64,000 bases of DNA from Rhodovulum sp. ES.010 (GTDB lineage: Bacteria; Pseudomonadota; Alphaproteobacteria; Rhodobacterales; Rhodobacteraceae). Below, piece after piece: positions 1 through 64,000 of the stretch. The stretch lies in the NCBI RefSeq assembly GCF_900142935.1, contig NZ_FSRS01000001.1, forward strand, positions 1,746,001 through 1,810,000, written 5' to 3'. Position 1 is the first letter of the stretch. Each line of letters opens with the position of its first letter. Under the pieces are notes generated by a model. That model searched no databases. It had not been told where the DNA came from and was given only the letters and a program-made list of their open reading frames with translations. A program made the translations under genes and the position numbers.

Positions 1-446
1 CCACCCGCGACGAGGGCATCACCGTGCATGACGGCGGCACCTATCTCGCGATGGAGGGGCCGCAATTCTCGACGCTCGCCGAGTCCCGGCTCTACCGCGA
101 GAACTGGGGCTGCGACGTGATCGGGATGACCAACATGCCCGAGGCCAAGCTCGCCCGCGAGGCCGAGCTTTGCTACGCCTCCATCGCCATGGTCACCGAC
201 TACGATTGCTGGCATCCCGACCACGACGCGGTCGAGGTTTCCGACATCGTCAAGACGCTGACGGGCAATGCGGAAAAAGCCCGCGCCATGGTCACCCGCC
301 TGCCCGGCCTTCTGGGCGCGCACAAGCCCTGCGAGAAGGGCTGCGACCGGGCGCTGGACTACGCGATGATCACCGCGCCGGAAAAGCGCGACCCGGATGT
401 GATCGCCAAGCTCGACGCGGTGGCGGGACGCGTGCTGAACGGCTGA
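1..446 (+). CDS. mtnP: S-methyl-5'-thioadenosine phosphorylase, 3' part (runs off the left edge)
   Basis: C-terminal ~147 residues of a purine nucleoside phosphorylase-family enzyme that splits methylthioadenosine into adenine and methylthioribose-1-phosphate. The reading frame is open from base 3, so the gene begins before the window. Visible family signatures are MEGPQFSTLAESRLYR, the GMTNMPEAKLAREAELCYA stretch and VTDYDCWH, all typical of the MTAP branch. The adenine released is the substrate of apt, which lies 2.2 kb downstream on the same strand; unrelated small genes and a lower-GC gene now lie between them. The assignment is strong; only the N-terminal part is unseen. Confidence 0.93.
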   Translation, partial: TRDEGITVHDGGTYLAMEGPQFSTLAESRLYRENWGCDVIGMTNMPEAKLAREAELCYASIAMVTDYDCWHPDHDAVEVSDIVKTLTGNAEKARAMVTRLPGLLGAHKPCEKGCDRALDYAMITAPEKRDPDVIAKLDAVAGRVLNG

Positions 447-783
447 CGCCGCCCGGGCCGAGGCGCCGGGACGCGGGCCGCATGTTCCGGCATACGGCCC
501 GCCGCACGCCAGCGCCGCGTGGGCGGGACCTCAACGAAGGGGTATCGTCTGGGATGTCCGCAGGGCGGACGAAGCTGCCGTTGCCCGCATTTAACCCAGA
601 GTCTGCTTTCAGTTTGAACCGTTCAACAAACGGTTCTTTTGGGAGATACGCAAGCGGCAGCTTTGAGCCCGAAGTCACCGACGCAATGTCGCGATGGGGT
701 TCGCCTCCTTGAACTGAAAGTGACCTAAGGGATGGCTCATGTTTGGTTCTAAGACATCGCCTTAAATGTTGAGATGAATTGAA
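447..783. other. Intergenic, no gene recognised
   Basis: The 337 bp between the mtnP stop and the converging low-GC gene show no convincing coding frame on either strand. GC content falls from left to right, approaching that of the neighbouring 784-1899 gene. No clear terminator or promoter was recognised. Confidence 0.5.
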
Positions 784-1899
784 CTATTCTGTCAGATCTA
801 CCAGCGGCCCATGGATAGGATCGCCGTTTGAGTCAAACCGACTAACGTTTCGATAATGGTTGTAGAAGGTTTCAGGGGACAACCCGAACGCAACTTCAAA
901 CGCCTCAGTCCAACCGACACCGTGCCCTAGGCTGTCATAGAACTGCCCAATGGCTGGGTAGCCATACAAATCGACCAAATCAATAGCACCAACTGTTCCA
1001 GCACGATAGACATCTAGCGCTCGCGAGGCGAGAGCATCTCTTTTCTCAAGCGCTGTGAGGTCGGGAAAAGTATTTTCCAACCGGCGATAGTTAACGATAC
1101 GATAATCCCAATCAGGTGTCCGCAACGCAAACTGATTTCCGTAGGCTTGCGCGCTTCCCTCGCTCAACCACACAGGACCTTCATGCAATAGCTGCTCTTC
1201 TAGCCCTCGTTCCGTGAGTACAGCCCCCGCTAATTGGAATTGCATCAGGTGAACCATTTCATGAGCTATTAGAGAGTCCATCCACGCTTGATCAATCTCG
1301 GCCACGAGGCCAGCATCGTTTGCTACACACAGATACATAATGCCCGGCAGGGTCCTACCAGAGACACCTCTGTGCGATGTACAAGCATCCGCGATACCAG
1401 AGGACTCGTCCACAATTGGTAACTGCCCATGCTCAGAAAGCAAGCGTTTCAAGTCTGTCTCATTGTCGGCAACTACGATGACGTCGCGTCCAGCAAGATC
1501 AACCCTAAATGTCCGCTTTATGCCAATATGGGCTCGCATTGTAGAGGCGAGTACGCGCCCTCTAAAGCTCGAACCTATTGCGTCAGAAAAAACGATTTCC
1601 GGCTTGTCGTTTCCCAGTGATGGCCAGAACTGTTGTAGCTCAGTTTGGATCAGTCCGATGCGACGGCAGACGCTATTACCAAGACTCACATCAAATGTGC
1701 GTTCAAAGACCAACCCGCTCTCGAGTTGGAATTCTGCTAGAGCTCTGCGCGTATTTGGACCCACTTCCCCATCGCTAACACCGGGATCATAGCCAGCCTC
1801 AGTAAGCTGATTTTGCACGCAACGAACTCCCTCCTTTATTTGTGCGGCGGAAGCATTCGGGAAGATGAAAAGAAGAACAAAAAAACAGAATACCCGCAT
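784..1899 (-). CDS. Exported peptidoglycan-binding / HExxH zinc-peptidase-like protein
   Basis: 371 residues. A signal peptide (residues 1-19, ending NASAAQ) is followed by a short peptidoglycan-binding type 1 repeat (about 24-65, with the GxxGPNTRRAL pattern). A C-terminal domain carries HEMVH at 213-217 and WLSEG at 244-248. HExxH followed by a downstream Glu in a W-L-x-E-G setting is the zinc-ligand arrangement of gluzincin metallopeptidases, so a cell-envelope peptidase is a reasonable inference; the substrate is unknown. The ATG at 1899 is preceded by AAGGAA at good spacing. Base composition is clearly lower in GC than the flanking mtnP and apt genes and codons are less GC3-biased, which suggests horizontal acquisition. 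It converges on mtnP. Family-level confidence only. Confidence 0.7.
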   Translation of the reverse strand: MRVFCFFVLLFIFPNASAAQIKEGVRCVQNQLTEAGYDPGVSDGEVGPNTRRALAEFQLESGLVFERTFDVSLGNSVCRRIGLIQTELQQFWPSLGNDKPEIVFSDAIGSSFRGRVLASTMRAHIGIKRTFRVDLAGRDVIVVADNETDLKRLLSEHGQLPIVDESSGIADACTSHRGVSGRTLPGIMYLCVANDAGLVAEIDQAWMDSLIAHEMVHLMQFQLAGAVLTERGLEEQLLHEGPVWLSEGSAQAYGNQFALRTPDWDYRIVNYRRLENTFPDLTALEKRDALASRALDVYRAGTVGAIDLVDLYGYPAIGQFYDSLGHGVGWTEAFEVAFGLSPETFYNHYRNVSRFDSNGDPIHGPLVDLTE

Positions 1900-2161
1900 A
1901 GATCAATTTCCTTGGTGGTTCATCCGATTATTGTAGTTGGAGAGATTGCAATTTTCAGTATTGTTTTCAAGTCTGACCTCCCTTTCTGGCACAAACTTTG
2001 TGGGGCGTCTCCCCGATGCACCAGAAATCTATCAAATAGCTTAGTCCAGAGCAGACATTCGTGCAACGCGCAGCATCCGAAACTTAGGGCTCGAAGCGGC
2101 CCAACGGCCGGGGCGTGATCGCCCGCCGAGGGCGGATCGTCAGCGCCCGATACCGGCCCGC

Positions 2162-2326
2162 CTATTTGCCGTCGCCGTGCTCTTTCATGAACGTGCGGAT
2201 GAAGGCGCGGATCTCGCGGGCGGCCGAGGTGTCGAGCTCCTTGCACAGCTCCACGAACGCGTCGCGCTCGGCCTTGTCGAGCCGCAGGACAAGCTGGCTG
2301 TCCTTCTTGCCACTCTTCTTGCCCAT
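2162..2326 (-). CDS. Small ribbon-helix-helix-like protein
   Basis: 54 residues starting MGKKSGKKD. A short strand (SQLVLRLDKAERDAF) followed by two helices (VELCKELDTSAAREIRAFIRTF) matches the ribbon-helix-helix (CopG/Arc) pattern of small DNA-binding proteins and antitoxins. The start was placed at the ATG at 2326 because GGAGGG lies just upstream; the longer frame has no such site. It is divergent from a 38-codon ORF, and the shared 112-bp spacer holds a palindrome over a possible -10 element, so autoregulation is a fair guess. No toxin-like partner could be recognised. The family call is from pattern only. Confidence 0.6.
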   Translation of the reverse strand: MGKKSGKKDSQLVLRLDKAERDAFVELCKELDTSAAREIRAFIRTFMKEHGDGK

Positions 2327-2348
2327 GGCGGCGCCACCCTCCGCAACC

Positions 2349-2378
2349 TTGACTTTTTGCCTAGGCGTTGTATATACA
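2349..2378 (+). promoter_or_regulatory. Candidate promoter with overlapping palindrome
   Basis: TTGACT (2349-2354) and TATATA (2371-2376) are separated by 16 bp, a good sigma-70-type match reading toward the 38-codon ORF and apt. The perfect palindrome TGTATATACA (2369-2378) covers the -10 box and lies between the ribbon-helix-helix gene and the divergent ORF. It is a natural place for that small regulator to bind; this is inference. Confidence 0.5.
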
Positions 2379-2438
2379 CCCCATCCATATCGCAACCGGG
2401 GACGTTGGTGCAATAACGATAACGAAAGGATAACGACC

Positions 2439-2555
2439 ATGACCCTTCAATCCGCGCAGGCCATCCTCATGCGGGACCGCATGGACTGGCGCAAGCCGCA
2501 TCTGAACTGGATTTCGGACAGGTATTACCGCTACTTCCGCACGTCGCGCGGCTGA
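2439..2555 (+). CDS. 38-residue small protein, unknown function
   Basis: ATG at 2439 preceded by AAAGGA at about 8 nt. The product (MTLQSAQAILMRDRMDW... ending YFRTSRG) is basic and aromatic-rich, with no membrane segment or known motif. It follows the candidate promoter at 2349-2378 and precedes apt by 93 bp, so it may be a leader ORF for apt or a small partner of the divergent ribbon-helix-helix protein. The good ribosome-binding site and promoter are the only support. Confidence 0.4.
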   Translation: MTLQSAQAILMRDRMDWRKPHLNWISDRYYRYFRTSRG

Positions 2556-2648
2556 CGGGCCGGGCCGTCTCGCGGCAATCGGAAGCATTGAACCCGGCCG
2601 CACAATCGGCCAAACGGGGAGCCAAAAGGAAAACGAGGGCGCCCCGCG

Positions 2649-3188
2649 ATGCCGAAGACCACCTCCGTCAAGGATTACATCCGCACGATCGTCGACTTCC
2701 CGCACGAGGGGATCATGTTCCGCGACGTGACGACCCTGTTCGCCGATCCGCGGGGCTTCCGCATGGCGATCGACCAGCTGCTGCACCCCTATGCGGGCGA
2801 GCGGATCGACAAGGTCGTGGGGCTCGAGGCGCGCGGCTTCATCCTGGGCGGCGCGATCGCGCACCAGTTGTCCAGGGGCTTCGTGCCGGTGCGCAAGAAG
2901 GGCAAGCTGCCGGCCGCCACCATCGCCGAGGACTACCAGCTCGAATACGGCGAGGCGGTGGTCGAGATCCACGATGACGCGCTTTCGCCGGGCGAGAAGG
3001 TGCTGGTCGTCGACGACCTGCTGGCCACCGGCGGCACCGCCGCGGCGGGCATCAAGCTGTGCGAACGGCTGGGCGCCGAGATCGTCGGCTGCGCCTTCAT
3101 CGTCGATTTGCCCGACCTCGGCGGCCGCAAGCGGCTGGAGGCGATGGGCATCGACGTGCACGCGCTCTGCGACTATTCGGGCCACTGA
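2649..3188 (+). CDS. apt: Adenine phosphoribosyltransferase
   Basis: 179 residues, the usual length. It converts adenine plus PRPP to AMP in the cytoplasm. The PRPP-binding signature [13 protein letters not shown] is at residues 118-130, and the N-terminal [13 protein letters not shown] and [12 protein letters not shown] blocks are characteristic of Apt. The start is the ATG at 2649 with GAGGG upstream. It recycles the adenine released by the mtnP product encoded upstream. The gene ends 7 bp before the converging FAD oxidase. Confidence 0.96.
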
Positions 3189-3195
3189 CCGGCGC

Positions 3196-4611
3196 TCACC
3201 GCGCCCGCAGCACCGCGCCCGGGTTCATGACGCCCAAGGGGTCGAGCGCGTCCTTGATCGCGCGCATCGCGGCCAGCTTGGCCGGGTCGCCATAGCGTTC
3301 CAGGTCCTCGACCTTCAGCCGCCCCACCCCGTGCTCGGCGCTGACCGAGCCGCCCAGCGCGTGCACCAGGTCGTGCACGCAGGCCTTGATCGCCCCGCGC
3401 TTGTCCTCGTGGTCGGCACGGCTTTCGCCCGGCACCGGGAACACGTTGTAATGCAGGTTGCCGTCGCCGACATGGCCGAAGCAGTTGACGCGGAACGCCC
3501 CGATCTTCGCCAGCGCCGGCCCGCCCTGCGCGATGAACTCCGGGATCGCGGACAGCGGCACCGAGATGTCGTGCGACGAGATCGCGCCGATCTTGCGGTT
3601 CGCCAGCGGCAGGCTTTCGCGCACCGCCCAGAACTCCGCCCGCTGCGCCTCGGACTGCGCGATCAGCCCGTCGCTGACCAGCCCCGCCTCCGCCGCCTCG
3701 GCGAACAGCGCCTCCAGCGCCGCGTCCGGGTCCTGCCCCGCCCCCAGGCCCAGGTCGATCAGCACCGCCCAGTCCGGCGGCACGGGCCAGGGCAGGCGCA
3801 CCTCCGGCATGGTCTCGGCCAGGAAGTCGAAGCCCTGCCGCGCCATCAACTCGAAGGCCGACACGCCCTCGCCGATCCGCGCCTGTGCCAGCGCCAGCAG
3901 CTTCAGCGCCGCCTCCGGCCCCTCCACCACCATCAGCGCCGCCCCGGTCCGCGCGGGACGCGGCGCCAGCTTCAGCGCGGCGGCGGTGATGATCCCCAGC
4001 GTCCCCTCCGCCCCGATCAGCAGGTGGCGCAGGTCGTATCCGGTATTGTCCTTCCTCAGCCGCTTCAGCCCGTTGAGGATCGACCCGTCGGGCAGCACCG
4101 CCTCCACCCCGAGGCACAGCTCGCGCGCATTGCCGTAGCGCAGCACGTTGACCCCGCCCGCATTGGTCGCCAACAGCCCCCCGATCCGCGCCGAGCCTTC
4201 CGAGGCCAGCGACAGCGGGAACAGCCGCCCGGCCGCCTCGGCGGCCTCCTGCACCTCGGTCAGGATCGCGCCGGCCTCGGCCACCAGCACGTTCTCGTCC
4301 GCGTAGACGGCGCGGATCGCCCGCATCCGCTCCAGCGACACGATCACCGGCGCCGGCCCCTCGGGCATCACCTGCCCCCCGACGAGGCCGGTCCCCCCGC
4401 CATAGGGCACGATCCCCACCCGCGCCTCGGCACAGGCGCGCACGATCGCGGCCACCTCCCCGGCCGAGCCGGGCGCCAGCAGCAGCCCGCCCTGCCCCGC
4501 ATAGCGGCCGCGCGGCTCTTCCAGGTAGGCGGGCGCGAGGTCGCGCACCGCCTGTTCGGGCAGCCGCGCCCGCAGCGCGGCGGCGACATCTTCGGTGACG
4601 GGGTTCAGCAT
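3196..4611 (-). CDS. FAD-linked oxidase, GlcD / D-2-hydroxyacid dehydrogenase type
   Basis: 471 residues from the ATG at 4611 (GAAAGGA upstream), the usual length for the GlcD/Dld2 group. The N-terminal FAD-binding type 4 domain shows PYGGGTGLVGGQV and the later NAGG and GAEGTLGIIT blocks. The C-terminal FAD-oxidase domain ends with HVGDGNLHYNVF and SAEHGVGRLK, which carry the flavin- and substrate-site histidines. The likely reaction is oxidation of a D-2-hydroxyacid (glycolate, D-lactate or D-2-hydroxyglutarate) to the 2-oxoacid; the substrate cannot be chosen from sequence alone. There are no glcE/glcF genes beside it, which favours a single-subunit D-lactate or D-2-hydroxyglutarate dehydrogenase. 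It ends 7 bp from apt. Confidence 0.85.
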   Translation of the reverse strand: MLNPVTEDVAAALRARLPEQAVRDLAPAYLEEPRGRYAGQGGLLLAPGSAGEVAAIVRACAEARVGIVPYGGGTGLVGGQVMPEGPAPVIVSLERMRAIRAVYADENVLVAEAGAILTEVQEAAEAAGRLFPLSLASEGSARIGGLLATNAGGVNVLRYGNARELCLGVEAVLPDGSILNGLKRLRKDNTGYDLRHLLIGAEGTLGIITAAALKLAPRPARTGAALMVVEGPEAALKLLALAQARIGEGVSAFELMARQGFDFLAETMPEVRLPWPVPPDWAVLIDLGLGAGQDPDAALEALFAEAAEAGLVSDGLIAQSEAQRAEFWAVRESLPLANRKIGAISSHDISVPLSAIPEFIAQGGPALAKIGAFRVNCFGHVGDGNLHYNVFPVPGESRADHEDKRGAIKACVHDLVHALGGSVSAEHGVGRLKVEDLERYGDPAKLAAMRAIKDALDPLGVMNPGAVLRAR

Positions 4612-4660
4612 GGGCGGTCCTTTCGGCCCCGGTGAACCACGCCCCCCGTCCGCGTGCAAG

Positions 4661-5494
4661 TCACTCGGGGTCGTGCAGATGCGCGGGCTCCAGCACGATC
4701 ACCGTGGGCCGCTCGGGCAGGGTCTTCAGCGACACCTCCAGGTGGCTTTCGCCGGGGCGCCGCACCTCGAACTCCTCGCCGATCCCGGTCAGGAACCGGT
4801 CCAGCGAGTAGTCCCCGAACCAGTGCATCGGGATGACGATGGAGCTTTTCAGCCGCTCCAGCACGCCGATCATCGTCGGCAGGTCCAGCGTCAGCCCGCC
4901 ATCCACCGGCGCCATCACCACGTCGAGCCGGCCGAGCGAGGCGTACTGGTTGTCGTCGGGCGCGTGATGCAGGTGGCCCAGATGCCCGATGCACAGCCCC
5001 GCCACCTCGAAGACGAAGATCGAGTTGCCGTTCTCGCGCACCACGTTGCGGTCGTAGCCGCGCACATCGGTGGGCACGTTGCGCACCAGCATCTCGCCGA
5101 GGTCGAGGTAATGGTCGGCCGCCTTGCCCTCGCTGTCGGCCCAGCCCTGCAGCACATACGGGATCGACGGGTCGGGGAAGGCGGTGAAATGGGTGTGATG
5201 CGCGTTGTTCATGGTCACCACGTCGGGGATCAGCCCGGTGGTCCCGAGAAACCCGGTGAAGTCGGTCGCCGCGGTCAGCCCGCCCGCGGTCTCGATCACG
5301 AAGGTCGCGTGGTCGACATAGTTCAGCCGCACGCTGTAGGCGTCCGGCAGCGGCGTGCCGAAGCTGGCGCGGTGGACGTAGCTCAGCGCCGGGTCGGCGT
5401 CGGCAATGGCGATGCAATGGCTGGGGCGGCGCTCCTGCGCCAGCGCGGGCAGCGCGACGAGGATGCAGAGAAGCGTCAGGCACGAACGGATCAT
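4661..5494 (-). CDS. Exported MBL-fold metallo-hydrolase-like protein
   Basis: 277 residues. The start at 5494 was chosen for its strong GAGGAGGTG site and because it exposes a signal peptide (MIRSCLTLLCILVALPALAQ). The mature part resembles the beta-lactamase-like family 3 (UlaG-type) fold: YVDHATFVIET, TDFTG, NNAHHTHF, GHLGHLHH and IPMHWFGD. The classic HxHxDH motif is not visible; the histidines of NNAHHTHF, HLGHLHH and MHWF may supply metal ligands. A periplasmic hydrolase is likely; no substrate can be proposed. It lies 49 bp upstream, on the same strand, of the FAD oxidase and could be co-transcribed with it. Confidence 0.75.
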   Translation of the reverse strand: MIRSCLTLLCILVALPALAQERRPSHCIAIADADPALSYVHRASFGTPLPDAYSVRLNYVDHATFVIETAGGLTAATDFTGFLGTTGLIPDVVTMNNAHHTHFTAFPDPSIPYVLQGWADSEGKAADHYLDLGEMLVRNVPTDVRGYDRNVVRENGNSIFVFEVAGLCIGHLGHLHHAPDDNQYASLGRLDVVMAPVDGGLTLDLPTMIGVLERLKSSIVIPMHWFGDYSLDRFLTGIGEEFEVRRPGESHLEVSLKTLPERPTVIVLEPAHLHDPE

Positions 5495-5589
5495 GGGCGG
5501 GCACCTCCTCGCCCAAAGGATAGCGCATCCTGGCGCGCGGTCACGGCCCGCGGAATGCCAAGGGAAGGTGAACGCGCCGGCCGGCGGGA

Positions 5590-5644
5590 TCCGACAAAAG
5601 TCCGATGAAAGTCCGATGGAATTCCGATGCAATTCCGATGCCGG
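5590..5644. repeat. Five 11-bp tandem repeat units (TCCGATGnAAn)
   Basis: Five consecutive 11-bp units begin at 5590, 5601, 5612, 5623 and 5634, each starting TCCGA; the middle units read TCCGATG followed by AA-containing tails. The array lies in the 177-bp gap upstream of the MBL-fold gene and downstream of the GNAT stop. An 11-bp period puts every unit on the same face of the helix, so a protein-binding array or an expanding microsatellite are both possible. Confidence 0.8.
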
Positions 5645-5671
5645 ACTCCGGGCCGCAACGGGTGTTGCGCG

Positions 5672-6262
5672 CTACCCCGTGCCGGTCGCCGTCCGCCCGC
5701 GCCGGTCGCTGCGCAGGTTGGCGTAGAGGACATGGTTGCGCCAGCGCCCGTTGATCTGGAGATAGGCCTGCGCCACGCCCTCGTACTTGAAGCCGCTCTT
5801 TTCCAGCACCCCCCGCGAGGCCGCGTTCTCGGGCAGGCAGGCCGCCTCGATCCGGCTGAGATCGCGCAGGGTGAAGGCGTGGTGCACCACCGCCTCGATC
5901 GCCTCGCGCATGTAGCCCTGGCGGGCAAAAGGCTCGCCAATCCAATAGCCTAGCGTGCCCGATTGCGACGGCCCCCGGCGGATGTTGTCAAGCGTGATCG
6001 CCCCCAGCAGCACGTCGTCGGCGCGGCGGATCAGGAACAGCGGCAGCGCCGAGCCCGAGCCCAGCGCGCGCTGCGCCCAGTAGACCCGGTTGGTGAACGC
6101 CTTGCGGGTCAGGTGATCCTGGGCCCAGGCGGGCTCCCAGGGGGTCAGGAAGGCCGCGCTGCCCGCGCGCAGCGCGGTCCAGTCGCGAAAGTCGGAATGG
6201 GCGGGCGGGCGCAAGGTCATCCGCTCGGTCTCGATGCGGACCCGGCGCCTCAGGCTCAGCAT
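5672..6262 (-). CDS. GNAT-family N-acetyltransferase, RimJ/RimL type
   Basis: 196 residues. RIETERMTLRPP at the N-terminus, the acetyl-CoA-binding region YWIGEPFARQGYMREA, and the C-terminal ACLPENAASRGVLEKSGFKYEG are the RimJ/RimL-type signature. Such enzymes transfer acetyl from acetyl-CoA to the alpha-amino group of ribosomal proteins or to other small substrates. The ATG at 6262 shares its A with the TGA of the M16 peptidase gene, so the two are translationally coupled, and thrC overlaps on the other side. Its true substrate is unknown. Confidence 0.85.
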   Translation of the reverse strand: MLSLRRRVRIETERMTLRPPAHSDFRDWTALRAGSAAFLTPWEPAWAQDHLTRKAFTNRVYWAQRALGSGSALPLFLIRRADDVLLGAITLDNIRRGPSQSGTLGYWIGEPFARQGYMREAIEAVVHHAFTLRDLSRIEAACLPENAASRGVLEKSGFKYEGVAQAYLQINGRWRNHVLYANLRSDRRGRTATGTG

Positions 6263-7524
6263 CAGGCCGCGAGCCTGCCCTGCAGCGCCTCCAGCGCCGG
6301 CGCCCGCTCCACCGGCCCGTAGAGCGCGAGCGCCGCGCGCCCCGTCGCCGCCAGCCGGGCGGCGAAGTCGCGCACGTCGCCCGTCGTCACCGCGTCGATA
6401 TGGGCCACCGTCTCGTCCACGCCGGGCACGCGGTCCCAGATCGACACCAGCCGGGCCAGCCGCTCGGCGCGGTTCGACAGGCTTTCCAGCCCCATCAGCA
6501 GCCCGGCCTTCATCTGCACCCGCGCCCGCGCCACCTCGGCCGGCGTGAGGTCCTGGGCGGCGCGCGCCATCTCGGCCATGGTCAGGTCGGCCATCTCGCC
6601 GATCTGGTCCGCCCCGGTGCCGGCATAAAGCGTGATCGTCCCGGTATCGGCATAGGCGCCGGCCTGGGCGAACACGGTATAGCAAAGCCCGCGCTTCTCG
6701 CGCAGTTCCTGGAACAGCCGCGAGGACATCCCGCCCCCAAGCGCCGTGGAAAACACCTGCGCGGTGTAGATCGCGGGGTCGCGGTAGCCCGGGCATTCGA
6801 AGGCCAGCGCCATATGCGCCTGTTCCAGCGGCTTGACCTCGCGCCGCTCGCCCCCGGTGAACCGGGCGGGTTCGTGGCCGTCGCGCCCGGCGGCCTGCAT
6901 GCCGCCGAACAACCCCTCGGCCAGCCGCACGATCTCGTCGTGGTTGACGGCCCCGGTCGCCGACAGGATCATCCGGTCCGGCGTGTAATGCCGCCCGATG
7001 AACGCCAGAAGGTCGGCGCGCGAAAACCGCCGCACCCGCTCGGCCGGGCCCAGCAGCGTGCGCCCGATCGCCTGGCCCGGATAGGAGACCTCCTGCAGCC
7101 AGTCGAAGATCACGTCGTCGGGCGTGTCCAGCACCTGCCCGATCTCCTGCAGGATCACGCCCCGCTCGACCTCGATCTCGTCGGTCTCGAACCGCGGATT
7201 CAGGAGGATATCGGCCAGCACGTCGAGCGCCAGGGGCACGTCGGCCTCCAGCACGCGGGCGTAATAGGCCGTCATCTCGCGCCCCGTATAGGCGTTGATA
7301 TAGCCGCCCACATCCTCGATCGCCTCGGCGATCTGCAGGGTCGTGCGCTTCCCGGTGCCCTTGAAGGCCATGTGTTCCAGGAAATGGGCGATGCCGTTCT
7401 CGTCGGCGCGCTCGTCGCGGCCGCCGGCCATGACCCAGATGCCGATGGCGGCGGACTGCACATCGGGCATGCGCTCGGTGACGATACGGAAGCCGTTCGG
7501 CAAGCGGTGCAGGTCTACGCTCAA
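6262..7524 (-). CDS. M16-family zinc peptidase (processing-peptidase-like)
   Basis: 420 residues. The inverted zinc motif HxxEH is present as HFLEH within GIAHFLEHMAFKGT near residue 48, with the downstream Glu in the EVERGVILQEI helix. LGGGMSSRLFQELREKRGLCY in the second half is the usual M16 C-domain signature. The length fits one-chain bacterial homologues of mitochondrial processing peptidase. There is no signal peptide, so it is probably cytoplasmic. It overlaps thrC by 4 bp upstream and the GNAT gene by 1 bp downstream, forming a tight operon thrC-M16-GNAT that is common in Rhodobacteraceae. Confidence 0.93.
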   Translation of the reverse strand: MSVDLHRLPNGFRIVTERMPDVQSAAIGIWVMAGGRDERADENGIAHFLEHMAFKGTGKRTTLQIAEAIEDVGGYINAYTGREMTAYYARVLEADVPLALDVLADILLNPRFETDEIEVERGVILQEIGQVLDTPDDVIFDWLQEVSYPGQAIGRTLLGPAERVRRFSRADLLAFIGRHYTPDRMILSATGAVNHDEIVRLAEGLFGGMQAAGRDGHEPARFTGGERREVKPLEQAHMALAFECPGYRDPAIYTAQVFSTALGGGMSSRLFQELREKRGLCYTVFAQAGAYADTGTITLYAGTGADQIGEMADLTMAEMARAAQDLTPAEVARARVQMKAGLLMGLESLSNRAERLARLVSIWDRVPGVDETVAHIDAVTTGDVRDFAARLAATGRAALALYGPVERAPALEALQGRLAA

Positions 7525-8912
7525 AGCCCGCGCCTTTCCTCGATGAGTGCCTCGATCGCGCCCAGGTCGTTGTCCACGACCGTCACGCGTTCGTTTCGCT
7601 CATACAGGTCCGCCATGCGCTTTGGAAGAGGGGGGCGCGCCCCGGTCGCAGCCTCGACCGCGTCGGGGAATTTCGCCGGATGCGCCGTGGCCAGCGTGAT
7701 CATCGGCGTGGCGGCGCCGGGCTGATCCTCGGCCACCTTCACGCCGACGGCCGTGTGCGGGCACAGGACTTCGCCCGTGGCGCGATGGGTCGCGCGGATC
7801 GTCTCGCGCGTTTCCTCCTCGGACGCGCGGCCCGAGGCAAAGACCTCGCGCAGCGCCTCCAGCGCGCCCTGGCTGATGGTGAACCCGCCCTCGGATTTCA
7901 GCGCCTGAATCTGCTGCGCCACCGCGGCGCCGTCGCGGCCGTAGGCCTCGAACAGCGCACGCTCGAAATTCGACGAAACCTGGATGTCCATCGAGGGGCT
8001 GATCGACGGGGTGACGCCGTGGGTCTCGTAGGCGCCGCCGGTCAGCGCCCGGTGCAGGATGTCGTTCTGGTTGGTCGCGATCACCAGCCGCTCGATGGGC
8101 AGGCCCATGCGCTTCGCGATGTAACCCGCGAAGATGTCGCCGAAATTGCCCGTCGGCACGGTGAAGCGCACGGCGCGGTGCGGTGCGCCGAGGCTCACCG
8201 CGGCGGTGAAGTAATAGACGACCTGCGCCAGCACCCGCGCCCAGTTGATCGAGTTGACGCCCGCGAGCCCCACCCGGTCGCGGAAGTCGAAATCGTTGAA
8301 CATGTCCTTCACGGCGGCCTGGCAATCGTCGAAATCGCCCTTGAGCGCCAGCGCGTGCACGTTGTCTTCCGCGGGCGTCGTCATCTGCCGGCGCTGTACC
8401 TCCGAGACCCGCCCCTCGGGAAACAGGATGAACACGTCGACATTGTCGAGCCCCCGGAACGCCTCGATCGCCGCCGAGCCGGTGTCGCCCGACGTTGCCC
8501 CCACGATCGTTACCCGCTCGCCCGAGCGTTCCAGCGCACGCTGGAACAGCTGGCCGATCAGCTGCATCGCGAAATCCTTGAAGGCCAGCGTCGGCCCGTG
8601 GAACAACTCGAGCAGGAAGTGGTTCGGCCCGAGCTGGACCAGCGGCGCGCGGGCGGCATGGCCGAACCCCTCATAGGCGCGCGCGATCACCGCCTCGAAC
8701 TCGGTATCGGAGAAGGCGTCGCCGACGAAGGGGCGCATCACCCGGAAGGCGGCGTCCTCGTAAGACAGCCCCGCCAGCCCCGCGATCTCGGCCGGTTCCA
8801 TCACCGGCACGGTCTCGGGCACGTAGAGCCCGCCGTCGCGCGCGAGCCCGGTCAGCATCGCCTCTTCGAATGTCAGGATCGGGGCCTTGCCCCGCGTGGA
8901 CACATAGCGCAT
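7521..8912 (-). CDS. thrC: Threonine synthase
   Basis: 463 residues, typical of the longer bacterial form. It makes L-threonine from O-phosphohomoserine with PLP. The PLP lysine sits in HGPTLAFKDFAMQL, and ATSGDTGSAAIEAF is the phosphate-binding block. The N-terminal MRYVSTRGKAP and the GLARDGGLYVPE block are family hallmarks. It is the first gene of the thrC-M16-GNAT operon and is divergent from tldD across a 339-bp spacer. Confidence 0.96.
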   Translation of the reverse strand: MRYVSTRGKAPILTFEEAMLTGLARDGGLYVPETVPVMEPAEIAGLAGLSYEDAAFRVMRPFVGDAFSDTEFEAVIARAYEGFGHAARAPLVQLGPNHFLLELFHGPTLAFKDFAMQLIGQLFQRALERSGERVTIVGATSGDTGSAAIEAFRGLDNVDVFILFPEGRVSEVQRRQMTTPAEDNVHALALKGDFDDCQAAVKDMFNDFDFRDRVGLAGVNSINWARVLAQVVYYFTAAVSLGAPHRAVRFTVPTGNFGDIFAGYIAKRMGLPIERLVIATNQNDILHRALTGGAYETHGVTPSISPSMDIQVSSNFERALFEAYGRDGAAVAQQIQALKSEGGFTISQGALEALREVFASGRASEEETRETIRATHRATGEVLCPHTAVGVKVAEDQPGAATPMITLATAHPAKFPDAVEAATGARPPLPKRMADLYERNERVTVVDNDLGAIEALIEERRGL

Positions 8913-9251
8913 CTGCCTGCCTTCTCTCAGCCTGCCGCCTGATACGCCAGAGGCGCGGCCCTGTCACCCGGAGAGAAGGCATTCGGTGGGGGGGGAAGTG
9001 TCCGGGCCGCGGGAGCGCGCGGCACCGGACGAAAACAGGGATCGCTCGGCAGTCGAACCCGAACGGGCGCCTGGGCGCCACTCCCCGGTTCCCTTGACTG
9101 GCGTTGTCCGCCATTCTGCGCGGCCCCTTGGAAAACCTCGGAAAGCCGTTGTATCGCGGACCAAAGGAAACATATTGAGAGGAGCAGCACAAGCGAAAGC
9201 TGCGACATTCCGCCGCCTTTCTGCGCCTGCCCATCCCCGAGGGAGACATCC
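8913..9251. other. Divergent promoter region thrC / tldD
   Basis: 339 bp with no supported gene. A run of nine G is near 8990. A TTGACT near 9103 is a possible -35 element toward tldD, but no good -10 is paired with it. CGAGGGAGA just before 9252 is the tldD ribosome-binding site. Confidence 0.5.
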
Positions 9252-10673
9252 ATGAGCCAGCCGTCCTTCCGCCCCTTCGAGACGCTGATCGACCGCGAGC
9301 GCGCGCTCGGCATCCTGCGGCAGGCGACCGACGGGGCCGATGACGGCGAGCTGTTCCTCGAACGGTGCCGGTCGGAGGTCCTGAGCTTCGACGACGGGCG
9401 CGTGCGCACCGCGAGCTACGACGCCTCCGAAGGGTTCGGCCTGCGCGCCGTCCGGGGCGAGGCCGCCGGCTACGCCCATTCCACCGAGATCTCCGAATCG
9501 GCCCTGAAGCGCGCGGCCGAAACCGCGCGTCTGGCGGTGGCCGATGGCGGCGGCACGCTGGCCGACGGCCCGCCCGCCACCAACCAGCGCCTCTACACCG
9601 ACGCGGACCCGATGGCCGACGCGGAGTTCGGGGTGAAGCTCAACACGCTGCGCGAGATCGACGCCTTCGCCCGCGGGCTTGACCCGCGCGTGATGCAGGT
9701 CACGGCGAGCCTTGCCGCCTCGCTGCAGGAGGTGTTCATCCTGCGCCCCGACGGTACGCTGCTGTCGGATATCCGCCCGATGAGCCGCCTGAACGTGGCG
9801 GTGATCGTCGAACAGGACGGTCGCCGCGAATCGGGCAGCCATGGCGGCGGCGGGCGGCGCGGGCTGGCCGTGCTGATCGACCGGGCGGACTGGGAGGCCT
9901 CGACGCGCGAGGCGCTGCGGATCGCGCTGGTCAACCTGCGCGCCGAGTCCGCCCCGGCCGGTGTCATGGACGTCGTCCTCGGCCCCGGCTGGCCGGGCGT
10001 GCTGCTGCACGAGGCGGTGGGCCACGGGCTGGAAGGCGATTTCAACCGCAAGGGCAGCTCCGCCTTCGCCGGGCTGATGGGCCGACAGGTCGCCGCGCCC
10101 GGCGTCACCGTGCTGGACGACGGCACCATCCCGGACCGCCGCGGCTCGATCAGCTTCGACGACGAGGGCACGCCCTCTGGCCGGAACGTGCTGATCGAGG
10201 ACGGCGTTCTCGTCGGCTTCATGCAGGACCGGCAGAACGCCCGCCTGATGGGGGTGGCGCCCACCGGAAACGGGCGGCGCGAGAGTTTCGCGCATCCGCC
10301 CATGCCCCGGATGACCAATACCTACATGCTGTCCGGCGACGCGGCGCCCGACTCGCTGGTCTCCGAGTTGAAGGACGGCATCTATGCCGTGGGATTCGGC
10401 GGCGGGCAGGTCGACATCACCAACGGCAAGTTCGTCTTCTCCTGCACCGAGGCCTACCGCGTGAAGGACGGCAAGGTCGGCGCGCCCGTCAAGGGCGCGA
10501 CGCTGATCGGCGACGGGCCGACCGCGCTGCAGAGGATTCGCGGCATCGGCAACGACCTGGCACTCGACCCGGGCATCGGCAATTGCGGCAAGGGCGGCCA
10601 GTGGGTGCCCGTCGGCGTGGGCCAGCCGAGCCTGCTGATCGGCGGGCTGACGGTGGGCGGCGCGGCGGCCTGA
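9252..10673 (+). CDS. tldD: Metalloprotease TldD
   Basis: 473 residues, the normal TldD length. TldD with TldE (PmbA) forms a cytoplasmic zinc protease that unfolds and trims peptides such as microcin B17 precursor and CcdA. The metal-binding motif is HEAVGHGLEGD, with the GPGWPGVLLHEAVGH context typical of TldD rather than TldE. The C-terminal GNCGKGGQWVPVGVGQPSLLIGGLTVGG is also diagnostic. GAGGGAGA lies before the ATG. Its partner pmbA is not in this window. Confidence 0.96.
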   Translation: MSQPSFRPFETLIDRERALGILRQATDGADDGELFLERCRSEVLSFDDGRVRTASYDASEGFGLRAVRGEAAGYAHSTEISESALKRAAETARLAVADGGGTLADGPPATNQRLYTDADPMADAEFGVKLNTLREIDAFARGLDPRVMQVTASLAASLQEVFILRPDGTLLSDIRPMSRLNVAVIVEQDGRRESGSHGGGGRRGLAVLIDRADWEASTREALRIALVNLRAESAPAGVMDVVLGPGWPGVLLHEAVGHGLEGDFNRKGSSAFAGLMGRQVAAPGVTVLDDGTIPDRRGSISFDDEGTPSGRNVLIEDGVLVGFMQDRQNARLMGVAPTGNGRRESFAHPPMPRMTNTYMLSGDAAPDSLVSELKDGIYAVGFGGGQVDITNGKFVFSCTEAYRVKDGKVGAPVKGATLIGDGPTALQRIRGIGNDLALDPGIGNCGKGGQWVPVGVGQPSLLIGGLTVGGAAA

Positions 10674-10952
10674 TCCGGCCGCCAGAAAAATTCGCGCTAA
10701 AGGCGAAAAAATATACCGTCATTCATCTTCTGTTAACCTTCTTCGCGTTTAAGTTGTTTCCAAGGATGAGCGGAACTGCGGAGACGTGGAGAACATTTCT
10801 TCCTACCACCCCCTCGCACCACCCACCCGGGAAGACTCCTGGCAACGTGGTTCCGCTTCATCCGGCCGCGCCCTCGGGCGCGGCCTAACTTTTTGGGACA
10901 TCGTAGTCTCCGGCGGGCTGGACCGGCGCCCGCCACCGGCTAACTCTCCTCC
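10674..10952. other. Intergenic with candidate short transcript
   Basis: 279 bp after tldD. A patch of lower GC (10690-10760) contains TTAACC and TTAAGT as a loose -35/-10 pair. It is followed by a C-rich, purine-poor stretch and a strong intrinsic terminator at 10864-10894. No convincing protein is encoded. The arrangement would suit a small RNA of roughly 130-150 nt, or a long 3' UTR of tldD. Confidence 0.35.
10864..10894 (+). terminator. Rho-independent terminator
   Basis: Nine-base-pair GC stem (GGCCGCGCC / GGCGCGGCC, 10864-10885) with a CTCG loop, followed by TAAC and five T. It lies 190 bp beyond the tldD stop and 58 bp before the next gene, so it ends either tldD mRNA or a short independent transcript. 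Confidence 0.8.
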
Positions 10953-11489
10953 ATGCGCCGCCTCGCCCTGCTCCTGTTTCTTCTGCCGTCGCTGGCCGCG
11001 GCCAATGACTGGGCCGCGCTCGACCGGCCCGGCGCGATCGCGATCATGCGGCATGCGCTGGCACCCGGCACCGGCGACCCGGCAGGTTTCCAGCTGGACG
11101 ACTGCGCGACGCAGCGCAACCTCGACGCGCGCGGCCGCGCGCAGGCGCGCGCCATCGGCGCGGCGTTCCGCGAGCGGGGGATCGCCTTCGACCGCGTGCT
11201 GACCAGCCAGTGGTGCCGCTGCCGCGAAACGGCGGAGCTTCTGGGCCTCGGGCCGGTCGTCGAGACGCCCGCACTCAACTCCTTCTTCGGCGATTTCCCG
11301 CGGCGCGAGGCGCAGACCCGCGCGGCGCGCGACCTGCTTGCCGCGGCCGAGGGGCGACCGATGCTGGTCTCGCACCAGGTCAATATCTCGGCGCTGACCG
11401 GCCGCGGCACCCGCTCGGGCGAGGTGCTGGTGATCCGGCTTGATGGTGAGGCGGTCGAGGTTCTGGGCAGCATCCTCATCGACCCCTGA
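10953..11489 (+). CDS. Exported histidine phosphatase-family protein
   Basis: 178 residues with a signal peptide (MRRLALLLFLLPSLAAA). The histidine phosphatase signature is IAIMRHALAPGTGDP (the catalytic R-H is followed by A instead of G, as often seen in SixA-like proteins). Then come RGRAQARAIGAAF, LTSQWCRCRETAELLG, and the second catalytic His in PMLVSHQVNISALTG. It probably acts on a phosphorylated substrate in the periplasm; the substrate is unknown. Its stop abuts the converging DUF6644 stop with no spacer. Confidence 0.87.
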   Translation: MRRLALLLFLLPSLAAANDWAALDRPGAIAIMRHALAPGTGDPAGFQLDDCATQRNLDARGRAQARAIGAAFRERGIAFDRVLTSQWCRCRETAELLGLGPVVETPALNSFFGDFPRREAQTRAARDLLAAAEGRPMLVSHQVNISALTGRGTRSGEVLVIRLDGEAVEVLGSILIDP

Positions 11490-11954
11490 TCACTCCGCGA
11501 CGAAGGCGACGAGGCGGCCGAGGGCGAGCGCCGGAAGCCAACAGAGTAGCGACATCACGGCGACGGTCCGCCGAAGCGCGCGCGGAGCGGTGACCGTGTC
11601 GCGGCGGACACCGAACCAGAGCGCCGACAGGGTGCCGAGCAGGACAAGCAGCATCTTGGCCTGGAAAACCGCTGTCGACGCATACGTCGCCGGCGCCGCG
11701 AGAAACAGCAGCCCGCCAAAGACCACCGCCACGGCAAGTCCCGTGGCCGCGACCTGCCTCAGGACACGGACAAGCGGCACGAGGGGCACGCTCGGCCAGA
11801 GCCCCAGCAGCCGAAGGTCGAGCGGCAGGACGGCCCCCACCAGAAGCGCGATGCCGAACACATGCAACGCACTGACGGCGGCATAGCCCCAGCGCGAGAC
11901 CCGCATCCATTCCGCAAGTCCGGTCGTGGCCAGCAGGCTCCAGGCGTCCGCCAC
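11490..11954 (-). CDS. DUF6644-type integral membrane protein
   Basis: 154 residues with four likely membrane helices: one at about 22-42 (YAAVSALHVFGIALLVGAVL), then 64-86, 95-110 and 128-148. The short N-terminal helix ending in W-M-R-x-S-R-W and the H in ALHVFG are typical of this CopD-like family. It follows the DUF6152 gene on the same strand with a 9-bp gap, a pairing common in proteobacteria, which suggests the two proteins work together in the envelope. The function is not established. Confidence 0.7.
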   Translation of the reverse strand: MADAWSLLATTGLAEWMRVSRWGYAAVSALHVFGIALLVGAVLPLDLRLLGLWPSVPLVPLVRVLRQVAATGLAVAVVFGGLLFLAAPATYASTAVFQAKMLLVLLGTLSALWFGVRRDTVTAPRALRRTVAVMSLLCWLPALALGRLVAFVAE

Positions 11955-11963
11955 CGCGGCCGG

Positions 11964-12332
11964 TCAGTCACGTCCGGGATAGAGGTCGTAGAGCGTGCCC
12001 CCAATCCGGATACGCTCGGCCTTCATCACGCGCCGGGACATTTCGGACGCCGGCTCCCCGACGAAGGTCGCCTCGACACCGGGCGAAAGATCGTCGTCCG
12101 CAAGACCGGCCCGCGCGTTGCGCCAGGGCTGGCCCACCTCGACGGTCCAGGTCTCGTCCCCGGCCTCGACCCGGAGTTCGCCATGGGGATTGCCGAGCCG
12201 GGCCTCGACGATGATGCCGGTCAGTTCGATGTTGTCGCCGCTCGTCCAGCGCCAGCCGTGATGGGCGAGGGCCGGAACCGACAGCGCCAGCGCAAGCGCC
12301 GTGCCGATCACCGCGCGTCGGGTATGCCGCAT
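11964..12332 (-). CDS. DUF6152-family periplasmic protein
   Basis: 122 residues. The start at 12332 has GAGAGGAG upstream and exposes a signal peptide ending VPALAHHGW, where the HHGW at the mature N-terminus is the family hallmark. The remainder (NIELTGIIVEARLGNPHGELRVE, then WTVEVGQPWRNARAG) is the small beta-rich DUF6152 domain. It is probably a periplasmic, perhaps metal-binding, partner of the DUF6644 membrane protein encoded next. The biochemical role is unknown. Confidence 0.75.
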   Translation of the reverse strand: MRHTRRAVIGTALALALSVPALAHHGWRWTSGDNIELTGIIVEARLGNPHGELRVEAGDETWTVEVGQPWRNARAGLADDDLSPGVEATFVGEPASEMSRRVMKAERIRIGGTLYDLYPGRD

Positions 12333-12503
12333 GTGCCAGGCTCCTCTCGTCGTTGCCGACACGCGAGGAGCTAGTGCAGCGACGCGCCGTCGCCACACGG
12401 CGCCGCGCCCGACCGCCTGTCCGCCGGTGAGCGCCGGGGTGTTCACCCTCTGTTAACCTTGGCTCGCGCACTCTCCCCCGGCCTTCGACCGGAGCCTGTT
12501 GCC

Positions 12504-13685
12504 GTGGATAGCCTGCCCCTCGATTCGCCGATCGCCGCCCCGCGCGAGGACGCGCTGCTCGCCGCGCTCAGGCTGACCCGGTCGCGCCGGGTGGGCCCGA
12601 CGACCTATTTCCGCATGATGGCCGAACATGGCAGCGCCGCGGCGGCGCTTGAGGCCCTGCCCCGCGTGGCGCAGGCGGCCGGGGTCGAGGACTACGCGCC
12701 CTGCCCCGCGGGCGTGGCGCGCGCCGAACTCGACCGCGGCCGGGCGCTGGGGGCCCTGCCGCTGCTGCACGGGACCGCGGACTACCCCGACGCCCTGCAG
12801 GACTTGCCCGACGCCCCGCCGATCCTCTGGGCGCTCGGCCGGCGCGAGTTGCTGTCCCGCCCGATGGTCGCGCTCGTCGGGGCGCGGAACGCGTCGTCGC
12901 TGGGGGTGCGCATGGCGCGGCGGCTGGCCGATGGGCTGGCGGAGGCGGGCCATGTCGTCGTCTCCGGCCTGGCACGCGGCATCGACCGCGCGGCCCATCT
13001 CGCCGCCCTGAAAGGCGGCACTGTCGCGGTGCTGGCGGGCGGCATAGACGTCGCCTACCCGACCGAGAACGAGGGCCTGTTCGCTGAGATCGGCGAGGCC
13101 GGGCTGAGGTTGTCTGAGCATCCCGCCGGGCTTCAGCCCCAGGCGCGCCACTTTCCGCAGCGCAACCGCATCATCTCCGGCCTGTCCCGCGCCGTCGTCG
13201 TGGTCGAGGCCGCGTCCCGCTCGGGGAGCCTCATCACCGCGCGCACCGCGCTCGACCAGGGGCGCGAGGTGCTGGCGGTGCCCGGCCACCCGCTCGATGC
13301 CCGCGCCTCGGGCTGCAACATGCTGATCCGCGACGGGGCGACGCTGGTGCGCGGCCCCGACGACGTGCTCGAGGCCCTGAACGCGCAGCCGACCCTTTTC
13401 GAGCGGCGCCCCGAAACCGCCCCCGCCCGTGTTGCCGAGCGGGCGCGACCGCAGATCACGAACGTGCCCGAGACACCGGCCCATGCCCGACGCGAGACGC
13501 CGGCCGACCCGGCCCAGCTCCACCGCGAGATCCTCGACAGGCTCGGCCCCTCTCCCCTGGCCGAGGACCAGTTGATCCGCGACCTGGCCTTGCCCGCAGG
13601 CCGGATCGCCCCCGAGCTTCTGACGCTGGAACTCGAAGGCCGGATCGCGCGCGCACCCGGAGGGCTGATCTCGCGCCGGGACTGA
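12504..13685 (+). CDS. dprA: DNA-processing protein DprA
   Basis: 393 residues from the GTG at 12504, chosen because GGAG lies 9 nt upstream; a TTG at 12459 would add 15 residues without a clear site. DprA loads RecA onto incoming single-stranded DNA during transformation. The Rossmann core shows MVALVGARNASSLG, VVSGLARGIDRAAHLAAL, TVAVLAGGIDVAYPTEN, FPQRNRIISGLS, and SGSLITARTALDQGREVLAVPG. A C-terminal winged-helix DprA domain (about residues 320-393) follows a linker. A small N-terminal SAM-like region is present. topA follows after 89 bp, the usual alphaproteobacterial order. Confidence 0.95.
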   Translation: MDSLPLDSPIAAPREDALLAALRLTRSRRVGPTTYFRMMAEHGSAAAALEALPRVAQAAGVEDYAPCPAGVARAELDRGRALGALPLLHGTADYPDALQDLPDAPPILWALGRRELLSRPMVALVGARNASSLGVRMARRLADGLAEAGHVVVSGLARGIDRAAHLAALKGGTVAVLAGGIDVAYPTENEGLFAEIGEAGLRLSEHPAGLQPQARHFPQRNRIISGLSRAVVVVEAASRSGSLITARTALDQGREVLAVPGHPLDARASGCNMLIRDGATLVRGPDDVLEALNAQPTLFERRPETAPARVAERARPQITNVPETPAHARRETPADPAQLHREILDRLGPSPLAEDQLIRDLALPAGRIAPELLTLELEGRIARAPGGLISRRD

Positions 13686-13774
13686 ACCCCGCCCGCCGGG
13701 GCGCATTGACATTCGCTACCGGCCGCCCACATGTTCCGCCGCCAAGCCCGCAAGCGCGAGTCGAAAGGAATTTC

Positions 13775-16330
13775 ATGCCCGTCGTTGTCGTCGAGTCTCC
13801 GGCCAAGGCCAAGACAATCAACAAATATCTGGGCGACGACTACACGGTTCTGGCCTCCTACGGACATGTGCGCGACCTGCCGCCCAAGGACGGCTCGGTC
13901 GATCCAGAGCACGATTTCGAGATGAAATGGGAGGTCGCGAGCGACAGCAAGAAACACGTCAAGGCGATCGCGGACGCGCTGAAGGACGACAACGCGCTGA
14001 TCCTCGCCACCGACCCCGACCGCGAGGGCGAGGCGATCTCCTGGCACCTCGAAGAGGCGCTGCGCAGCCGCAAGGCGATCAAGAAGGACACCGACGTCAA
14101 GCGGGTGGTGTTCAACGCGATCACCAAGTCCGCCGTGACCGAGGCGATGAAGAACCCCCGCCAGGTGGACGAACCGCTGGTGCACGCCTATCTCGCGCGC
14201 CGCGCGCTGGATTACCTCGTGGGCTTCAACCTTTCGCCGGTGTTATGGCGCAAGCTGCCGGGCGCGAAATCGGCGGGCCGCGTGCAGTCGGTCTGCCTGC
14301 GGCTGATCGTCGAACGCGAGATGGAGATCGAGGCGTTCCGGCCCCGCGAATACTGGTCGGTGAAGGCGATGCTGGCCACCCCCCGCGGGCAAAGCTACGA
14401 GGCGCGCCTTGTCACGCTGGGTGGCAAGAAGCTCGACAAGTACGACCTCGGCACCGCGACCGACGCGGAGATGGCCGTGCAGGCGATCACCTCGCGCGAC
14501 TTCACCGTCGCCTCGGTCGAGGCCAAGCCGCAAAGCCGCAACCCCGCGCCGCCCTTCATGACCTCGACGCTGCAGCAGGAGGCGAGCCGCAAGTTCGGCT
14601 TCGGTGCGCGCCAGACGATGCAGGCGGCGCAACGGCTCTACGAGGCGGGCTACATCACCTACATGCGGACCGACGGCATCGACATGGCGCCCGAGGCGGT
14701 GATGGCCGCGCGCGACGCGATCAAGGACCGGTTCGGCGCCGACTACGTGCCGAAAAGCCCACGGATGTACAAGAACAAGGCCAAGAACGCGCAGGAGGCG
14801 CATGAATGCGTCCGGCCCACCGAGATGACGCGCGATCCGGGCAAGCTGCGCGTCACCGACGACGCGCAGAAGAAGCTCTACGACCTGATCTGGAAGCGCA
14901 CGCTGGCCAGCCAGATGGAAGCCGCGCGGCTGGAACGCACCACGGTCGAGGTCGAAAGCGGCGACAAACAGGTCGCGCTCCGCGCCACCGGCCAGGTCGT
15001 GCTCTTCGACGGGTTCCTCAAGGTCTACGAAGAGGGGCGCGACGACGACGTCGTGGATAACGACGACAAGCGCCTGCCGCAGATCGCCGAGGGCGAGGCC
15101 GCGAAAAAGGAAAGCGTCTCCCCCGAACAGCACTTCACCCAGCCCCCGCCCCGCTACACCGAGGCGACGCTGGTGAAACGCATGGAAGAGCTCGGTATCG
15201 GCCGGCCGTCCACCTATGCCTCGATCGTGACCACGATCCAGGACCGCGGCTACGTGACGAAGGACAAGAACCGCCTGATCCCCGAGGACAAGGGGCGGCT
15301 GGTGACGGCCTTCCTGTCCAACTATTTCCAGAAATACGTGGGCTACGAGTTCACCGCGAACCTGGAGGACGAACTCGACGACGTCTCGGCCGGCGAACGC
15401 GACTATCACGAGGTGCTGGAGCGCTTCTGGCGCGACTTCTCGGCCGCGCTGGCCGAAACCTCGGACCTGCGGATTTCCGAGGTGCTGGACAAGATCGACG
15501 AGGTTCTCGCCCCCCACCTCTACCCGCCGCGCGAGGACGGCGCCGACCCGCGGGTCTGCCCCAAATGCGGGCTGGGCCGGCTGAACCTGAAAACCGCGCG
15601 TTCGGGCGGCGCCTTCATCGGCTGTTCCAACTACCCCGAATGTCGCTATACGCGCCCGCTGTCGGCCCCCTCGGACGACCCGGCCGCCGAGCTTGACGGC
15701 AAGGTGCTGGGCCATGACGAGGGCGAGGAGATCACGCTGAGAAACGGTCGCTTCGGCCCCTATGTGCAGAAGGGCGAGCCGACCGAGGAGCAGCCCAAGC
15801 CGCCGCGCGCGAGCCTGCCCAAGGGCTGGGCGCCCGAGGAGATCGACCTCGAAAAGGCGCTGATGCTGCTCTCCCTGCCGCGCGAGATCGGCCCCCATCC
15901 CGAGGATGGCGAGCCGGTCGAGGCGGGCATCGGGCGCTATGGGCCGTATGTCCGGCACGGCCGCGTCTATGCCAACCTTCCCGAGGTGGAGGAGGTGTTC
16001 ACCGTCGGCATGAACCGCGCGGTGGAGGTGCTGGCGCAGAAGAAATCCCGCGGGCGCGGGGCGGGTGCGGCCAAACCGCTGCGCGAACTGGGCGAGCACC
16101 CGGAAAAGGGCGGCGCCGTCAACGTGATGGAAGGCCGCTACGGACCCTACGTGAAATGGGAGAAGGTCAACGCCACCCTGCCCAAGGGCGTCGAGCCCGA
16201 GGACGTGACCATGGAGACGGCCGTACAGTTGATCGACGAGAAGGCGGCCAAGAAGGCTGGTCCGAAGAAGAAGCCCGCTGCCAAGAAAGCCGCCCCGAAG
16301 AAAAAAGCGGCGCAGGCGAAGACGGACTAA
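13775..16330 (+). CDS. topA: DNA topoisomerase I (type IA)
   Basis: 851 residues from the ATG at 13775 (GAAAGGA upstream). It relaxes negative supercoils. The TOPRIM domain opens with MPVVVVESPAKAKTINKYLG and contains the acidic LATDPDREGEAISWH. The catalytic tyrosine is about Y296 in YITYMRTDG. One Cys4 zinc finger (CPKC...CSNYPEC) is followed by three C-terminal GR(F/Y)GPYV repeats and a Lys/Ala-rich tail, the normal alphaproteobacterial layout. It lies downstream of dprA. Confidence 0.97.
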   Translation: MPVVVVESPAKAKTINKYLGDDYTVLASYGHVRDLPPKDGSVDPEHDFEMKWEVASDSKKHVKAIADALKDDNALILATDPDREGEAISWHLEEALRSRKAIKKDTDVKRVVFNAITKSAVTEAMKNPRQVDEPLVHAYLARRALDYLVGFNLSPVLWRKLPGAKSAGRVQSVCLRLIVEREMEIEAFRPREYWSVKAMLATPRGQSYEARLVTLGGKKLDKYDLGTATDAEMAVQAITSRDFTVASVEAKPQSRNPAPPFMTSTLQQEASRKFGFGARQTMQAAQRLYEAGYITYMRTDGIDMAPEAVMAARDAIKDRFGADYVPKSPRMYKNKAKNAQEAHECVRPTEMTRDPGKLRVTDDAQKKLYDLIWKRTLASQMEAARLERTTVEVESGDKQVALRATGQVVLFDGFLKVYEEGRDDDVVDNDDKRLPQIAEGEAAKKESVSPEQHFTQPPPRYTEATLVKRMEELGIGRPSTYASIVTTIQDRGYVTKDKNRLIPEDKGRLVTAFLSNYFQKYVGYEFTANLEDELDDVSAGERDYHEVLERFWRDFSAALAETSDLRISEVLDKIDEVLAPHLYPPREDGADPRVCPKCGLGRLNLKTARSGGAFIGCSNYPECRYTRPLSAPSDDPAAELDGKVLGHDEGEEITLRNGRFGPYVQKGEPTEEQPKPPRASLPKGWAPEEIDLEKALMLLSLPREIGPHPEDGEPVEAGIGRYGPYVRHGRVYANLPEVEEVFTVGMNRAVEVLAQKKSRGRGAGAAKPLRELGEHPEKGGAVNVMEGRYGPYVKWEKVNATLPKGVEPEDVTMETAVQLIDEKAAKKAGPKKKPAAKKAAPKKKAAQAKTD

Positions 16331-16427
16331 CCCGGCGTCACGGCAAGCCACCGTGAGCCGAGTTGATTGGCCTTTCCCAAGCAGGTCCCTCAGCCTCGGA
16401 TCGAACGAAACGAACCGAGGCAATCCA

Positions 16428-16985
16428 ATGACATCACGAGCAGTTTCCCGCCGCGCCGCGCTCGCGACCCTTGCAGCAACGCTGACCGCGCCAACGCTTC
16501 TGCGCGCGCAGGCGCGGCCGACGGTGCGCCGCAACACCTCCAGCTTCTCGCAGCAGCACTGGTCGGACCACTTCGACAGCCTGGGCGCCGCCGCCATCGT
16601 GGCCGACACGACCTCGCGCGCCCTTCATTTCTGGAGCGGCGACGGGCAGGACTACCGCGTCTACCCCACCTCGGTGCCGATCAGCGAGGAATTGACCAAG
16701 CGCGGCTACACGCGCGTGGTGCGCAAGAAGATCGGCCCGGACTGGACCCCCACCCCATCCATGCTGGAGCGCAACCCCGACCTGCACTACATGCCGCCCG
16801 GCCCCGACAATCCGCTGGGAACGCACGCGATGTATCTGTCCTGGCCCGCCTACCTGATCCACGGCACGCATGACACGCGCAAGATAGGGCGGCCCTCCTC
16901 GGACGGTTGCATCGGGCTGTATAACGAGATGATCGCGGAGCTCTACGCGATCACGCCGGTCGGCGCGCAGGTCAGGATCATCTGA
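16428..16985 (+). CDS. L,D-transpeptidase (YkuD domain)
   Basis: 185 residues from the ATG at 16428 (CGAGG upstream). The N-terminal [23 protein letters not shown] looks like a twin-arginine-type export signal. The catalytic block [22 protein letters not shown] carries the YkuD H...SxGC triad, the cysteine being the nucleophile that makes 3-3 peptidoglycan cross-links or attaches proteins to the wall. Family homologues carry an Arg after GC; here it is Ile-Gly-Leu. Unlinked to its neighbours by function. Confidence 0.9.
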
Positions 16986-17076
16986 GCGAAACCGCGCCAC
17001 GGCGCGGCACTTGATTGACTCCCCCGCGCCCCTTCGCCACTACTCGGGGCGCGACGGTTCAGACGGGGAGCGATCC

Positions 17077-17772
<696 letters not shown>

Positions 17773-17785
17773 GGGAGAGAACGAC

Positions 17786-18415
17786 ATGCCTTGGGACCGC
17801 AACCAGATGGCGGCGCGCGCCGCGCAGGAACTGAAGGACGGGATGTATGTGAACCTCGGGATCGGCATCCCGACGCTGGTGGCCAACTACATCCCCGAGG
17901 GCGTGACCGTCACGCTGCAATCGGAAAACGGGATGCTGGGCCTCGGCCCCTTCCCGGTCGAGGGCACCGAGGACCCGGACCTGATCAACGCCGGCAAGCA
18001 GACCATCACCGAACTGCCCCATTCGGCCTATTTCGACAGCGCCGCCAGCTTCGGCATGATCCGCGGCGGCAAGATCGCGATGGCGATCCTCGGCGCGATG
18101 GAAGTGTCCGAGAAGGGCGACCTTGCGAACTGGATGATCCCCGGCAAGCTGGTCAAGGGCATGGGCGGCGCGATGGACCTGGTCGCGGGCGTCAAGCGGG
18201 TGGTGATCGTGATGGACCACACAAACAAGCACGGCGAGTCGAAGCTCTTGAAGGACTGCACCCTGCCGCTGACCGGCACCGGCGTCGTGAACCGCATCAT
18301 CACCAATCTCGGCGTGCTGGACGTGGTCGAGGGCGGGCTTCGAATCGTCGAATGCGCCGACGGGGTGACCGAGGACGAGATCCGCGACGCGACCGTTGCG
18401 AAAATCGTGAACTGA
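17786..18415 (+). CDS. 3-oxoacid CoA-transferase subunit B
   Basis: 209 residues. The beta subunit supplies the catalytic glutamate, seen in LQSENGMLGLGPFP, which forms the glutamyl-CoA thioester. Other family blocks are GIGIPTLVANY, MIRGGKIAMAILGAMEVSEKGDLANWMIPGK (given in full only by position, about residues 92-122) and VDMD-like VIVMDHTNKHGESK. AAGGGAGAG precedes the ATG. Forms a two-gene operon with subunit A. Confidence 0.93.
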   Translation: MPWDRNQMAARAAQELKDGMYVNLGIGIPTLVANYIPEGVTVTLQSENGMLGLGPFPVEGTEDPDLINAGKQTITELPHSAYFDSAASFGMIRGGKIAMAILGAMEVSEKGDLANWMIPGKLVKGMGGAMDLVAGVKRVVIVMDHTNKHGESKLLKDCTLPLTGTGVVNRIITNLGVLDVVEGGLRIVECADGVTEDEIRDATVAKIVN

Positions 18416-18732
18416 AATCGCCCACGTCCCGGCGCGCGGTCCCGTGACGACGCGAGCGGCCGCTGTCGGCATCGTGGCGCGGCACCGGCGGCAGCGACTG
18501 CGAAGACGGACAGGTGCACAACCCTGTTCCGCGGTGGTACCTGCGCCTCGGGGCGTCTTCCTCATACCCTCATCGAGAGTCGAAAGCGACGAGGCGCCGT
18601 TCGGTCGGCAACCGCCCCCATGACGGGCCGGCGTTGCGCCTTTCCGTATGCGCACGCCAACCATATGGTCCGGCGCGATGGCTATGGGCCAGGGTTGGCA
18701 GCATAACGGGCCGCGGGGATCGGGACGCGCGT
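18416..18732. other. Intergenic, no gene recognised
   Basis: 317 bp between the CoA-transferase and the DUF2478 gene. Frames are open because of high GC but none has a family resemblance or ribosome-binding site. No clear terminator or riboswitch was recognised. It presumably holds the DUF2478 promoter. Confidence 0.4.
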
Positions 18733-19257
18733 ATGGATCAGGCGGCCGAGGACAGGGCAGAGACGGGCATTGCCGCGATTCCGCTTGCCGAAAACGTGCC
18801 GGTGGATGCGCTGCTCGCCGGGGTGGTGGCCGCGCTTGCGGCCGAGGGATGCCGTGTTGCGGGGTTCCGCCAGATGCGGACCGATGGCGGCATCGCGCTC
18901 GAAGACCTTGCCGGGGGCGATATGTTCGCCATTTCGCAATCGCTCGGCCCGGGATCGCGGGGATGCAGCCTCGATCCGCGGGGGCTGGCCGAGGCTGCGG
19001 GCGCCGCGCTGCGGGCGCTCGAGACCGGCCCCGACCTTGTCGTCCTGCCGCGCTATGGCAAGGCCGAGGCCGAGGGGCACGGGTTTCGCGCCGTGATCGC
19101 GCGGGCCTGCGAACGGCAGATCCCGGTTCTCGTCGCGGTGCGCCCGGCCTGCGAGTCCTCGTGGTTGGAGTTCACCGGCGGACTCGCCGCCCGGCTGGAC
19201 CCCGACCCGGACGCCTTGCTCAGCTGGTGCCGGGCGGCGCTGGCGGACCGCCGCTGA
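18733..19257 (+). CDS. DUF2478-domain protein linked to molybdate transport
   Basis: 174 residues. Members of this family resemble P-loop-like nucleotide proteins and often sit beside mod genes in purple bacteria. Visible blocks are VDALLAGVVAALAAEGCRVAGFRQMRTD, ISQSLGPGSRGCSLDPRGLAEA and PDLVVLPRYGKAEAEGHGFRAVIARA. The start codon lies at 18733 with a weak upstream site. It converges on modE with a 12-bp gap. A role in molybdenum supply is inferred from position. Confidence 0.75.
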   Translation: MDQAAEDRAETGIAAIPLAENVPVDALLAGVVAALAAEGCRVAGFRQMRTDGGIALEDLAGGDMFAISQSLGPGSRGCSLDPRGLAEAAGAALRALETGPDLVVLPRYGKAEAEGHGFRAVIARACERQIPVLVAVRPACESSWLEFTGGLAARLDPDPDALLSWCRAALADRR

Positions 19258-19269
19258 GCCCGGTCGAGA

Positions 19270-20055
19270 TCAGGGCAGCGCCAGGATCACATGGCTCGAC
19301 TTGACCAGCGCGGTCGCCGCGTCGCCGGGTTGCAGGTTCAGCGTTTCGGCGCTGTCGCGGGTGATCGTGGCGGCCAGCGTCTTGCCACCGCCAAGTTCCA
19401 GCACGATCTCGCTGTTCACGGGCCCGTCGGTCCGGTCGGCGACGGTGCCCGTCAACCGGTTCCGCACCGAGGTCAAACCGACCTCGTCCGCCTTGGCGAG
19501 GATCACGAAGCTGGACTTGACCAGTGCGAAGACCTCGACGCCGGGTGCCAGCGCCATCTCGGAGGCGCTGCGCCCGGTGATGACGGCGGTCAAGGTCTGG
19601 CCGCCGCCGAGTTCCATGTCCACCTCTGCGCTGACCGCACCTTCGGTCACGGCGGTCACGGTGCAGCGGTAGGCGTTGCGGGCCGAGGTCTTCATCATCA
19701 GGCTCCAGAGCATGTCGCCGGGGTCGAGGTCGATCTGGGTCTCGAGCGAGGCGACGACGCGCGCAAGCCCGTCCTGGATCGCGGTGAAGGCGGCGATCAC
19801 CTTCTCGCCCGCGGGCGTCAGCCGGGCGCCGCCCCCCGCACGTCCGCCCGGCGCGGCGGTGACCAGCGGGGTCGCAAAGACGTTGTTCATCGCCTGGACG
19901 CCATCCCAGGCAGCCTTGTAGGACACGCCCACCTCGCGCGCGGCGGCCGAAATCGACCCGGTCCGACCGATCGCGCGCAACAGCGCCACGCGGTCCGCGC
20001 CCATCCGCGCCCCGGGCCGTTCCAGCGTCAACGCGCTGCGCAGATTCGTCGGCAT
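19270..20055 (-). CDS. modE: Molybdate-responsive transcriptional regulator ModE
   Basis: 261 residues, normal ModE length. The N-terminal winged helix (about 20-85) reads ALLRAIGRTGSISAAAREVGVSYKAAWDGV, the LysR-like ModE DNA-binding helix. Two tandem TOBE/MOP molybdate-binding repeats follow, each with a recognisable SARN/VRN start and ending ALVKSS(F/H)VILA. Molybdate-bound ModE represses mod operons. It is divergent from modABC across 554 bp containing a Mo-box-like palindrome. Confidence 0.94.
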   Translation of the reverse strand: MPTNLRSALTLERPGARMGADRVALLRAIGRTGSISAAAREVGVSYKAAWDGVQAMNNVFATPLVTAAPGGRAGGGARLTPAGEKVIAAFTAIQDGLARVVASLETQIDLDPGDMLWSLMMKTSARNAYRCTVTAVTEGAVSAEVDMELGGGQTLTAVITGRSASEMALAPGVEVFALVKSSFVILAKADEVGLTSVRNRLTGTVADRTDGPVNSEIVLELGGGKTLAATITRDSAETLNLQPGDAATALVKSSHVILALP

Positions 20056-20609
20056 CGCCGGTCTGGACCTCCCGTTCTCGTCGCCCCGTCATATCGCGTG
20101 CTGCCAAACCCCGCCACCGCCGCGTAAGGTCCAGCGCGTCGCGACCCGGACCTTCTGCCCGGACGCCCGGAGGGAGGTCTGGTGCCGGCCACCATCGCAC
20201 CCGTCCGGCCATCCAGGCAGGTGCGGGAGCGCGCCGACGACCGCGCCGGCGCGTGCGCCGCCCCCGGCCAAGGGCGATGCCAAACGCGCGACCGAAGACG
20301 ACGTGGGCCTTGCTGCCACGACGGTCTTCGCAATTCGGGCCCTCGATGCTGGCGGCGAGAATGGCGCGTCGCTTCGCGCGGATTCTGGCCATTTGCGTAA
20401 TGCTCACCCGGTGTGCAGGTTTCTCCGCTGCGCACAAGATTTCGCAGGAAAAGACAGGGCTGGCCGGTGCCCACGTCGCAAAAGCGCTGCGTATTCGGGC
20501 GCTCTCGCCGTGTGGGCCAGATGATCGTCGAAAAGTCTTGCCCCGAACTCAGACCGCTCGCTATGCAGTCAGGGTACATAGCGCTTTTCTGAAGCAACGG
20601 AGCCGCCCG
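20056..20609. other. modE-modA divergent intergenic region
   Basis: 554 bp without a supported gene. The modE-proximal half is GC-rich and featureless to the eye. The modA-proximal part holds the palindrome annotated at 20559-20583 and the modA ribosome-binding site (ACGGAG). Confidence 0.5.
20559..20583. promoter_or_regulatory. Candidate ModE operator (Mo-box)
   Basis: Perfect inverted arms CGCTATG (20559-20565) and CATAGCG (20577-20583) separated by 11 bp, 26 bp before the modA start. The arms fit the CGnTAT...ATAnCG form of known ModE sites. Position next to modE and ahead of modA supports repression of modABC by molybdate-bound ModE. Confidence 0.7.
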
Positions 20610-21374
20610 ATGACCTTCCGCAGAACCGTCCTGCGCAGCAGCGCCGCCGCGCTGTTCGTCTCCCTAGCGCTCGCGGCGCCCGCCCGGGCCGCCGAGACCA
20701 TCGTGGCGGTGGCCGCGAACTTCACCGAGGCCGCGAACGAGATCGCCGACGCCTTCGCACAGGCCAGCGGCCACAGCGTCACCTACAGCTTCGGGCCGAC
20801 CGGGCAGCTTTACACCCAGATCACCCAGGGCGCGCCCTTCGAGGTCTTCCTTGCTGCCGACCAGGCCCGGCCCGAAAAGGCCGAGGCCGAGGGCTTCGAC
20901 GTGGCCGGGTCGCGTTTCACCTATGCGGTAGGTCGGCTCGTGCTGTGGAGCGCGGATGCCGACATGATCGACGGCACCGCGGCGGCGCTGACGGAGGGCG
21001 CGTTCACCCATGTCGCCATCGCCAACCCCGAGACCGCGCCCTACGGCGCGGCCGCCGTCGAGGTGATGGAGGCGCTCGACATCCAGGAGACGCTGGCGCC
21101 CAAGATTGTGCAGGGCAAGAGTATCAGCCAGGCCCATCAATTCGTCGCGACCGGCAACGCCGAACTCGGCTTCGTCGCGCTCAGCCAGGTCGTGAACGGG
21201 GACCCTGGCGCCCGCTGGACGATCCCGCAGGACCTCTACAGCCCGATCCGGCAGGACGCGGTCCTGTTGAAGACCGGCGGACAAAGCGCGGCGGCGGCGG
21301 CCTATCTCGACTTCCTCAAGGGGCCCGAGGCACGCGCGATCATCGAGAAATACGGCTACGCCGCAGGAGACTGA
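20610..21374 (+). CDS. modA: Molybdate ABC transporter, periplasmic binding protein
   Basis: 254 residues from the ATG at 20610. Signal peptide about 1-27 (ALAAPARAAE). The mature start TIVAVAANFTEAANEIADAF, then YSFGPTGQLYTQITQGAPFEVFLAAD, is the oxyanion-binding ModA pattern. IANPETAPYGAAAVEVM and the C-terminal FLKGPEARAIIEKYGY are also diagnostic. It delivers molybdate to ModBC. Followed by modB after 3 bp. Confidence 0.96.
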   Translation: MTFRRTVLRSSAAALFVSLALAAPARAAETIVAVAANFTEAANEIADAFAQASGHSVTYSFGPTGQLYTQITQGAPFEVFLAADQARPEKAEAEGFDVAGSRFTYAVGRLVLWSADADMIDGTAAALTEGAFTHVAIANPETAPYGAAAVEVMEALDIQETLAPKIVQGKSISQAHQFVATGNAELGFVALSQVVNGDPGARWTIPQDLYSPIRQDAVLLKTGGQSAAAAAYLDFLKGPEARAIIEKYGYAAGD

Positions 21375-21377
21375 GCC

Positions 21378-22061
21378 ATGGCGGAGGCGCCCCTGCTCGA
21401 CGCAGGAATGGTCGAGACGATCCTGCTCACGCTGAAGCTTGCCGGCGTCACGACCCTCGTGCTGCTGATCGTGGGGACCCCGCTGGCCTGGTGGCTGTCG
21501 CGGGCGCGTGGGCTGTGGAAAGAGGTCGTGGCCACCATCGTGGCCCTGCCCATCGTGTTGCCGCCCACGGTCCTTGGCTTCTACCTGCTGATCGCGATGG
21601 GCCCGAACTCCCCGCTGACGGCGATCCTGGGCCGCAAGCTGTCCTTCACCTTCGAGGGACTTGTCGTGGGCTCGGTGATCTACTCGCTGCCCTTCGTGGT
21701 CAACCCGATCCGCAACGCCTTCGAGGCGATGGGGCACAGGCCGATGGAGGTGGCCGCCACGTTGCGCGCATCGCCGCTGGATGCGTTCTTCACCGTCGCG
21801 CTGCCGCTGGCCTTGCCCGGCCTGTTCACCGGCGCGATCCTGGGCTTCGCGCATACGGTGGGCGAGTTCGGCGTCATCCTCATGATCGGCGGCGGAATCC
21901 CCGGCGAGACCAAGGTGCTGTCGGTGACGATCTTCGACTATGTCGAGACGCTGCAATGGGACAAGGCGCATGTGCTGGCGGGCGGCATGCTGGCGATGTC
22001 GTTCGCGGTGATCCTGGCGATGCTGCTGGTCGAGCGCCGGCTCAACCGGGCGCGGCAATGA
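21378..22061 (+). CDS. modB: Molybdate ABC transporter, permease
   Basis: 227 residues with five to six membrane helices (first about 14-40, last about 198-216). The EAA loop that contacts the ATPase is [26 protein letters not shown]. The [26 protein letters not shown] region is the ModB C-terminal signature. The stop overlaps the modC start as ATGA. Confidence 0.95.
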
Positions 22062-23137
22062 TCGGGGCGGCGTTCCGGGGCCGGTTCGGCACGTTCGATC
22101 TTGACGCCGCGTTCGAGGCGCCGGGAACCGGCATCACCGCGCTCTTCGGCCCGTCGGGCTGCGGCAAGACCACCCTCCTGCGCGCCATCTCGGGGCTGAT
22201 CCGCCTGCCCGAGGGACAGCTGAGCGTCAATGGCGAGAGCTGGCAGGAGGGGCGCCGCTTCACGCCGCCCCACCGCCGCGCCGTCGGCTACGTGTTCCAG
22301 GAGGCGAGCCTGTTTCCGCATCTCTCGGTGATGGGCAACCTCACCTTCGGGATGCGCCGCCGCAAGGGGCCCGCGCCGGTCGGGCTGGACGAGGTTGTGG
22401 ACCTGCTCGGCATCGGACGCCTGTTCGACCGCCACCCCGCGCAGCTGTCGGGGGGCGAACGCCAGCGCGTCGCGATCAGCCGGGCGCTGCTGTCGCAACC
22501 CCGGCTGCTGTTGATGGACGAGCCACTCTCGGCGCTCGACCGCTTCTCCAAGGACGACATCCTGCCCTACCTGGAACGGCTGCACGCGGCGCTGTCGATC
22601 CCGGTCCTCTACGTCAGCCACGACATCGCCGAGGTGGAACGGCTGGCCGACACGCTGGTTCTGATGGACGCTGGCCGGGTGCGCGCGGCCGGGCCCATCG
22701 CGGACCTCCTGGCCGACCCCGCGCTGCCGCTGATCCGGATGCCCGCACCGGCAGCGGTGATCGACGGCGAGGTGATCGCGACGGACCCCCGCTACGGGCT
22801 CTCGGAGGTCGCCGTGCCGGGCGGGCGGCTGACGGTACCGGGCGACCTGGGCCCGCCGGGCACGCGCCGGCGGCTGCGCATCCCGGCCACCGACGTGAGC
22901 CTCGGCCGCCACGCACCGCTGGACACCACCATCCTGAACGCCCTGCCGGCCCGGATCGAGGGCGCCGAGGAGACGGCCGATCACCAGATGACGCTGCGCC
23001 TGCGCCTCGGCCCGGACGGGCGCGGCGCCGCGCTGCTCGCCCGCATCTCGCGCAAGTCCTGGGACACCCTTGCGCTGCAGCCCGGCGAACGCGTCGTCGC
23101 CCGCCTGAAAGCCGTCGCCCTCGCCGGTCCCGCCTGA
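22058..23137 (+). CDS. modC: Molybdate ABC transporter, ATP-binding protein
   Basis: 359 residues. Walker [13 protein letters not shown] signature LSGGERQR, Walker [13 protein letters not shown], and H-loop YVSHD are intact. A C-terminal TOBE/MOP domain (about 285-355) gives molybdate feedback. It overlaps modB by 4 bp and is the last gene of modABC. Confidence 0.96.
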
Positions 23138-23521
23138 GCCTCGTCCTCATGCCCCCCGTCCCTCGTCGAGGGTGGCGCCCCCATGGTCGGCGCTCCGGCC
23201 GAGCGGGTCGGGGCCGGCACCGCCCAATGGGCCATCGTCGAGCACGGCGGCGCGGACCCAATCCCCTGGGTCGGGGCCCCTGTAAAGATCGATTCTGATC
23301 TACCGTTTCGGAAAATGCGGTTGCACGGGTCTCGCCTTCAACCGCTTGCGAAGCTCAGAGAAGGACCAAACCCTGAACAGCGCTGCCCCATAAACGCGGA
23401 CTCCGGGGGGAGCCGGTCAAGCGATGCGGCGACGATGGCCGCGCAACATTTCGCATGAAGAAGCGTTTTTAAGACGCCGGGGTGCATCCCGGTCATGCGC
23501 ACTCGCAAGGAGCCCATCATC
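23138..23521. other. Intergenic, upstream of the levansucrase gene
   Basis: 384 bp without a supported gene. GC content is lower from about 23280 on, as expected for a promoter region, but no clear -35/-10 pair was assigned. A short palindrome CCCTCG-T-CGAGGG lies at 23160-23172, 22 bp beyond the modC stop. The segment ends with AAGGAG, the site for the next gene. Confidence 0.45.
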
Positions 23522-24928
23522 ATGAGCCGTCCGCCATGTCTGGCAACCGCCTCCCTTGCGCTCGTCGCCGCGCTGGCCGCGAGCCTCGCGGTCGCTTCGC
23601 CATCCCCGCGCACCATCGAGAGGGCTGCGCCCGCTGCCGAGCCCGACAAGGCCACACCGGCGCCGCCCGAGAAGGTCAGGATCGCGCCCGACGAAGGCGG
23701 CCACGCCACCCCGCCCACCTTCTCCTTCACCGGGACCTATGTCGCACCCTGGACCGCGCAGGCCGCTCGGTCGATCGCCCTCGGCCCCGATACGACGATC
23801 CCGTACATGGTCGCGCCGGTCGATCCGTTCGATGCCGGCATCTACGTCTGGGACGCGTGGCCGGTCCGGAGCCCGGACGGTGCCATCGCCGATATCGGCG
23901 GCTGGTCGGTCCTGATCGCACTGACCGCCGAGCAAGACCCCGATGCGCGCTTTCCGTTCTATTCCCGGTCCACCTGGAGATACTATTACACCAACGGCGA
24001 CCGCTGGCTGCCCGGCGGCGTGATCTTCGACCGGACCGAGGCGCTGGGCTCGCGCCAGTGGGCGGGCTCGACCATGTACGACCCCGACAGCGGCTCCATC
24101 ACCTTCTTCTACACCGCCGTAGGCAGCCCGGACGCGCCCAATCTCGCAGAGGACGTGCCCGACCGCGCCTTCGCCGACAACCACCCGGCGGCGGGCCGGC
24201 CCGACACGACGCAGCGCATGGCGCAGGTATCGGCCACGGTGTCGGCCGGGCCGAACGGCGTGGCCTTCGCCGATTTCGGCCCGCACGAGATCATCCTCGA
24301 GGCCGATGGCGAGATCTATGCGACCGCCGAGGCCTTCGTGCCCGACAACGTCATCTACGGCATGCGAGACCCCGAGTACTGGCGCGACCCGCAGAGCGGC
24401 GCGGAATACATCCTGTTCACCGCCAACGCCGCGGGCTTTCCTTCGCCGCATAACGGCGCCGTGGGCGTGGCCCGGCGCGAGGGTGCGGGCTGGCAGCTTC
24501 AGCGGCCGATCCTGGTGGCGCCGGGCGTGTCCTCGCAACTGGAACGCCCACACATCGTCGAGCGCGACGATGGCCTCTATCTGTTCTTCTCGACCCACGC
24601 CTTCACCTTTGCCGACGACCTGTCGGGTCCCGAAGGGCTTTACGGGTTCTGGAGCCCGTCGGGCGACCTTCGCGGCGCCTGGCAGCCGATCAACGGGCAT
24701 GGGCTGGTCGCGGGCAATCCGCCGGCATCGCCCACGCAGGCCTATTCCTACCTCGCGCTGCCCGACGGGCACGTGATGAGCTACATAAACACGCCCTACG
24801 GCTTCAAGGCCGACCCGGCGGAGGACCGCGTGATGGTCGGCGGGCCGGCCCCGATGTTCCGCATCGCGCTGGAGGAGGGCAAGTCGACCATCGTCGCGTC
24901 GCCCGCGCCGACCACCGGCGTCGAGTGA
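23522..24928 (+). CDS. Exported GH68 levansucrase / fructosyltransferase
   Basis: 468 residues from the ATG at 23522, chosen for AAGGAG 9 nt upstream and the signal peptide it opens (LATASLALVAALAASLAVA). Glycoside hydrolase family 68 enzymes split sucrose and build levan or inulin. The catalytic triad is readable: nucleophile D111 in VWDAWPV, transition-state stabiliser D283 in MRDPEYW, and acid/base E341 in QLERPHIV. WAGSTMYDP and DGEIYATAEAF are further family blocks. Its stop overlaps the GTG of a GH32 gene (GTGA), so synthesis and breakdown enzymes are coupled, as in the lsdA-lsdB pair of Gluconacetobacter. Product type (levan or inulin) cannot be told. Confidence 0.93.
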   Translation: MSRPPCLATASLALVAALAASLAVASPSPRTIERAAPAAEPDKATPAPPEKVRIAPDEGGHATPPTFSFTGTYVAPWTAQAARSIALGPDTTIPYMVAPVDPFDAGIYVWDAWPVRSPDGAIADIGGWSVLIALTAEQDPDARFPFYSRSTWRYYYTNGDRWLPGGVIFDRTEALGSRQWAGSTMYDPDSGSITFFYTAVGSPDAPNLAEDVPDRAFADNHPAAGRPDTTQRMAQVSATVSAGPNGVAFADFGPHEIILEADGEIYATAEAFVPDNVIYGMRDPEYWRDPQSGAEYILFTANAAGFPSPHNGAVGVARREGAGWQLQRPILVAPGVSSQLERPHIVERDDGLYLFFSTHAFTFADDLSGPEGLYGFWSPSGDLRGAWQPINGHGLVAGNPPASPTQAYSYLALPDGHVMSYINTPYGFKADPAEDRVMVGGPAPMFRIALEEGKSTIVASPAPTTGVE

Positions 24929-27105
24929 TCGCCGTGCTGCGACTTGCCGTCGTCCTCGCCGGTCTGCTCGTCGCCGGCCCGCTCGCCGCGCAGACGCCAG
25001 AGCGCGCCAAGCCCGGGCCACCCGCCGGCACCGTAGAGTTGGCCGGGTTCGAGCCGGACGCGATGTCGGGGCTGGCGTCGGTTCGGCTGCGCTCGCCGTG
25101 GCACGAACCGACCTTCGTGGAGGGCACCGACGGCCGCGCGTTGCGCTTCGACGGCTATTCGACCTTCGTAGAAGGCGTGCTGCCCGAGCGGGTGAGCGTT
25201 CCGGCGACGCTTCGCTTCGATCTCGCGGTCTGGTCCTGGCCGGTGGCGCGGGCGGGGCTCGTGGTCCTGCACGGGCCGCCGCGCATCGCGGTGACGCTCA
25301 ACCGTTGGGGACGGCTTGTGGCCACCGCCGAGACGCCGGACGGCGTGCGGCAGGTCGTGGCCCCGAAGCCGCTGACGCGCGGGACATGGCACTCGGTGGC
25401 GCTGCGGATCGGGGCCGAGGGCGACGTGCTGGACCTGTATCTCGACGGCGCCCGGATCGGCCAGTCCCGCGGTGCGGCGCCCGCCCAGCTCGCGGGCGGC
25501 GTCACGCTGGGCCGCGACGCCACCTCGGGCCTTGCGCACGGTGCCTACCAGCGCGGCGTGCTCAACGGCGCGCTCGACCGGGTGCGGCTGACGCCGGGCG
25601 CCGTGCCGACCGCGGCCCTGCGAACCGAGCTCCCAACGCGCGCGGCAGACCTGCGCCCGAGTCCAAGACGGTTCGAGGACGATCCGCACCGCCCGCGCTA
25701 CCACCCCATGCCGCCAGCGGGCTGGACCAACGAACCGCACGGGCTGATCCGCGCCGACGGCCGCTGGCATCTCTATTACCAGGCCAATCCGAACGGCCCT
25801 TGGTGGGAGCACATGCAGTGGGGTCACCTCGTCTCGGAGGATCTGGCCCGCTGGGAGGCGCGAAAGACCGCGCTCTGGCCCACGCCGGGATTCGATCGCG
25901 CCGGCATCTGGGTGGGCGACGTGATGCCCGACCGGGACGGCTTCCGCGCGCTCTATTCGGGCGTGAACGGCCAATGGGCGGGCGTCGGAATGGCCGAGAC
26001 CGACGGGACGGATCTCGGCCGCTTCGAGAAATCCGCCGACAACCCGGTGATCGTCGAAACCCCGCCGGGCTATCAGGACATGCGCGATCCGTTCGTCATC
26101 CGGCGCAAGGACGACTGGTTGATGCTGATCGGCGCCGGGCGCGCGGCGCCGCAGGTGCCGACGATCCTGACCTATTCCTCGCCCGACATGGCCGCCTGGA
26201 CCTTCGAGGGCGAGCTGCAGATGGGCGCTGTCGAGCGCTTCGGCACCTATTGGGAACTGCCAAAGCTCCTGCGCCTGCGGGATGACCGCCACGCCTTGAT
26301 CGTCACCACCGTGAAGCCGCACACGCCAGCCCGCACGCAGTACTGGATCGGCGACTGGGACGGGCGGCGGTTCCTGCCCGACGACCTCGTGCCGCGGCCG
26401 CTGGATCTCTTCGGCACGCATCTCGCACAGTCCACCCACCCGCTGGGTGACGGCCGACATGCGGCCATCGGCATCGTGCCGGAAACCGCCCGCACCACCG
26501 AGGAGCGGCTCGAAGCGGGCTGGATTCACGGTTTCTCGCTTGCCCGGACCATCGACCTCTCCGAGGATGGCCGGCATCTGGTGCAGCGACCGGCCGAGGC
26601 CGTGCAGGGCCTTTTCGGCCCGCCGGCATGGGAAGCGCGCGACGTCGCACTCGACGATCGGGCGCTGCGGCTGGGCAATGGCGATGCCTCGGTCGCCCGG
26701 ATCGAGCTGACGATCGACCCGGGCGACGCGCACCAGATCGTCGTCGCTCTGCGCGCCACGGCGGACCGGCGCGAGGCGACCCGGCTGCGGCTGTTCCCCG
26801 TTTCGCGCCGCATCGCCTTGGATTTCTCGGACAGCTCGGCAAGCCCCACGGCTCGCTCGGACTCGCTTTGGGAGCGCTATTCAGATCCCGAGGACGGGGC
26901 GATCTCCCTGACCCTGTTCGTGGACCGATCGTTCGTGGACGGCTTCATGGCGCGCGGAGAGGCTTTCGCCTTCCGCACCTTTCCGACGGCGCCCGATGCG
27001 AACGCCGTGTTCCTCAGCGCCCTCGGCGGCGCCGCCCGGCTTGTCGAGGCGCGCGTGGCAACGCTCGTGCCGGCCCCGAATGCGCGCACCGGAGGCCAAA
27101 AGTGA
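24925..27105 (+). CDS. Exported GH32 fructan hydrolase with N-terminal LamG-like domain
   Basis: 726 residues, GTG start overlapping the GH68 stop. Signal peptide about 1-22 (LLVAGPLAAQ). A concanavalin-like (LamG) domain spans about 65-225. The five-bladed GH32 propeller begins near 255, and a C-terminal beta-sandwich runs from about 570 to 715. The usual nucleophile motif W-x-N-D-P-N-G is here WTNEPHG (267-273), with Glu270 where Asp is expected. The other two sites are present: MRDPF (D388) and YWELPKL (E444, where family members often read E-C-P). It is expected to trim levan, inulin or related fructans outside the cytoplasm; the residue change makes exact activity uncertain. Confidence 0.88.
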   Translation: MIAVLRLAVVLAGLLVAGPLAAQTPERAKPGPPAGTVELAGFEPDAMSGLASVRLRSPWHEPTFVEGTDGRALRFDGYSTFVEGVLPERVSVPATLRFDLAVWSWPVARAGLVVLHGPPRIAVTLNRWGRLVATAETPDGVRQVVAPKPLTRGTWHSVALRIGAEGDVLDLYLDGARIGQSRGAAPAQLAGGVTLGRDATSGLAHGAYQRGVLNGALDRVRLTPGAVPTAALRTELPTRAADLRPSPRRFEDDPHRPRYHPMPPAGWTNEPHGLIRADGRWHLYYQANPNGPWWEHMQWGHLVSEDLARWEARKTALWPTPGFDRAGIWVGDVMPDRDGFRALYSGVNGQWAGVGMAETDGTDLGRFEKSADNPVIVETPPGYQDMRDPFVIRRKDDWLMLIGAGRAAPQVPTILTYSSPDMAAWTFEGELQMGAVERFGTYWELPKLLRLRDDRHALIVTTVKPHTPARTQYWIGDWDGRRFLPDDLVPRPLDLFGTHLAQSTHPLGDGRHAAIGIVPETARTTEERLEAGWIHGFSLARTIDLSEDGRHLVQRPAEAVQGLFGPPAWEARDVALDDRALRLGNGDASVARIELTIDPGDAHQIVVALRATADRREATRLRLFPVSRRIALDFSDSSASPTARSDSLWERYSDPEDGAISLTLFVDRSFVDGFMARGEAFAFRTFPTAPDANAVFLSALGGAARLVEARVATLVPAPNARTGGQK

Positions 27106-27106
27106 A

Positions 27107-27130
27107 CCGGGAAAAAAGACCCTTTCCCGG
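27107..27130 (+). terminator. Hairpin after the fructan operon
   Basis: Perfect 8-bp inverted repeat CCGGGAAA / TTTCCCGG with an 8-nt loop, starting 2 nt after the GH32 stop. There is no T-run after it, so it may be a weak terminator or an mRNA-stabilising hairpin. Confidence 0.55.
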
Positions 27131-27376
27131 AAGGCTGCACTTCCCGAGGTCGTTCCAAGGCTGCCGCGACCCGGCCCATTGCAGCCGCTCGCCGATTTAT
27201 GCGACGCTGCATCGCAGCCTCTCCGAACCGGTCATTCGTGCATGATGCAGCATTTGTCGCGATTGATGGGCAGCAGTGCGGACGAAGCTGTCGGCCGACG
27301 AATCTCATGAATCCCCGAATTTTGCGGTATGCCGGACCGCGCGCCGCGCGCTCGACCGCACCGCCCTGGTCGGCCG

Positions 27377-28561
27377 TCAGGCCGACGTCGTGGTCGATGC
27401 CTGTTCTTGGATGTTGCCGGGCTTCAGGACGAGCGCCGTGGCGAGCGCGAGGGCTGTGGTACCGACGAACATCGGCAAGGGTCCGAAGGCCGACGATGCT
27501 GCGCCTGCGGCCACGGGCCCCGCGATGTTGCCCGCGCTGGTGATTAGCAGCGCTGCGGTGAAGCTGAGCGAGGGAAGCTCGGGAAAGAGCCGCTCTGACC
27601 AGAGCGATAGAACCGCGCTGATCATCATCACGAAAACGCCGTGCAGACCCGCCGATACGATCACGCCGCCCCACGATGTCGGGGCCCAGGCGATGATCGC
27701 GACGGACACCGCCGCGCCGATATTGAGCGCGCGCAGGAGCCACGACAGACCGATCGCGGATTTGATCCGGGCCGTCAGGAGCCCGAACAGGCCGAGCGCA
27801 CCGTAGGCGGCAAAGACGACCGCGCCGCTCGCCTGTGATGGCAGCCCGGCGAGTCCGCCCTGCTCGGTCACCCGGTCGGCGGCGAAGGTGACGTAGATAC
27901 CGTTGGTCACGCCGAAGGAGAACGCGACGAGATAGAGCGGAATGGCCGAGCGGGTGGCAAGCTCGCCCCATTTGCGCCGCGGTAACTCGCCGGCGGGCTC
28001 CACCGTATCGGTCAGCGCCAGAAGGTTGGCGAGTGCCGCACCGGCCGCACCGGCGGCGAAGACGGCCCAGACAACGCGCCAGCCGTAGCCGAAGAAGGCA
28101 AGGGACAGGGCGAGAAGACCGGTCAGCAGCACCCCGACCGCCGTTCCCGAACTGATCATCGACAACGCCCCGGGGCGATCGCTCTCATAGAGAACCCGCT
28201 GGACGGCGTTGTTGAACGGCGTCCACGAGAACCCCGCGCTGGAGCTGGCGAGGCAGAAGCCGACGGCCAGAATGATGGCGTTTGAGGATGCGGCCACGGT
28301 GGCAAGGCCGAAAGTCGCCGCGACCATGCCGATCACGATGGGCACGCGCGGACCCGCGCGGGCGATGAGGATGTAAGAGCAGGCAAGGCCGATGAAGAAC
28401 GCCGCGAAGCCGAGGCTCGAGATGAGGCCTGCCGTGCTGGTCGAGATCGAGAAGTCCTCGCGGAACTGCGGCAGAAAGAGGCCGAATCCGATCCGCGCGG
28501 GGCCGAAGGCGATCGCGGTGGCGACTGACCCTGCCGAGGCGATACGTGTGAGGGTCTGCAT
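27377..28561 (-). CDS. Major facilitator superfamily transporter
   Basis: 394 residues from the ATG at 28561, directly after AGGAGGTG; a GTG two codons earlier lies inside that site. Twelve hydrophobic segments are evident. The N-terminal FGPARIGFGLFLPQFREDFSIS and SSAGFSWTPFNNAVQR blocks resemble the YbfB/YjiJ-like branch of MFS. The substrate is unknown. It stands alone, convergent with the fructan operon; there is no evidence that it takes up fructan products. Confidence 0.85.
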   Translation of the reverse strand: MQTLTRIASAGSVATAIAFGPARIGFGLFLPQFREDFSISTSTAGLISSLGFAAFFIGLACSYILIARAGPRVPIVIGMVAATFGLATVAASSNAIILAVGFCLASSSAGFSWTPFNNAVQRVLYESDRPGALSMISSGTAVGVLLTGLLALSLAFFGYGWRVVWAVFAAGAAGAALANLLALTDTVEPAGELPRRKWGELATRSAIPLYLVAFSFGVTNGIYVTFAADRVTEQGGLAGLPSQASGAVVFAAYGALGLFGLLTARIKSAIGLSWLLRALNIGAAVSVAIIAWAPTSWGGVIVSAGLHGVFVMMISAVLSLWSERLFPELPSLSFTAALLITSAGNIAGPVAAGAASSAFGPLPMFVGTTALALATALVLKPGNIQEQASTTTSA

Positions 28562-28659
28562 GGTCACCTCCTGTCGCTTGGAAAGACTGGGCTGGTCGGA
28601 TACAGGTTCCTCGATTGAGTACGTGCATCGCAGGGTACACCGCCGGGGCGCTGCTCGCG

Positions 28660-28818
28660 AATCTCACCTGCCGCAACGCGCCCTTGGCGCCCCGCGGAGG
28701 CCCATGTCACCAGCAGCGGTACGCCTTGGAAACAGGTGTCCTCGACGAACTGCCCGATCCGCAGGATCGCGTCGCTCGCGGTGTTGTTGTACCCGTGGAC
28801 GAAGACCAGAAGCTCGCC
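28660..28818 (-). pseudogene. Remnant of a DUF900-type alpha/beta hydrolase
   Basis: Reading the minus strand from 28818 gives GELLVFVHGYNN..., then FVEDTCFQGVPLLVTWASAGR. This is the oxyanion/H-G-Y-N-N block and the following strand of the DUF900 alpha/beta hydrolase family. No start, nucleophile-elbow or C-terminal part is present; the frame degenerates on both sides. It is a fragment left from a lost gene. Confidence 0.6.
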
Positions 28819-28869
28819 CCGCCCGAGCGGTTAGGATGATTGCGAGAACATTCACGCGAGAGTCGAGAT

Positions 28870-29702
28870 ATGACACCTCCGCCGCAGGGAACCGCCCAGC
28901 CCATGCCGACATGGGTGCTGTAACCCTTCGTGTTGGGAACATTCGCCCTGACCTGGGGCATCGTCGGCAGCTACATCCTGTTTCCCGGGGCCATGGACGC
29001 GACCTTCGGCCAGATCAGCGGCGCACACCCATTTTTTTCCTCGCCACCTGGGCCCCCGGGATTGCCGCGGTCACGCTGATCCTTGTCCGGAGCGGATGGC
29101 GCGGGCTGCGGGCCTTTCTCTCGCGGCTGTTGCTCTGGCGCTGTGCCCCGGTCTGGTGGCTGTTCATCCTCGCCGGGCTGCCGTTGGTGTTCATGGCCGG
29201 GTCGCTGATCAAGGGCGGGCCACTGTTGGCGCCCCTGCCGCCCGAGGGCGCCGGGCCGGTGCTGGCGCTTTTGGGGATGATGCTGTCCCTCGGCCCGGTC
29301 GAGGAATTGGGGTGGCGCGGTCTTGCCCAGCCGATCCTGCAACGGCACATGGCGCCGATCTGGGCCGGCGCACTGATCGGCATGACCTGGGGAATCTGGC
29401 ACCTGCCGGCCTTCCACCTGGCCGGCGTCGTGTTCGAGGATTGGGCCTTCCTGCCCTTTTTCATCGGCAACGTGACGCTTGCGATCCTGGTCACGCCGAT
29501 CTTCAACAGCGCGCGGGGCAGCCTGTTGCTGCCCATGCTGTTCCACTGGCAATTGATCAACCCGTTCTGGCCTGACGCGCAGCCCTGGGATACCTGGATC
29601 CTGGTCGCCGTGGCCGTGGCGGTCGTCTGGCGACATCGTGACAGCCTGTTTTCCCCCACCGGCGCAGCGACCGAGGTCGTCCCGCCCCCCGCAGCGGGGT
29701 GA
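28870..29702 (+). pseudogene. CPBP-family intramembrane protease, broken by a stop and a frameshift
   Basis: The frame from the ATG at 28870 reads ...PMPTWVL, a TAA stop (28921-28923), then PFVLGTFALTWGIVGSYILFPGAMDA up to a run of seven T (29032-29038). There it shifts to the frame that continues FLATWAPGIAAVTL. The rest is a normal CPBP (CAAX protease and bacteriocin-processing) membrane domain: EELGWRG (EExxxR), HLPAF and the final FHW. Joining the pieces gives about 276 codons. Two independent lesions argue for a decayed gene, unless the T7 run is a sequencing slip and the stop is real. The stop overlaps the next gene as TGATG. Confidence 0.75.
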
Positions 29703-30580
29703 TGGCTATGCGTGCGCGACGCCTTCTGGCCGCGATCGGCCTTTGTCTGGTCACGGCGGCCCCGGCGACCGCGCGGGACCCCGCCTCCGAACTCGCCGAG
29801 GTGCTCGACCGGTTCCGGGATCGCTACGGCTTTCCCGGCGGGACGGCCGCGATTGCCTTGCCGGGCACCCGGTTGGTCGCGGCGGCCAGCGGTCTGGCCG
29901 ATGTCGAGGCGGGCCGAGCGATGACGTCTGGGACGCCGATGCTGGCGGCGAGCCTCGGCAAGAGTTTCGTCGCGGCGGTGGTGCTGGCGCTGGAATCCGA
30001 GGGGCGCCTTTTGCAGGCTGAACACCTGTCCGAGCACCTGGGCGACCGGCTTTGGTTCGACACGCTACCGAATGCCGCGCCAATCACGATTGGCCACCTG
30101 CTGCGCCACCAGTCGGGCCTGCCAGACCACCCGCATCTGTCCGAGTTCCAGACCGCGCTGGCGATGCGGGTCGCAGACAACGGGGCGGCCTTCACCCCGG
30201 AGGAGGTTCTGGCCTTCGCCCTGGGGCAGGACCCGCTGTTCAGGGCCGGGGCGGGCTGGGCCTATAGCGACACCGGCTATATCCTGTTGGGTCTGGTGAT
30301 CGAGCGGGTAATAGGGCGGCCCTATTACGACGTGTTGCGCGAGATTCTGCTCGACCCGCTGGCGCTACGCGAAACGCGCCCCTCGGACCGGCAGGGTATC
30401 CCCGGTCTTGCCGTCGGCTACACGGTCCCAGGCAACCCGTCCGGTTTGCCTGAGCGGACGGCGGATGCGGCGGGACGGCTGGTATGGAATCCGGCGGTGG
30501 AATGGACTGGGGGCGGCTTGGCCTCCACCGCGTCCGATCTGGCGCGCTGGGGGCAGGTTTTGTTCCGCGGGACTGCGCTA
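29702..30580 (+). pseudogene. Serine hydrolase (class C beta-lactamase-like), 5' part, cut by IS630
   Basis: N-terminal 293 codons of an exported serine hydrolase: signal peptide (LLAAIGLCLVTAAPATA), active-site SxxK as SLGK (with LAASLGKSFVAAVV), and YSDTGYILLG for the Y-x-N-like motif. The frame is cut exactly at a TA (30579-30580) by the IS630-type element. The missing piece resumes at 31640 in the same frame. The ATG at 29702 overlaps the CPBP stop. Confidence 0.9.
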
Positions 30581-30593
30581 GAGCGCGTCGCAT

Positions 30594-31202
30594 TTAATCG
30601 GCCTCATAGCCGGCCGCCTTGAAGTAGTTGTAGCATTCTTGGTCTGAGACGAGGTCGCAGACATGGCCGACGGCCGCCCAAAGTTGATCGTAGGTTCGCG
30701 CGGCTGCCTTCCTTATGAGCGACTTCAGCTTTGAGAACGCCATTTCGATGGGGTTCAGGTCCGGGCTGTAAGGCGGCAAGAACAGGAACCAGGTGCCAAT
30801 CGCACGCAGGGACGCCGCTGCGGCCGGGGCCTTATGGCTCGACAGGTTGTCGAGAATGACAACGTCGCCTTTGCGCAGCGTCGGCCCCAGCTGGGTTTCG
30901 ATGTAGAGGGCGAACATCTCGGCGTTCATCGCCCCGTCGATGATCCATGGTGCGTCGAGCCGGTCGTGGCGCAGGGCCGCGACGAAGGTCTGGGTGCGCC
31001 AATGTCCGAACGGCGCGTGATCGACGAGGCGCTGCCCGAACGGGGCCCAGCCGGTCGTCTTGGCCATGTTGGTTTTGACCGAGGTCTCGTCCACAAAGGC
31101 CAGCCGGTCCAGATGGTTGGCCATGAAGGGCTGGCGTTTCGCGATCCAGATGCGCCGCAGATCGGCGACATCCTTGCGCTTCTGCTCAAGCGCCTGCAGG
31201 TC
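30594..31202 (-). CDS. IS630-family transposase, catalytic part (OrfB)
   Basis: About 202 residues in the frame reached after a +1 (or -2) shift at the A6 run. The DDE catalytic residues are in FVDETSVKTNM, VVILDNLSSHKA and SPDLNPIEMAFSKLK. The first recognisable part reads KDLQALEQKRKDVADLRR, continuing the helix begun in OrfA. A separate start at an internal ATG (31124) is possible but would drop upstream family sequence. Confidence 0.88.
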   Translation of the reverse strand, partial: DLQALEQKRKDVADLRRIWIAKRQPFMANHLDRLAFVDETSVKTNMAKTTGWAPFGQRLVDHAPFGHWRTQTFVAALRHDRLDAPWIIDGAMNAEMFALYIETQLGPTLRKGDVVILDNLSSHKAPAAAASLRAIGTWFLFLPPYSPDLNPIEMAFSKLKSLIRKAAARTYDQLWAAVGHVCDLVSDQECYNYFKAAGYEAD

Positions 31203-31551
31203 TTTTTTCGTGCGTCAGACCAAGCCCGCGCAGCACCCGCCAGATCGTGCCGCGATGGACCTCGATGCCATGGGTTTCGGCCAGCTCAACGGCCAATTCA
31301 TCGAGCGTGATCTCGCCCTTGGCGGCGACGCGGGCTTCGATCCAGCCGGTCACGCCCGCAAGCTTGCCGTGCCCGCCGCCATTGCCTTGGGGCCGGGGCT
31401 TGAGTGATCCGGTCTCGCGACGCAGTTTGATCAGCTCGTTCACGAACTTCGGCGATACTCGGAAGTGCCGTGCCGCTTCGCGATGCCCATGACCTTCGTC
31501 CACGAACGCGACGACACGCTCGCGTAGCTCTATCGGATGTGGTTTGCCCAT
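31186..31551 (-). CDS. IS630-family transposase, DNA-binding part (OrfA)
   Basis: 121 residues with two helix-turn-helix segments: HREAARHFRVSPKFVNELI near the N-terminus and GEITLDELAVELAETHG later. It ends in LGLTHEKRPAGA after running past a six-A slippery run (31203-31208). Normal IS630 proteins continue from LTHEK into the catalytic domain, so expression of the full enzyme needs frameshifting. Confidence 0.85.
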   Translation of the reverse strand: MGKPHPIELRERVVAFVDEGHGHREAARHFRVSPKFVNELIKLRRETGSLKPRPQGNGGGHGKLAGVTGWIEARVAAKGEITLDELAVELAETHGIEVHRGTIWRVLRGLGLTHEKRPAGA

Positions 31552-31639
31552 CTATGACCCCCATATCTGCCTCAAAGAGACGGAATCACATCACGGCCAA
31601 TCTGGGAATCCTGAATCCGAAAGCCGGCGACACGCTCTA

Positions 31640-31953
31640 GAGGCGCCCTATCTCGATCGGTTGCTGGACGGCGTGCCAGTCGCGCCGGATACGCCGAGCA
31701 TCCGATACGGGGCAGGCGTCGCGATCTATACCGAAATGCCGCGGGGGCCGGTCTATGGCCATGGCGGCTGGATCCCCGGCTGTGCTTCCAGCCTGTGCTA
31801 CTACGTCGATCACGGCGTGACCGTGGCCTTCCAGATCAACACGGACAAGGGACCGTCGACGACAGTTCCGACCTTGTCCCGGCGCTGCAGGGGGCGCTGG
31901 CCGAGTTGGCGCTCGCCCTAGCAACCCGGAATACCACCGGAATACGGCACTAA
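31640..31953 (+). pseudogene. Serine hydrolase, 3' part beyond IS630
   Basis: Resumes in frame as EAPYLDRLLDGV and carries the HGGWIPG motif (the K-T-G-like third motif of serine hydrolases). The frame as read stops at 31921 after an unlikely Arg/Ser-rich tail. A one-base shift near 31847 gives DDSSDLVPALQGALAELALALATRN ending at 31953, a better family-like C-terminus. So there may be a second lesion besides the insertion. Confidence 0.75.
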
Positions 31954-32021
31954 CGCTCCTGGTAGAAGCCTGAGAATCCCGACCCGGAACATCCCTCACC
32001 CGGATCTCAACACGTGCCCTC

Positions 32022-32669
32022 TCACTCAAGGCGCAATTGGGCAATCCGTGCGCGGACTTGCGTGCCCGTATCATCGCTGTCTGAAGAGATGGCCACCCCG
32101 ACGAGGCTTCCGGGAGCCTCACCAAAAGCGCGACGATGGTCGCGGGCAAGGTCGACGCGCTCGGCAGCGGATCCGGTTCCCGACATCCTCTTGATTATGC
32201 TTCTCCCGCGCGGCCCCAGATACGGGCTTGGCAGGATCTCTTCTTGCGCATGGGCGCCACCCCAGATGTACATCAGGACACGAACGTTGGGGTTATCGAG
32301 AAGCGTACGGACGCCGCTTCCTTGGACATCCTGCGCCACCTGCTCTGGCAGGAAGACGAAATACAGCGACAGGTTTCGATCATCACCGCCCTTTCGGGTC
32401 AGATCGGTCGGAGGAACCGATTTCTCGACGGCCCATGTCCAGGACGCCTGGCGGGTCCGCCACAGGGACGACGGAAGCGCTGTCCAAAGAAGCGAGACAG
32501 TGTCGTCGGACCGCACAGCGAGGCTGGTGCCTTTGGGGGCGTATTCATTGCTGGAAAAGAGCGAGAACCGCTGCTCCTTCCAGCCGTGATCGAAGGCTAT
32601 CTCGTGGCCAGTGGCTGGCACCGCCGCGATGGACAGTAGACTGACCAGGGCTGTCATGGTTCTGCGCAT
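32022..32669 (-). CDS. DUF3047-family exported protein
   Basis: 215 residues. The start at 32669 has AGGAG upstream and gives a signal peptide (MRRTMTALVSLLSIAAVPATG). The mature part (WKEQRFSLFSSNEYAPKGTSLAVRSDDTVSLLW, then KGGDDRNLSLYFVF, VLMYIWGG, and DLARDHRRAFGEAPGSLVGVAISSDSDDT) is the DUF3047 domain, a periplasmic beta-rich fold of unknown function. It lies on the same strand 213 bp downstream of the B12-binding gene. Confidence 0.75.
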   Translation of the reverse strand: MRRTMTALVSLLSIAAVPATGHEIAFDHGWKEQRFSLFSSNEYAPKGTSLAVRSDDTVSLLWTALPSSLWRTRQASWTWAVEKSVPPTDLTRKGGDDRNLSLYFVFLPEQVAQDVQGSGVRTLLDNPNVRVLMYIWGGAHAQEEILPSPYLGPRGRSIIKRMSGTGSAAERVDLARDHRRAFGEAPGSLVGVAISSDSDDTGTQVRARIAQLRLE

Positions 32670-32882
32670 ATGCCATCTCCTCTGGCGCGTGAGATAGGGC
32701 AACAGGCCTGTTTGAATAGTCGCTTGCGATTGGTCGAGGCATTCGATGCGCGAGGGACCTGCCGCGAACGGCTTCACCAAGCATGGAGTTTTCCGCCGTT
32801 ACCATATTGCGACACAAGGGCATGTCTGCCGCGGCTAGGGCGCGCACGCTCCGGTTTCGCGAACGGCTGCAAGGGCGGCTCT

Positions 32883-33740
32883 TCAGTCGCGGGGCACGGG
32901 ATCGCACTTGAGGCGCGAGATGTGTCCGTCCCACAGGCGCGCGAGGATCACCTCTGCCTCGTCCATGTCGGTGATGAGGTCATCGGGCGCGGTTGCCGCC
33001 ACGACGTCCCTGGCCTCATGCACGATCTGCCCGCTCACGGCGATGACCGGGACCGGCACGGTCATCCGCAACGCAACGATCAGCCTTGCCAGCGCCGGGG
33101 CCGCATGCGCCCCGGCCGCCGACAGGCCGATCAGGACAGGTCTTGCGGCCGCGATCCGATCGACGAGCGCCTCATGGGGCAGGCCAAGCTCCAGGGTGAT
33201 ATCCCAGCCTTTCCGGCGGAAGAAGTCGGCCGCCATACGCAAGCCCAACGTGTGGGTTTCGCCGGGGACGGTGGCGAAGAGCGCCGCACGGCAGGTGCGA
33301 GGCACGGCTGGACGATCATGCCTGTCAAGCGCCCGCAGGATCGCGAATATGCGCGCCGTTGCGGTGGTGACCTGCATGAAGGACAGGTCATCTTCGGTCC
33401 ACCACTGCCCCAGCATTCGCGCCGCAGGAGCAAGGTAGTGCAGGTACAGGTCATCGATCGTTGCGCCTTTGGCCAGCGCCTCCTGTGCGATCCGGGCGGC
33501 TGCGTCCGGCTCTTTGGATGTGAGAGACCTGCACAAGTCCACGAGCGTCTCCTCGGAGGGGGCAACGACTTGCGTCTGCCCCGGTGGCCTGTCCCGCGCC
33601 GCAAGCCGGGAGAGCACTTCCTCGGCGACCGATTGCACGGCCTCGGGCGGAAGGACCGAGAAGAGCTCGGTCGTTCTTCCCGTCGCCTGCTCATATTTGC
33701 CGGGGCAGAAATCCTCGCTCTGCGACGTCGGGCGCGACAT
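32883..33740 (-). CDS. Cobalamin-binding-domain regulator (PpaA/AerR-like)
   Basis: 285 residues from the ATG at 33740 (GGAGG upstream). The N-terminal helical region (about 75-130, LGQWWTEDDLSFMQVTTATARI) is the B12-binding cap domain. The C-terminal Rossmann-like part shows VPGETHTLGLRMAADFFRRKGWDI, where T-H-x-x-G stands for the DxHxxG cobalamin motif. Next come LIGLSAAG and VIAVSGQI. The layout matches the antirepressors PpaA/AerR of purple bacteria, which sense light or redox through cobalamin and act on photosynthesis genes. No photosynthesis genes are present here, so its target is unknown. Confidence 0.75.
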   Translation of the reverse strand: MSRPTSQSEDFCPGKYEQATGRTTELFSVLPPEAVQSVAEEVLSRLAARDRPPGQTQVVAPSEETLVDLCRSLTSKEPDAAARIAQEALAKGATIDDLYLHYLAPAARMLGQWWTEDDLSFMQVTTATARIFAILRALDRHDRPAVPRTCRAALFATVPGETHTLGLRMAADFFRRKGWDITLELGLPHEALVDRIAAARPVLIGLSAAGAHAAPALARLIVALRMTVPVPVIAVSGQIVHEARDVVAATAPDDLITDMDEAEVILARLWDGHISRLKCDPVPRD

Positions 33741-33947
33741 CCAGGCCTCCAATGGTCTTCATGTTCTGCCGACAGGGCTTCGTTCGCGCGTCAACCAATC
33801 CGAAGCGTATCAGAGGGCCACGAACGATCAATTCCGCAGTTGTGGAAAGGTCTTACTTCCTTGACACTTAGCCGCGTCGGAAGGCGGCAAACCAAAGGCT
33901 CAGAATTCACCCGGGTGCCCTCCTTTGCGGGCCACCCCCATGTATAG

Positions 33948-35312
33948 CAGGCTGCTGAAAAACCTCGCTCTGGACGTCGGTTGAGGGACGTGATTCACCC
34001 CTTGGGCGGTTGCCGGAGGGGTTGGGATGCGGGGCGCGGACGAGACGGGCGGGTCGCTGTTCAGCTATGTTGACATCGAGGCGCGGATCCCGGCGCGGCA
34101 TCCGTTGCGGCAGATCCGGCGGGTCGTGAACGAGGCTTTGGCCAGCCTCGATGCCGAGTTCGAGACGCTCTACGCCCCGGAGGGCCGGCCCTCGATCCCG
34201 CCGGAGCGGCTGATCCGGGCGAGCCTTCTACAGATCCTGTTCTCGGTACGCTCGGAGCGGCAGTTGATGGAGCAGATGGATTACAACCTCATGTTCCGCT
34301 GGTTCGTGGGCCTGGGGATCGACGACGCGGTCTGGGTCCCCACCGTCTTCACGAAGAACCGTGACCGGCTGCTGACCACCGACATGGCGCGCAAGGTGAT
34401 GGGCGCGATCCTGGCTCACCGGGAGGTCGCACCGCTGCTGTCAGACGAGCACTTCTCGGTGGACGGCACGCTGATCAAGGCCTGGGCTTCCATGAAGAGC
34501 TTCCAGCCGAAGACCGAGGGCAGCCCGCCCGGCGCGGACGGGCCGGGTGACCCGCCGGGGGACACCGATCAGGATACCAGCCCCGACACCGCCCCTGCCC
34601 AGCCCGAAGCCGAGACCGTCCCGATGCCCAGCCCCAGCCGCCGCCACCGCAACGCCGAAGTCGACTTCCGCGGCGAGAAGCGCTCCAACGCCACCCATGC
34701 CTCGATCACCGACCCCGACGCGCGGCTGTTCCGCAAGTCGCAGGGGACGGGCGCGCTGCTCTGTTACATGGGGCATGCGCTGATGGAAAACCGCAATGGC
34801 TTCGTCGTCCAGGCCGACCTGACCCGCGCCGATGGCCATGCCGAACGCCGCGCCGCGCTCGACATGATCCACCGCCATTCCCCCGGCTCGACCCGCCGCC
34901 TCACGCTGGGCGCCGACAAGGGCTACGACAGCGCAGATTTCGTCGCCGATCTGCGACAGGCCCACGTCACGCCGCATGTCGCCCAGAAGGCCCGACACTC
35001 CGCCATCGACGGCAGAACCACCCGCCACCCCGGCTACGCCCTGTCCCAGACGCGCCGCAAGAAGATCGAAGAGCCCTTCGGCTGGGCCAAGACCGTCGGC
35101 GGCATGGCCCAGACCGTATACCGCGGCCTCGACCGCGTCGCCGCCCGCTTCACCTTCACCATGGCCGCCTGCAACCTCGCCAGACTGCCGAAGCTGCTGG
35201 CCGCCTGAAGCCAAAGGCAGGGCCGAGACCAAGCACACAGAACAGACGACGCCGGCCTCACGGGTGAGGGTCAGGGAAATCCGTCCGGCCGCAAGAGAAT
35301 TTCAGCGGCCTG
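33948..35312 (+). mobile_element. IS5-type insertion sequence, copy 1
   Basis: 1365 bp with inverted ends CAGGCTGCTGAAA (left) and CAGGCCGCTGAAA (right, reversed). The flanks are ATAG on the left and CTAG on the right, so the 4-bp duplication is imperfect. It carries one transposase. An almost identical copy in the opposite orientation lies at 61076-62440. Confidence 0.88.
34027..35208 (+). CDS. IS5/IS1182-type transposase, copy 1
   Basis: 393 residues. An N-terminal DUF772-type domain (PLRQIRRVVNEALASL, PPERLIRASLLQILFSVRSERQLMEQ) is followed by the DDE core: HFSVDGTLIKAWAS, a Pro-rich linker (about 160-205), LGADKGYDSADF, and the C-terminal RKKIEEPFGWAKTVGGM. Differs from the second copy at two residues seen (G versus S near residue 8; Y versus C near residue 338). 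Confidence 0.92.
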   Translation: MRGADETGGSLFSYVDIEARIPARHPLRQIRRVVNEALASLDAEFETLYAPEGRPSIPPERLIRASLLQILFSVRSERQLMEQMDYNLMFRWFVGLGIDDAVWVPTVFTKNRDRLLTTDMARKVMGAILAHREVAPLLSDEHFSVDGTLIKAWASMKSFQPKTEGSPPGADGPGDPPGDTDQDTSPDTAPAQPEAETVPMPSPSRRHRNAEVDFRGEKRSNATHASITDPDARLFRKSQGTGALLCYMGHALMENRNGFVVQADLTRADGHAERRAALDMIHRHSPGSTRRLTLGADKGYDSADFVADLRQAHVTPHVAQKARHSAIDGRTTRHPGYALSQTRRKKIEEPFGWAKTVGGMAQTVYRGLDRVAARFTFTMAACNLARLPKLLAA

Positions 35313-35793
35313 CTAGAAAATCGACCGGTTTGCCCTCGGCTGACATGGGCGCCGAATTTGAAACGAGCTCGGCGGAATAACTCGAAAGGTCGTTTTCTCC
35401 ACAGACTCTGTGGGCAAATCTGTCCCTCCCCCTGCACGGGCCGGTACTTGCCTTCGTCAGCAGCGCCTTGGGCTCGGGGCTCGTTCTTGATCAAAGCCAG
35501 AACAGGAAGGCTGCGGCGAGGGCGACGGCTGAAAAGAAGGTCTCCGGACATCGGTCGCTCCGGGTCGCTGTCGCCCCCGGGCATTGTCAGAGAAAACCCG
35601 CTTGACCCGGCATGGGCCAACGCCGGCCGTCAGGTCATACCCAAACCCGGCCGCTGTCTTTCGAGCCGGCACATCCGCAAGACCACCCACGCCGGCGGGC
35701 GGAGTATCCGGGTCCGCATGGCCGAAGGCGGAAGCGCGTCGGCTTGCATTCGTCCTGGCACGCAGCCGGCGGGACGCGGCCGGTCGGCGCGCG
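35313..35793. other. Intergenic, no gene recognised
   Basis: 481 bp between IS5 copy 1 and the GGDEF-EAL gene. Frames open on both strands give no family-like protein and no ribosome-binding site. It may be debris of earlier insertions, but nothing was identified. Confidence 0.4.
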
Positions 35794-38700
35794 CTAGGCG
35801 CTGAGCGGGGCCGTGCCGGAGGCGAACTGGAACAACTCCGCCTCGGCGAGCGGCTTCGAGAACAGGAAGCCTTGGAGCACGCAACACCCCAGCCCGCGCA
35901 GGATCTCGGCCTGCCGGGCGGTCTCGACCCCCTCGGCCACGGTCGCGATGCCAAGGGTCTCGGCGATTTCGACGATGGCGCGCACCAGATGGCGCGAGCG
36001 GGTGTCCCGCGCGACCGGCGTGACGATGCGCTTGTCGATCTTCAGCGCCGAGGGCGCGATCTCCATCAGGCCGATGATCGAGGCATGGCCCGAGCCGAAA
36101 TCGTCGATCTCGATGTCGATCCCGGCCTCGCGGACGAGGTCAAGGTGGAACTTGAACGCGTCGCTTTCCTCTTCCACGAGGATCGATTCGAGCAGTTCGA
36201 AGGCGACATTGGTCTCCTCGTCCGCGATGGCGCGCGCCGCGGCGACCACATTGGGGTCGTGCATCCGGCCGGAACTCACGTTGAAGGCGATCTTGGGCAC
36301 GAACAGCCCGCGCGCGCGCCAGCGCGCCAGCGCCTCGCGCGACTTCTCCAGCACGAGCGCGTCGATCTCGGGCACGATGCCGAGTTGGTCGGCCACGTGC
36401 ATGAAGGCCGGCGGCGCGAGCAGGCCGCGCGTCGGGTGCCGCCAGCGCAGCAGGGTCTCGATCCCGACCAGGCGGCCGTCGCGGGCAGAGACCTGCGGCT
36501 GGAACACCGGGAAGAACTCGTCATTCTCGAGCGCCTCGTGCAGCGACGCGGCGAGACGGCGGTCATCGAGGATGGATTCGTGCAGGTCCTCGGTGAAGAA
36601 CGCCATCCTGTTGCGGCCGCCGGTCTTGGCACAATAAAGCGCCGCATCGACAAAGACCTGAAGCTCGCCGTTCGTCTCGACGATGTCCTGCGTGTGGGCG
36701 ATGCCGAAGCTCGCCCCGAAGCGGCATTGCCGGCCCTGATACATGAACGGCTCGCGCAGGCGGGCCTGGATACGCTCGACGAGAGCGCGGGCATTCTCGG
36801 GACTCTGGAACGGGGCCAGGATGATCGTGAACTCGTCGCCGCCGATGCGCGCGACGAAGTCGCTGGCGCGAATACTCTCGCGCAGGACCTTGCCGACATG
36901 GCGCAGGACCAGATCGCCGGCCTCATGACCCAGCGTGTCGTTGACGTATTTGAAGTGGTCGAGGTCGATGCGGATCAGCACGCAATCCCGCGGGCCGAGG
37001 CCGCGCGCAGCGCTCTTGACGCGGTCGGTGAGGACCTGGTCGTAGTAGCGGCGGTTCGGCAGGCCCGTCAGCCCGTCGTGCAAGGCCTGGCGCTCGTTCT
37101 CGATGCGCATGTCCTCGGCCGCCTTGTGGGCGCGGCGGAGTTCGTGTTCGCGCGCCACGTCCGCGGTCACGTCATAGACCGCGCCCGTCCAGACGACGGT
37201 GCCGTCCTCTTGACGTCGCGGGGTGGACGCACCGGCAAGCCAGACCTCGCCACGATCGGGATGGCGGACGCGAAAGCGCAAGGACCAGGGGCCGAGCGTG
37301 CGCCAGCTTTCGTCGATGCTCTCCATCATCGCCGCGAAATCGTCGGGGTGCACGCGGTCCAGCGCCTCTGCCCCCAACCCTTGGCTCCGGTCGCCGTCGA
37401 AGCCCATCAGAGAGCAGAAGCGGCCGGTCGTGTAGGGAAAGTCGAACGTGCCATCGGGCCGGCGGCGAAACTCGTAGAGCCCGACCGGGGCGATGCTGGC
37501 GACCGACGACAGCCGTTCATGGGCGCGCCGCACCTCTTCGGCCGCCTCCGCCGCCCGGTTCTCGACCTCGAGCCGCTCGGTGATGTCGACCGCGTTGCCG
37601 TAGAAGGTGGTCCTCCCGTCCGGTCCCACCGCGGGACCGGCGGACGCCAGAATCCACCGCTGGCCGAGGTCGGGATGATCCACGCGATGCCGGAACTCGG
37701 CGCGCGACCAGGTCTTTTCCGCGGTGCGGAACGTGTCCAGGATCGCCTCCCGGTCGTCGGGCGGGATATGGCGGAACACGACGTCGCCATCGGCCTGGAG
37801 CGCCTCCAGCGAGACGCCCATGAGTTGCGGCATGTTCGAGGTGCAATAGGGAAAACGCGTCGTTCCGTCCGCGTTGATCTGGAACGCGAAAAGCGCGCCG
37901 GGGGCGTTCTCGGCCATGGTGCTCAGCCGCTCGTGCGCGGCGCGGATTTCGTCGGATATGGCTTCGAGGCGCGCCTCGTTCTCCTTGTCCCGGTCGATGC
38001 TGATGAGCACGCCGGCGACAAGCGGCGGCAGGCCCCGGTCCGACCGGTCGATCCGACGCGCCACCACGCGATACCAGCGATAGCTGCCGTCGGCGTGGCG
38101 CTTGCGGTTCTCCGCTTCATAAAGGTCCGTCCGGCCGTGCAGCAGGTCCTCCATCGCGGCGATGGCGCCGGGGCGGTCCTCGGGGTGGATCACCTCGGAC
38201 CAGGCCGCGTGGCTGGAGGGAAAGGCGCCGGGCGCGTAACCGAGCAGGTGATAGGTTTCGTCGGGCGCCCAGCCTCCGCCGTCGTCGGGGCAGATGGTCC
38301 AATAGCCGATCTCGCCCGACAGGGCCGCGGTGCGCAGGACCTCCTCGCTGGCGAGCGCGTCGTTGCGCGCGGCCTCGGCGTGGGCCAGCGCCTCGGAAAG
38401 CTGCGCCTGATGCTCCTTGATCGGGGTGATGTCGGTGAGACTGCCGCACACCATGTCCGGCAGGCCATGCGCCGCGCGGTCGATCCTGCGGCCGGCCGAG
38501 GTCATCCAGCGCCAGCTGCCATCGGCATGCCGCAGACGGAAGTCGCAGGCGAACGCGTCGGTTTGGCCGGCCTCGATGGCGGCGTGGCCATCGAGCGCGC
38601 GCTCCCGATCCTCGGGATGGATCAGGGCGCGGAAGCGATCGGCGTCGATTGGCTCGCCCGTCTTCAGCCCGAGCAACGCGGCCAGGTTCTCGCCGAACCA

Positions 38701-39645
38701 GCCCTCGCCCGTCGCGGGGATGCGCATCCAGGCCACGACATTGCTGTTCTCGTGCGACACGCGCATCAACTCGGCCATGCGCTGCGCCTCGTCCCGCGCC
38801 TGGCGCGCATCCGCAAGCGCGGCTTCGAGGGTCTGCGCCTGGGCCTTCCGGTCGGAAATCTCCACGAGACTGCCGCAAACGATCTCGGCCTCGGCGCTGT
38901 CGCCAGGATTGTACTTGCAGGCGGTCGCCGCGAACCACTTGTAGGCGCCGTCCTTGCAGCGCAGCCGGTAGTCCACACGGAAGATGTCGGCCTGGCCGCC
39001 GATCAGCCGCTCCATCGCCTCTATCGCGGCCTGGCGATCCTCCGGGTGAATGCGCGCGCGCACCCAGGCAGACTCCAGCTCGACCTCGCCCGGGGCGTAT
39101 CCGAGCATCGCGTAATAGGTCTCGGTCGCGAAGATACGCCCCCGCGGGACATCGAAATACCATTGCCCGAACCCGGCGACCGCGGCGGCCTTGCGCAGGA
39201 TGTCGAACTCGCGGTGATGGCCGTAGGCGTCGCACGCGGGACGGGCCAGACCCTGCGGCCGGCAGCAGGCGAGCTGTCGCGGCGCCCCCTGCACCTGCAC
39301 CAGAAGGGCGGCGACCCGCCCCTCGGCGCGGATGACGGCGATCGTACAGTCGAGGTTGCGCAGGGTGCCGTCCTGCAGGAAGAAGCAGCCGCTGAATCGT
39401 TCGTCCGCCCCGCCGTCCAGCATCCGCCGGCGGGCCTGCTCCATCGCGTCGCGGAAGCGCGGCTCCAGGAGGTCGCGGTCGGTCAGGCCCACCATTCGGC
39501 CCGCCCCACAGCCGAGCAGTGCGACCGCCGCCGCATTGGCGCCAAGGACGGTGCCATCCGGCGAGACGATCCAGGCCGGGGCCTGGAGCTGGTCGATCGC
39601 TACCTGCATCTGGTCGAGCATCTGGTCCACGTTACACCGAATCAC
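35794..39645 (-). CDS. Cytoplasmic multi-PAS GGDEF-EAL cyclic-di-GMP protein
   Basis: 1283 residues if the GTG at 39645 is used (GGGGGAG upstream); an ATG at 39621 is the alternative. No membrane segment. Six PAS domains are read in order, four of them ending in an H-P-E-D-R-like block. A GGDEF domain follows (RIGGDEF, with an RxxD inhibitory site in RASDF just before it), then an EAL domain (GIETLLRWRHP, FNVSS, DDFGSGHASI, KIDK). Both catalytic motifs look intact, so it could make and/or degrade c-di-GMP; which dominates is unknown. The multiple PAS domains suggest sensing of redox, oxygen or small ligands. Confidence 0.92.
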   Translation of the reverse strand: MIRCNVDQMLDQMQVAIDQLQAPAWIVSPDGTVLGANAAAVALLGCGAGRMVGLTDRDLLEPRFRDAMEQARRRMLDGGADERFSGCFFLQDGTLRNLDCTIAVIRAEGRVAALLVQVQGAPRQLACCRPQGLARPACDAYGHHREFDILRKAAAVAGFGQWYFDVPRGRIFATETYYAMLGYAPGEVELESAWVRARIHPEDRQAAIEAMERLIGGQADIFRVDYRLRCKDGAYKWFAATACKYNPGDSAEAEIVCGSLVEISDRKAQAQTLEAALADARQARDEAQRMAELMRVSHENSNVVAWMRIPATGEGWFGENLAALLGLKTGEPIDADRFRALIHPEDRERALDGHAAIEAGQTDAFACDFRLRHADGSWRWMTSAGRRIDRAAHGLPDMVCGSLTDITPIKEHQAQLSEALAHAEAARNDALASEEVLRTAALSGEIGYWTICPDDGGGWAPDETYHLLGYAPGAFPSSHAAWSEVIHPEDRPGAIAAMEDLLHGRTDLYEAENRKRHADGSYRWYRVVARRIDRSDRGLPPLVAGVLISIDRDKENEARLEAISDEIRAAHERLSTMAENAPGALFAFQINADGTTRFPYCTSNMPQLMGVSLEALQADGDVVFRHIPPDDREAILDTFRTAEKTWSRAEFRHRVDHPDLGQRWILASAGPAVGPDGRTTFYGNAVDITERLEVENRAAEAAEEVRRAHERLSSVASIAPVGLYEFRRRPDGTFDFPYTTGRFCSLMGFDGDRSQGLGAEALDRVHPDDFAAMMESIDESWRTLGPWSLRFRVRHPDRGEVWLAGASTPRRQEDGTVVWTGAVYDVTADVAREHELRRAHKAAEDMRIENERQALHDGLTGLPNRRYYDQVLTDRVKSAARGLGPRDCVLIRIDLDHFKYVNDTLGHEAGDLVLRHVGKVLRESIRASDFVARIGGDEFTIILAPFQSPENARALVERIQARLREPFMYQGRQCRFGASFGIAHTQDIVETNGELQVFVDAALYCAKTGGRNRMAFFTEDLHESILDDRRLAASLHEALENDEFFPVFQPQVSARDGRLVGIETLLRWRHPTRGLLAPPAFMHVADQLGIVPEIDALVLEKSREALARWRARGLFVPKIAFNVSSGRMHDPNVVAAARAIADEETNVAFELLESILVEEESDAFKFHLDLVREAGIDIEIDDFGSGHASIIGLMEIAPSALKIDKRIVTPVARDTRSRHLVRAIVEIAETLGIATVAEGVETARQAEILRGLGCCVLQGFLFSKPLAEAELFQFASGTAPLSA

Positions 39646-40025
39646 TGGGCAGCTCCCCCACCTTCTTGAGGGGCATTCCTTAATCCCCGGCTTATGGCGC
39701 TGGCGGAGGTGGCCCCGGACACGCAAGGGCCGGGGCGGGAGCGCGATGGCCGGCGGGTCGGGACGCCATGCGCCAGGACCGGGGCGCGCCGGCAGCCTAC
39801 CCTCGCCGCATTTCGTCGGAAGGCGGGCTGCGCCGAGCCGTTTTTCCGCGGCACGGCCGGAGGAGAGCGGCCGGTTTCGCAGGACCATCGCCTTTCAGGA
39901 TAAATGCCAGTATAAATGCGCTTTTTTGGGCCTTTGTTCTTTCTTATCTGCCTATATGGCTTCTGTTGGGGATTTTGTTTTAAATTCGGGCACACCGACC
40001 ACAGCCCGGACATCGTTTCAGACCC
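39646..40025. other. Divergent region between GGDEF-EAL gene and cysG
   Basis: 380 bp without a supported gene. The cysG-proximal half is strikingly AT-rich for this genome (about 39895-39990), with TATAAA-like boxes at 39910-39920 and a run of T. This is the likely promoter of the sulfate-assimilation operon. Confidence 0.55.
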
Positions 40026-41417
40026 ATGCGTCACTTTCCCGTCTTCCTCGACACGGACGCGCGCCGGATCGTCGTCTCCGGCGCCGGCGAATGCGCGGTC
40101 GCCAAGCTGCGCCTGCTGCTCAAGACCCAGGCCAGCGTGGCGGTCTTCGGCGAAAACCCCGACCGGCAGGTGCTGGACTGGGCGGCCAAGGGGCGTCTTC
40201 GCTGGGTTCCGCGCCAGATCGCGGCCGGCGATGCGACGGGTGCGCTTCTCGTTTATGCGGCCAACGCGGAAGCGCACGCGGATGCGCGCGCCGCCGCGAT
40301 CGCACGCGACGCCGGCGTTCTGGCGAACATCGTCGACAATCTCGACGACAGCCAGTTCATCACCCCCGCGATCGTCGACCGCGACCCGGTCACCGTCGCC
40401 ATCGGGACCGAGGGCGCGGCGCCGGTGCTCGCCCGCGACATCAAGCGGCGGATCGAAGAGATGCTGCCCGTCACGCTCGGCCGGTTGGCCCGCGTCGCCC
40501 GGGCGTTCCGCCCCCGTGCCGAGCGGCTGCCGCCGGGCGAGGCGCGGCGGCGGTTCTGGAGCCGCTTCTTCTTCGAACGGGGACCGCGCGCCCTGGCCGA
40601 TGGCGGCGCCGACGGTGCGCATGCTGCCCTCGTCACGTTGCTCGACGAAGTCGCGGCCGAGAGGACGGACGGACATGTCGCCCTGATCGGCGCGGGACCG
40701 GGCGCCCCTGAACTCCTGACGCTGAAGGCGCGGCGGCTGCTGCACGGGGCCGACATCGTCATTCATGACCGGCTGGTGCCCGCGGCGATCCTGGAACTGG
40801 CCCGGCGCGAGGCCGAGATCGTCGAGGTCGGCAAGACCGGTTTCGGGCCGGGCTGGAAGCAGGACGACATCGACGCCCTCATCGTCGCCAAGGCCCGCGA
40901 GGGGCTGAAGGTCGCCCGGCTGAAAGGCGGCGACCCGGCGGTGTTCGGCCGGCTCGAAGAGGAAATCGCGGCCTGCAAGGCGGCGGGGGTGAGCTGGGAG
41001 GTCGTGCCGGGGATCACCGCGGCCTCGGCCGCGGCCGCATCAATGGGCCAGTCGCTGACGCGGCGCGGCCGGAACACGGATGTGCGGCTTCTGACCGGGC
41101 ACGACACCACGGGCTTTGCCGAGCAGGACTGGCGATCGCTCGCCCGCCCCGGCACGGTCGCCGCGATCTACATGGGCAAGCGCGCCGCGACCTTCCTGCG
41201 CGGGCGCCTGATGCTGCACGGCGCGGCCGACACGACCCCGGTGACCATCGTCGAGAACGTCTCGCGCCCCGACCAGCGCATCGTCCCGACCCGCCTGATC
41301 GACCTCCCGGAGGCGCTGGAGGGGATCGCGGGGCCGGCGACGCTGATGCTGGGCCTCGCCCCGCACGACGCGGCACGGGCGGCCGATATCGGCATCGACC
41401 TGAAGGAGGCGCTGTGA
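40026..41417 (+). CDS. cysG: Siroheme synthase
   Basis: 463 residues, the full multifunctional form. The N-terminal precorrin-2 dehydrogenase/ferrochelatase part (about 1-200) has VVSGAGECAVAKLRLLLK. The C-terminal uroporphyrinogen-III methyltransferase part (about 215-455) has VALIGAGPGAPELLTLKA, VARLKGGDPAVFGR, WEVVPGITAASAAAASMG and TVAAIYMGKRA. It makes the siroheme needed by the sulfite reductase two genes downstream. Its TGA overlaps the next gene. Confidence 0.95.
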   Translation: MRHFPVFLDTDARRIVVSGAGECAVAKLRLLLKTQASVAVFGENPDRQVLDWAAKGRLRWVPRQIAAGDATGALLVYAANAEAHADARAAAIARDAGVLANIVDNLDDSQFITPAIVDRDPVTVAIGTEGAAPVLARDIKRRIEEMLPVTLGRLARVARAFRPRAERLPPGEARRRFWSRFFFERGPRALADGGADGAHAALVTLLDEVAAERTDGHVALIGAGPGAPELLTLKARRLLHGADIVIHDRLVPAAILELARREAEIVEVGKTGFGPGWKQDDIDALIVAKAREGLKVARLKGGDPAVFGRLEEEIAACKAAGVSWEVVPGITAASAAAASMGQSLTRRGRNTDVRLLTGHDTTGFAEQDWRSLARPGTVAAIYMGKRAATFLRGRLMLHGAADTTPVTIVENVSRPDQRIVPTRLIDLPEALEGIAGPATLMLGLAPHDAARAADIGIDLKEAL

Positions 41418-41734
41418 TGCCGGCGCGGGACGCAACGCCGAAGGTCGTGACCGCGAACGACCTGCTGACCGGCGACGTGGTCTATCTGGCGGGCGACGGG
41501 GCGTGGTCGCGCCGGCATGTGGACGCCCGCCTCCTGCAGGACGCCGAGGCGGCGCGCGCCGCGCTGGCAGCGGCGGCGGCGCAGGCCGACAAGGTCGTCG
41601 GCGCCTATCTCGCAGAGGCCCGCCCCGGCCCGGACGGCCACCCGGAGCCGGTGCATTTCCGCGAGGTGTTCCGCACGCGCGGCCCGTCCAACTACCGCCA
41701 CGGCAAACAGGACACGGGCACGCCCCGCGCCTGA
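41417..41734 (+). CDS. DUF2849-family protein of the sulfite-reductase operon
   Basis: 105 residues from the ATG at 41417 (AAGGAGG upstream). Family blocks are VVTANDLLTGDVVYLA, W-x-R-x-x-x-A and VVGAYLAEA, ending FRTRGPSNYRHGKQ. Almost always found between cysG and cysI in alphaproteobacteria, which points to a role in sulfite reduction. Molecular function is unknown. Confidence 0.85.
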   Translation: MPARDATPKVVTANDLLTGDVVYLAGDGAWSRRHVDARLLQDAEAARAALAAAAAQADKVVGAYLAEARPGPDGHPEPVHFREVFRTRGPSNYRHGKQDTGTPRA

Positions 41735-41752
41735 CATCCGCAAGGGACCGAC

Positions 41753-43423
41753 ATGTACAGCTATACCGATTTCGACGAGCAGTTCGTCCGCGCCCGCGTC
41801 AGCGAGTTCCGCGGCCAGGTGGCGCGCCGCCTGGACGGGTCATTGACCGAGGACGAGTTCAAGCCGCTGCGGCTGATGAACGGGCTCTACCTGCAGCTCC
41901 ATGCCTACATGCTGCGGGTGGCCATCCCCTACGGCACGCTGAACGGCCGCCAGATGCGGCAGCTCGCTTACATCGCCGAGCGTTGGGACAAGGGCTACGG
42001 GCATTTCACCACGCGCCAGAACGTGCAGTTCAACTGGCCGCGCCTGACCGATGTGCCCGATATCCTGGACGCCCTCGCCGATGTCGAGATGCACGCGATC
42101 CAGACAAGCGGTAACTGCATCCGCAACGTGACCGCCGACCATTTCGCCGGCGCCGCCGCCGACGAGATCGCCGACCCGCGGCCGGTGGCCGAACTGATCC
42201 GGCAATGGTCCACCGACCACCCCGAGTTCCAGTTCCTGCCGCGCAAGTTCAAGATCGCCGTCACCGGCAGCCCCAACGACCGGGCGGTGACCCGCGCCCA
42301 CGATATCGGGCTGCGCATGGTGCTGCGGGACGGCGCGCCCGGGTTCGAGGTCAGCGTGGGCGGCGGGCTGGGCCGCACGCCGATGATCGGCAAGGTACTG
42401 GCCGCGTTCGTGCCCGAGGCGGAGTTGCTGCCCTATCTCGAAGCGATCGTCGCCGTCTACAACCAGCACGGCCGGCGGGACAACAAGTACAAGGCACGGA
42501 TCAAGATCCTCGTCCACGAAGAGGGGCTGGAGACGATGCGCGCCCGCGTCGAGGCGGAATTCGCCGCCCGCAAGGCGCAGTTCGCCGCCCGCAAGGCGCA
42601 GTTCGCCGGCGTGCCCCGCGAGATGGCCGACCGGATCGCCGCCGGGTTCCGCGCCCCCGAATTCCGCCCCGGCGCCATCCCAACGGTGCACGACCCGGTC
42701 CTGAGCGCCTTCATCGACACCAATGTGACGGCGCATCGCCGCGCCGATCATGCCATCGTCACCGTCAGCCTGAAGGGGATCGGCGCGACGCCCGGCGACG
42801 CCACGGCGGCGCAAATGCGCGTGCTGGCCGATCTGGCGGAGCGCTGCAGCCATGGCGAGTTGCGCGTCGGCCACGAGCAGAACATCATCCTGCCCCATGT
42901 CCGGCGCGAAGACCTTGCCGCTGTCCACGCGACCCTGATGGAGGCGGGGCTTGCCACCGCCAATGCCGGGCTCCTCTCCGACATCATCGCCTGCCCGGGC
43001 ATGGACTATTGCGCGCTGGCCACCGCGCGCTCGATCCCCGTTGCGCAGGAGATCTCCCACCGTTTTGCCGATCTCGACGCCCAGCGCGAGATCGGCCCGC
43101 TGAAGCTCAAGATATCGGGCTGCATCAATGCCTGCGGGCACCACCATGTCGGCCATATCGGCATCCTCGGGCTGGAGAAGGCCGGGGTGGAAAGCTACCA
43201 GATCACGCTGGGCGGCGACGGAACCGAAACCGCCGCCATCGGGGAACGGCTGGGCCCCGGCTTTGCCCATGACGAGATCGTGCCCGCGGTCGCGCGGTTG
43301 ATCGACGCCTATCTCGACCTGCGCCTGAACGCGGACGAGACATTCCGCGAGGCCGTCCGCCGGCTGGGCCTCGCGCCGTTCAAGGCGGCAGTTTACAAGG
43401 AGGACCAACGCGATGCGGCCTGA
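41753..43423 (+). CDS. cysI: Nitrite/sulfite reductase (siroheme, 4Fe-4S)
   Basis: 556 residues. Reduces sulfite to sulfide. The two ferredoxin-like half-domains and the siroheme-Fe4S motif are present: CPGMDYC (C-x5-C) and CINAC (C-x3-C) with GHHHVGHIG beyond. NCIRNVTADHFAG is the siroheme-contact block. There is a perfect in-frame 21-bp tandem duplication near residue 270-283 (FAARKAQ twice). It follows DUF2849 by 18 bp and overlaps cysH by 11 bp. Confidence 0.95.
   Translation: MYSYTDFDEQFVRARVSEFRGQVARRLDGSLTEDEFKPLRLMNGLYLQLHAYMLRVAIPYGTLNGRQMRQLAYIAERWDKGYGHFTTRQNVQFNWPRLTDVPDILDALADVEMHAIQTSGNCIRNVTADHFAGAAADEIADPRPVAELIRQWSTDHPEFQFLPRKFKIAVTGSPNDRAVTRAHDIGLRMVLRDGAPGFEVSVGGGLGRTPMIGKVLAAFVPEAELLPYLEAIVAVYNQHGRRDNKYKARIKILVHEEGLETMRARVEAEFAARKAQFAARKAQFAGVPREMADRIAAGFRAPEFRPGAIPTVHDPVLSAFIDTNVTAHRRADHAIVTVSLKGIGATPGDATAAQMRVLADLAERCSHGELRVGHEQNIILPHVRREDLAAVHATLMEAGLATANAGLLSDIIACPGMDYCALATARSIPVAQEISHRFADLDAQREIGPLKLKISGCINACGHHHVGHIGILGLEKAGVESYQITLGGDGTETAAIGERLGPGFAHDEIVPAVARLIDAYLDLRLNADETFREAVRRLGLAPFKAAVYKEDQRDAA
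42560..42601 (+). repeat. 21-bp tandem duplication inside cysI
   Basis: Two identical adjacent 21-bp units (42560-42580 and 42581-42601), each encoding FAARKAQ, keep the reading frame. The repeated residues lie in a helical linker of the reductase, so the enzyme may tolerate them. Confidence 0.95.
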
Positions 43424-44144
43424 CCCCCGACGCCTTCGCGCGCTCAACGCCTTCTACGCCGACCGGGACACGTCGGAGATCGTCGCGCATGTCGCCCGCG
43501 GCCTGTTCGGCGGGCGCGCGGCGCTGGTGTCGAGCTTCGGCGCGGAATCGGTCGTGCTCCTGCACATGTGGGCCGACGCCGACCGGACGGCCCCGGTTCT
43601 GTTCGTCGACACCGAGATGCTGTTCGCCGAAACGCTCGCCTACCAGCGGGAGGTGGCCGACCGGCTCGGGCTGTCGAACATCGTGCGGATTGCGCCCGAT
43701 TCCGCGGCGGTCAAGGCCGAGGACCCCGACCGCACCCTGCATGGCCGCGACGCGGATGCCTGCTGCACCCTGCGCAAGGTGCGCCCGCTGGCCCGCGCCC
43801 TGGGCGACTACGATGTCCTGGTGTCGGGCCGGAAACGATACCAGACCGACAGCCGCGCGGATCTGGCGGTGTTCGAGCAGGACGAGGCCGGCCGGCTCAA
43901 GGTCAATCCGCTGACCCACTGGCGCCCAGAACGCATCGCCGCCTACATGGACGAACACCGCCTGCCGCGCCATCCGCTGGTGGCACGGGGCTTCCGGTCC
44001 ATCGGCTGCGCGCCCTGCACTACGCCGGTCGCCGAGGGCGAGGACCCGCGTGCCGGCCGCTGGCGCGGATCCGAGAAGGCCGAATGCGGCATTCACTTCA
44101 TCGACGGGCGGACGGTGCGCCCCGGGCGGGAGGACGCGGCATGA
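43413..44144 (+). CDS. cysH: Adenylyl-sulfate reductase
   Basis: 243 residues. Reduces activated sulfate to sulfite. SSFGAESVVLLHM is the nucleotide-binding start. ACCTLRKVRPL and GCAPCTTPV together give the CC...CxxC set that binds a [4Fe-4S] cluster and marks the APS-using type. ECGIHF near the C-terminus carries the catalytic cysteine. The start ATG overlaps the end of cysI. No sulfurylase gene is present in the window. Confidence 0.94.
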   Translation: MRPDPRRLRALNAFYADRDTSEIVAHVARGLFGGRAALVSSFGAESVVLLHMWADADRTAPVLFVDTEMLFAETLAYQREVADRLGLSNIVRIAPDSAAVKAEDPDRTLHGRDADACCTLRKVRPLARALGDYDVLVSGRKRYQTDSRADLAVFEQDEAGRLKVNPLTHWRPERIAAYMDEHRLPRHPLVARGFRSIGCAPCTTPVAEGEDPRAGRWRGSEKAECGIHFIDGRTVRPGREDAA

Positions 44145-44560
44145 GCGTTGTGCTGACCGATCGGGGCATCGCGCACGACGCGACCCCGTTCGCCCCGCTG
44201 GACGAGTGGACCGGCGCCGGCGGGGTCGACCTGCCGAACAGCGTGGACGCGGCCGAGGTCTTCGCCCGCGTCCGGGCCGCGGAGGCCGTCCGCATCGCGT
44301 TTCCCTCCTTCGCCGACGGTCGGGGCTTCACCCTGGCGCGCCGGCTGCGCCAGCTCGGCTTTGCCGGACGACTGCGCGCCGCGGGTCACGTCCTGCCGGA
44401 CCAGTACCGCCACCTGCGCCGGGCGGGCTTCGACGACATCGCCTTCGACGACGCGGCCGCCGCCGCGCGGTTCAGCGCAGCGGTGCCCGACGCAGTGTCT
44501 GAGAGCTACCGCCAAAGGCTCGGCTTCACCACCGGCGTCCCCGTTCCACCGCGCCCGTAG
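44141..44560 (+). CDS. DUF934-family protein of the sulfate-assimilation operon
   Basis: 139 residues. The ATGA overlap with cysH and blocks IAFPSFADGRGFTLARRLRQLGFAGRLRAAGHVLPDQY identify DUF934, a usual companion of cysH/cysI in alphaproteobacteria. Possibly an accessory or electron-transfer partner; unproven. It ends 42 bp from the converging LysR pseudogene. Confidence 0.87.
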   Translation: MSVVLTDRGIAHDATPFAPLDEWTGAGGVDLPNSVDAAEVFARVRAAEAVRIAFPSFADGRGFTLARRLRQLGFAGRLRAAGHVLPDQYRHLRRAGFDDIAFDDAAAAARFSAAVPDAVSESYRQRLGFTTGVPVPPRP

Positions 44561-44602
44561 CGCGCCTGTGCCATCGCGCCGCGCGGCAGCCCCGCGCGAA
44601 GC

Positions 44603-45434
44603 TCAGTCGCGGGCGCAGAAGGGGGCGAGGCTTTCGATGAACGCGTCGACGAATTCCAGCGCGATCATCGACGAGCGGGACAGCCGCGAATGGAGCACGT
44701 CCAGATTGTGATGAACCCGCGGGACGAATGGCCGGATCTCGATCCCGGTGCGGGCGAATTCGCGGGCGTCGAGGACGCTGACCACCGAAACGCCGACCCC
44801 TTCGGCCACCAGCCGGCAGGCCGCACCGAACTGGCGGGTCTCCACGCAGGTCCGGGGTGAGACGCCGCATTGCCGGAAGGCGGCGTCCACCGACCGGAAG
44901 AACGGATCGTCGCGCCGGGTGTGGATCAGCCGTTCGCCCCCGAGATCGGCGGGCGCGATCTCGGCCTGCGCGGCAAGCGCATGTCCCGGCGGCAGCACGC
45001 AGACCGCCGGCACCGGGATGCGGTGCGCCTGAACCGCCGGGTGCCCCGCGAAATCCGCCGTCAGCCCGACATCGCAATGCTCGGCGATGATCCAGTCGAG
45101 GATGCGCTCGGGCCGGTCGGGCTCCAGCGTGACTTGCACATCCGGTCGCGACGTCAGAAAACGGGCGAGGACGCCCGGCCTCGGCCAGCAGAAGCCGGGC
45201 CTCGGGGGTCGGCTCGGCCAGGCCGCCCTTGCGGTTGAACAGCGTCAGGCCGGTGGCCTCCGACAGCGCCTGCACCAGCCGGCTGACCGCGGGCTGCGAA
45301 ATGCCCATGAGGGCGGCGGCGCGGGTATAGCTGCCCGTCTGCGCCACCGCCTGGAACGCCTCGAGCTGGCGCAGGCGCACCTCCGACCCGACTACCTGGC
45401 GTTCGTCCATCCTGCGATCCGCGGCCTCGGCCAT
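44603..45434 (-). pseudogene. LysR-family regulator with internal deletion and frameshift
   Basis: The N-terminal winged helix is intact (LRQLEAFQAVAQTGSYTRAAALMGISQPAVSRLVQAL, then TLFNRKGGLAEPTPEARLLLAEA). At about 45160-45170 the frame changes: the effector-domain frame takes over at VLARFLTSRPDVQVTLEP and runs to 44603. About 40 residues that normally join the two parts (linker helix end and first strand of the effector domain) are missing. So this is a deletion plus frame change, and the gene is probably not functional as a regulator. It is divergent from ugpB. The ATG at 45434 lies inside the palindrome at 45431-45449; a second ATG at 45410 is possible. Confidence 0.8.
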
Positions 45435-45449
45435 AACGCTGCGTTATGG
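45431..45449. promoter_or_regulatory. LysR-type operator palindrome
   Basis: Perfect inverted repeat CCATAACGC-T-GCGTTATGG. It contains ATAA-N7-TTAT, the form bound by OccR/NocR-like LysR proteins, and satisfies the T-N11-A rule. It lies at the divergent start of the LysR pseudogene, 116 bp before ugpB. Confidence 0.75.
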
Positions 45450-45565
45450 CAGCTGTCATAGTAAATTCATTTGAAACAAAGATGACGCGGTGGTTTCGGT
45501 TTTTTAGGATGTCGTCGGCCCCGCGTCGGCGCATGGCTTCGCAATCGACCATTCGGAGAACACGC

Positions 45566-46876
45566 ATGATCCTGAACCGCTCAACGACCGCCCTGGCCGC
45601 GGTGCTGGCGCTTGGCGCCGCCCCCGTCGCCGCCCAGACCGAGATCCAGTTCTGGCACGCCATGGGCGGGACCCTCGGCGAGAAGGTCGAGGAGATCGCC
45701 AACGGCTTCAACGAAAGCCAGGACGAGTTCGTCGTGTTGCCCACCTACAAGGGCAACTACACCGAGAACATGACCGCCGCGATCGCCGCCTTCCGCGCCG
45801 GGCAACAGCCGCATATCGTGCAGGTCTTTGAAGTCGGCACCGCCACCATGATGGCCGCCGAGGGCGCGGTGAAGCCGGTCTACCAGATCATGGAACAGGC
45901 CGTCATCGACTGGAACCCCGACGCCTACCTGCCCGCCGTCCGGTCCTACTACTCCACCCCCGAGGGCCAGCTTCTGTCGTTGCCCTTCAACTCCTCGACG
46001 CCGGTCCTGTGGTACAATCAGGACCTGCTGACCGAGGCCGGCATCGAAGACGTGCCGTCGACCTGGGACCAGATGTTCGCCGCGGCCGACAAGCTGCAGG
46101 AGAACGGCCACGACTGCGCCTTCTCGTTCGGCTGGCAGTCCTGGGTGATGATCGAGAACTACCTCGCCTGGCATGACGAGCCGATCGGCACGCAGGAAAA
46201 CGGCTTCGCCGGCCTCGACACCGAACTGGTGATCGGCCAGAGCGAGGACCTGACCACACTGCTCCAGCGCATCGCCGACAGCATGGAAGCGGGCACCTTC
46301 AAGTATGGCGGCCGCCGCGGCGACTCGCTGCCGCTCTTCACCTCGGGCGAATGCGCGATGTGGATGAACAGCTCGGCCTACTATGCCTCGATGAAGGAGC
46401 AGGCGGAGTTCGAGTTCGGCCAGGCCATGCTGCCGCTGAACACCGCGGCCGCCGACGCGCCGCAGAACTCGATCATCGGCGGCGCGACGCTGTGGGTGCT
46501 CGATGGACACGAAGACGCCGCCTACCAGGGCGTGGCCGAGTTCTTCAACTACATGTCGCGACCCGAGGTGCAGGCGGACTGGCACCAGTCCACCGGCTAC
46601 GTGCCGATCACCACCGCCGCCTACGAGCTGAGCCAGGAACAGGGCTTCTACGAGCAAGAGCCAGGCACCGACACCGCGATCAAGCAGCTTTCGCTGAACG
46701 AACCGACCGCGAATTCGGCCGGTCTCCGCTTCGGCAACTTCGTCCAGATCCGCGACATCATCAACGAAGAGCTCGAGGATCTGTGGGCCGGCAACCAGTC
46801 GGCCGCAGAGGCTCTCTCGAACGCGTCCGAACGCGGCAACGCGTTGCTGCGCGAATTCGAGGACGCGAACTCCTGA
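45566..46876 (+). CDS. ugpB: ABC transporter substrate-binding protein, UgpB type
   Basis: 436 residues from the ATG at 45566 (CGGAGA upstream). Signal peptide about 1-23 ([16 protein letters not shown]). [26 protein letters not shown] and the later [21 protein letters not shown] and [12 protein letters not shown] are UgpB-like blocks. It probably binds sn-glycerol-3-phosphate or a glycerophosphodiester in the periplasm. First gene of ugpBAEC. Confidence 0.92.
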
Positions 46877-46937
46877 AACCACTCACGACCGCGGGGGGCG
46901 GGCCATCGGTCCGCCCTTCGTGCATGGAGGGACCGAT

Positions 46938-47822
46938 TTGCGCACCAAGAAGGTCACGTTCCGCCACCGATGGCTTCCCTATCTCCTGGTGGCGCCGCAG
47001 ATCGCGATCACCCTTGTCTTCTTCATCTGGCCGGCCAGCCAGGCCCTTTACCAGTCGGTGCTGCGCCAGGACGCGTTCGGCCTGCGGACCGAGTTCGTGG
47101 GGCTGGCGAATTTCGCCCGGCTCTTCGGCGATCCGCTCTATCTTGAGAGCTTCGTCACCACGGTCGTCTTCAGCGCGCTCGTCGCGGGGCTGTCGATGGG
47201 GATCGCGCTGGTCCTGGCGGTGATGGCCGACCGGGTGATCCGCCAGGCCACGGCCTATCGCACGCTGCTGATCTGGCCCTATGCCGTCGCCCCGGCCGTC
47301 GCCGGCGTGCTGTGGTGGTTCCTGTTCAACCCCACCATCGGCATCGCGGCCTACGCGCTGGGCGTGCTGGGCTACGACTGGAACCATTACCAGAGCGGTA
47401 CCGACGCCATGACGCTTATCGTGATCGCGGCCGCCTGGCGGCAGGTGAGCTACAATTTCCTGTTCTTCCTGGCCGGACTGCAGGCGATCCCGCGGTCGCT
47501 GACCGAGGCGGCGGCCATCGACGGGGCCGGCCCGGTCAAGCGGTTCTGGACGATCCAGTTGCCGCTGCTATCGCCGACGGTGTTCTTCCTGATCGTGGTC
47601 AACGTCGTCTACGCGTTCTTCGAGACGTTCGGCATCGTCCACGCAACGACCAGCGGCGGGCCGGGCAACGACACGGTGATCCTCGTCTACAAGGTGTGGC
47701 GCGACGCCTTCGAGGGGCTGAACCTCGGCTCGTCCGCCGCGCAATCCGTGGTGCTGATGGCCATCGTGATCGCGCTGACCGCGATCCAGTTCCGTTATCT
47801 CGAACGGCGGGTGGAATACTGA
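46938..47822 (+). CDS. ugpA: ABC transporter permease, UgpA type
   Basis: 294 residues from the TTG at 46938, preferred because GGAGG lies 7 nt upstream; a GTG at 46920 would add 6 residues. Six membrane helices. The EAA loop reads [25 protein letters not shown]. The stop overlaps the ugpE start. Confidence 0.92.
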
Positions 47823-48666
47823 TGGTCGAACGCCGCCCCCTACTGAGCTTCATCCAGCATGCCACGCTGATCCTCGGCGCGGCGATCTTCGTGTTCCCGA
47901 TCTACCTCGCCTTCGTCGCCTCGACCCATACGAGGACCGAGGTGAACAGCGGCCTGCCGCTGCTGCCGGGGGACCGGTTCCTCGAAAACTACGGCGCCGT
48001 CTTGGGCGAGGGCCTGTCGACCGCCGGGGCACCGCCGATCGGGCTGATGCTGATGAACTCCACGATCATGGCGTTGGCGATCACGCTGGGCAAGCTGGCG
48101 ATCTCGCTGTTGTCGTCCTTCGCCATCGTCTATTTCCGGTTCCCGTTCCGGGTGCTCGCGTTCTGGACGATCTTCATCACGCTGATGCTGCCGGTCGAGG
48201 TGCGCATCCTGCCGACCTACGAGGTCGTGGCGAAACTGGGGATGCTGAACTCCTATGCGGGCCTCTCGATCCCGCTGATCGCGTCGGCCACCGCGACCTT
48301 CCTGTTCCGCCAGTTCTTCATGACCGTGCCCGACGAGCTGACCGAGGCCGCGCGGATCGACGGGGCCGGGCCGATGAAGTTCTTCCGCGACATCCTCGTG
48401 CCGCTGTCGCGCACCAACATCGCGGCGCTCTTCGTGATCCTGTTCATCTACGGCTGGAACCAGTATCTCTGGCCGCTGCTCGTCACCACCGACGAGAGCT
48501 ATTACACCGTGGTCATGGGCATCCAGCGGCTCGCCAACGCGGCCGAGGAGGTGCCTCAATGGAACCTCATCATGACGACCGCGATCCTGGCGCTGCTGCC
48601 GCCCGTCATTGTGATCCTCGCGATGCAGCGCCTGTTCGTCCGCGGCCTTGTCGAAGTGGAGAAGTG

Positions 48667-48667
<1 letters not shown>
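47822..48667 (+). CDS. ugpE: ABC transporter permease, UgpE type
   Basis: 281 residues, six membrane helices. The EAA loop is [53 protein letters not shown] is the UgpE-type block. ATG overlaps the ugpA stop and the TGA overlaps the ugpC start. Confidence 0.93.
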
Positions 48668-49707
<1,040 letters not shown>

Positions 49708-49727
49708 CCGCACCCGATCCTGCCGGT

Positions 49728-51995
49728 TCAGAACTCCGTCCAGACGGTGTCGCCCGACACCTGTCTGGGGCGCGCGTCCGACGGGGCGGCCGGCGCCCGC
49801 CGAGGCGCCCCCGGCGCCTGGGCCGGACCGCCCAACCGGAACTTGGACACGATTTGCATCAGGCGGTCCGCCTCCTGCTTGAGCGTGGCGCCGGCGGCCG
49901 TGTTCTCCTCGACCATCGCGGCGTTCTGCTGGGTCATCTGGTCAAGCTGCGACACGCCGCCGTTGATCTCGCTCAGGCCGACCGACTGTTCCTGCGCGCC
50001 GGTGGCGATGCCATCGATCAAATCGGATATCTCGGCCACCTGCCCGACGATGACGGACAAGGCATCGCCGGCCCGGTTGACCCGCGACACGCCGGATTCC
50101 ACCTGCCGGGAACTGGTCTCGATCAGCCCTGTGATCTCCTTGGCCGCCTCGGCGGAGCGCTGGGCCAGCGCGCGCACCTCGGAGGCGACCACGGCGAAGC
50201 CACGGCCCGCCTCGCCCGCGCGCGCCGCCTCGACGCCCGCGTTCAGCGCAAGCAGGTTGGTCTGGAACGCGATGTCGTCGATTACGCCGATGATCTGCGT
50301 GATGCCGGTCGAGGAGTGCTCGATCTCGGACATCGCGCCGACCGCCTCCTTGACCACGGCGCCACTCTCTTCGGCGCCGCGCCGCGCCTTTGAAGCGGCA
50401 TCCGCCACCTCGGCTGCTCCCTCCGCCGTCGACCGCACGCTGGTCGTCAACTCGTCCATCGCCGCCGCGGTCTCTTCCAGAGTCGCGGCCTGGCTTTCGG
50501 TACGCTGCGACAGGTGGTCCGAGGCGCCGCTGATCTCCTCGGCCCGCGCCTGCACTTCTTGCGCATTCTCCATAACGGCGCCGATGATGTCGCGCATCGC
50601 GTCGACGGTGCCGTTGAAATCAGCCCGGATCTGCTCGTAGCTGTCGGGGAAACGCTCCTCCAGCCGCTGGGTGAGATCGCCATCGGCCAGCCCGCGCATC
50701 GCGGCGCCCAACCGGTCGACGACGCGCTGCTGGTCTTGGCGGTCCTCTTCCTGCTGGGCGGAAAGATGCTCCGCCTCCGCCAGTCTGTCGCGGAACGCGA
50801 CCAGATCGCGCCCCATCGTCCCGATCTCGTCGAGCCGGTCGGCGGTGGCGACCGAAGCGGTATGGTCGCCGCCCGAAACCGCGTTCATCGAGGCCAGGAA
50901 GTCCCTCAGCGGCCGGGTGATCGTGCGGGCGACGAGAACGCTGAGGCCAACACCGACGGCGAGGCCGACGACCACGAACAGCACGACGCCGTTGCGCAGG
51001 GAAATGAGCCCCGCGAGATACTCCTGGCGGTCCAGTTCCGCGACCAGGGTCCAATCGGCAAAATCGACATCCACGGGCAGCGTGTAGACGATGCTGTCGA
51101 GCCCGGTGATACCCTCCACCCCGTGGTGAAGGCCCGTCTCGCCGGCGCGCAAGGCGGTGACGAAGGCGCGCTCGGGCAGCGGCGTGAGCACTTCGAACCG
51201 GTCCCCAAGGCGCGAGTAGGTCCGTGCGCGACCGTCGGCCCCCGCGATATACATGTCCCCGTGGGCGCCCAGGAGGGAGGCCTGGCTGACCAGCGCCGAC
51301 AGATCCCCGATCGGAATCTGGACCGCGAGCAGGCCGAGCCTTTCGCCCCGCTCGTCGAAAACAGGCGCGGCCATGAAGGCGGCCGGGGCGTCCCCGCTCG
51401 GCGCATACTCGCCGATATCGGACACGGCCACGCTGCCGGCCGGCGCCGCCGCGGCTTCGCGCACCACGCGGCCCAGGCCCGAATCGGCGTAGGTGCCGGA
51501 AACCAGATTCGTCCCGAACTCGGCCTCCTTGGTAACCGAGTAGACCAACCATCCATCCGGGTCGAAAAGGAAGACGTCGTAGTAGCCGAACCCCTCCAGC
51601 ATCCTCGCGAAATCGGCATGCTGGCGGTCATGCACCCGACCGTAGGCCCCGGGGGCGCCCGCCGGCTGCGGACTGGCCGAGGTATACGCCGCGCGGACGG
51701 CGGCCAGGCTGGCCCCCTCCGCATCCAGCGACTCGCGGAATGCAGCGAGCGCACGTGCCAACGAGGGGCTGGCCGCCTGCGCAGCGATGGCCGTTTCGCG
51801 ATCGGCAAACCAGTCCGCCACGCGATCGGTCTGGTCGTTCGCCATCGCCGCCAGGTCGTTGACGGCGCCTTCGTAGCTGATCTGGTAGGCCCGGTTGTAC
51901 AGGAGGGCCCCCAGACCGGCCATCGAGACGAACATGATGGCGACAATCATCACGGTCAGCCGTGAACCGATCGGCAGTTCCAGGACTCTCTTCAT
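49728..51995 (-). CDS. Methyl-accepting chemotaxis protein
   Basis: 755 residues. TM1 about 13-34, a large periplasmic Cache-like sensor to about 325, TM2 about 335-355, then HAMP (ARTITRPLRDFLASMN), a second HAMP-like segment (AAMRGLADGDLTQRL), and the signalling domain. The hairpin tip is the VRALAQRSAEAAKEI region. The C-terminal VWTEF is a W-x-x-F pentapeptide that can tether CheR/CheB. It faces the ugp operon; a link to glycerol-phosphate sensing is only positional. Confidence 0.95.
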   Translation of the reverse strand: MKRVLELPIGSRLTVMIVAIMFVSMAGLGALLYNRAYQISYEGAVNDLAAMANDQTDRVADWFADRETAIAAQAASPSLARALAAFRESLDAEGASLAAVRAAYTSASPQPAGAPGAYGRVHDRQHADFARMLEGFGYYDVFLFDPDGWLVYSVTKEAEFGTNLVSGTYADSGLGRVVREAAAAPAGSVAVSDIGEYAPSGDAPAAFMAAPVFDERGERLGLLAVQIPIGDLSALVSQASLLGAHGDMYIAGADGRARTYSRLGDRFEVLTPLPERAFVTALRAGETGLHHGVEGITGLDSIVYTLPVDVDFADWTLVAELDRQEYLAGLISLRNGVVLFVVVGLAVGVGLSVLVARTITRPLRDFLASMNAVSGGDHTASVATADRLDEIGTMGRDLVAFRDRLAEAEHLSAQQEEDRQDQQRVVDRLGAAMRGLADGDLTQRLEERFPDSYEQIRADFNGTVDAMRDIIGAVMENAQEVQARAEEISGASDHLSQRTESQAATLEETAAAMDELTTSVRSTAEGAAEVADAASKARRGAEESGAVVKEAVGAMSEIEHSSTGITQIIGVIDDIAFQTNLLALNAGVEAARAGEAGRGFAVVASEVRALAQRSAEAAKEITGLIETSSRQVESGVSRVNRAGDALSVIVGQVAEISDLIDGIATGAQEQSVGLSEINGGVSQLDQMTQQNAAMVEENTAAGATLKQEADRLMQIVSKFRLGGPAQAPGAPRRAPAAPSDARPRQVSGDTVWTEF

Positions 51996-52315
51996 TGGTA
52001 CGCGGGCTCCATCCAGTTAACTGCCAAAGAAAATCGGCTACGGCCCTGCTACCGCGGATACCTACAAGAAAGTCCTAAGGTCGGCCGCTTGCGCCGGGGC
52101 TCGCCGGCGGGCCTATTGTTAGAACTTGTCTAAATTAAGGCCTTGTGCGAAAAGAGCGCCTCGGATGATACACGCATCCCGGACGCGGGCGGGCGCCCAG
52201 TGCCGGTCGGCCAAACCTGCGCGCGCAATGGGTGCGTCGGCTTCCCGTGTTGCGCCACCGACGGGGCGATCAGCCTGAACGCGAGTATCTCAGTCCCTTG
52301 CGGATTCAGTGCGCC
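51996..52315. other. Intergenic upstream of the chemoreceptor
   Basis: 320 bp. A lower-GC stretch near 52015-52145 (TTGTTAGAACTTGTCTAAATTAAGG) is the probable promoter zone of the chemoreceptor gene. No gene is supported here. Confidence 0.45.
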
Positions 52316-52435
52316 ATGACCCGCTTGCCCGCCCTCGTCAGCGCCCTTGCCTGCCTTGCACCCGCGGGCGCCGTCAACGATCTGTCGCACCGCTTCGTGA
52401 TGCCGAGCACGGGCGGCTGCCCGGCCGGCGAAGAC
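52316..52435 (+). pseudogene. 5' stub of an exported protein, cut by an IS3 element
   Basis: 40 codons with a signal peptide (MTRLPALVSALACLAPAGA) and then VNDLSHRFVMPSTGGCPAG, cut by the IS3-type element at 52436. The rest of the gene is not seen on the other side of the element. The protein family cannot be named. Confidence 0.4.
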
Positions 52436-52463
52436 TGGAGTGCGCCCCTGCGGGTGGACACGA

Positions 52464-53372
52464 TCAGGCGGCGTTTTTGACCATGGCGCGAGCGTGGCGG
52501 TCTTCGAACTGGGCGGGGCTGAGATACCCCAGGGCTGAATGTAGGCGGCAGCTGTTGTAGGCTTCGATGAAACGGGGGACGCCGACTGCGACTTCCTCAT
52601 ACGTTTCATACTCCATCAGGTATGCATCCTCCACCTTCAGCGTCTTCATGAAACTCTCGGCCTGTGCGTTGTCATACGGATTTCCGCGACGGCTCATGGA
52701 GCCGAGGAAACCGTGTTCGGCGAGAATGCTGCGATGCGGTTCTGACGCGTACTGGGATCCGCGGTCCGTGTGGAAGAGGCAGCCGGGCAAGGGGCGCCGC
52801 TCCGCGATAGCGTTTTCGAGCGCCTTCGCTGCCAGGCGGGCATCGATTCCGCGGCCGACGGCATGGCCGACAACGCGCCGCGAGCAGGCGTCGAGGATCA
52901 GCGCGGCATAGGAGAAGCCTCCGCGGATGGCGATGTACGTCAGGTCGGCCACCCAGAGCTGGTCCGGGCCATGAACCTCGAACTCCTTAGCGATGAACGG
53001 AAAGATCGGCCCGCCATGATCGCTGTCGGTCGTGCTCACGAAACGCCGGCGCAGCCGCGGGTTCAGGTCGTTCTCCTTCATCAGCCGCCGCACCTTCTTA
53101 GAGTTGACGACCATGCCTCTGTGGCGGAGCTCGGCACCGACACGGCGATAGCCATAGCCCTCGAACTCGTCGGTAATCGCCCGGATTTCCGCGATGATCG
53201 CTGCGTCGCCGGGCTTCGGACCGGAATCGGCATAGAAGCTGGATCGCGCGACACCCATCGGCTTACATCCTCGCCGGATCGGGAGGCCGCGGGGCCGACA
53301 GTCCCGGATATAGGCCCGTTTCTCGGCAAGCGTCCTGAGCGCTGAGCCCCTTTTGAGACAGCTCGATCTCAC
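52464..53372 (-). CDS. IS3-family transposase OrfB
   Basis: About 302 residues. The DDE integrase core is clear: [27 protein letters not shown], and [16 protein letters not shown]-terminal [12 protein letters not shown]. The frame relation to OrfA is +1 rather than the usual -1, so fusion by programmed shift is doubtful or an indel is present. The first recognisable residues overlap the end of OrfA. Confidence 0.88.
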
Positions 53373-53613
53373 GGGCCTGGCGACCGGCCAGGCGCTCGAG
53401 CGCGGCTATCCGGGCTTCGCATTCGGCCATCAGCTCAGCTGCCGCCACGTCCTCGTCGAGGGCGCCGGCGTCTGCCTTTTCGACCCAGATGCGGATCAGG
53501 TTGCGCGACAGATCGTGGCGGCGGCCGAGTGCATGCAGCGTCTCGCCGCCATGATACTCGGCGACGACCTGGCGCTTGAATTCGGTACTGTGACTACGGT
53601 GGCGTCTGGACAT
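53263..53613 (-). CDS. IS3-family transposase OrfA
   Basis: 116 residues. The N-terminal helix-turn-helix ([35 protein letters not shown]) and the following leucine-zipper helix ([22 protein letters not shown]) are the OrfA signature. The last 30 residues overlap OrfB in another frame. Confidence 0.83.
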
Positions 53614-53689
53614 GGGCTTTCTTCCTCTGAAAGCCCGTAGGGGATCAATTCAACCGGTCCGACTGGTCCACCCGCAGGGGCGCACTCCA

Positions 53690-54154
53690 TAGCTGACCTC
53701 TCATAGCGTCACCATCTTCGTTCAATCGTCCGATCATAACGGCAAGATTTGCGTGCAAAAGCCGTCGCCGCGCTACACGTGCACAAACTGTCGCCGCGCT
53801 ACAGCCAAGCGCAGACCGCGCAACGGCATAGAACTGATACCCAAATGAGACCCATAGCGGAATAGCACTGCGAGACCTGACAGGCGGCGCGCGCCAAGAT
53901 ATTGTTTTTATTTGCAAAAAGTGGTGCCCGGGGGCGGCATAAACTGTTGTTTTTATTGTAATATGTTGCGGGGCGGTGGGACTTTTTTCTTTCACCATGT
54001 TTATTGGATTTTTCCGGATATGTGTCCCACTTTTCCGATGGGGATTCAGGCCGGAGTTCACTGCTCGGGCCGGTGCCGCATCGCCGCAGCGCCTGGACAT
54101 GACGGCGGCGATCCTTAGGAATGGTGACAGTAAGGAAGATCAATCTGGACGAGT
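53690..54154. other. AT-rich upstream region of the HIT-helicase gene
   Basis: 465 bp. Two copies of a 14-bp direct repeat GTCGCCGCGCTACA lie near 53765 and 53791. From 53900 to 54030 GC is very low for this genome, with two TTGTTTTTATT(G/T) boxes about 46 bp apart and an inverted GTGGGAC...GTCCCAC pair (about 53977 and 54024). A 13-codon ORF (54121-54162, ATG after AGGA) overlaps the GTG of the next gene. It is likely the promoter/leader of the helicase gene. Confidence 0.5.
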
Positions 54155-57004
54155 GTGACTAACCCGCGCCTCACCTGCCCGATCTGCATGCACCGTGAGG
54201 CCGGATTGATCCCCGCCCCTCGGCATGTGCCCGCGTGGGATGATCTGACCGTCCCGGAACAGATGGCGATGCTGGCCGAAGTGGGCACCGCACTTGGTCG
54301 CGGCACGGCTGGTTTCTCTGCCTCATCCGATCACGGCCATTTCCACCTGCGGGAAGCCAGTACGGCGCGTCTGACAACCGGCGGCCGCGATCCGCTTCTA
54401 CCGCTGCTCGCCGAGCGTCTCGACACCGCGCACTCGGTCGACTTGGCAGTTGCCTTCGCCATGGACAGCGGCGTGGCCCTGCTGGAGCCCTGGTTCCGGG
54501 AGCTGCTGGCGCGCGGCGGGCGGCTCAGGATCGTGGTGGGCGACTATCTCGACACGACCGACCCGACCGCCTTGGCCCGTTTGCTGGACCTAGAAGGCGC
54601 GGAGCTCTTCGTGTTCGAAACTGGCGGCCTCAGCTTTCACCCCAAGGCCTGGCTATTCCGTGCCGCCGATGCACGCGGGGCGGCAATTGTCGGTAGCTCG
54701 AACCTGTCTCAATCGGCGCTGACCGATGGTGCGGAATGGAACCTGCATTCCGAAGACGCGGCAGACAGTGTCGGGGTGGCTTTTCAGGACTTGCTGGCAT
54801 GCCCCGAGGTAAAACCGCTGACGGCAGCATGGGTCGATGCCTATGCGAAACGCCGCAGGGCGCGCCCGATGCCCGAATTCACCGCCCGCGTTGTGGCAGA
54901 AGAAGGCCCACCACCGGAGCCGCATACGATCCAGCAGGAGGCGCTGGCGGCGCTTACACAAAGCCGTTCGAACGGCCACCGCGCCGGGCTTGTCGTGCTG
55001 GCCACCGGGCTGGGCAAGACCTGGCTGGCGGCTTTCGACACGATCCGTGCTAGGGCGGGCCGCATCCTCTTCGTCGCCCATCGCGACGAAATCCTAACCC
55101 AAGCCATGGCGGCCTTTCGCAAGGTCCGCCCCGAAGCCAAACTGGGCCGCTACACGGGCACCGAGAAAGAGGCAAATTCAGAAATCCTCTTCGCCTCGGT
55201 TCAGACACTTGGCCGCGTCGGTCACTTGCGCCAATTCGACCGAGACCATTTCGACTATATCGTGGTTGATGAATTCCACCACGCCGCGGCCCGCACCTAC
55301 CAGAAGCTGATCGAGCATTTCACGCCCGGCTTCCTGCTCGGCCTGACCGCTACGCCCGACCGGACGGATGGCGCGGACCTTCTCGGCCTCTGCGGTGAAA
55401 ACCTCGTCTACGAATGCGACCTGTTCCGCGGGATCGACGCAGGACATCTGGCGCCCTTCCACTATTTCGGCGTTCCGGATGACGTGGATTACGCACAGAT
55501 CCCCTGGCGTTCCGGCCAGTTCGACCCCACCGCGCTGGACGCAGCCCTGGCCACCGAGGCGCGGGCGGTAAATGCGTTGGAACAATACCGCAAGCGCGCA
55601 ACCGGCCCAGCGATCGGCTTTTGCTGTTCTATGCGCCACGCCGACTACATGGCGGATTACTTCCGCAACGCCGGTCTGAAGGCTGTTGCCGTCCATTCGG
55701 GCCAAGGCTCCGCCCCGCGGGCGAGCTCCCTCGCAGCGCTTGGTCGCGGCGAGATCGACATCCTCTTCGCGGTCGACATGTTCAACGAAGGCGTGGACGT
55801 GCCCGAGATCGGCACCGTGCTGATGCTGCGTCCCACCGAAAGCGCGATTATCTGGCTGCAACAACTCGGCCGCGGCCTGCGCCGCGTCGAGGGCAAGGTG
55901 CTGCAGGTGATCGACTACATCGGCAACCACCGCAGCTTCCTCACCAAGGTCGCAACCCTTCTGCAGGCCGGCGCAGGCGATCGCTCGATCTCGACCAAGC
56001 TGGACGTGCTTCAGGCCGGTGAGTTCCAAATGCCCCAGGGCTGCGAGATCACCTATGAGCTCGAAGTCATCGACATCCTGCGCAATCTCCTCCGCCCGAA
56101 AGAAGGCGCGGCGGAGCTTGAAGCCTTCTATGTCGATTTCCGGGACCGGACCGGTATCCGCCCCACGGCTGTCGAAGTCTTCCGCAACGGCTTCGACCCC
56201 CGCGCCTCCGGCCATGGCGGCTGGTTCGATTTCGTGCGGGACATGGGCGATCCCTTGCCCGAACGTCCTTTCGCCACTCACGGTCGTCTCTTGGGTGAAT
56301 TGGAACGGCCCAGGGGTTTGTCCCGATCCGCCTTGACCGGACTGCGCGACGTCGTAGCCGGGCGGCAACCGAGCGAAGGCGCGTCAGAGCTTGCCTTCAA
56401 CCCGCACCTGGCTCAGGGCAGCGACGGCTTTCGGTTGGCCCGGCCAGACGCCTCAGGTGAGTTGGAACTGCTTGTGCGCGAGTTGGTCGAATGGCGCCTG
56501 GCGGAAGCGCCCATCGTTCGCGAGGCCGCCGAGGCATCCGCAACCTTTGTCGGCAAGCCACAGGCTCTGGAGCTTTGGCAGCGCTACTACGTGCCGGACA
56601 TCGCCGAGTTCTTTGGCGAAGAGTACAAGCAAAACCTTTGGCGCACCGGGATGAAGGCGCTGCCGAAGAAGAAGATCATGGTGCTTCTAGCCAATGTTTC
56701 GACCCAGGACCTGACCTACGAAAACGCATTCCTCAGCCCGTCACGACTGAAATGGTTCAGCCAAAACCAGACGCGCCAGGACAGCAAGCATGGCCGGATC
56801 ATCAGCGGTGAGGAAGGTCATGAGGTACACCTGTTCATCCGCCGCGGGAACAAGGTGAACGGCAAGGTCAATCCATTCATCTATTGCGGGCAGCCCAGGT
56901 TCGCTGGATGGGAGGGTGAGAGGCCAATCGAAGTCCAATGGGAATTGGCTTCGCCGGCGCCGCGCGAGCTTTGGGCGGAGCTCGGAATTGCAGATCAAGA
57001 TTGA
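54155..57004 (+). CDS. HIT-like / PLD-like / SF2 helicase / DUF3427 fusion protein
   Basis: 949 residues from the GTG at 54155; a TAA at 54131 closes the frame upstream. Residues 1-70 form a compact HIT-like segment: CPIC (8-11), IPAPRHVPAWDDLT and the triad HGHFHL (H60, H62, H64). A PLD-like nuclease half-site follows: H162 and K164 in SFHPKAWLF, with GSSN (180-183). The helicase core has TIQQEAL, Walker A ATGLGKT (283-289), DEFH (372-375), GLTATPDR, and QQLGRGLR. The C-terminal ~160 residues are DUF3427 (LPKKKIMVLLANVST, FLSPSRLKWFSQNQT). Such SF2-PLD-DUF3427 proteins occur in defence islands; a role against phage or plasmid DNA is inferred. It lies between two IS3 elements and next to a type I restriction locus. 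Confidence 0.88.
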   Translation: MTNPRLTCPICMHREAGLIPAPRHVPAWDDLTVPEQMAMLAEVGTALGRGTAGFSASSDHGHFHLREASTARLTTGGRDPLLPLLAERLDTAHSVDLAVAFAMDSGVALLEPWFRELLARGGRLRIVVGDYLDTTDPTALARLLDLEGAELFVFETGGLSFHPKAWLFRAADARGAAIVGSSNLSQSALTDGAEWNLHSEDAADSVGVAFQDLLACPEVKPLTAAWVDAYAKRRRARPMPEFTARVVAEEGPPPEPHTIQQEALAALTQSRSNGHRAGLVVLATGLGKTWLAAFDTIRARAGRILFVAHRDEILTQAMAAFRKVRPEAKLGRYTGTEKEANSEILFASVQTLGRVGHLRQFDRDHFDYIVVDEFHHAAARTYQKLIEHFTPGFLLGLTATPDRTDGADLLGLCGENLVYECDLFRGIDAGHLAPFHYFGVPDDVDYAQIPWRSGQFDPTALDAALATEARAVNALEQYRKRATGPAIGFCCSMRHADYMADYFRNAGLKAVAVHSGQGSAPRASSLAALGRGEIDILFAVDMFNEGVDVPEIGTVLMLRPTESAIIWLQQLGRGLRRVEGKVLQVIDYIGNHRSFLTKVATLLQAGAGDRSISTKLDVLQAGEFQMPQGCEITYELEVIDILRNLLRPKEGAAELEAFYVDFRDRTGIRPTAVEVFRNGFDPRASGHGGWFDFVRDMGDPLPERPFATHGRLLGELERPRGLSRSALTGLRDVVAGRQPSEGASELAFNPHLAQGSDGFRLARPDASGELELLVRELVEWRLAEAPIVREAAEASATFVGKPQALELWQRYYVPDIAEFFGEEYKQNLWRTGMKALPKKKIMVLLANVSTQDLTYENAFLSPSRLKWFSQNQTRQDSKHGRIISGEEGHEVHLFIRRGNKVNGKVNPFIYCGQPRFAGWEGERPIEVQWELASPAPRELWAELGIADQD

Positions 57005-57061
57005 TAGCCTCGACAAAGCTAAATCAGCGTTGCCCCTGGGGGCATAGGAAGACAACGGCAC

Positions 57062-57326
57062 ATGGCAACCACGGAGCGGCAAGGACTGATTTCACGCTTT
57101 TTCTCGCGTGTCAGCGACACTGATCGTGACGTGCCTACGACCGAAGGGCCTCCTGCGTCTGGACATGAGGCCTGGGGCGACAATGCAACGCGCTCGGTAA
57201 GTGACTTGGTCAAGTCCGTTCTGAGGCAACCGAGTTGTTTGATTGTCACAGGATACCAGGACTTCCTATCTTCTCTGACAATCTTGCTCGAAACGGTCGA
57301 CAAACTTGACGAGCGCCCAGAAGGCA
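57062..57326 (+). pseudogene. Unknown gene, 3' end removed by an IS3 element
   Basis: 88 codons (MATTERQGLISRFFSRVSD... to ...LDERPEG) then the frame enters the IS3-type element at 57327 and stops at 57340. It begins 57 bp after the helicase gene on the same strand, so it was probably the second gene of that unit. Lower GC than the core genome. No motif was recognised; hydrophobic segment LIVTGYQDFLSSLTILLETV near the cut. Confidence 0.5.
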
Positions 57327-57344
57327 TGACCTGCCACTGATCTT

Positions 57345-58277
57345 TCATCCAGCCGCGACCGGAGCCCGGTTGGTGTTTACGCCAAATGGCGCGGGTTGAG
57401 CAATCGCCCGACGCGCGGAGCTCTCATCTCGCGCAGCGGGTCGGGCGATTGCGGTGGTCAGGGTCTGCGCGTAGTCAGCCGGGGTCTGATAGCCCAAGGC
57501 CGAATGGGGGCGCTCGGTGTTGTAGTCGGCGACCCAGGCGGCGATCAGGTCGCGGGCATGGGCGAGGTTACGAAACAGCGTCTCGTTCAAGAACTCGTCC
57601 CGCATCCGGCCGTTGAAGCTCTCGACAAAGCCATTCTGCATCGGCTTGCCCGGCGCGATGTAGTGCCATTCGATCCGGTTCTCGGCGCACCACTTCAGGA
57701 TCGCGTTCGAGGTCAGTTCCGTCCCGTTGTCCGACACGATCATTCCCGGCTTGCCGCGACGTTCGATCAGCGCCGTCAGCTCCCGCGCGACGCGCCGGCC
57801 GGAGATCGACGTGTCCGGGATCGCGGCGAGGCATTCGCGCGTGACGTCATCGACGATGTTCAGCACCCGGAACCGCCGCCCGCACGCGAACTGGTCATGG
57901 ACGAAATCCAGTGACCAACGGGCATTTGCGCGCGCCTCGACCAGGATCGGGGCGCGGGTGCCGATGGCCTTGCGCCGCGCGCGCCGCTTGCGGACGGTCA
58001 GCCCTTCCTCGCGGTAAAGCCGGTAGATACGGTTGATCCCCGAGGGCTCGCCCTCCCGCCGGAGCAGGACGAAGAGCCGCCGGTAGCCGAACCGCCGACG
58101 CTCGTTGGCAAGCTCCCGCAATCGGCCGCGCAGTTCCGTGTCGGGTGCGCGTTGCGACCGGTAGCGGATCGTCTTCCGATCCGCGCCGGCAATCTGGCAC
58201 GCCCGTCGTTCCGACAGCCCGAACCGGGCCTTCAGATGCGCGACCGCCTCGCGCTTCACGACGGGCGTCACCACTTT
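57345..58277 (-). CDS. IS407-like transposase OrfB
   Basis: About 310 residues beginning [31 protein letters not shown], with the DDE core [27 protein letters not shown], and [17 protein letters not shown], and [12 protein letters not shown] at the end. Read from OrfA by a -1 shift at the A6G run (58274-58280). Confidence 0.9.
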
Positions 58278-58534
58278 TTTGAAACCAGCTCGCGCATCGC
58301 GGCCAGATCCAGCATCTGCTCCGCCAGCAGCTTCTTCAACTTGGCGTTCTCGTCCTCGAGCGCCTTCAGCCGTTTGGCCTCTGACACCGTCATGCCGCCG
58401 TATTTGGCTTTCCAGTTGTAGAACGTCCCCTCCGACATGCCGTGCTTGCGGCACAGATCGGCACACTTCGCCCCGGCCTCATGCTCGGCCAGGATGCCGA
58501 TAATCTGCTCTTCGCTGTATCTCGTTCGCTTCAT
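58268..58534 (-). CDS. IS407-like transposase OrfA
   Basis: 88 residues: [41 protein letters not shown] (helix-turn-helix) and the zipper [24 protein letters not shown]. It ends VSKKW at the slippery A6G. Typical IS407-group OrfA. Confidence 0.9.
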
Positions 58535-58599
58535 TGTCCGTCCCCTCCTTGGGTCGGACTCTAATCGCAGGTGGAGGAAAAATCCCGTGGCAGGTCAAA

Positions 58600-60993
58600 A
58601 GCTGCGACCAGCTCCGGGGCGGGATGGATGCTTCGCTCTACAAGGACTACATCCTCACGCTCCTCTTCGTGAAATATGTCTCCGACCGCGCAGGCGAGCC
58701 CGATGCGCTGATCGAGGTGCCGGAAGGCGCGTCCTTCGCGGACATGAAGGACCTCCGCGAGTCCAAGGCCATCGGCGAAGGCATGGACATGATCATCGCC
58801 CGGATCGCCGAGGAAAACGACCTGAGCGGGGTGATCGACCGGGCCTTCTTCAACGACCCCGAGAAATTCGGGCGCGGGCAGAAGATGATCAACACGCTGA
58901 CCGCGCTGATCAACATCTTCAGCCGGGAAGAGCTGAACTTCTCGAAGAACCGCGCCGATGGCGACGATATCCTCGGCGACGCCTACGAATACCTGATGCG
59001 CAATTTCGCGACCGAGGCGGGCAAGTCCAAGGGGCAGTTCTACACCCCGGCCGAGGTCTCGCGCGTCGTGGCGGCCGTGGCGGGCGTCAGCCGCGCCACC
59101 AGCCCGAAACAGTCGGTCTATGACCCGACCTGCGGCTCGGGGTCCCTGTTGCTCAAGGCAGCGGAAACCGCCCGCGTGCCGATCTCGATCTTCGGGCAGG
59201 AGATGGACATCGCCACCCGAGGCCTCGCTCGCATGAACATGATCATGCACAACCGCGCCACCGCCGAGATCGCGCAGGGCGACGTGATCGCCGAGCCGCA
59301 TTTCCTGGCCGATGCCCAGACCCTCCAGACCTTCGATTTCGTGGTGGCCAATCCGCCCTTCTCCGCCAAGGCCTGGGCCTCCGGCCTGACAGAGGACACG
59401 AAATACGGCCGGTTCGACGATGGCGAGCCGCCCGCCAAGAACGGCGATTTCGCGTTCCTGCTGCACATCCTCGCCTCGATGAAGGCGACCGGGTCGGGTG
59501 CGGTGATCCTGCCCCATGGCGTTCTGTTCCGCGGCAATGCCGAGGCCCGGCTGCGGGAAAGGATCCTGAAACGCGGCTATATCAAGGGCATCATCGGCCT
59601 GCCGGCCAACCTGTTCTACGGCACCGGCATCCCCGCCTCGATCATCGTCCTGGACAAGGCCGAGGCAAGCGACCGCCGCCCGGTCTTCATGATCGACGCC
59701 TCCAGGGGCTTCACCAAGGACGGCAACAAGAACCGCCTGCGGGAACGCGACATCCACAAGATCACCGATGCCTTCACCCGCGGCCAGGAAATGCCGGGAT
59801 ATTCCCGCCTCGTCCCCTTCGACGAGATCGCGCGGAACGAGTTCAACCTGAACATCCCCCGCTACATCGACGCCTCCGAGCCCGAGGATCTGCAGGATAT
59901 CACCGCCCACCTGCAGGGCGGCGTGCCCGACCGCGACATCGATGCGTTGCGCAATTTCTGGGATGTCATGCCCAGCCTGCGCCCCACGCTCTTCGGGCCG
60001 AACCCGCGGGCGGGCTATTCCGACCCGCTGATCGCCCCCGACGCGGTGCGCGCCACCATCCGGAACCACCCCGATTTCGCGGCCTTCCGCGCGCAGGTCA
60101 CCGAAATCCTGGATGGCTGGGTGCAGGCCAACACCCCCGCGCTGATGAGCATCGAACAGGGCGATCACCCCCGCGACCTGATCCACGCCATTGCCGAGGA
60201 CATGCTGGCCCGGTTCGCCGCCGCCCCCCTGATCGACCGCTACGAGGCCTATCAGCGCCTGATGACCTATTGGGCCCAGACCATGCAGGACGACGTGTTC
60301 ATCATCGCGGGCGGCGGCTGGCTGGCGGCGCGCGACCTGCGCGAGGCCCGCAAGGAGGTCAAGGACGGCAAGACGAAATGGCTGGAGGACGGCGACCTGA
60401 CCGTGAACAAGGTGCGCCTTGTGGCCGATGTCATCCCGCCCGCGCTGATCACCGCGCGCTTCTTCCCTGACCTCAAGGATGCGTTGGACCAGGCCACCGC
60501 CCGGGCCGAAGAGCTGGGCCGCGAGATCGAGGAGCTGGCCGAGGAACACGGCGCCGAGGGCGGGCTGCTGGCCGAGGCCCTGACCGACACCGGCAAGCTG
60601 ACCGCCGCCTCGGTCAAGGCGCGCGAGGCGTTGGGCGAGGCCGATGCCGAGGAACGCCCGCTGCTGAAACAGGCCGCCAGGCTGCTGAAGGCCGAGGCCG
60701 CGGCGAAAAAGGCGGCGAAAGAAGCCGAGGCCAGGCTGACCGAGGCCGTGCTGAAAACCTATCCCGAATTGACCGAGGACCAGATCCGCACCCTTGTCGT
60801 GCAGGACAAGTGGCTCGCCGATATCGCCGCCGCCATCGGGGCCGAGGTGGAGGCCAGGACCGAGGCCCTGACCGCCCGGGTGCGCGTGCTGACCGAACGC
60901 TATGGCCAGACCCTGCCGCAGATCATGGACGATCTGGCCGCGCTGGAGGCCCGGGTGGCCGGGCATCTGGCGGCGATGGGGGTGGCGGGATGA
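58600..60993 (+). CDS. hsdM: Type I restriction-modification methyltransferase subunit, 5' end lost
   Basis: About 797 residues. It starts directly at the IS3 end with SCDQLRGGMDASLYKDYILTLLFVKYVSD; family members have about 15 more residues before this, so the original start is gone. The first ATG is at 58624, and a TTG inside the IS (58534) could also give a fused start. The N6-adenine methylase core is intact: DPTCGSGSLL (about residue 175) and NPPF (about 251). A long coiled-coil tail (about 630-740) is present, as in the larger HsdM group. Overlaps hsdS by 4 bp. Methylation needs an S subunit, which is broken here. Confidence 0.88.
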   Translation, partial: SCDQLRGGMDASLYKDYILTLLFVKYVSDRAGEPDALIEVPEGASFADMKDLRESKAIGEGMDMIIARIAEENDLSGVIDRAFFNDPEKFGRGQKMINTLTALINIFSREELNFSKNRADGDDILGDAYEYLMRNFATEAGKSKGQFYTPAEVSRVVAAVAGVSRATSPKQSVYDPTCGSGSLLLKAAETARVPISIFGQEMDIATRGLARMNMIMHNRATAEIAQGDVIAEPHFLADAQTLQTFDFVVANPPFSAKAWASGLTEDTKYGRFDDGEPPAKNGDFAFLLHILASMKATGSGAVILPHGVLFRGNAEARLRERILKRGYIKGIIGLPANLFYGTGIPASIIVLDKAEASDRRPVFMIDASRGFTKDGNKNRLRERDIHKITDAFTRGQEMPGYSRLVPFDEIARNEFNLNIPRYIDASEPEDLQDITAHLQGGVPDRDIDALRNFWDVMPSLRPTLFGPNPRAGYSDPLIAPDAVRATIRNHPDFAAFRAQVTEILDGWVQANTPALMSIEQGDHPRDLIHAIAEDMLARFAAAPLIDRYEAYQRLMTYWAQTMQDDVFIIAGGGWLAARDLREARKEVKDGKTKWLEDGDLTVNKVRLVADVIPPALITARFFPDLKDALDQATARAEELGREIEELAEEHGAEGGLLAEALTDTGKLTAASVKAREALGEADAEERPLLKQAARLLKAEAAAKKAAKEAEARLTEAVLKTYPELTEDQIRTLVVQDKWLADIAAAIGAEVEARTEALTARVRVLTERYGQTLPQIMDDLAALEARVAGHLAAMGVAG

Positions 60994-61075
60994 GTGGGGC
61001 GACTTTGCCCCAGGGCTGGAGCCTGAAGCGCCTGGACGAACTTGCCAGAGTGACAAGCGGTAAGCGGCTTCCTAA
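60990..61075 (+). pseudogene. hsdS: Type I restriction specificity subunit, first 28 codons
   Basis: MSGATLPQGWSLKRLDELARVTSGKR is the standard start of a HsdS target-recognition domain (P-x-G-W-x-x-x-x-L-x-E). It overlaps the hsdM stop as ATGA. The IS5-type element follows at 61076 and the frame ends in it at 61130. No further hsdS sequence is seen on the far side. Confidence 0.85.
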
Positions 61076-62440
61076 CAGGCCGCTGAAATTCTCTTGCGGC
61101 CGGACGGATTTCCCTGACCCTCACCCGTGAGGCCGGCGTCGTCTGTTCTGTGTGCTTGGTCTCGGCCCTGCCTTTGGCGTCAGGCGGCCAGCAGCTTCGG
61201 CAGTCTGGCGAGGTTGCAGGCGGCCATGGTGAAGGTGAAGCGGGCGGCGACGCGGTCGAGGCCGCGGTATACGGTCTGGGCCATGCCGCCGACGGTCTTG
61301 GCCCAGCCGAAGGGCTCTTCGATCTTCTTGCGGCGCGTCTGGGACAGGGCGCAGCCGGGGTGGCGGGTGGTTCTGCCGTCGATGGCGGAGTGTCGGGCCT
61401 TCTGGGCGACATGCGGCGTGACGTGGGCCTGTCGCAGATCGGCGACGAAATCTGCGCTGTCGTAGCCCTTGTCGGCGCCCAGCGTGAGGCGGCGGGTCGA
61501 GCCGGGGGAATGGCGGTGGATCATGTCGAGCGCGGCGCGGCGTTCGGCATGGCCATCGGCGCGGGTCAGGTCGGCCTGGACGACGAAGCCATTGCGGTTT
61601 TCCATCAGCGCATGCCCCATGTAACAGAGCAGCGCGCCCGTCCCCTGCGACTTGCGGAACAGCCGCGCGTCGGGGTCGGTGATCGAGGCATGGGTGGCGT
61701 TGGAGCGCTTCTCGCCGCGGAAGTCGACTTCGGCGTTGCGGTGGCGGCGGCTGGGGCTGGGCATCGGGACGGTCTCGGCTTCGGGCTGGGCAGGGGCGGT
61801 GTCGGGGCTGGTATCCTGATCGGTGTCCCCCGGCGGGTCACCCGGCCCGTCCGCGCCGGGCGGGCTGCCCTCGGTCTTCGGCTGGAAGCTCTTCATGGAA
61901 GCCCAGGCCTTGATCAGCGTGCCGTCCACCGAGAAGTGCTCGTCTGACAGCAGCGGTGCGACCTCCCGGTGAGCCAGGATCGCGCCCATCACCTTGCGCG
62001 CCATGTCGGTGGTCAGCAGCCGGTCACGGTTCTTCGTGAAGACGGTGGGGACCCAGACCGCGTCGTCGATCCCCAGGCCCACGAACCAGCGGAACATGAG
62101 GTTGTAATCCATCTGCTCCATCAACTGCCGCTCCGAGCGTACCGAGAACAGGATCTGTAGAAGGCTCGCCCGGATCAGCCGCTCCGGCGGGATCGAGGGC
62201 CGGCCCTCCGGGGCGTAGAGCGTCTCGAACTCGGCATCGAGGCTGGCCAAAGCCTCGTTCACGACCCGCCGGATCTGCCGCAACGGATGCCGCGCCGGGA
62301 TCCGCGCCTCGATGTCAACATAGCTGAACAGCGACCCGCTCGTCTCGTCCGCGCCCCGCATCCCAACCCCTCCGGCAACCGCCCAAGGGGTGAATCACGT
62401 CCCTCAACCGACGTCCAGAGCGAGGTTTTTCAGCAGCCTG
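61076..62440 (-). mobile_element. IS5-type insertion sequence, copy 2
   Basis: 1365 bp, same length and nearly the same sequence as the copy at 33948-35312, in the opposite orientation. Both flanks are CTAA (61072-61075 and 62441-62444), a perfect 4-bp YTAR-type duplication. It separates the hsdS stub from the hsdR 3' end. Confidence 0.93.
61180..62361 (-). CDS. IS5/IS1182-type transposase, copy 2
   Basis: 393 residues, identical to copy 1 except two residues noticed (S for G near residue 8, C for Y near 338). The DDE motifs HFSVDGTLIKAWAS, LGADKGYDSADF and EEPFGWAKTVGG are intact, so the element is probably still active. Confidence 0.92.
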   Translation of the reverse strand: MRGADETSGSLFSYVDIEARIPARHPLRQIRRVVNEALASLDAEFETLYAPEGRPSIPPERLIRASLLQILFSVRSERQLMEQMDYNLMFRWFVGLGIDDAVWVPTVFTKNRDRLLTTDMARKVMGAILAHREVAPLLSDEHFSVDGTLIKAWASMKSFQPKTEGSPPGADGPGDPPGDTDQDTSPDTAPAQPEAETVPMPSPSRRHRNAEVDFRGEKRSNATHASITDPDARLFRKSQGTGALLCYMGHALMENRNGFVVQADLTRADGHAERRAALDMIHRHSPGSTRRLTLGADKGYDSADFVADLRQAHVTPHVAQKARHSAIDGRTTRHPGCALSQTRRKKIEEPFGWAKTVGGMAQTVYRGLDRVAARFTFTMAACNLARLPKLLAA

Positions 62441-63369
62441 CTAAGGCGGGCGAAGACCTGATGACGGCCCGGGATGCGTGGTTCGGCCTTCTGGACCCGG
62501 TGGAGCAGCCCAAGGGGGATGACGAGGTTCTGGCCTATTTCTCCAGCCCCGGCGGTTGGGAAGACGATCCGCAAGCCGAGGAAAAGGCCCGGCGGCGCCA
62601 GGCGCTCTACAAGCTGGCCGGGGCCTATGCCCGGGCATTCGCCGCCGCCGCCGAGGATCCCGCCGCCTCGGGCGTCAACGAGCTTGAACTTGCCCAGTAT
62701 CGCCGCGAGGTCGACCATGCCATCGCGCTGCGCGACGCAGTGCGCCTCCACAGCGGCGACGCGGTGGACATGAAGCAGTTCGAGCCCGCGATGCGGCACC
62801 TGATCGACACCTACATCAAGGCTGACGAGACCGAGGTGATCTCGCATCTCGACGATATCAGCCTGATCGACCTGGTCGCCAGCAAGGGCGCCGAAGCCGA
62901 AGGGGCGCTCTCTCAGGCCATGAAAGGCAGGCGGGAGAACGTCGCCGAGGCCATCGAGAACAATGTCCGCCGGGTGATCACCGACGAAATCCCGGTGAAC
63001 CCGAAGTTCTACGAGCGGATGTCTGAGTTGCTGAACGATCTGGTCAAGAAACGCCGGGACGACGCAATCGCCTACGCTGAGTATCTCGAGAGGATCGCGG
63101 AACTGGTCCGGGCGGTGAAGGCCGGTCATGGCGGGGCATACCCGGCGACCATCAACACACCCGGCCGAAAGGCGCTCTACGACAACCTCGAGCAGGACGA
63201 GGCCCTGGCACAGACGATCGATCAGGTGGTCCGGGAAACGGCCCAGACCGGGTGGCGCGGCAACAGGATGAAGGAAAGGATGCTCCGGCGGAAATTGGCG
63301 GAGGCGCTGGAAGACGATGAAACCGTGGATCGCATCATCGAGATCATCCGGACCCATGACGAATACTGA
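62441..63369 (+). pseudogene. hsdR: Type I restriction endonuclease subunit, 3' part only
   Basis: About 309 codons in frame from the IS end (KAGEDLMTARDAWFGLLDPVEQP...) to TGA at 63369. The helical C-terminal domain (DUF3387-like) ends ALEDDETVDRIIEIIRTHDEY, close to HsdR C-termini. The nuclease (PD-(D/E)XK) and helicase domains that should precede it are absent. Restriction by this system is therefore lost. Confidence 0.85.
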
Positions 63370-64000
63370 GGTGATCGAGGTCGCCGGTCTGTCGGTCGAA
63401 TTGCTGCGCAAGCCGATCAAGAACCTGCATATCGGGGTCTACCCTCCGACGGGACGCGTTCGGGTCGCCGCCCCGCCGGCGATCAGCGAAGACGCCATCC
63501 GGGTCGCCATTGTGACCCGCCTCGGCTGGATCAAGAAGAAGCAGCGCGAATTCGCAGGGCAGGCCCGGGAAACAGAGCGCCGGTATCTCTCAGGGGAAAC
63601 CCACTATTTCCTGGGCAAGCCCTTGAGGCTGTCTGTCCGCCAGTCCGGATCAAGCGGATGCAGCATGCAACTCGAGGGGGCGGACCGACTGACGATGACC
63701 GTTCCTGAAGGAGCAACGGCAGATCAGAAGGCCCGGTGGCTGGCCGCCTGGTATCGGGACGAACTGAAATCGCGCACGGCCCCCCGGGTCGTGAAATGGG
63801 CGGAACGCCTGGGTGTCCCGCCCCCCCGCTGGGGCGTGCGCCAGATGCGTACGAAATGGGGAAGCTGCAACCCGGACAAGCGCCTCATCTGGGTCAACCT
63901 GGACCTGGCGAAAAAGCCCCTTCAATGCCTGGATTACGTGGTCCTGCACGAGATGGCGCATTTCGTGTCCCGCCGGCATGATGAAGCCTTCTTGGCCACC
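63356..64000 (+). CDS. YgjP/SprT-like zinc metallopeptidase (runs off the right edge)
   Basis: First 215 residues from the ATG at 63356, overlapping the hsdR end by 14 bp. The zinc motif is VVLHEMAHFVSRRHDEAF (HExxH), preceded by the YgjP-type block MRTKWGSCNPDKRLIWVNLDL. This family (DUF45) is often the last gene of type I restriction operons. Role in those operons is unknown. The C-terminus is beyond the window. Confidence 0.9.
   Translation, partial: MTNTEVIEVAGLSVELLRKPIKNLHIGVYPPTGRVRVAAPPAISEDAIRVAIVTRLGWIKKKQREFAGQARETERRYLSGETHYFLGKPLRLSVRQSGSSGCSMQLEGADRLTMTVPEGATADQKARWLAAWYRDELKSRTAPRVVKWAERLGVPPPRWGVRQMRTKWGSCNPDKRLIWVNLDLAKKPLQCLDYVVLHEMAHFVSRRHDEAFLAT

Follow-up and report, generated by a model that had tools for sequence, protein, structure and literature searches.

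A probable SauUSI-type restriction endonuclease with a degenerate HIT domain at its N terminus in Rhodovulum sp. ES.010

The window analyzed here, a 64,000-nucleotide stretch of the Rhodovulum sp. ES.010 genome, holds a single intact open reading frame (ORF) in which a HIT-derived start with a CxxC (C8/C11) and HGHFHL (residues 60 to 65), the PLD HxK and GSSN, the SF2 motifs and DUF3427 all lie in one chain, as the initial annotation had described (Table 1). The frame closes 7 codons before the start (956 aa from stop to stop), and the corresponding frames of the close clade measure 954 to 957 aa in seven of its eight tree members, the eighth (L043) extending further upstream. Because the frame is open for just those 7 codons, the short N terminus is not an annotation cut, and a start-site artefact was ruled out. 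The leader is low in GC, as noted before (47% at 53880 to 54060 versus 63.6% in the gene), and the tRNA-Phe(GAA) copy within it is a possible integration-site remnant. IS-type transposase genes flank the restriction gene on both sides. An hsdM gene (58598 to 60993) follows, its first codons abutting the IS3 element; neither hsdS nor hsdR was found among the neighboring ORFs scanned, so of the adjacent type I locus reported earlier only hsdM stands, and a complete working locus next door was rejected.

Table 1. Features of the restriction gene and its surroundings
Feature	Position	Strand	Details
AT-rich leader	53917..54154	+	Candidate promoter region; common to L019, L020 and L048 of eight aligned close relatives
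16-nt exact match to the 3' end of this genome's own tRNA-Phe(GAA)	53922..53937	.	
SauUSI-type Type IV restriction endonuclease gene (most likely assignment)	54155..57004	+	949 aa, GTG start
Degenerate ("mini") HIT domain, residues ~1-72	54155..54370	+	Alignment and structure prediction
Proposed zinc ligands	C8 (54176), C11 (54185), H24 (54224), H62 (54338)	+	Putative zinc role
HIT nucleophile position H64; third triad position R66	54344 (H64)	+	Alignment
PLD-family nuclease domain, residues ~73-240	54371..54874	+	H162 (54638), K164, GSSN 180-183; boundaries approximate
SF2 helicase-like ATPase, residues ~250-603	54902..55963	+	Boundaries approximate
SF2 motifs			Walker A GLGKT 285-289 (K288), DEFH 372-375, TAT 398-400, QLGRGLR 570-576
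Helical coupler, residues ~604-802	55964..56560	+	Analogy with SauUSI 618-805; boundaries approximate
DUF3427/SRA-like target recognition domain, residues ~803-949	56561..57001	+	N857 (56723), W867 (56753)
5' stub (~88 codons) of a 1146-1155-aa gene, probably a second PLD-SF2 helicase	57062..57326	+	
IS3-family insertion sequence interrupting the partner gene	57327..58597	-	Transposase 57345-58466 (-)

Residues ~73 to 949 are most likely a Type IV restriction enzyme of the SauUSI type, dependent on modified bases, judging from profile matches and conserved motifs. The family profile matched the solved chain 7clg (E value, 2.8e-145) over chain residues 9 to 918 of 953, and the window protein matched PADLOC mREase_IV (2.4e-113) and Pfam ResIII (3.4e-37) and Helicase_C (5.8e-11); DUF3427 was found both by Pfam (residues 802 to 943; 1e-15) and in the 7clg alignment. 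The PLD nuclease with its HxK (H162 in 112/112 short forms and K164 in 111/112) sits N-terminal of the SF2 ATPase, as the SauUSI type requires. Walker A, DEFH, TAT and QxGRGLR keep their key residues without variation across 76 sequences, leaving the ATPase motifs intact; the Walker lysine, first given as K287, is K288. A full-length VIA comparison placed SF2 ATPases on top, with 7clg absent among the 50 matches listed, and speaks neither for nor against the SauUSI type. SauUSI (7CLG) and the window protein share the order of PLD nuclease, SF2 ATPase, helical coupler and SRA fold, the HxK and helicase residues and a similar length, but the profile match begins at SauUSI residue 9, which leaves no space there for a HIT domain, whereas the window protein has a HIT-derived start of ~72 aa; R169 stands against SauUSI E126. 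NgoAVII and CglI also use a PLD nuclease and an SF2 ATPase in restriction (PMC7913695, excerpt), but as separate subunits with a B3 recognition domain and another architecture.

It is very improbable that the gene encodes a RadD/UvrB-like helicase for DNA repair or housekeeping to which an accessory nuclease is joined: the helicase part does resemble RadD, UvrB and XPB profiles and structures, but NCBIfam scores fall far under the cutoffs (RadD, 96 bits versus 720), the near-full-length match is 7clg, and the gene is sporadic (14/198) and found on plasmids. The SauUSI-type core and the position of some relatives near SIR2, HNH, Fic, BREX and type I genes (a listing without random-locus control) agree with the defence role proposed initially. 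The neighbor scan covered 133 of 141 listed ORFs at 22 loci (ORFs of 110 to 1300 aa), leaving out four partner genes, one methyltransferase, the SprT genes of L067 and L081 and one long ORF; neighbor families are the first 25 of 53 and the first 25 of 141. The viral scan kept 80 loci of 210 related stretches, in which the best listed match had 62% identity over residues 207 to 502 and the other matches listed had ≤42%.

In the C-terminal base pocket, M833 and N857 align with SauUSI Y831 and D858, and W867 (SauUSI W868) is invariant across 76 sequences. The D858-equivalent position is D in 63/76 and N in 13/76; a regular expression reading 48 rows gave 36 D, 9 N and 3 E (two of the three E apparently mis-hits), with Asn in 9/9 clade rows. 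The pocket Asp of the SauUSI type is thus replaced here. This is not disqualifying, because the SauUSI D858 contact is itself only proposed, from a model, and PvuRts1I carries Asn (Asn217) where UHRF1 and SUVH5 have a base-contacting Asp (PMC4157451, excerpt); on the alignments, we read the exchange as a probable change of specificity, not as exclusion from the SauUSI family. Loss of function is not favored, since the 13 Asn sequences keep the pocket Trp and PvuRts1I uses Asn. The direction of any shift is uncertain, because PvuRts1I N217D retained 5hmC activity and lost 5mC and cytosine activity (same excerpt). The PvuRts1I family (5hmC/5ghmC dependent) thus shares an Asn in its SRA-like pocket, equivalent to N857 via the alignment to SauUSI D858, but has a PD-(D/E)XK nuclease.

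The HIT-like start proposed initially was right in ancestry. In a structure comparison with the predicted model of residues 1 to 78, a prediction the initial annotation had called for, HIT proteins filled ranks 1 to 44 of the 50 matches listed, which points to a HIT alpha/beta fold, and in some relatives (Planctomycetota, Rhizobiales, Actinomycetota and others) a complete HIT domain precedes the same PLD-SF2-DUF3427 core. These proteins (for example, P0118 of 1108 aa) share the core, the N-terminal HIT position and, in 22/27 loci, CxxC...RH...HxH with the window protein, but have a complete HIT domain (Pfam, 1.1e-21 in P0118) with the nucleotide loop and, in 27/27 loci, an intact triad. Aligned to them, the window protein lacks the segment between the CxxC and RH motifs and the nucleotide/phosphate loop N-x-G..GQT preceding the triad; compared with the HIT superfamily (Fhit, Ap4A phosphorylase, HinT), it is missing both of these segments as well as the histidine at the third triad position. 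HGHFHL had been taken for the triad (H60/H62/H64), but the alignment to complete-HIT relatives gives H62, H64 and R66, with H60 (His in 13/33 short-form loci) outside; the intermediates THFHIT and GHFVL likewise put the first conserved His at H62, a register read from alignment.

Third-position His occurs in 0/33 short-form loci and 3/112 short proteins, and H64 is missing in 5/33 and 49/112, respectively. C8, C11, H24 and H62, by contrast with the third His, are retained in 32 to 33 of the 33 loci, and are invariant in alignment A2, whose 62 homologues were hand-picked, the short forms among them for reaching the CxxC (the 112-protein and 33-locus counts are less selected). These four residues fall at what we take to be the Cys2His2 ligand positions of a HIT-type zinc site. 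As the third His is lost while they are kept, we infer that the remnant holds zinc and is probably noncatalytic. The 33 short-form and 27 full-HIT loci were sorted by profile score, not by motif, whereas the complete triad in 121/121 "full" proteins holds by construction, because that class was selected on HxHxH (236 proteins; 112 short, three without anchor left out). The tree (rows with at least ~480 core positions; 91 rows retained) fits a single reduction event for the HIT shortening; the tree and the 33/27-locus count both leave out 13 loci listed by name as repeats of others.

The initial annotation had suggested a step of nucleotide sensing or signal processing in the window protein. 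It is rather improbable that the HIT domain there still functions or binds nucleotides and so links their sensing or hydrolysis to restriction. H62 and H64 remain, the fold is HIT-like, the full-HIT relatives keep their triad, the third-position His does occur in those three short proteins, and a HIT protein, ThsC, is part of another defence system, Thoeris type II (PMC8565338, excerpt), a lead only, as ThsC is a separate gene; against this, the third His is absent from every short-form locus, H64 is often lost, the CxxC-RH stretch and the loop are gone, and the Pfam scan of the window protein gave no HIT match. Nucleotide sensing may still hold for the full-HIT relatives.

The "cut small gene" reported downstream is indeed cut but not small: it is the 5' remnant of another large gene, with residues 2 to 86 left in this genome. 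The full-length partner, a probable second PLD-SF2 helicase, lies directly downstream in 7/8 nearest relatives (in L021 across record ends); L084, a 91% relative that ends at a contig edge after residue 349, is outside these eight. Restriction enzyme and partner might therefore form a two-gene unit, and the window copy would then be disabled or altered. This is possible but doubtful, and compatible with the stand-alone SauUSI-type reading: of 10 partner-bearing genomes, five lack any SauUSI-like match and a sixth carries it on a different contig, the very close relative L006/L020 has no partner gene, and SauUSI itself works without a partner (PMC3874153, excerpt). It is unlikely that the restriction gene is a decaying, functionless remnant; transposase genes on both sides and the destroyed partner would suit decay, but the frame is intact, the catalytic residues are kept, and identity to the best listed relative is 94% along the entire length.

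We therefore consider it likely that the gene product is a Type IV enzyme of the SauUSI type that stands alone and carries a degenerate, presumably zinc-holding HIT domain, probably structural or regulatory, with the partner copy destroyed in this genome. By analogy with SauUSI, the C-terminal SRA-like domain would flip a modified base, probably a modified cytosine, out of the DNA; base flipping would turn on the SF2 ATPase, the dimer would translocate on DNA, and the paired PLD domains, with H162 and K164 from both chains, would cleave it. The N-terminal remnant would sit beside the nuclease dimer as a module, not as a nucleotide hydrolase. The core is already described (SauUSI, a major barrier against foreign DNA in Staphylococcus aureus; PMC7913695, excerpt). 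The "little-described system" of the initial annotation therefore applies to the attachments: HIT, methyltransferase and partner additions to SauUSI-type enzymes were not found in the open-licence literature searched, which does not show absence from print, and nothing relevant on HIT and restriction turned up there.

In other branches, a methyltransferase is fused to or adjoins the SauUSI-type core. Tentatively, a large SauUSI-type branch may carry a second enzyme in the restriction cycle, either a HIT nucleotidyl hydrolase/transferase that is still intact or, in Beta- and Gammaproteobacteria, a class I methyltransferase, fused or as the next gene; the window protein would have dispensed with this step, its HIT domain shrunk to a zinc module, its pocket Asp changed to Asn, and a second PLD-helicase recruited. 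If so, HIT could, for instance, remove AMP from the ends of cut DNA so that the invader's ligase would be unable to repair the breaks, and the Asn pocket might accept other modified bases or a broader set of them, perhaps 5hmC or glucosyl-5hmC.

The SauUSI engine appears here with built-in accessory enzymes in several phyla, together with an enzyme domain whose conversion into an apparent metal-binding module can be traced. If right, these proteins would lend themselves directly to testing how restriction enzymes that translocate and depend on modified bases are regulated and what HIT and methyltransferase steps contribute to phage restriction, and would supply natural Asp/Asn variants from which to learn how SRA-like pockets choose modified bases.

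The window gene, which starts with GTG, has a 949-aa product. Its open reading frame spans only 956 codons, stop to stop, so no notable N-terminal extension of the protein is possible. Pfam matches to ResIII (3.4e-37), Helicase_C (5.8e-11), and DUF3427 (1e-15), together with H162 and K164 and the retained helicase key residues, establish its architecture computationally and bear out the PLD half-site, SF2 helicase, and DUF3427 described in one chain by the initial annotation; PLDc_2 itself was below threshold (21.3 bits versus a cutoff of 27). The top PADLOC match was mREase_IV ("Type IV methyl-directed restriction enzyme"; 2.4e-113).

The best solved relative was 7clg (953 aa; single-sequence search, E 1.5e-87), of which chain residues 9 to 918 were aligned (E 2.8e-145) by A1, a profile built from 76 homologues. 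This PDB entry, titled only "Putative helicase," we take to be SauUSI, which fits because the published residues M829, Y831, F841, I842, D858, and W868 match the alignment numbering. By sequence comparison, the core of the window protein is SauUSI-like, with W867 at the position of SauUSI W868, whereas R169 replaces the glutamate of the SauUSI HxK(x)4E motif, and M833 and N857 stand opposite pocket residues Y831 and D858. SauUSI is described, in the available text, as a PLD dimer (H119/K121) with an SF2 ATPase, a helical coupler (618 to 805), and an SRA-fold recognition domain (806 to 953) (PMC7913695). By analogy, the window enzyme would recognize a modified base by base flipping, activate its ATPase, translocate DNA, and cut it with dimeric PLD domains. 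DUF3427 is treated as a likely modified-DNA reader in the available text of two papers (PMC3874153, PMC7159879).

A search with window residues 1 to 85 returned 21 proteins from 226 candidates, all 21 also found by the full-length search. Lower among the best 120 of 7,944 full-length matches were at least six proteins of 1,082 to 1,115 aa with Pfam HIT. The HIT part of one full-HIT protein (P0118; Pfam HIT, 1.1e-21) retrieved 658 proteins at E ≤ 1e-3 among 3,940 candidates. When short forms (reduced HIT start) and full forms (complete HIT before the same core) were aligned, two stretches were absent from the short form, one from the CxxC to the RH motif and one ahead of the triad. The HGHFHL motif had been read as an H60/H62/H64 triad; the alignment instead places the triad at H62, H64, and R66, in that order. 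The second triad histidine is the nucleophile of HIT enzymes.

Residues were counted at the DNA level, free of start-site error, in 33 short and 27 full forms. Short forms had C8 and C11 (32/33), H24 (32/33; Cys in one), H62 (33/33), and H64 (28/33), with Arg at the third triad position in 30/33, His there in 0/33, and His at position 60 in 13/33. The triad histidines were complete in all 27 full forms, 22 of which had Cys-Cys-His jointly; four lacked all three of the latter residues, and one was cut off. At the protein level (112 short forms), C8 was found in 65 of 66 residues present, C11 in 65/65, H24 in 77/77, H62 in 111/112, and H64 in 63/112, with His (3/112) or Arg (62/112) at the third position. 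The N-terminus is thus a HIT domain reduced in size that has lost catalytic parts; the HIT-like assignment stands for ancestry, through the full-HIT relatives and alignment, and falls for a complete triad, given R66. Pfam gave no HIT match in the window protein. The kept C8, C11, H24, and H62 presumably correspond to the zinc ligands of GalT and of HIT proteins that bind zinc. That four full forms lack three of the four putative ligands together fits a single metal site, and these residues of the mini-HIT may hold zinc; dimer or linker control is a guess at its role.

In a quick LG+G4, midpoint-rooted tree of 91 PLD-helicase cores, short forms grouped together, 31 rows forming one side of a single branch (SH-aLRT 93). 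A full-HIT Phenylobacterium row joined them (support 98), beside full-HIT rows from Planctomycetota, Acidobacteriota, Verrucomicrobiota, Rhizobiales, and others, a pattern that fits one HIT reduction. A separate 26-row set (support 100), mostly Beta/Gammaproteobacteria, had no HIT match; 20 of its rows had a fused class I methyltransferase, and the other 6 had one encoded immediately upstream. Among 14 short-HIT rows that make up a sister group, 9 had this methyltransferase as an adjoining gene. Methyltransferase Pfam matches are shown for loci L104, L105, L110, L053, and L027; a fused or directly upstream methyltransferase also occurs at L055, L056, L010 to L012, L094, L095, L097, L108, L115, and L119. 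A Peptidase_S24 (LexA-like) match lies just ahead of DUF3427 at L104, L105, L110, L094, and L102 (the last under cutoff), in SauUSI-like proteins from Beta/Gammaproteobacteria, Geomonas, and Mycobacterium, a hint of possible self-cleavage control.

The available text of PMC3874153 has no word starting with "HIT," and that of PMC7159879 has no "HIT domain"; no description of HIT- or methyltransferase-bearing SauUSI relatives was found in the accessible parts of the literature searched. JGI automatic protein names already give all three parts. In Streptococcus, MutT homologues adjoin SauUSI homologues (PMC7641849, available text), an echo of the nucleotide-hydrolase theme.

Features in the window and at loci of relatives (L numbers)
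Feature	Location	Strand	Remark
IS5-family transposase	34027-35208
16-nt tRNA-Phe(GAA) copy	53922-53937		exact
Probable SauUSI-type restriction gene	54155-57004	+
IS3 element	57327-58597		terminal repeats
hsdM	58598-60993		5' end abutting IS3
IS5-family transposase	61180-62361		after hsdM
Class I methyltransferase, ~200 aa	L053:9320-9910		Methyltransf_25/TehB-like; fused to/directly upstream of SauUSI-like gene
DEAD + UvrD helicase protein, ~1700-1770 aa	L020:2916-8045; L026:11968-17268		also L053, L057, L081
SprT-like metallopeptidase	L067:8944-9579; L081:9051-9557		directly upstream of full-HIT SauUSI-like genes; Pfam
SprT-like metallopeptidase	L080:9066-9590		directly upstream of full-HIT SauUSI-like gene; by similarity
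Stand-alone HIT-like ORF	L136:2007-2996		51 bits with HIT profile
Open frame, 2602 aa	L028:3802-11610		past window end

Directly downstream of the restriction gene, seven of the eight nearest relatives (L005, L006, L007, L008, L043, L044, L045, and L048) carry a partner gene of 1,146 to 1,155 aa. Weak profile matches (PLDc_2, 0.0024, and DEAD, 0.0095, both under cutoff; PLD models DpdK, 1.6e-6, and DrmC, 1e-5) and motifs read by eye (HxK, GSAN, GAGKT, DESH, GLGR) make it probably a second PLD-SF2 helicase. At L007/L021 it runs across the two ends of a plasmid record of 16.6 kb (NZ_CP069374.1), on which genes for SIR2, ATPase, HNH, Fic, and MobC are found as well. The window genome has lost the partner: only its first ~88 codons remain before the IS3 element, and a genome search found no other part, so the annotated "cut small gene" is indeed cut but belongs to a large one. 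The partner is not obligatory; it occurs in 10/198 genomes, 5 of them without a SauUSI-like match at 1e-40, and in genome G179 the two genes are on different contigs. At L136, the stand-alone HIT-like ORF and a partner-type gene are ~4.7 kb apart; the 19-kb stretch holding both gave no SauUSI-like match.

The IS3 right edge abuts hsdM, whose HsdM_N match starts at profile position 8, so the neighborhood looks made by rearrangement. The proposed adjacent type I locus comes down to hsdM, with no hsdS or hsdR among the scanned neighboring ORFs. The two 393-aa IS5-family transposase genes, ~26 kb apart on opposite strands, have near-identical Pfam scores. The 16-nt copy matches the tRNA-Phe(GAA) 3' end of the same genome and is possibly an old integration site; three of the eight relatives share the leader from that point onward.

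Relatives of the window gene occur in 14/198 genomes of the family and in 21 plasmid records (E ≤ 1e-40), 5 covering ≥80% of the query and 2 reaching ≥60% identity. Among the PADLOC matches listed (E ≤ 1e-10) for 133 neighboring ORFs of 22 loci were mads_3 (4), SoFic (3), BrxD (2), type I restriction (1), and a DpdF/PsyrT-like helicase (1), alongside ordinary genes and phage-type integrases. Several SauUSI-like genes have in their vicinity the tabulated protein in which a DEAD helicase of RecQ/DpdF/PsyrT-like type is joined to a UvrD helicase.

At the pocket position (SauUSI D858), 48 rows were readable: all nine window-clade rows (the window and its eight nearest relatives) had Asn, with W-F-S-Q, and the others had Asp (36) or Glu (3, two of them doubtful reads). 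A1 had 63 D and 13 N, the latter being the window protein, ten close relatives (71 to 94% identity), and homologues P0030 and P0042. According to the available text, PvuRts1I has Asn217 at the site of the UHRF1/SUVH5 Asp (PMC4157451, PMC4027163), and the cytosine-over-thymine preference of TagI is credited to a carboxylate (PMC6212794). Because of these precedents, an altered or relaxed modified-base choice in the window clade is a fair prediction, not a result, and any target base proposed for the window enzyme would be a guess. The host genome has C5-methyltransferase matches at two places, whose products a 5mC-cutting enzyme would need to tolerate.
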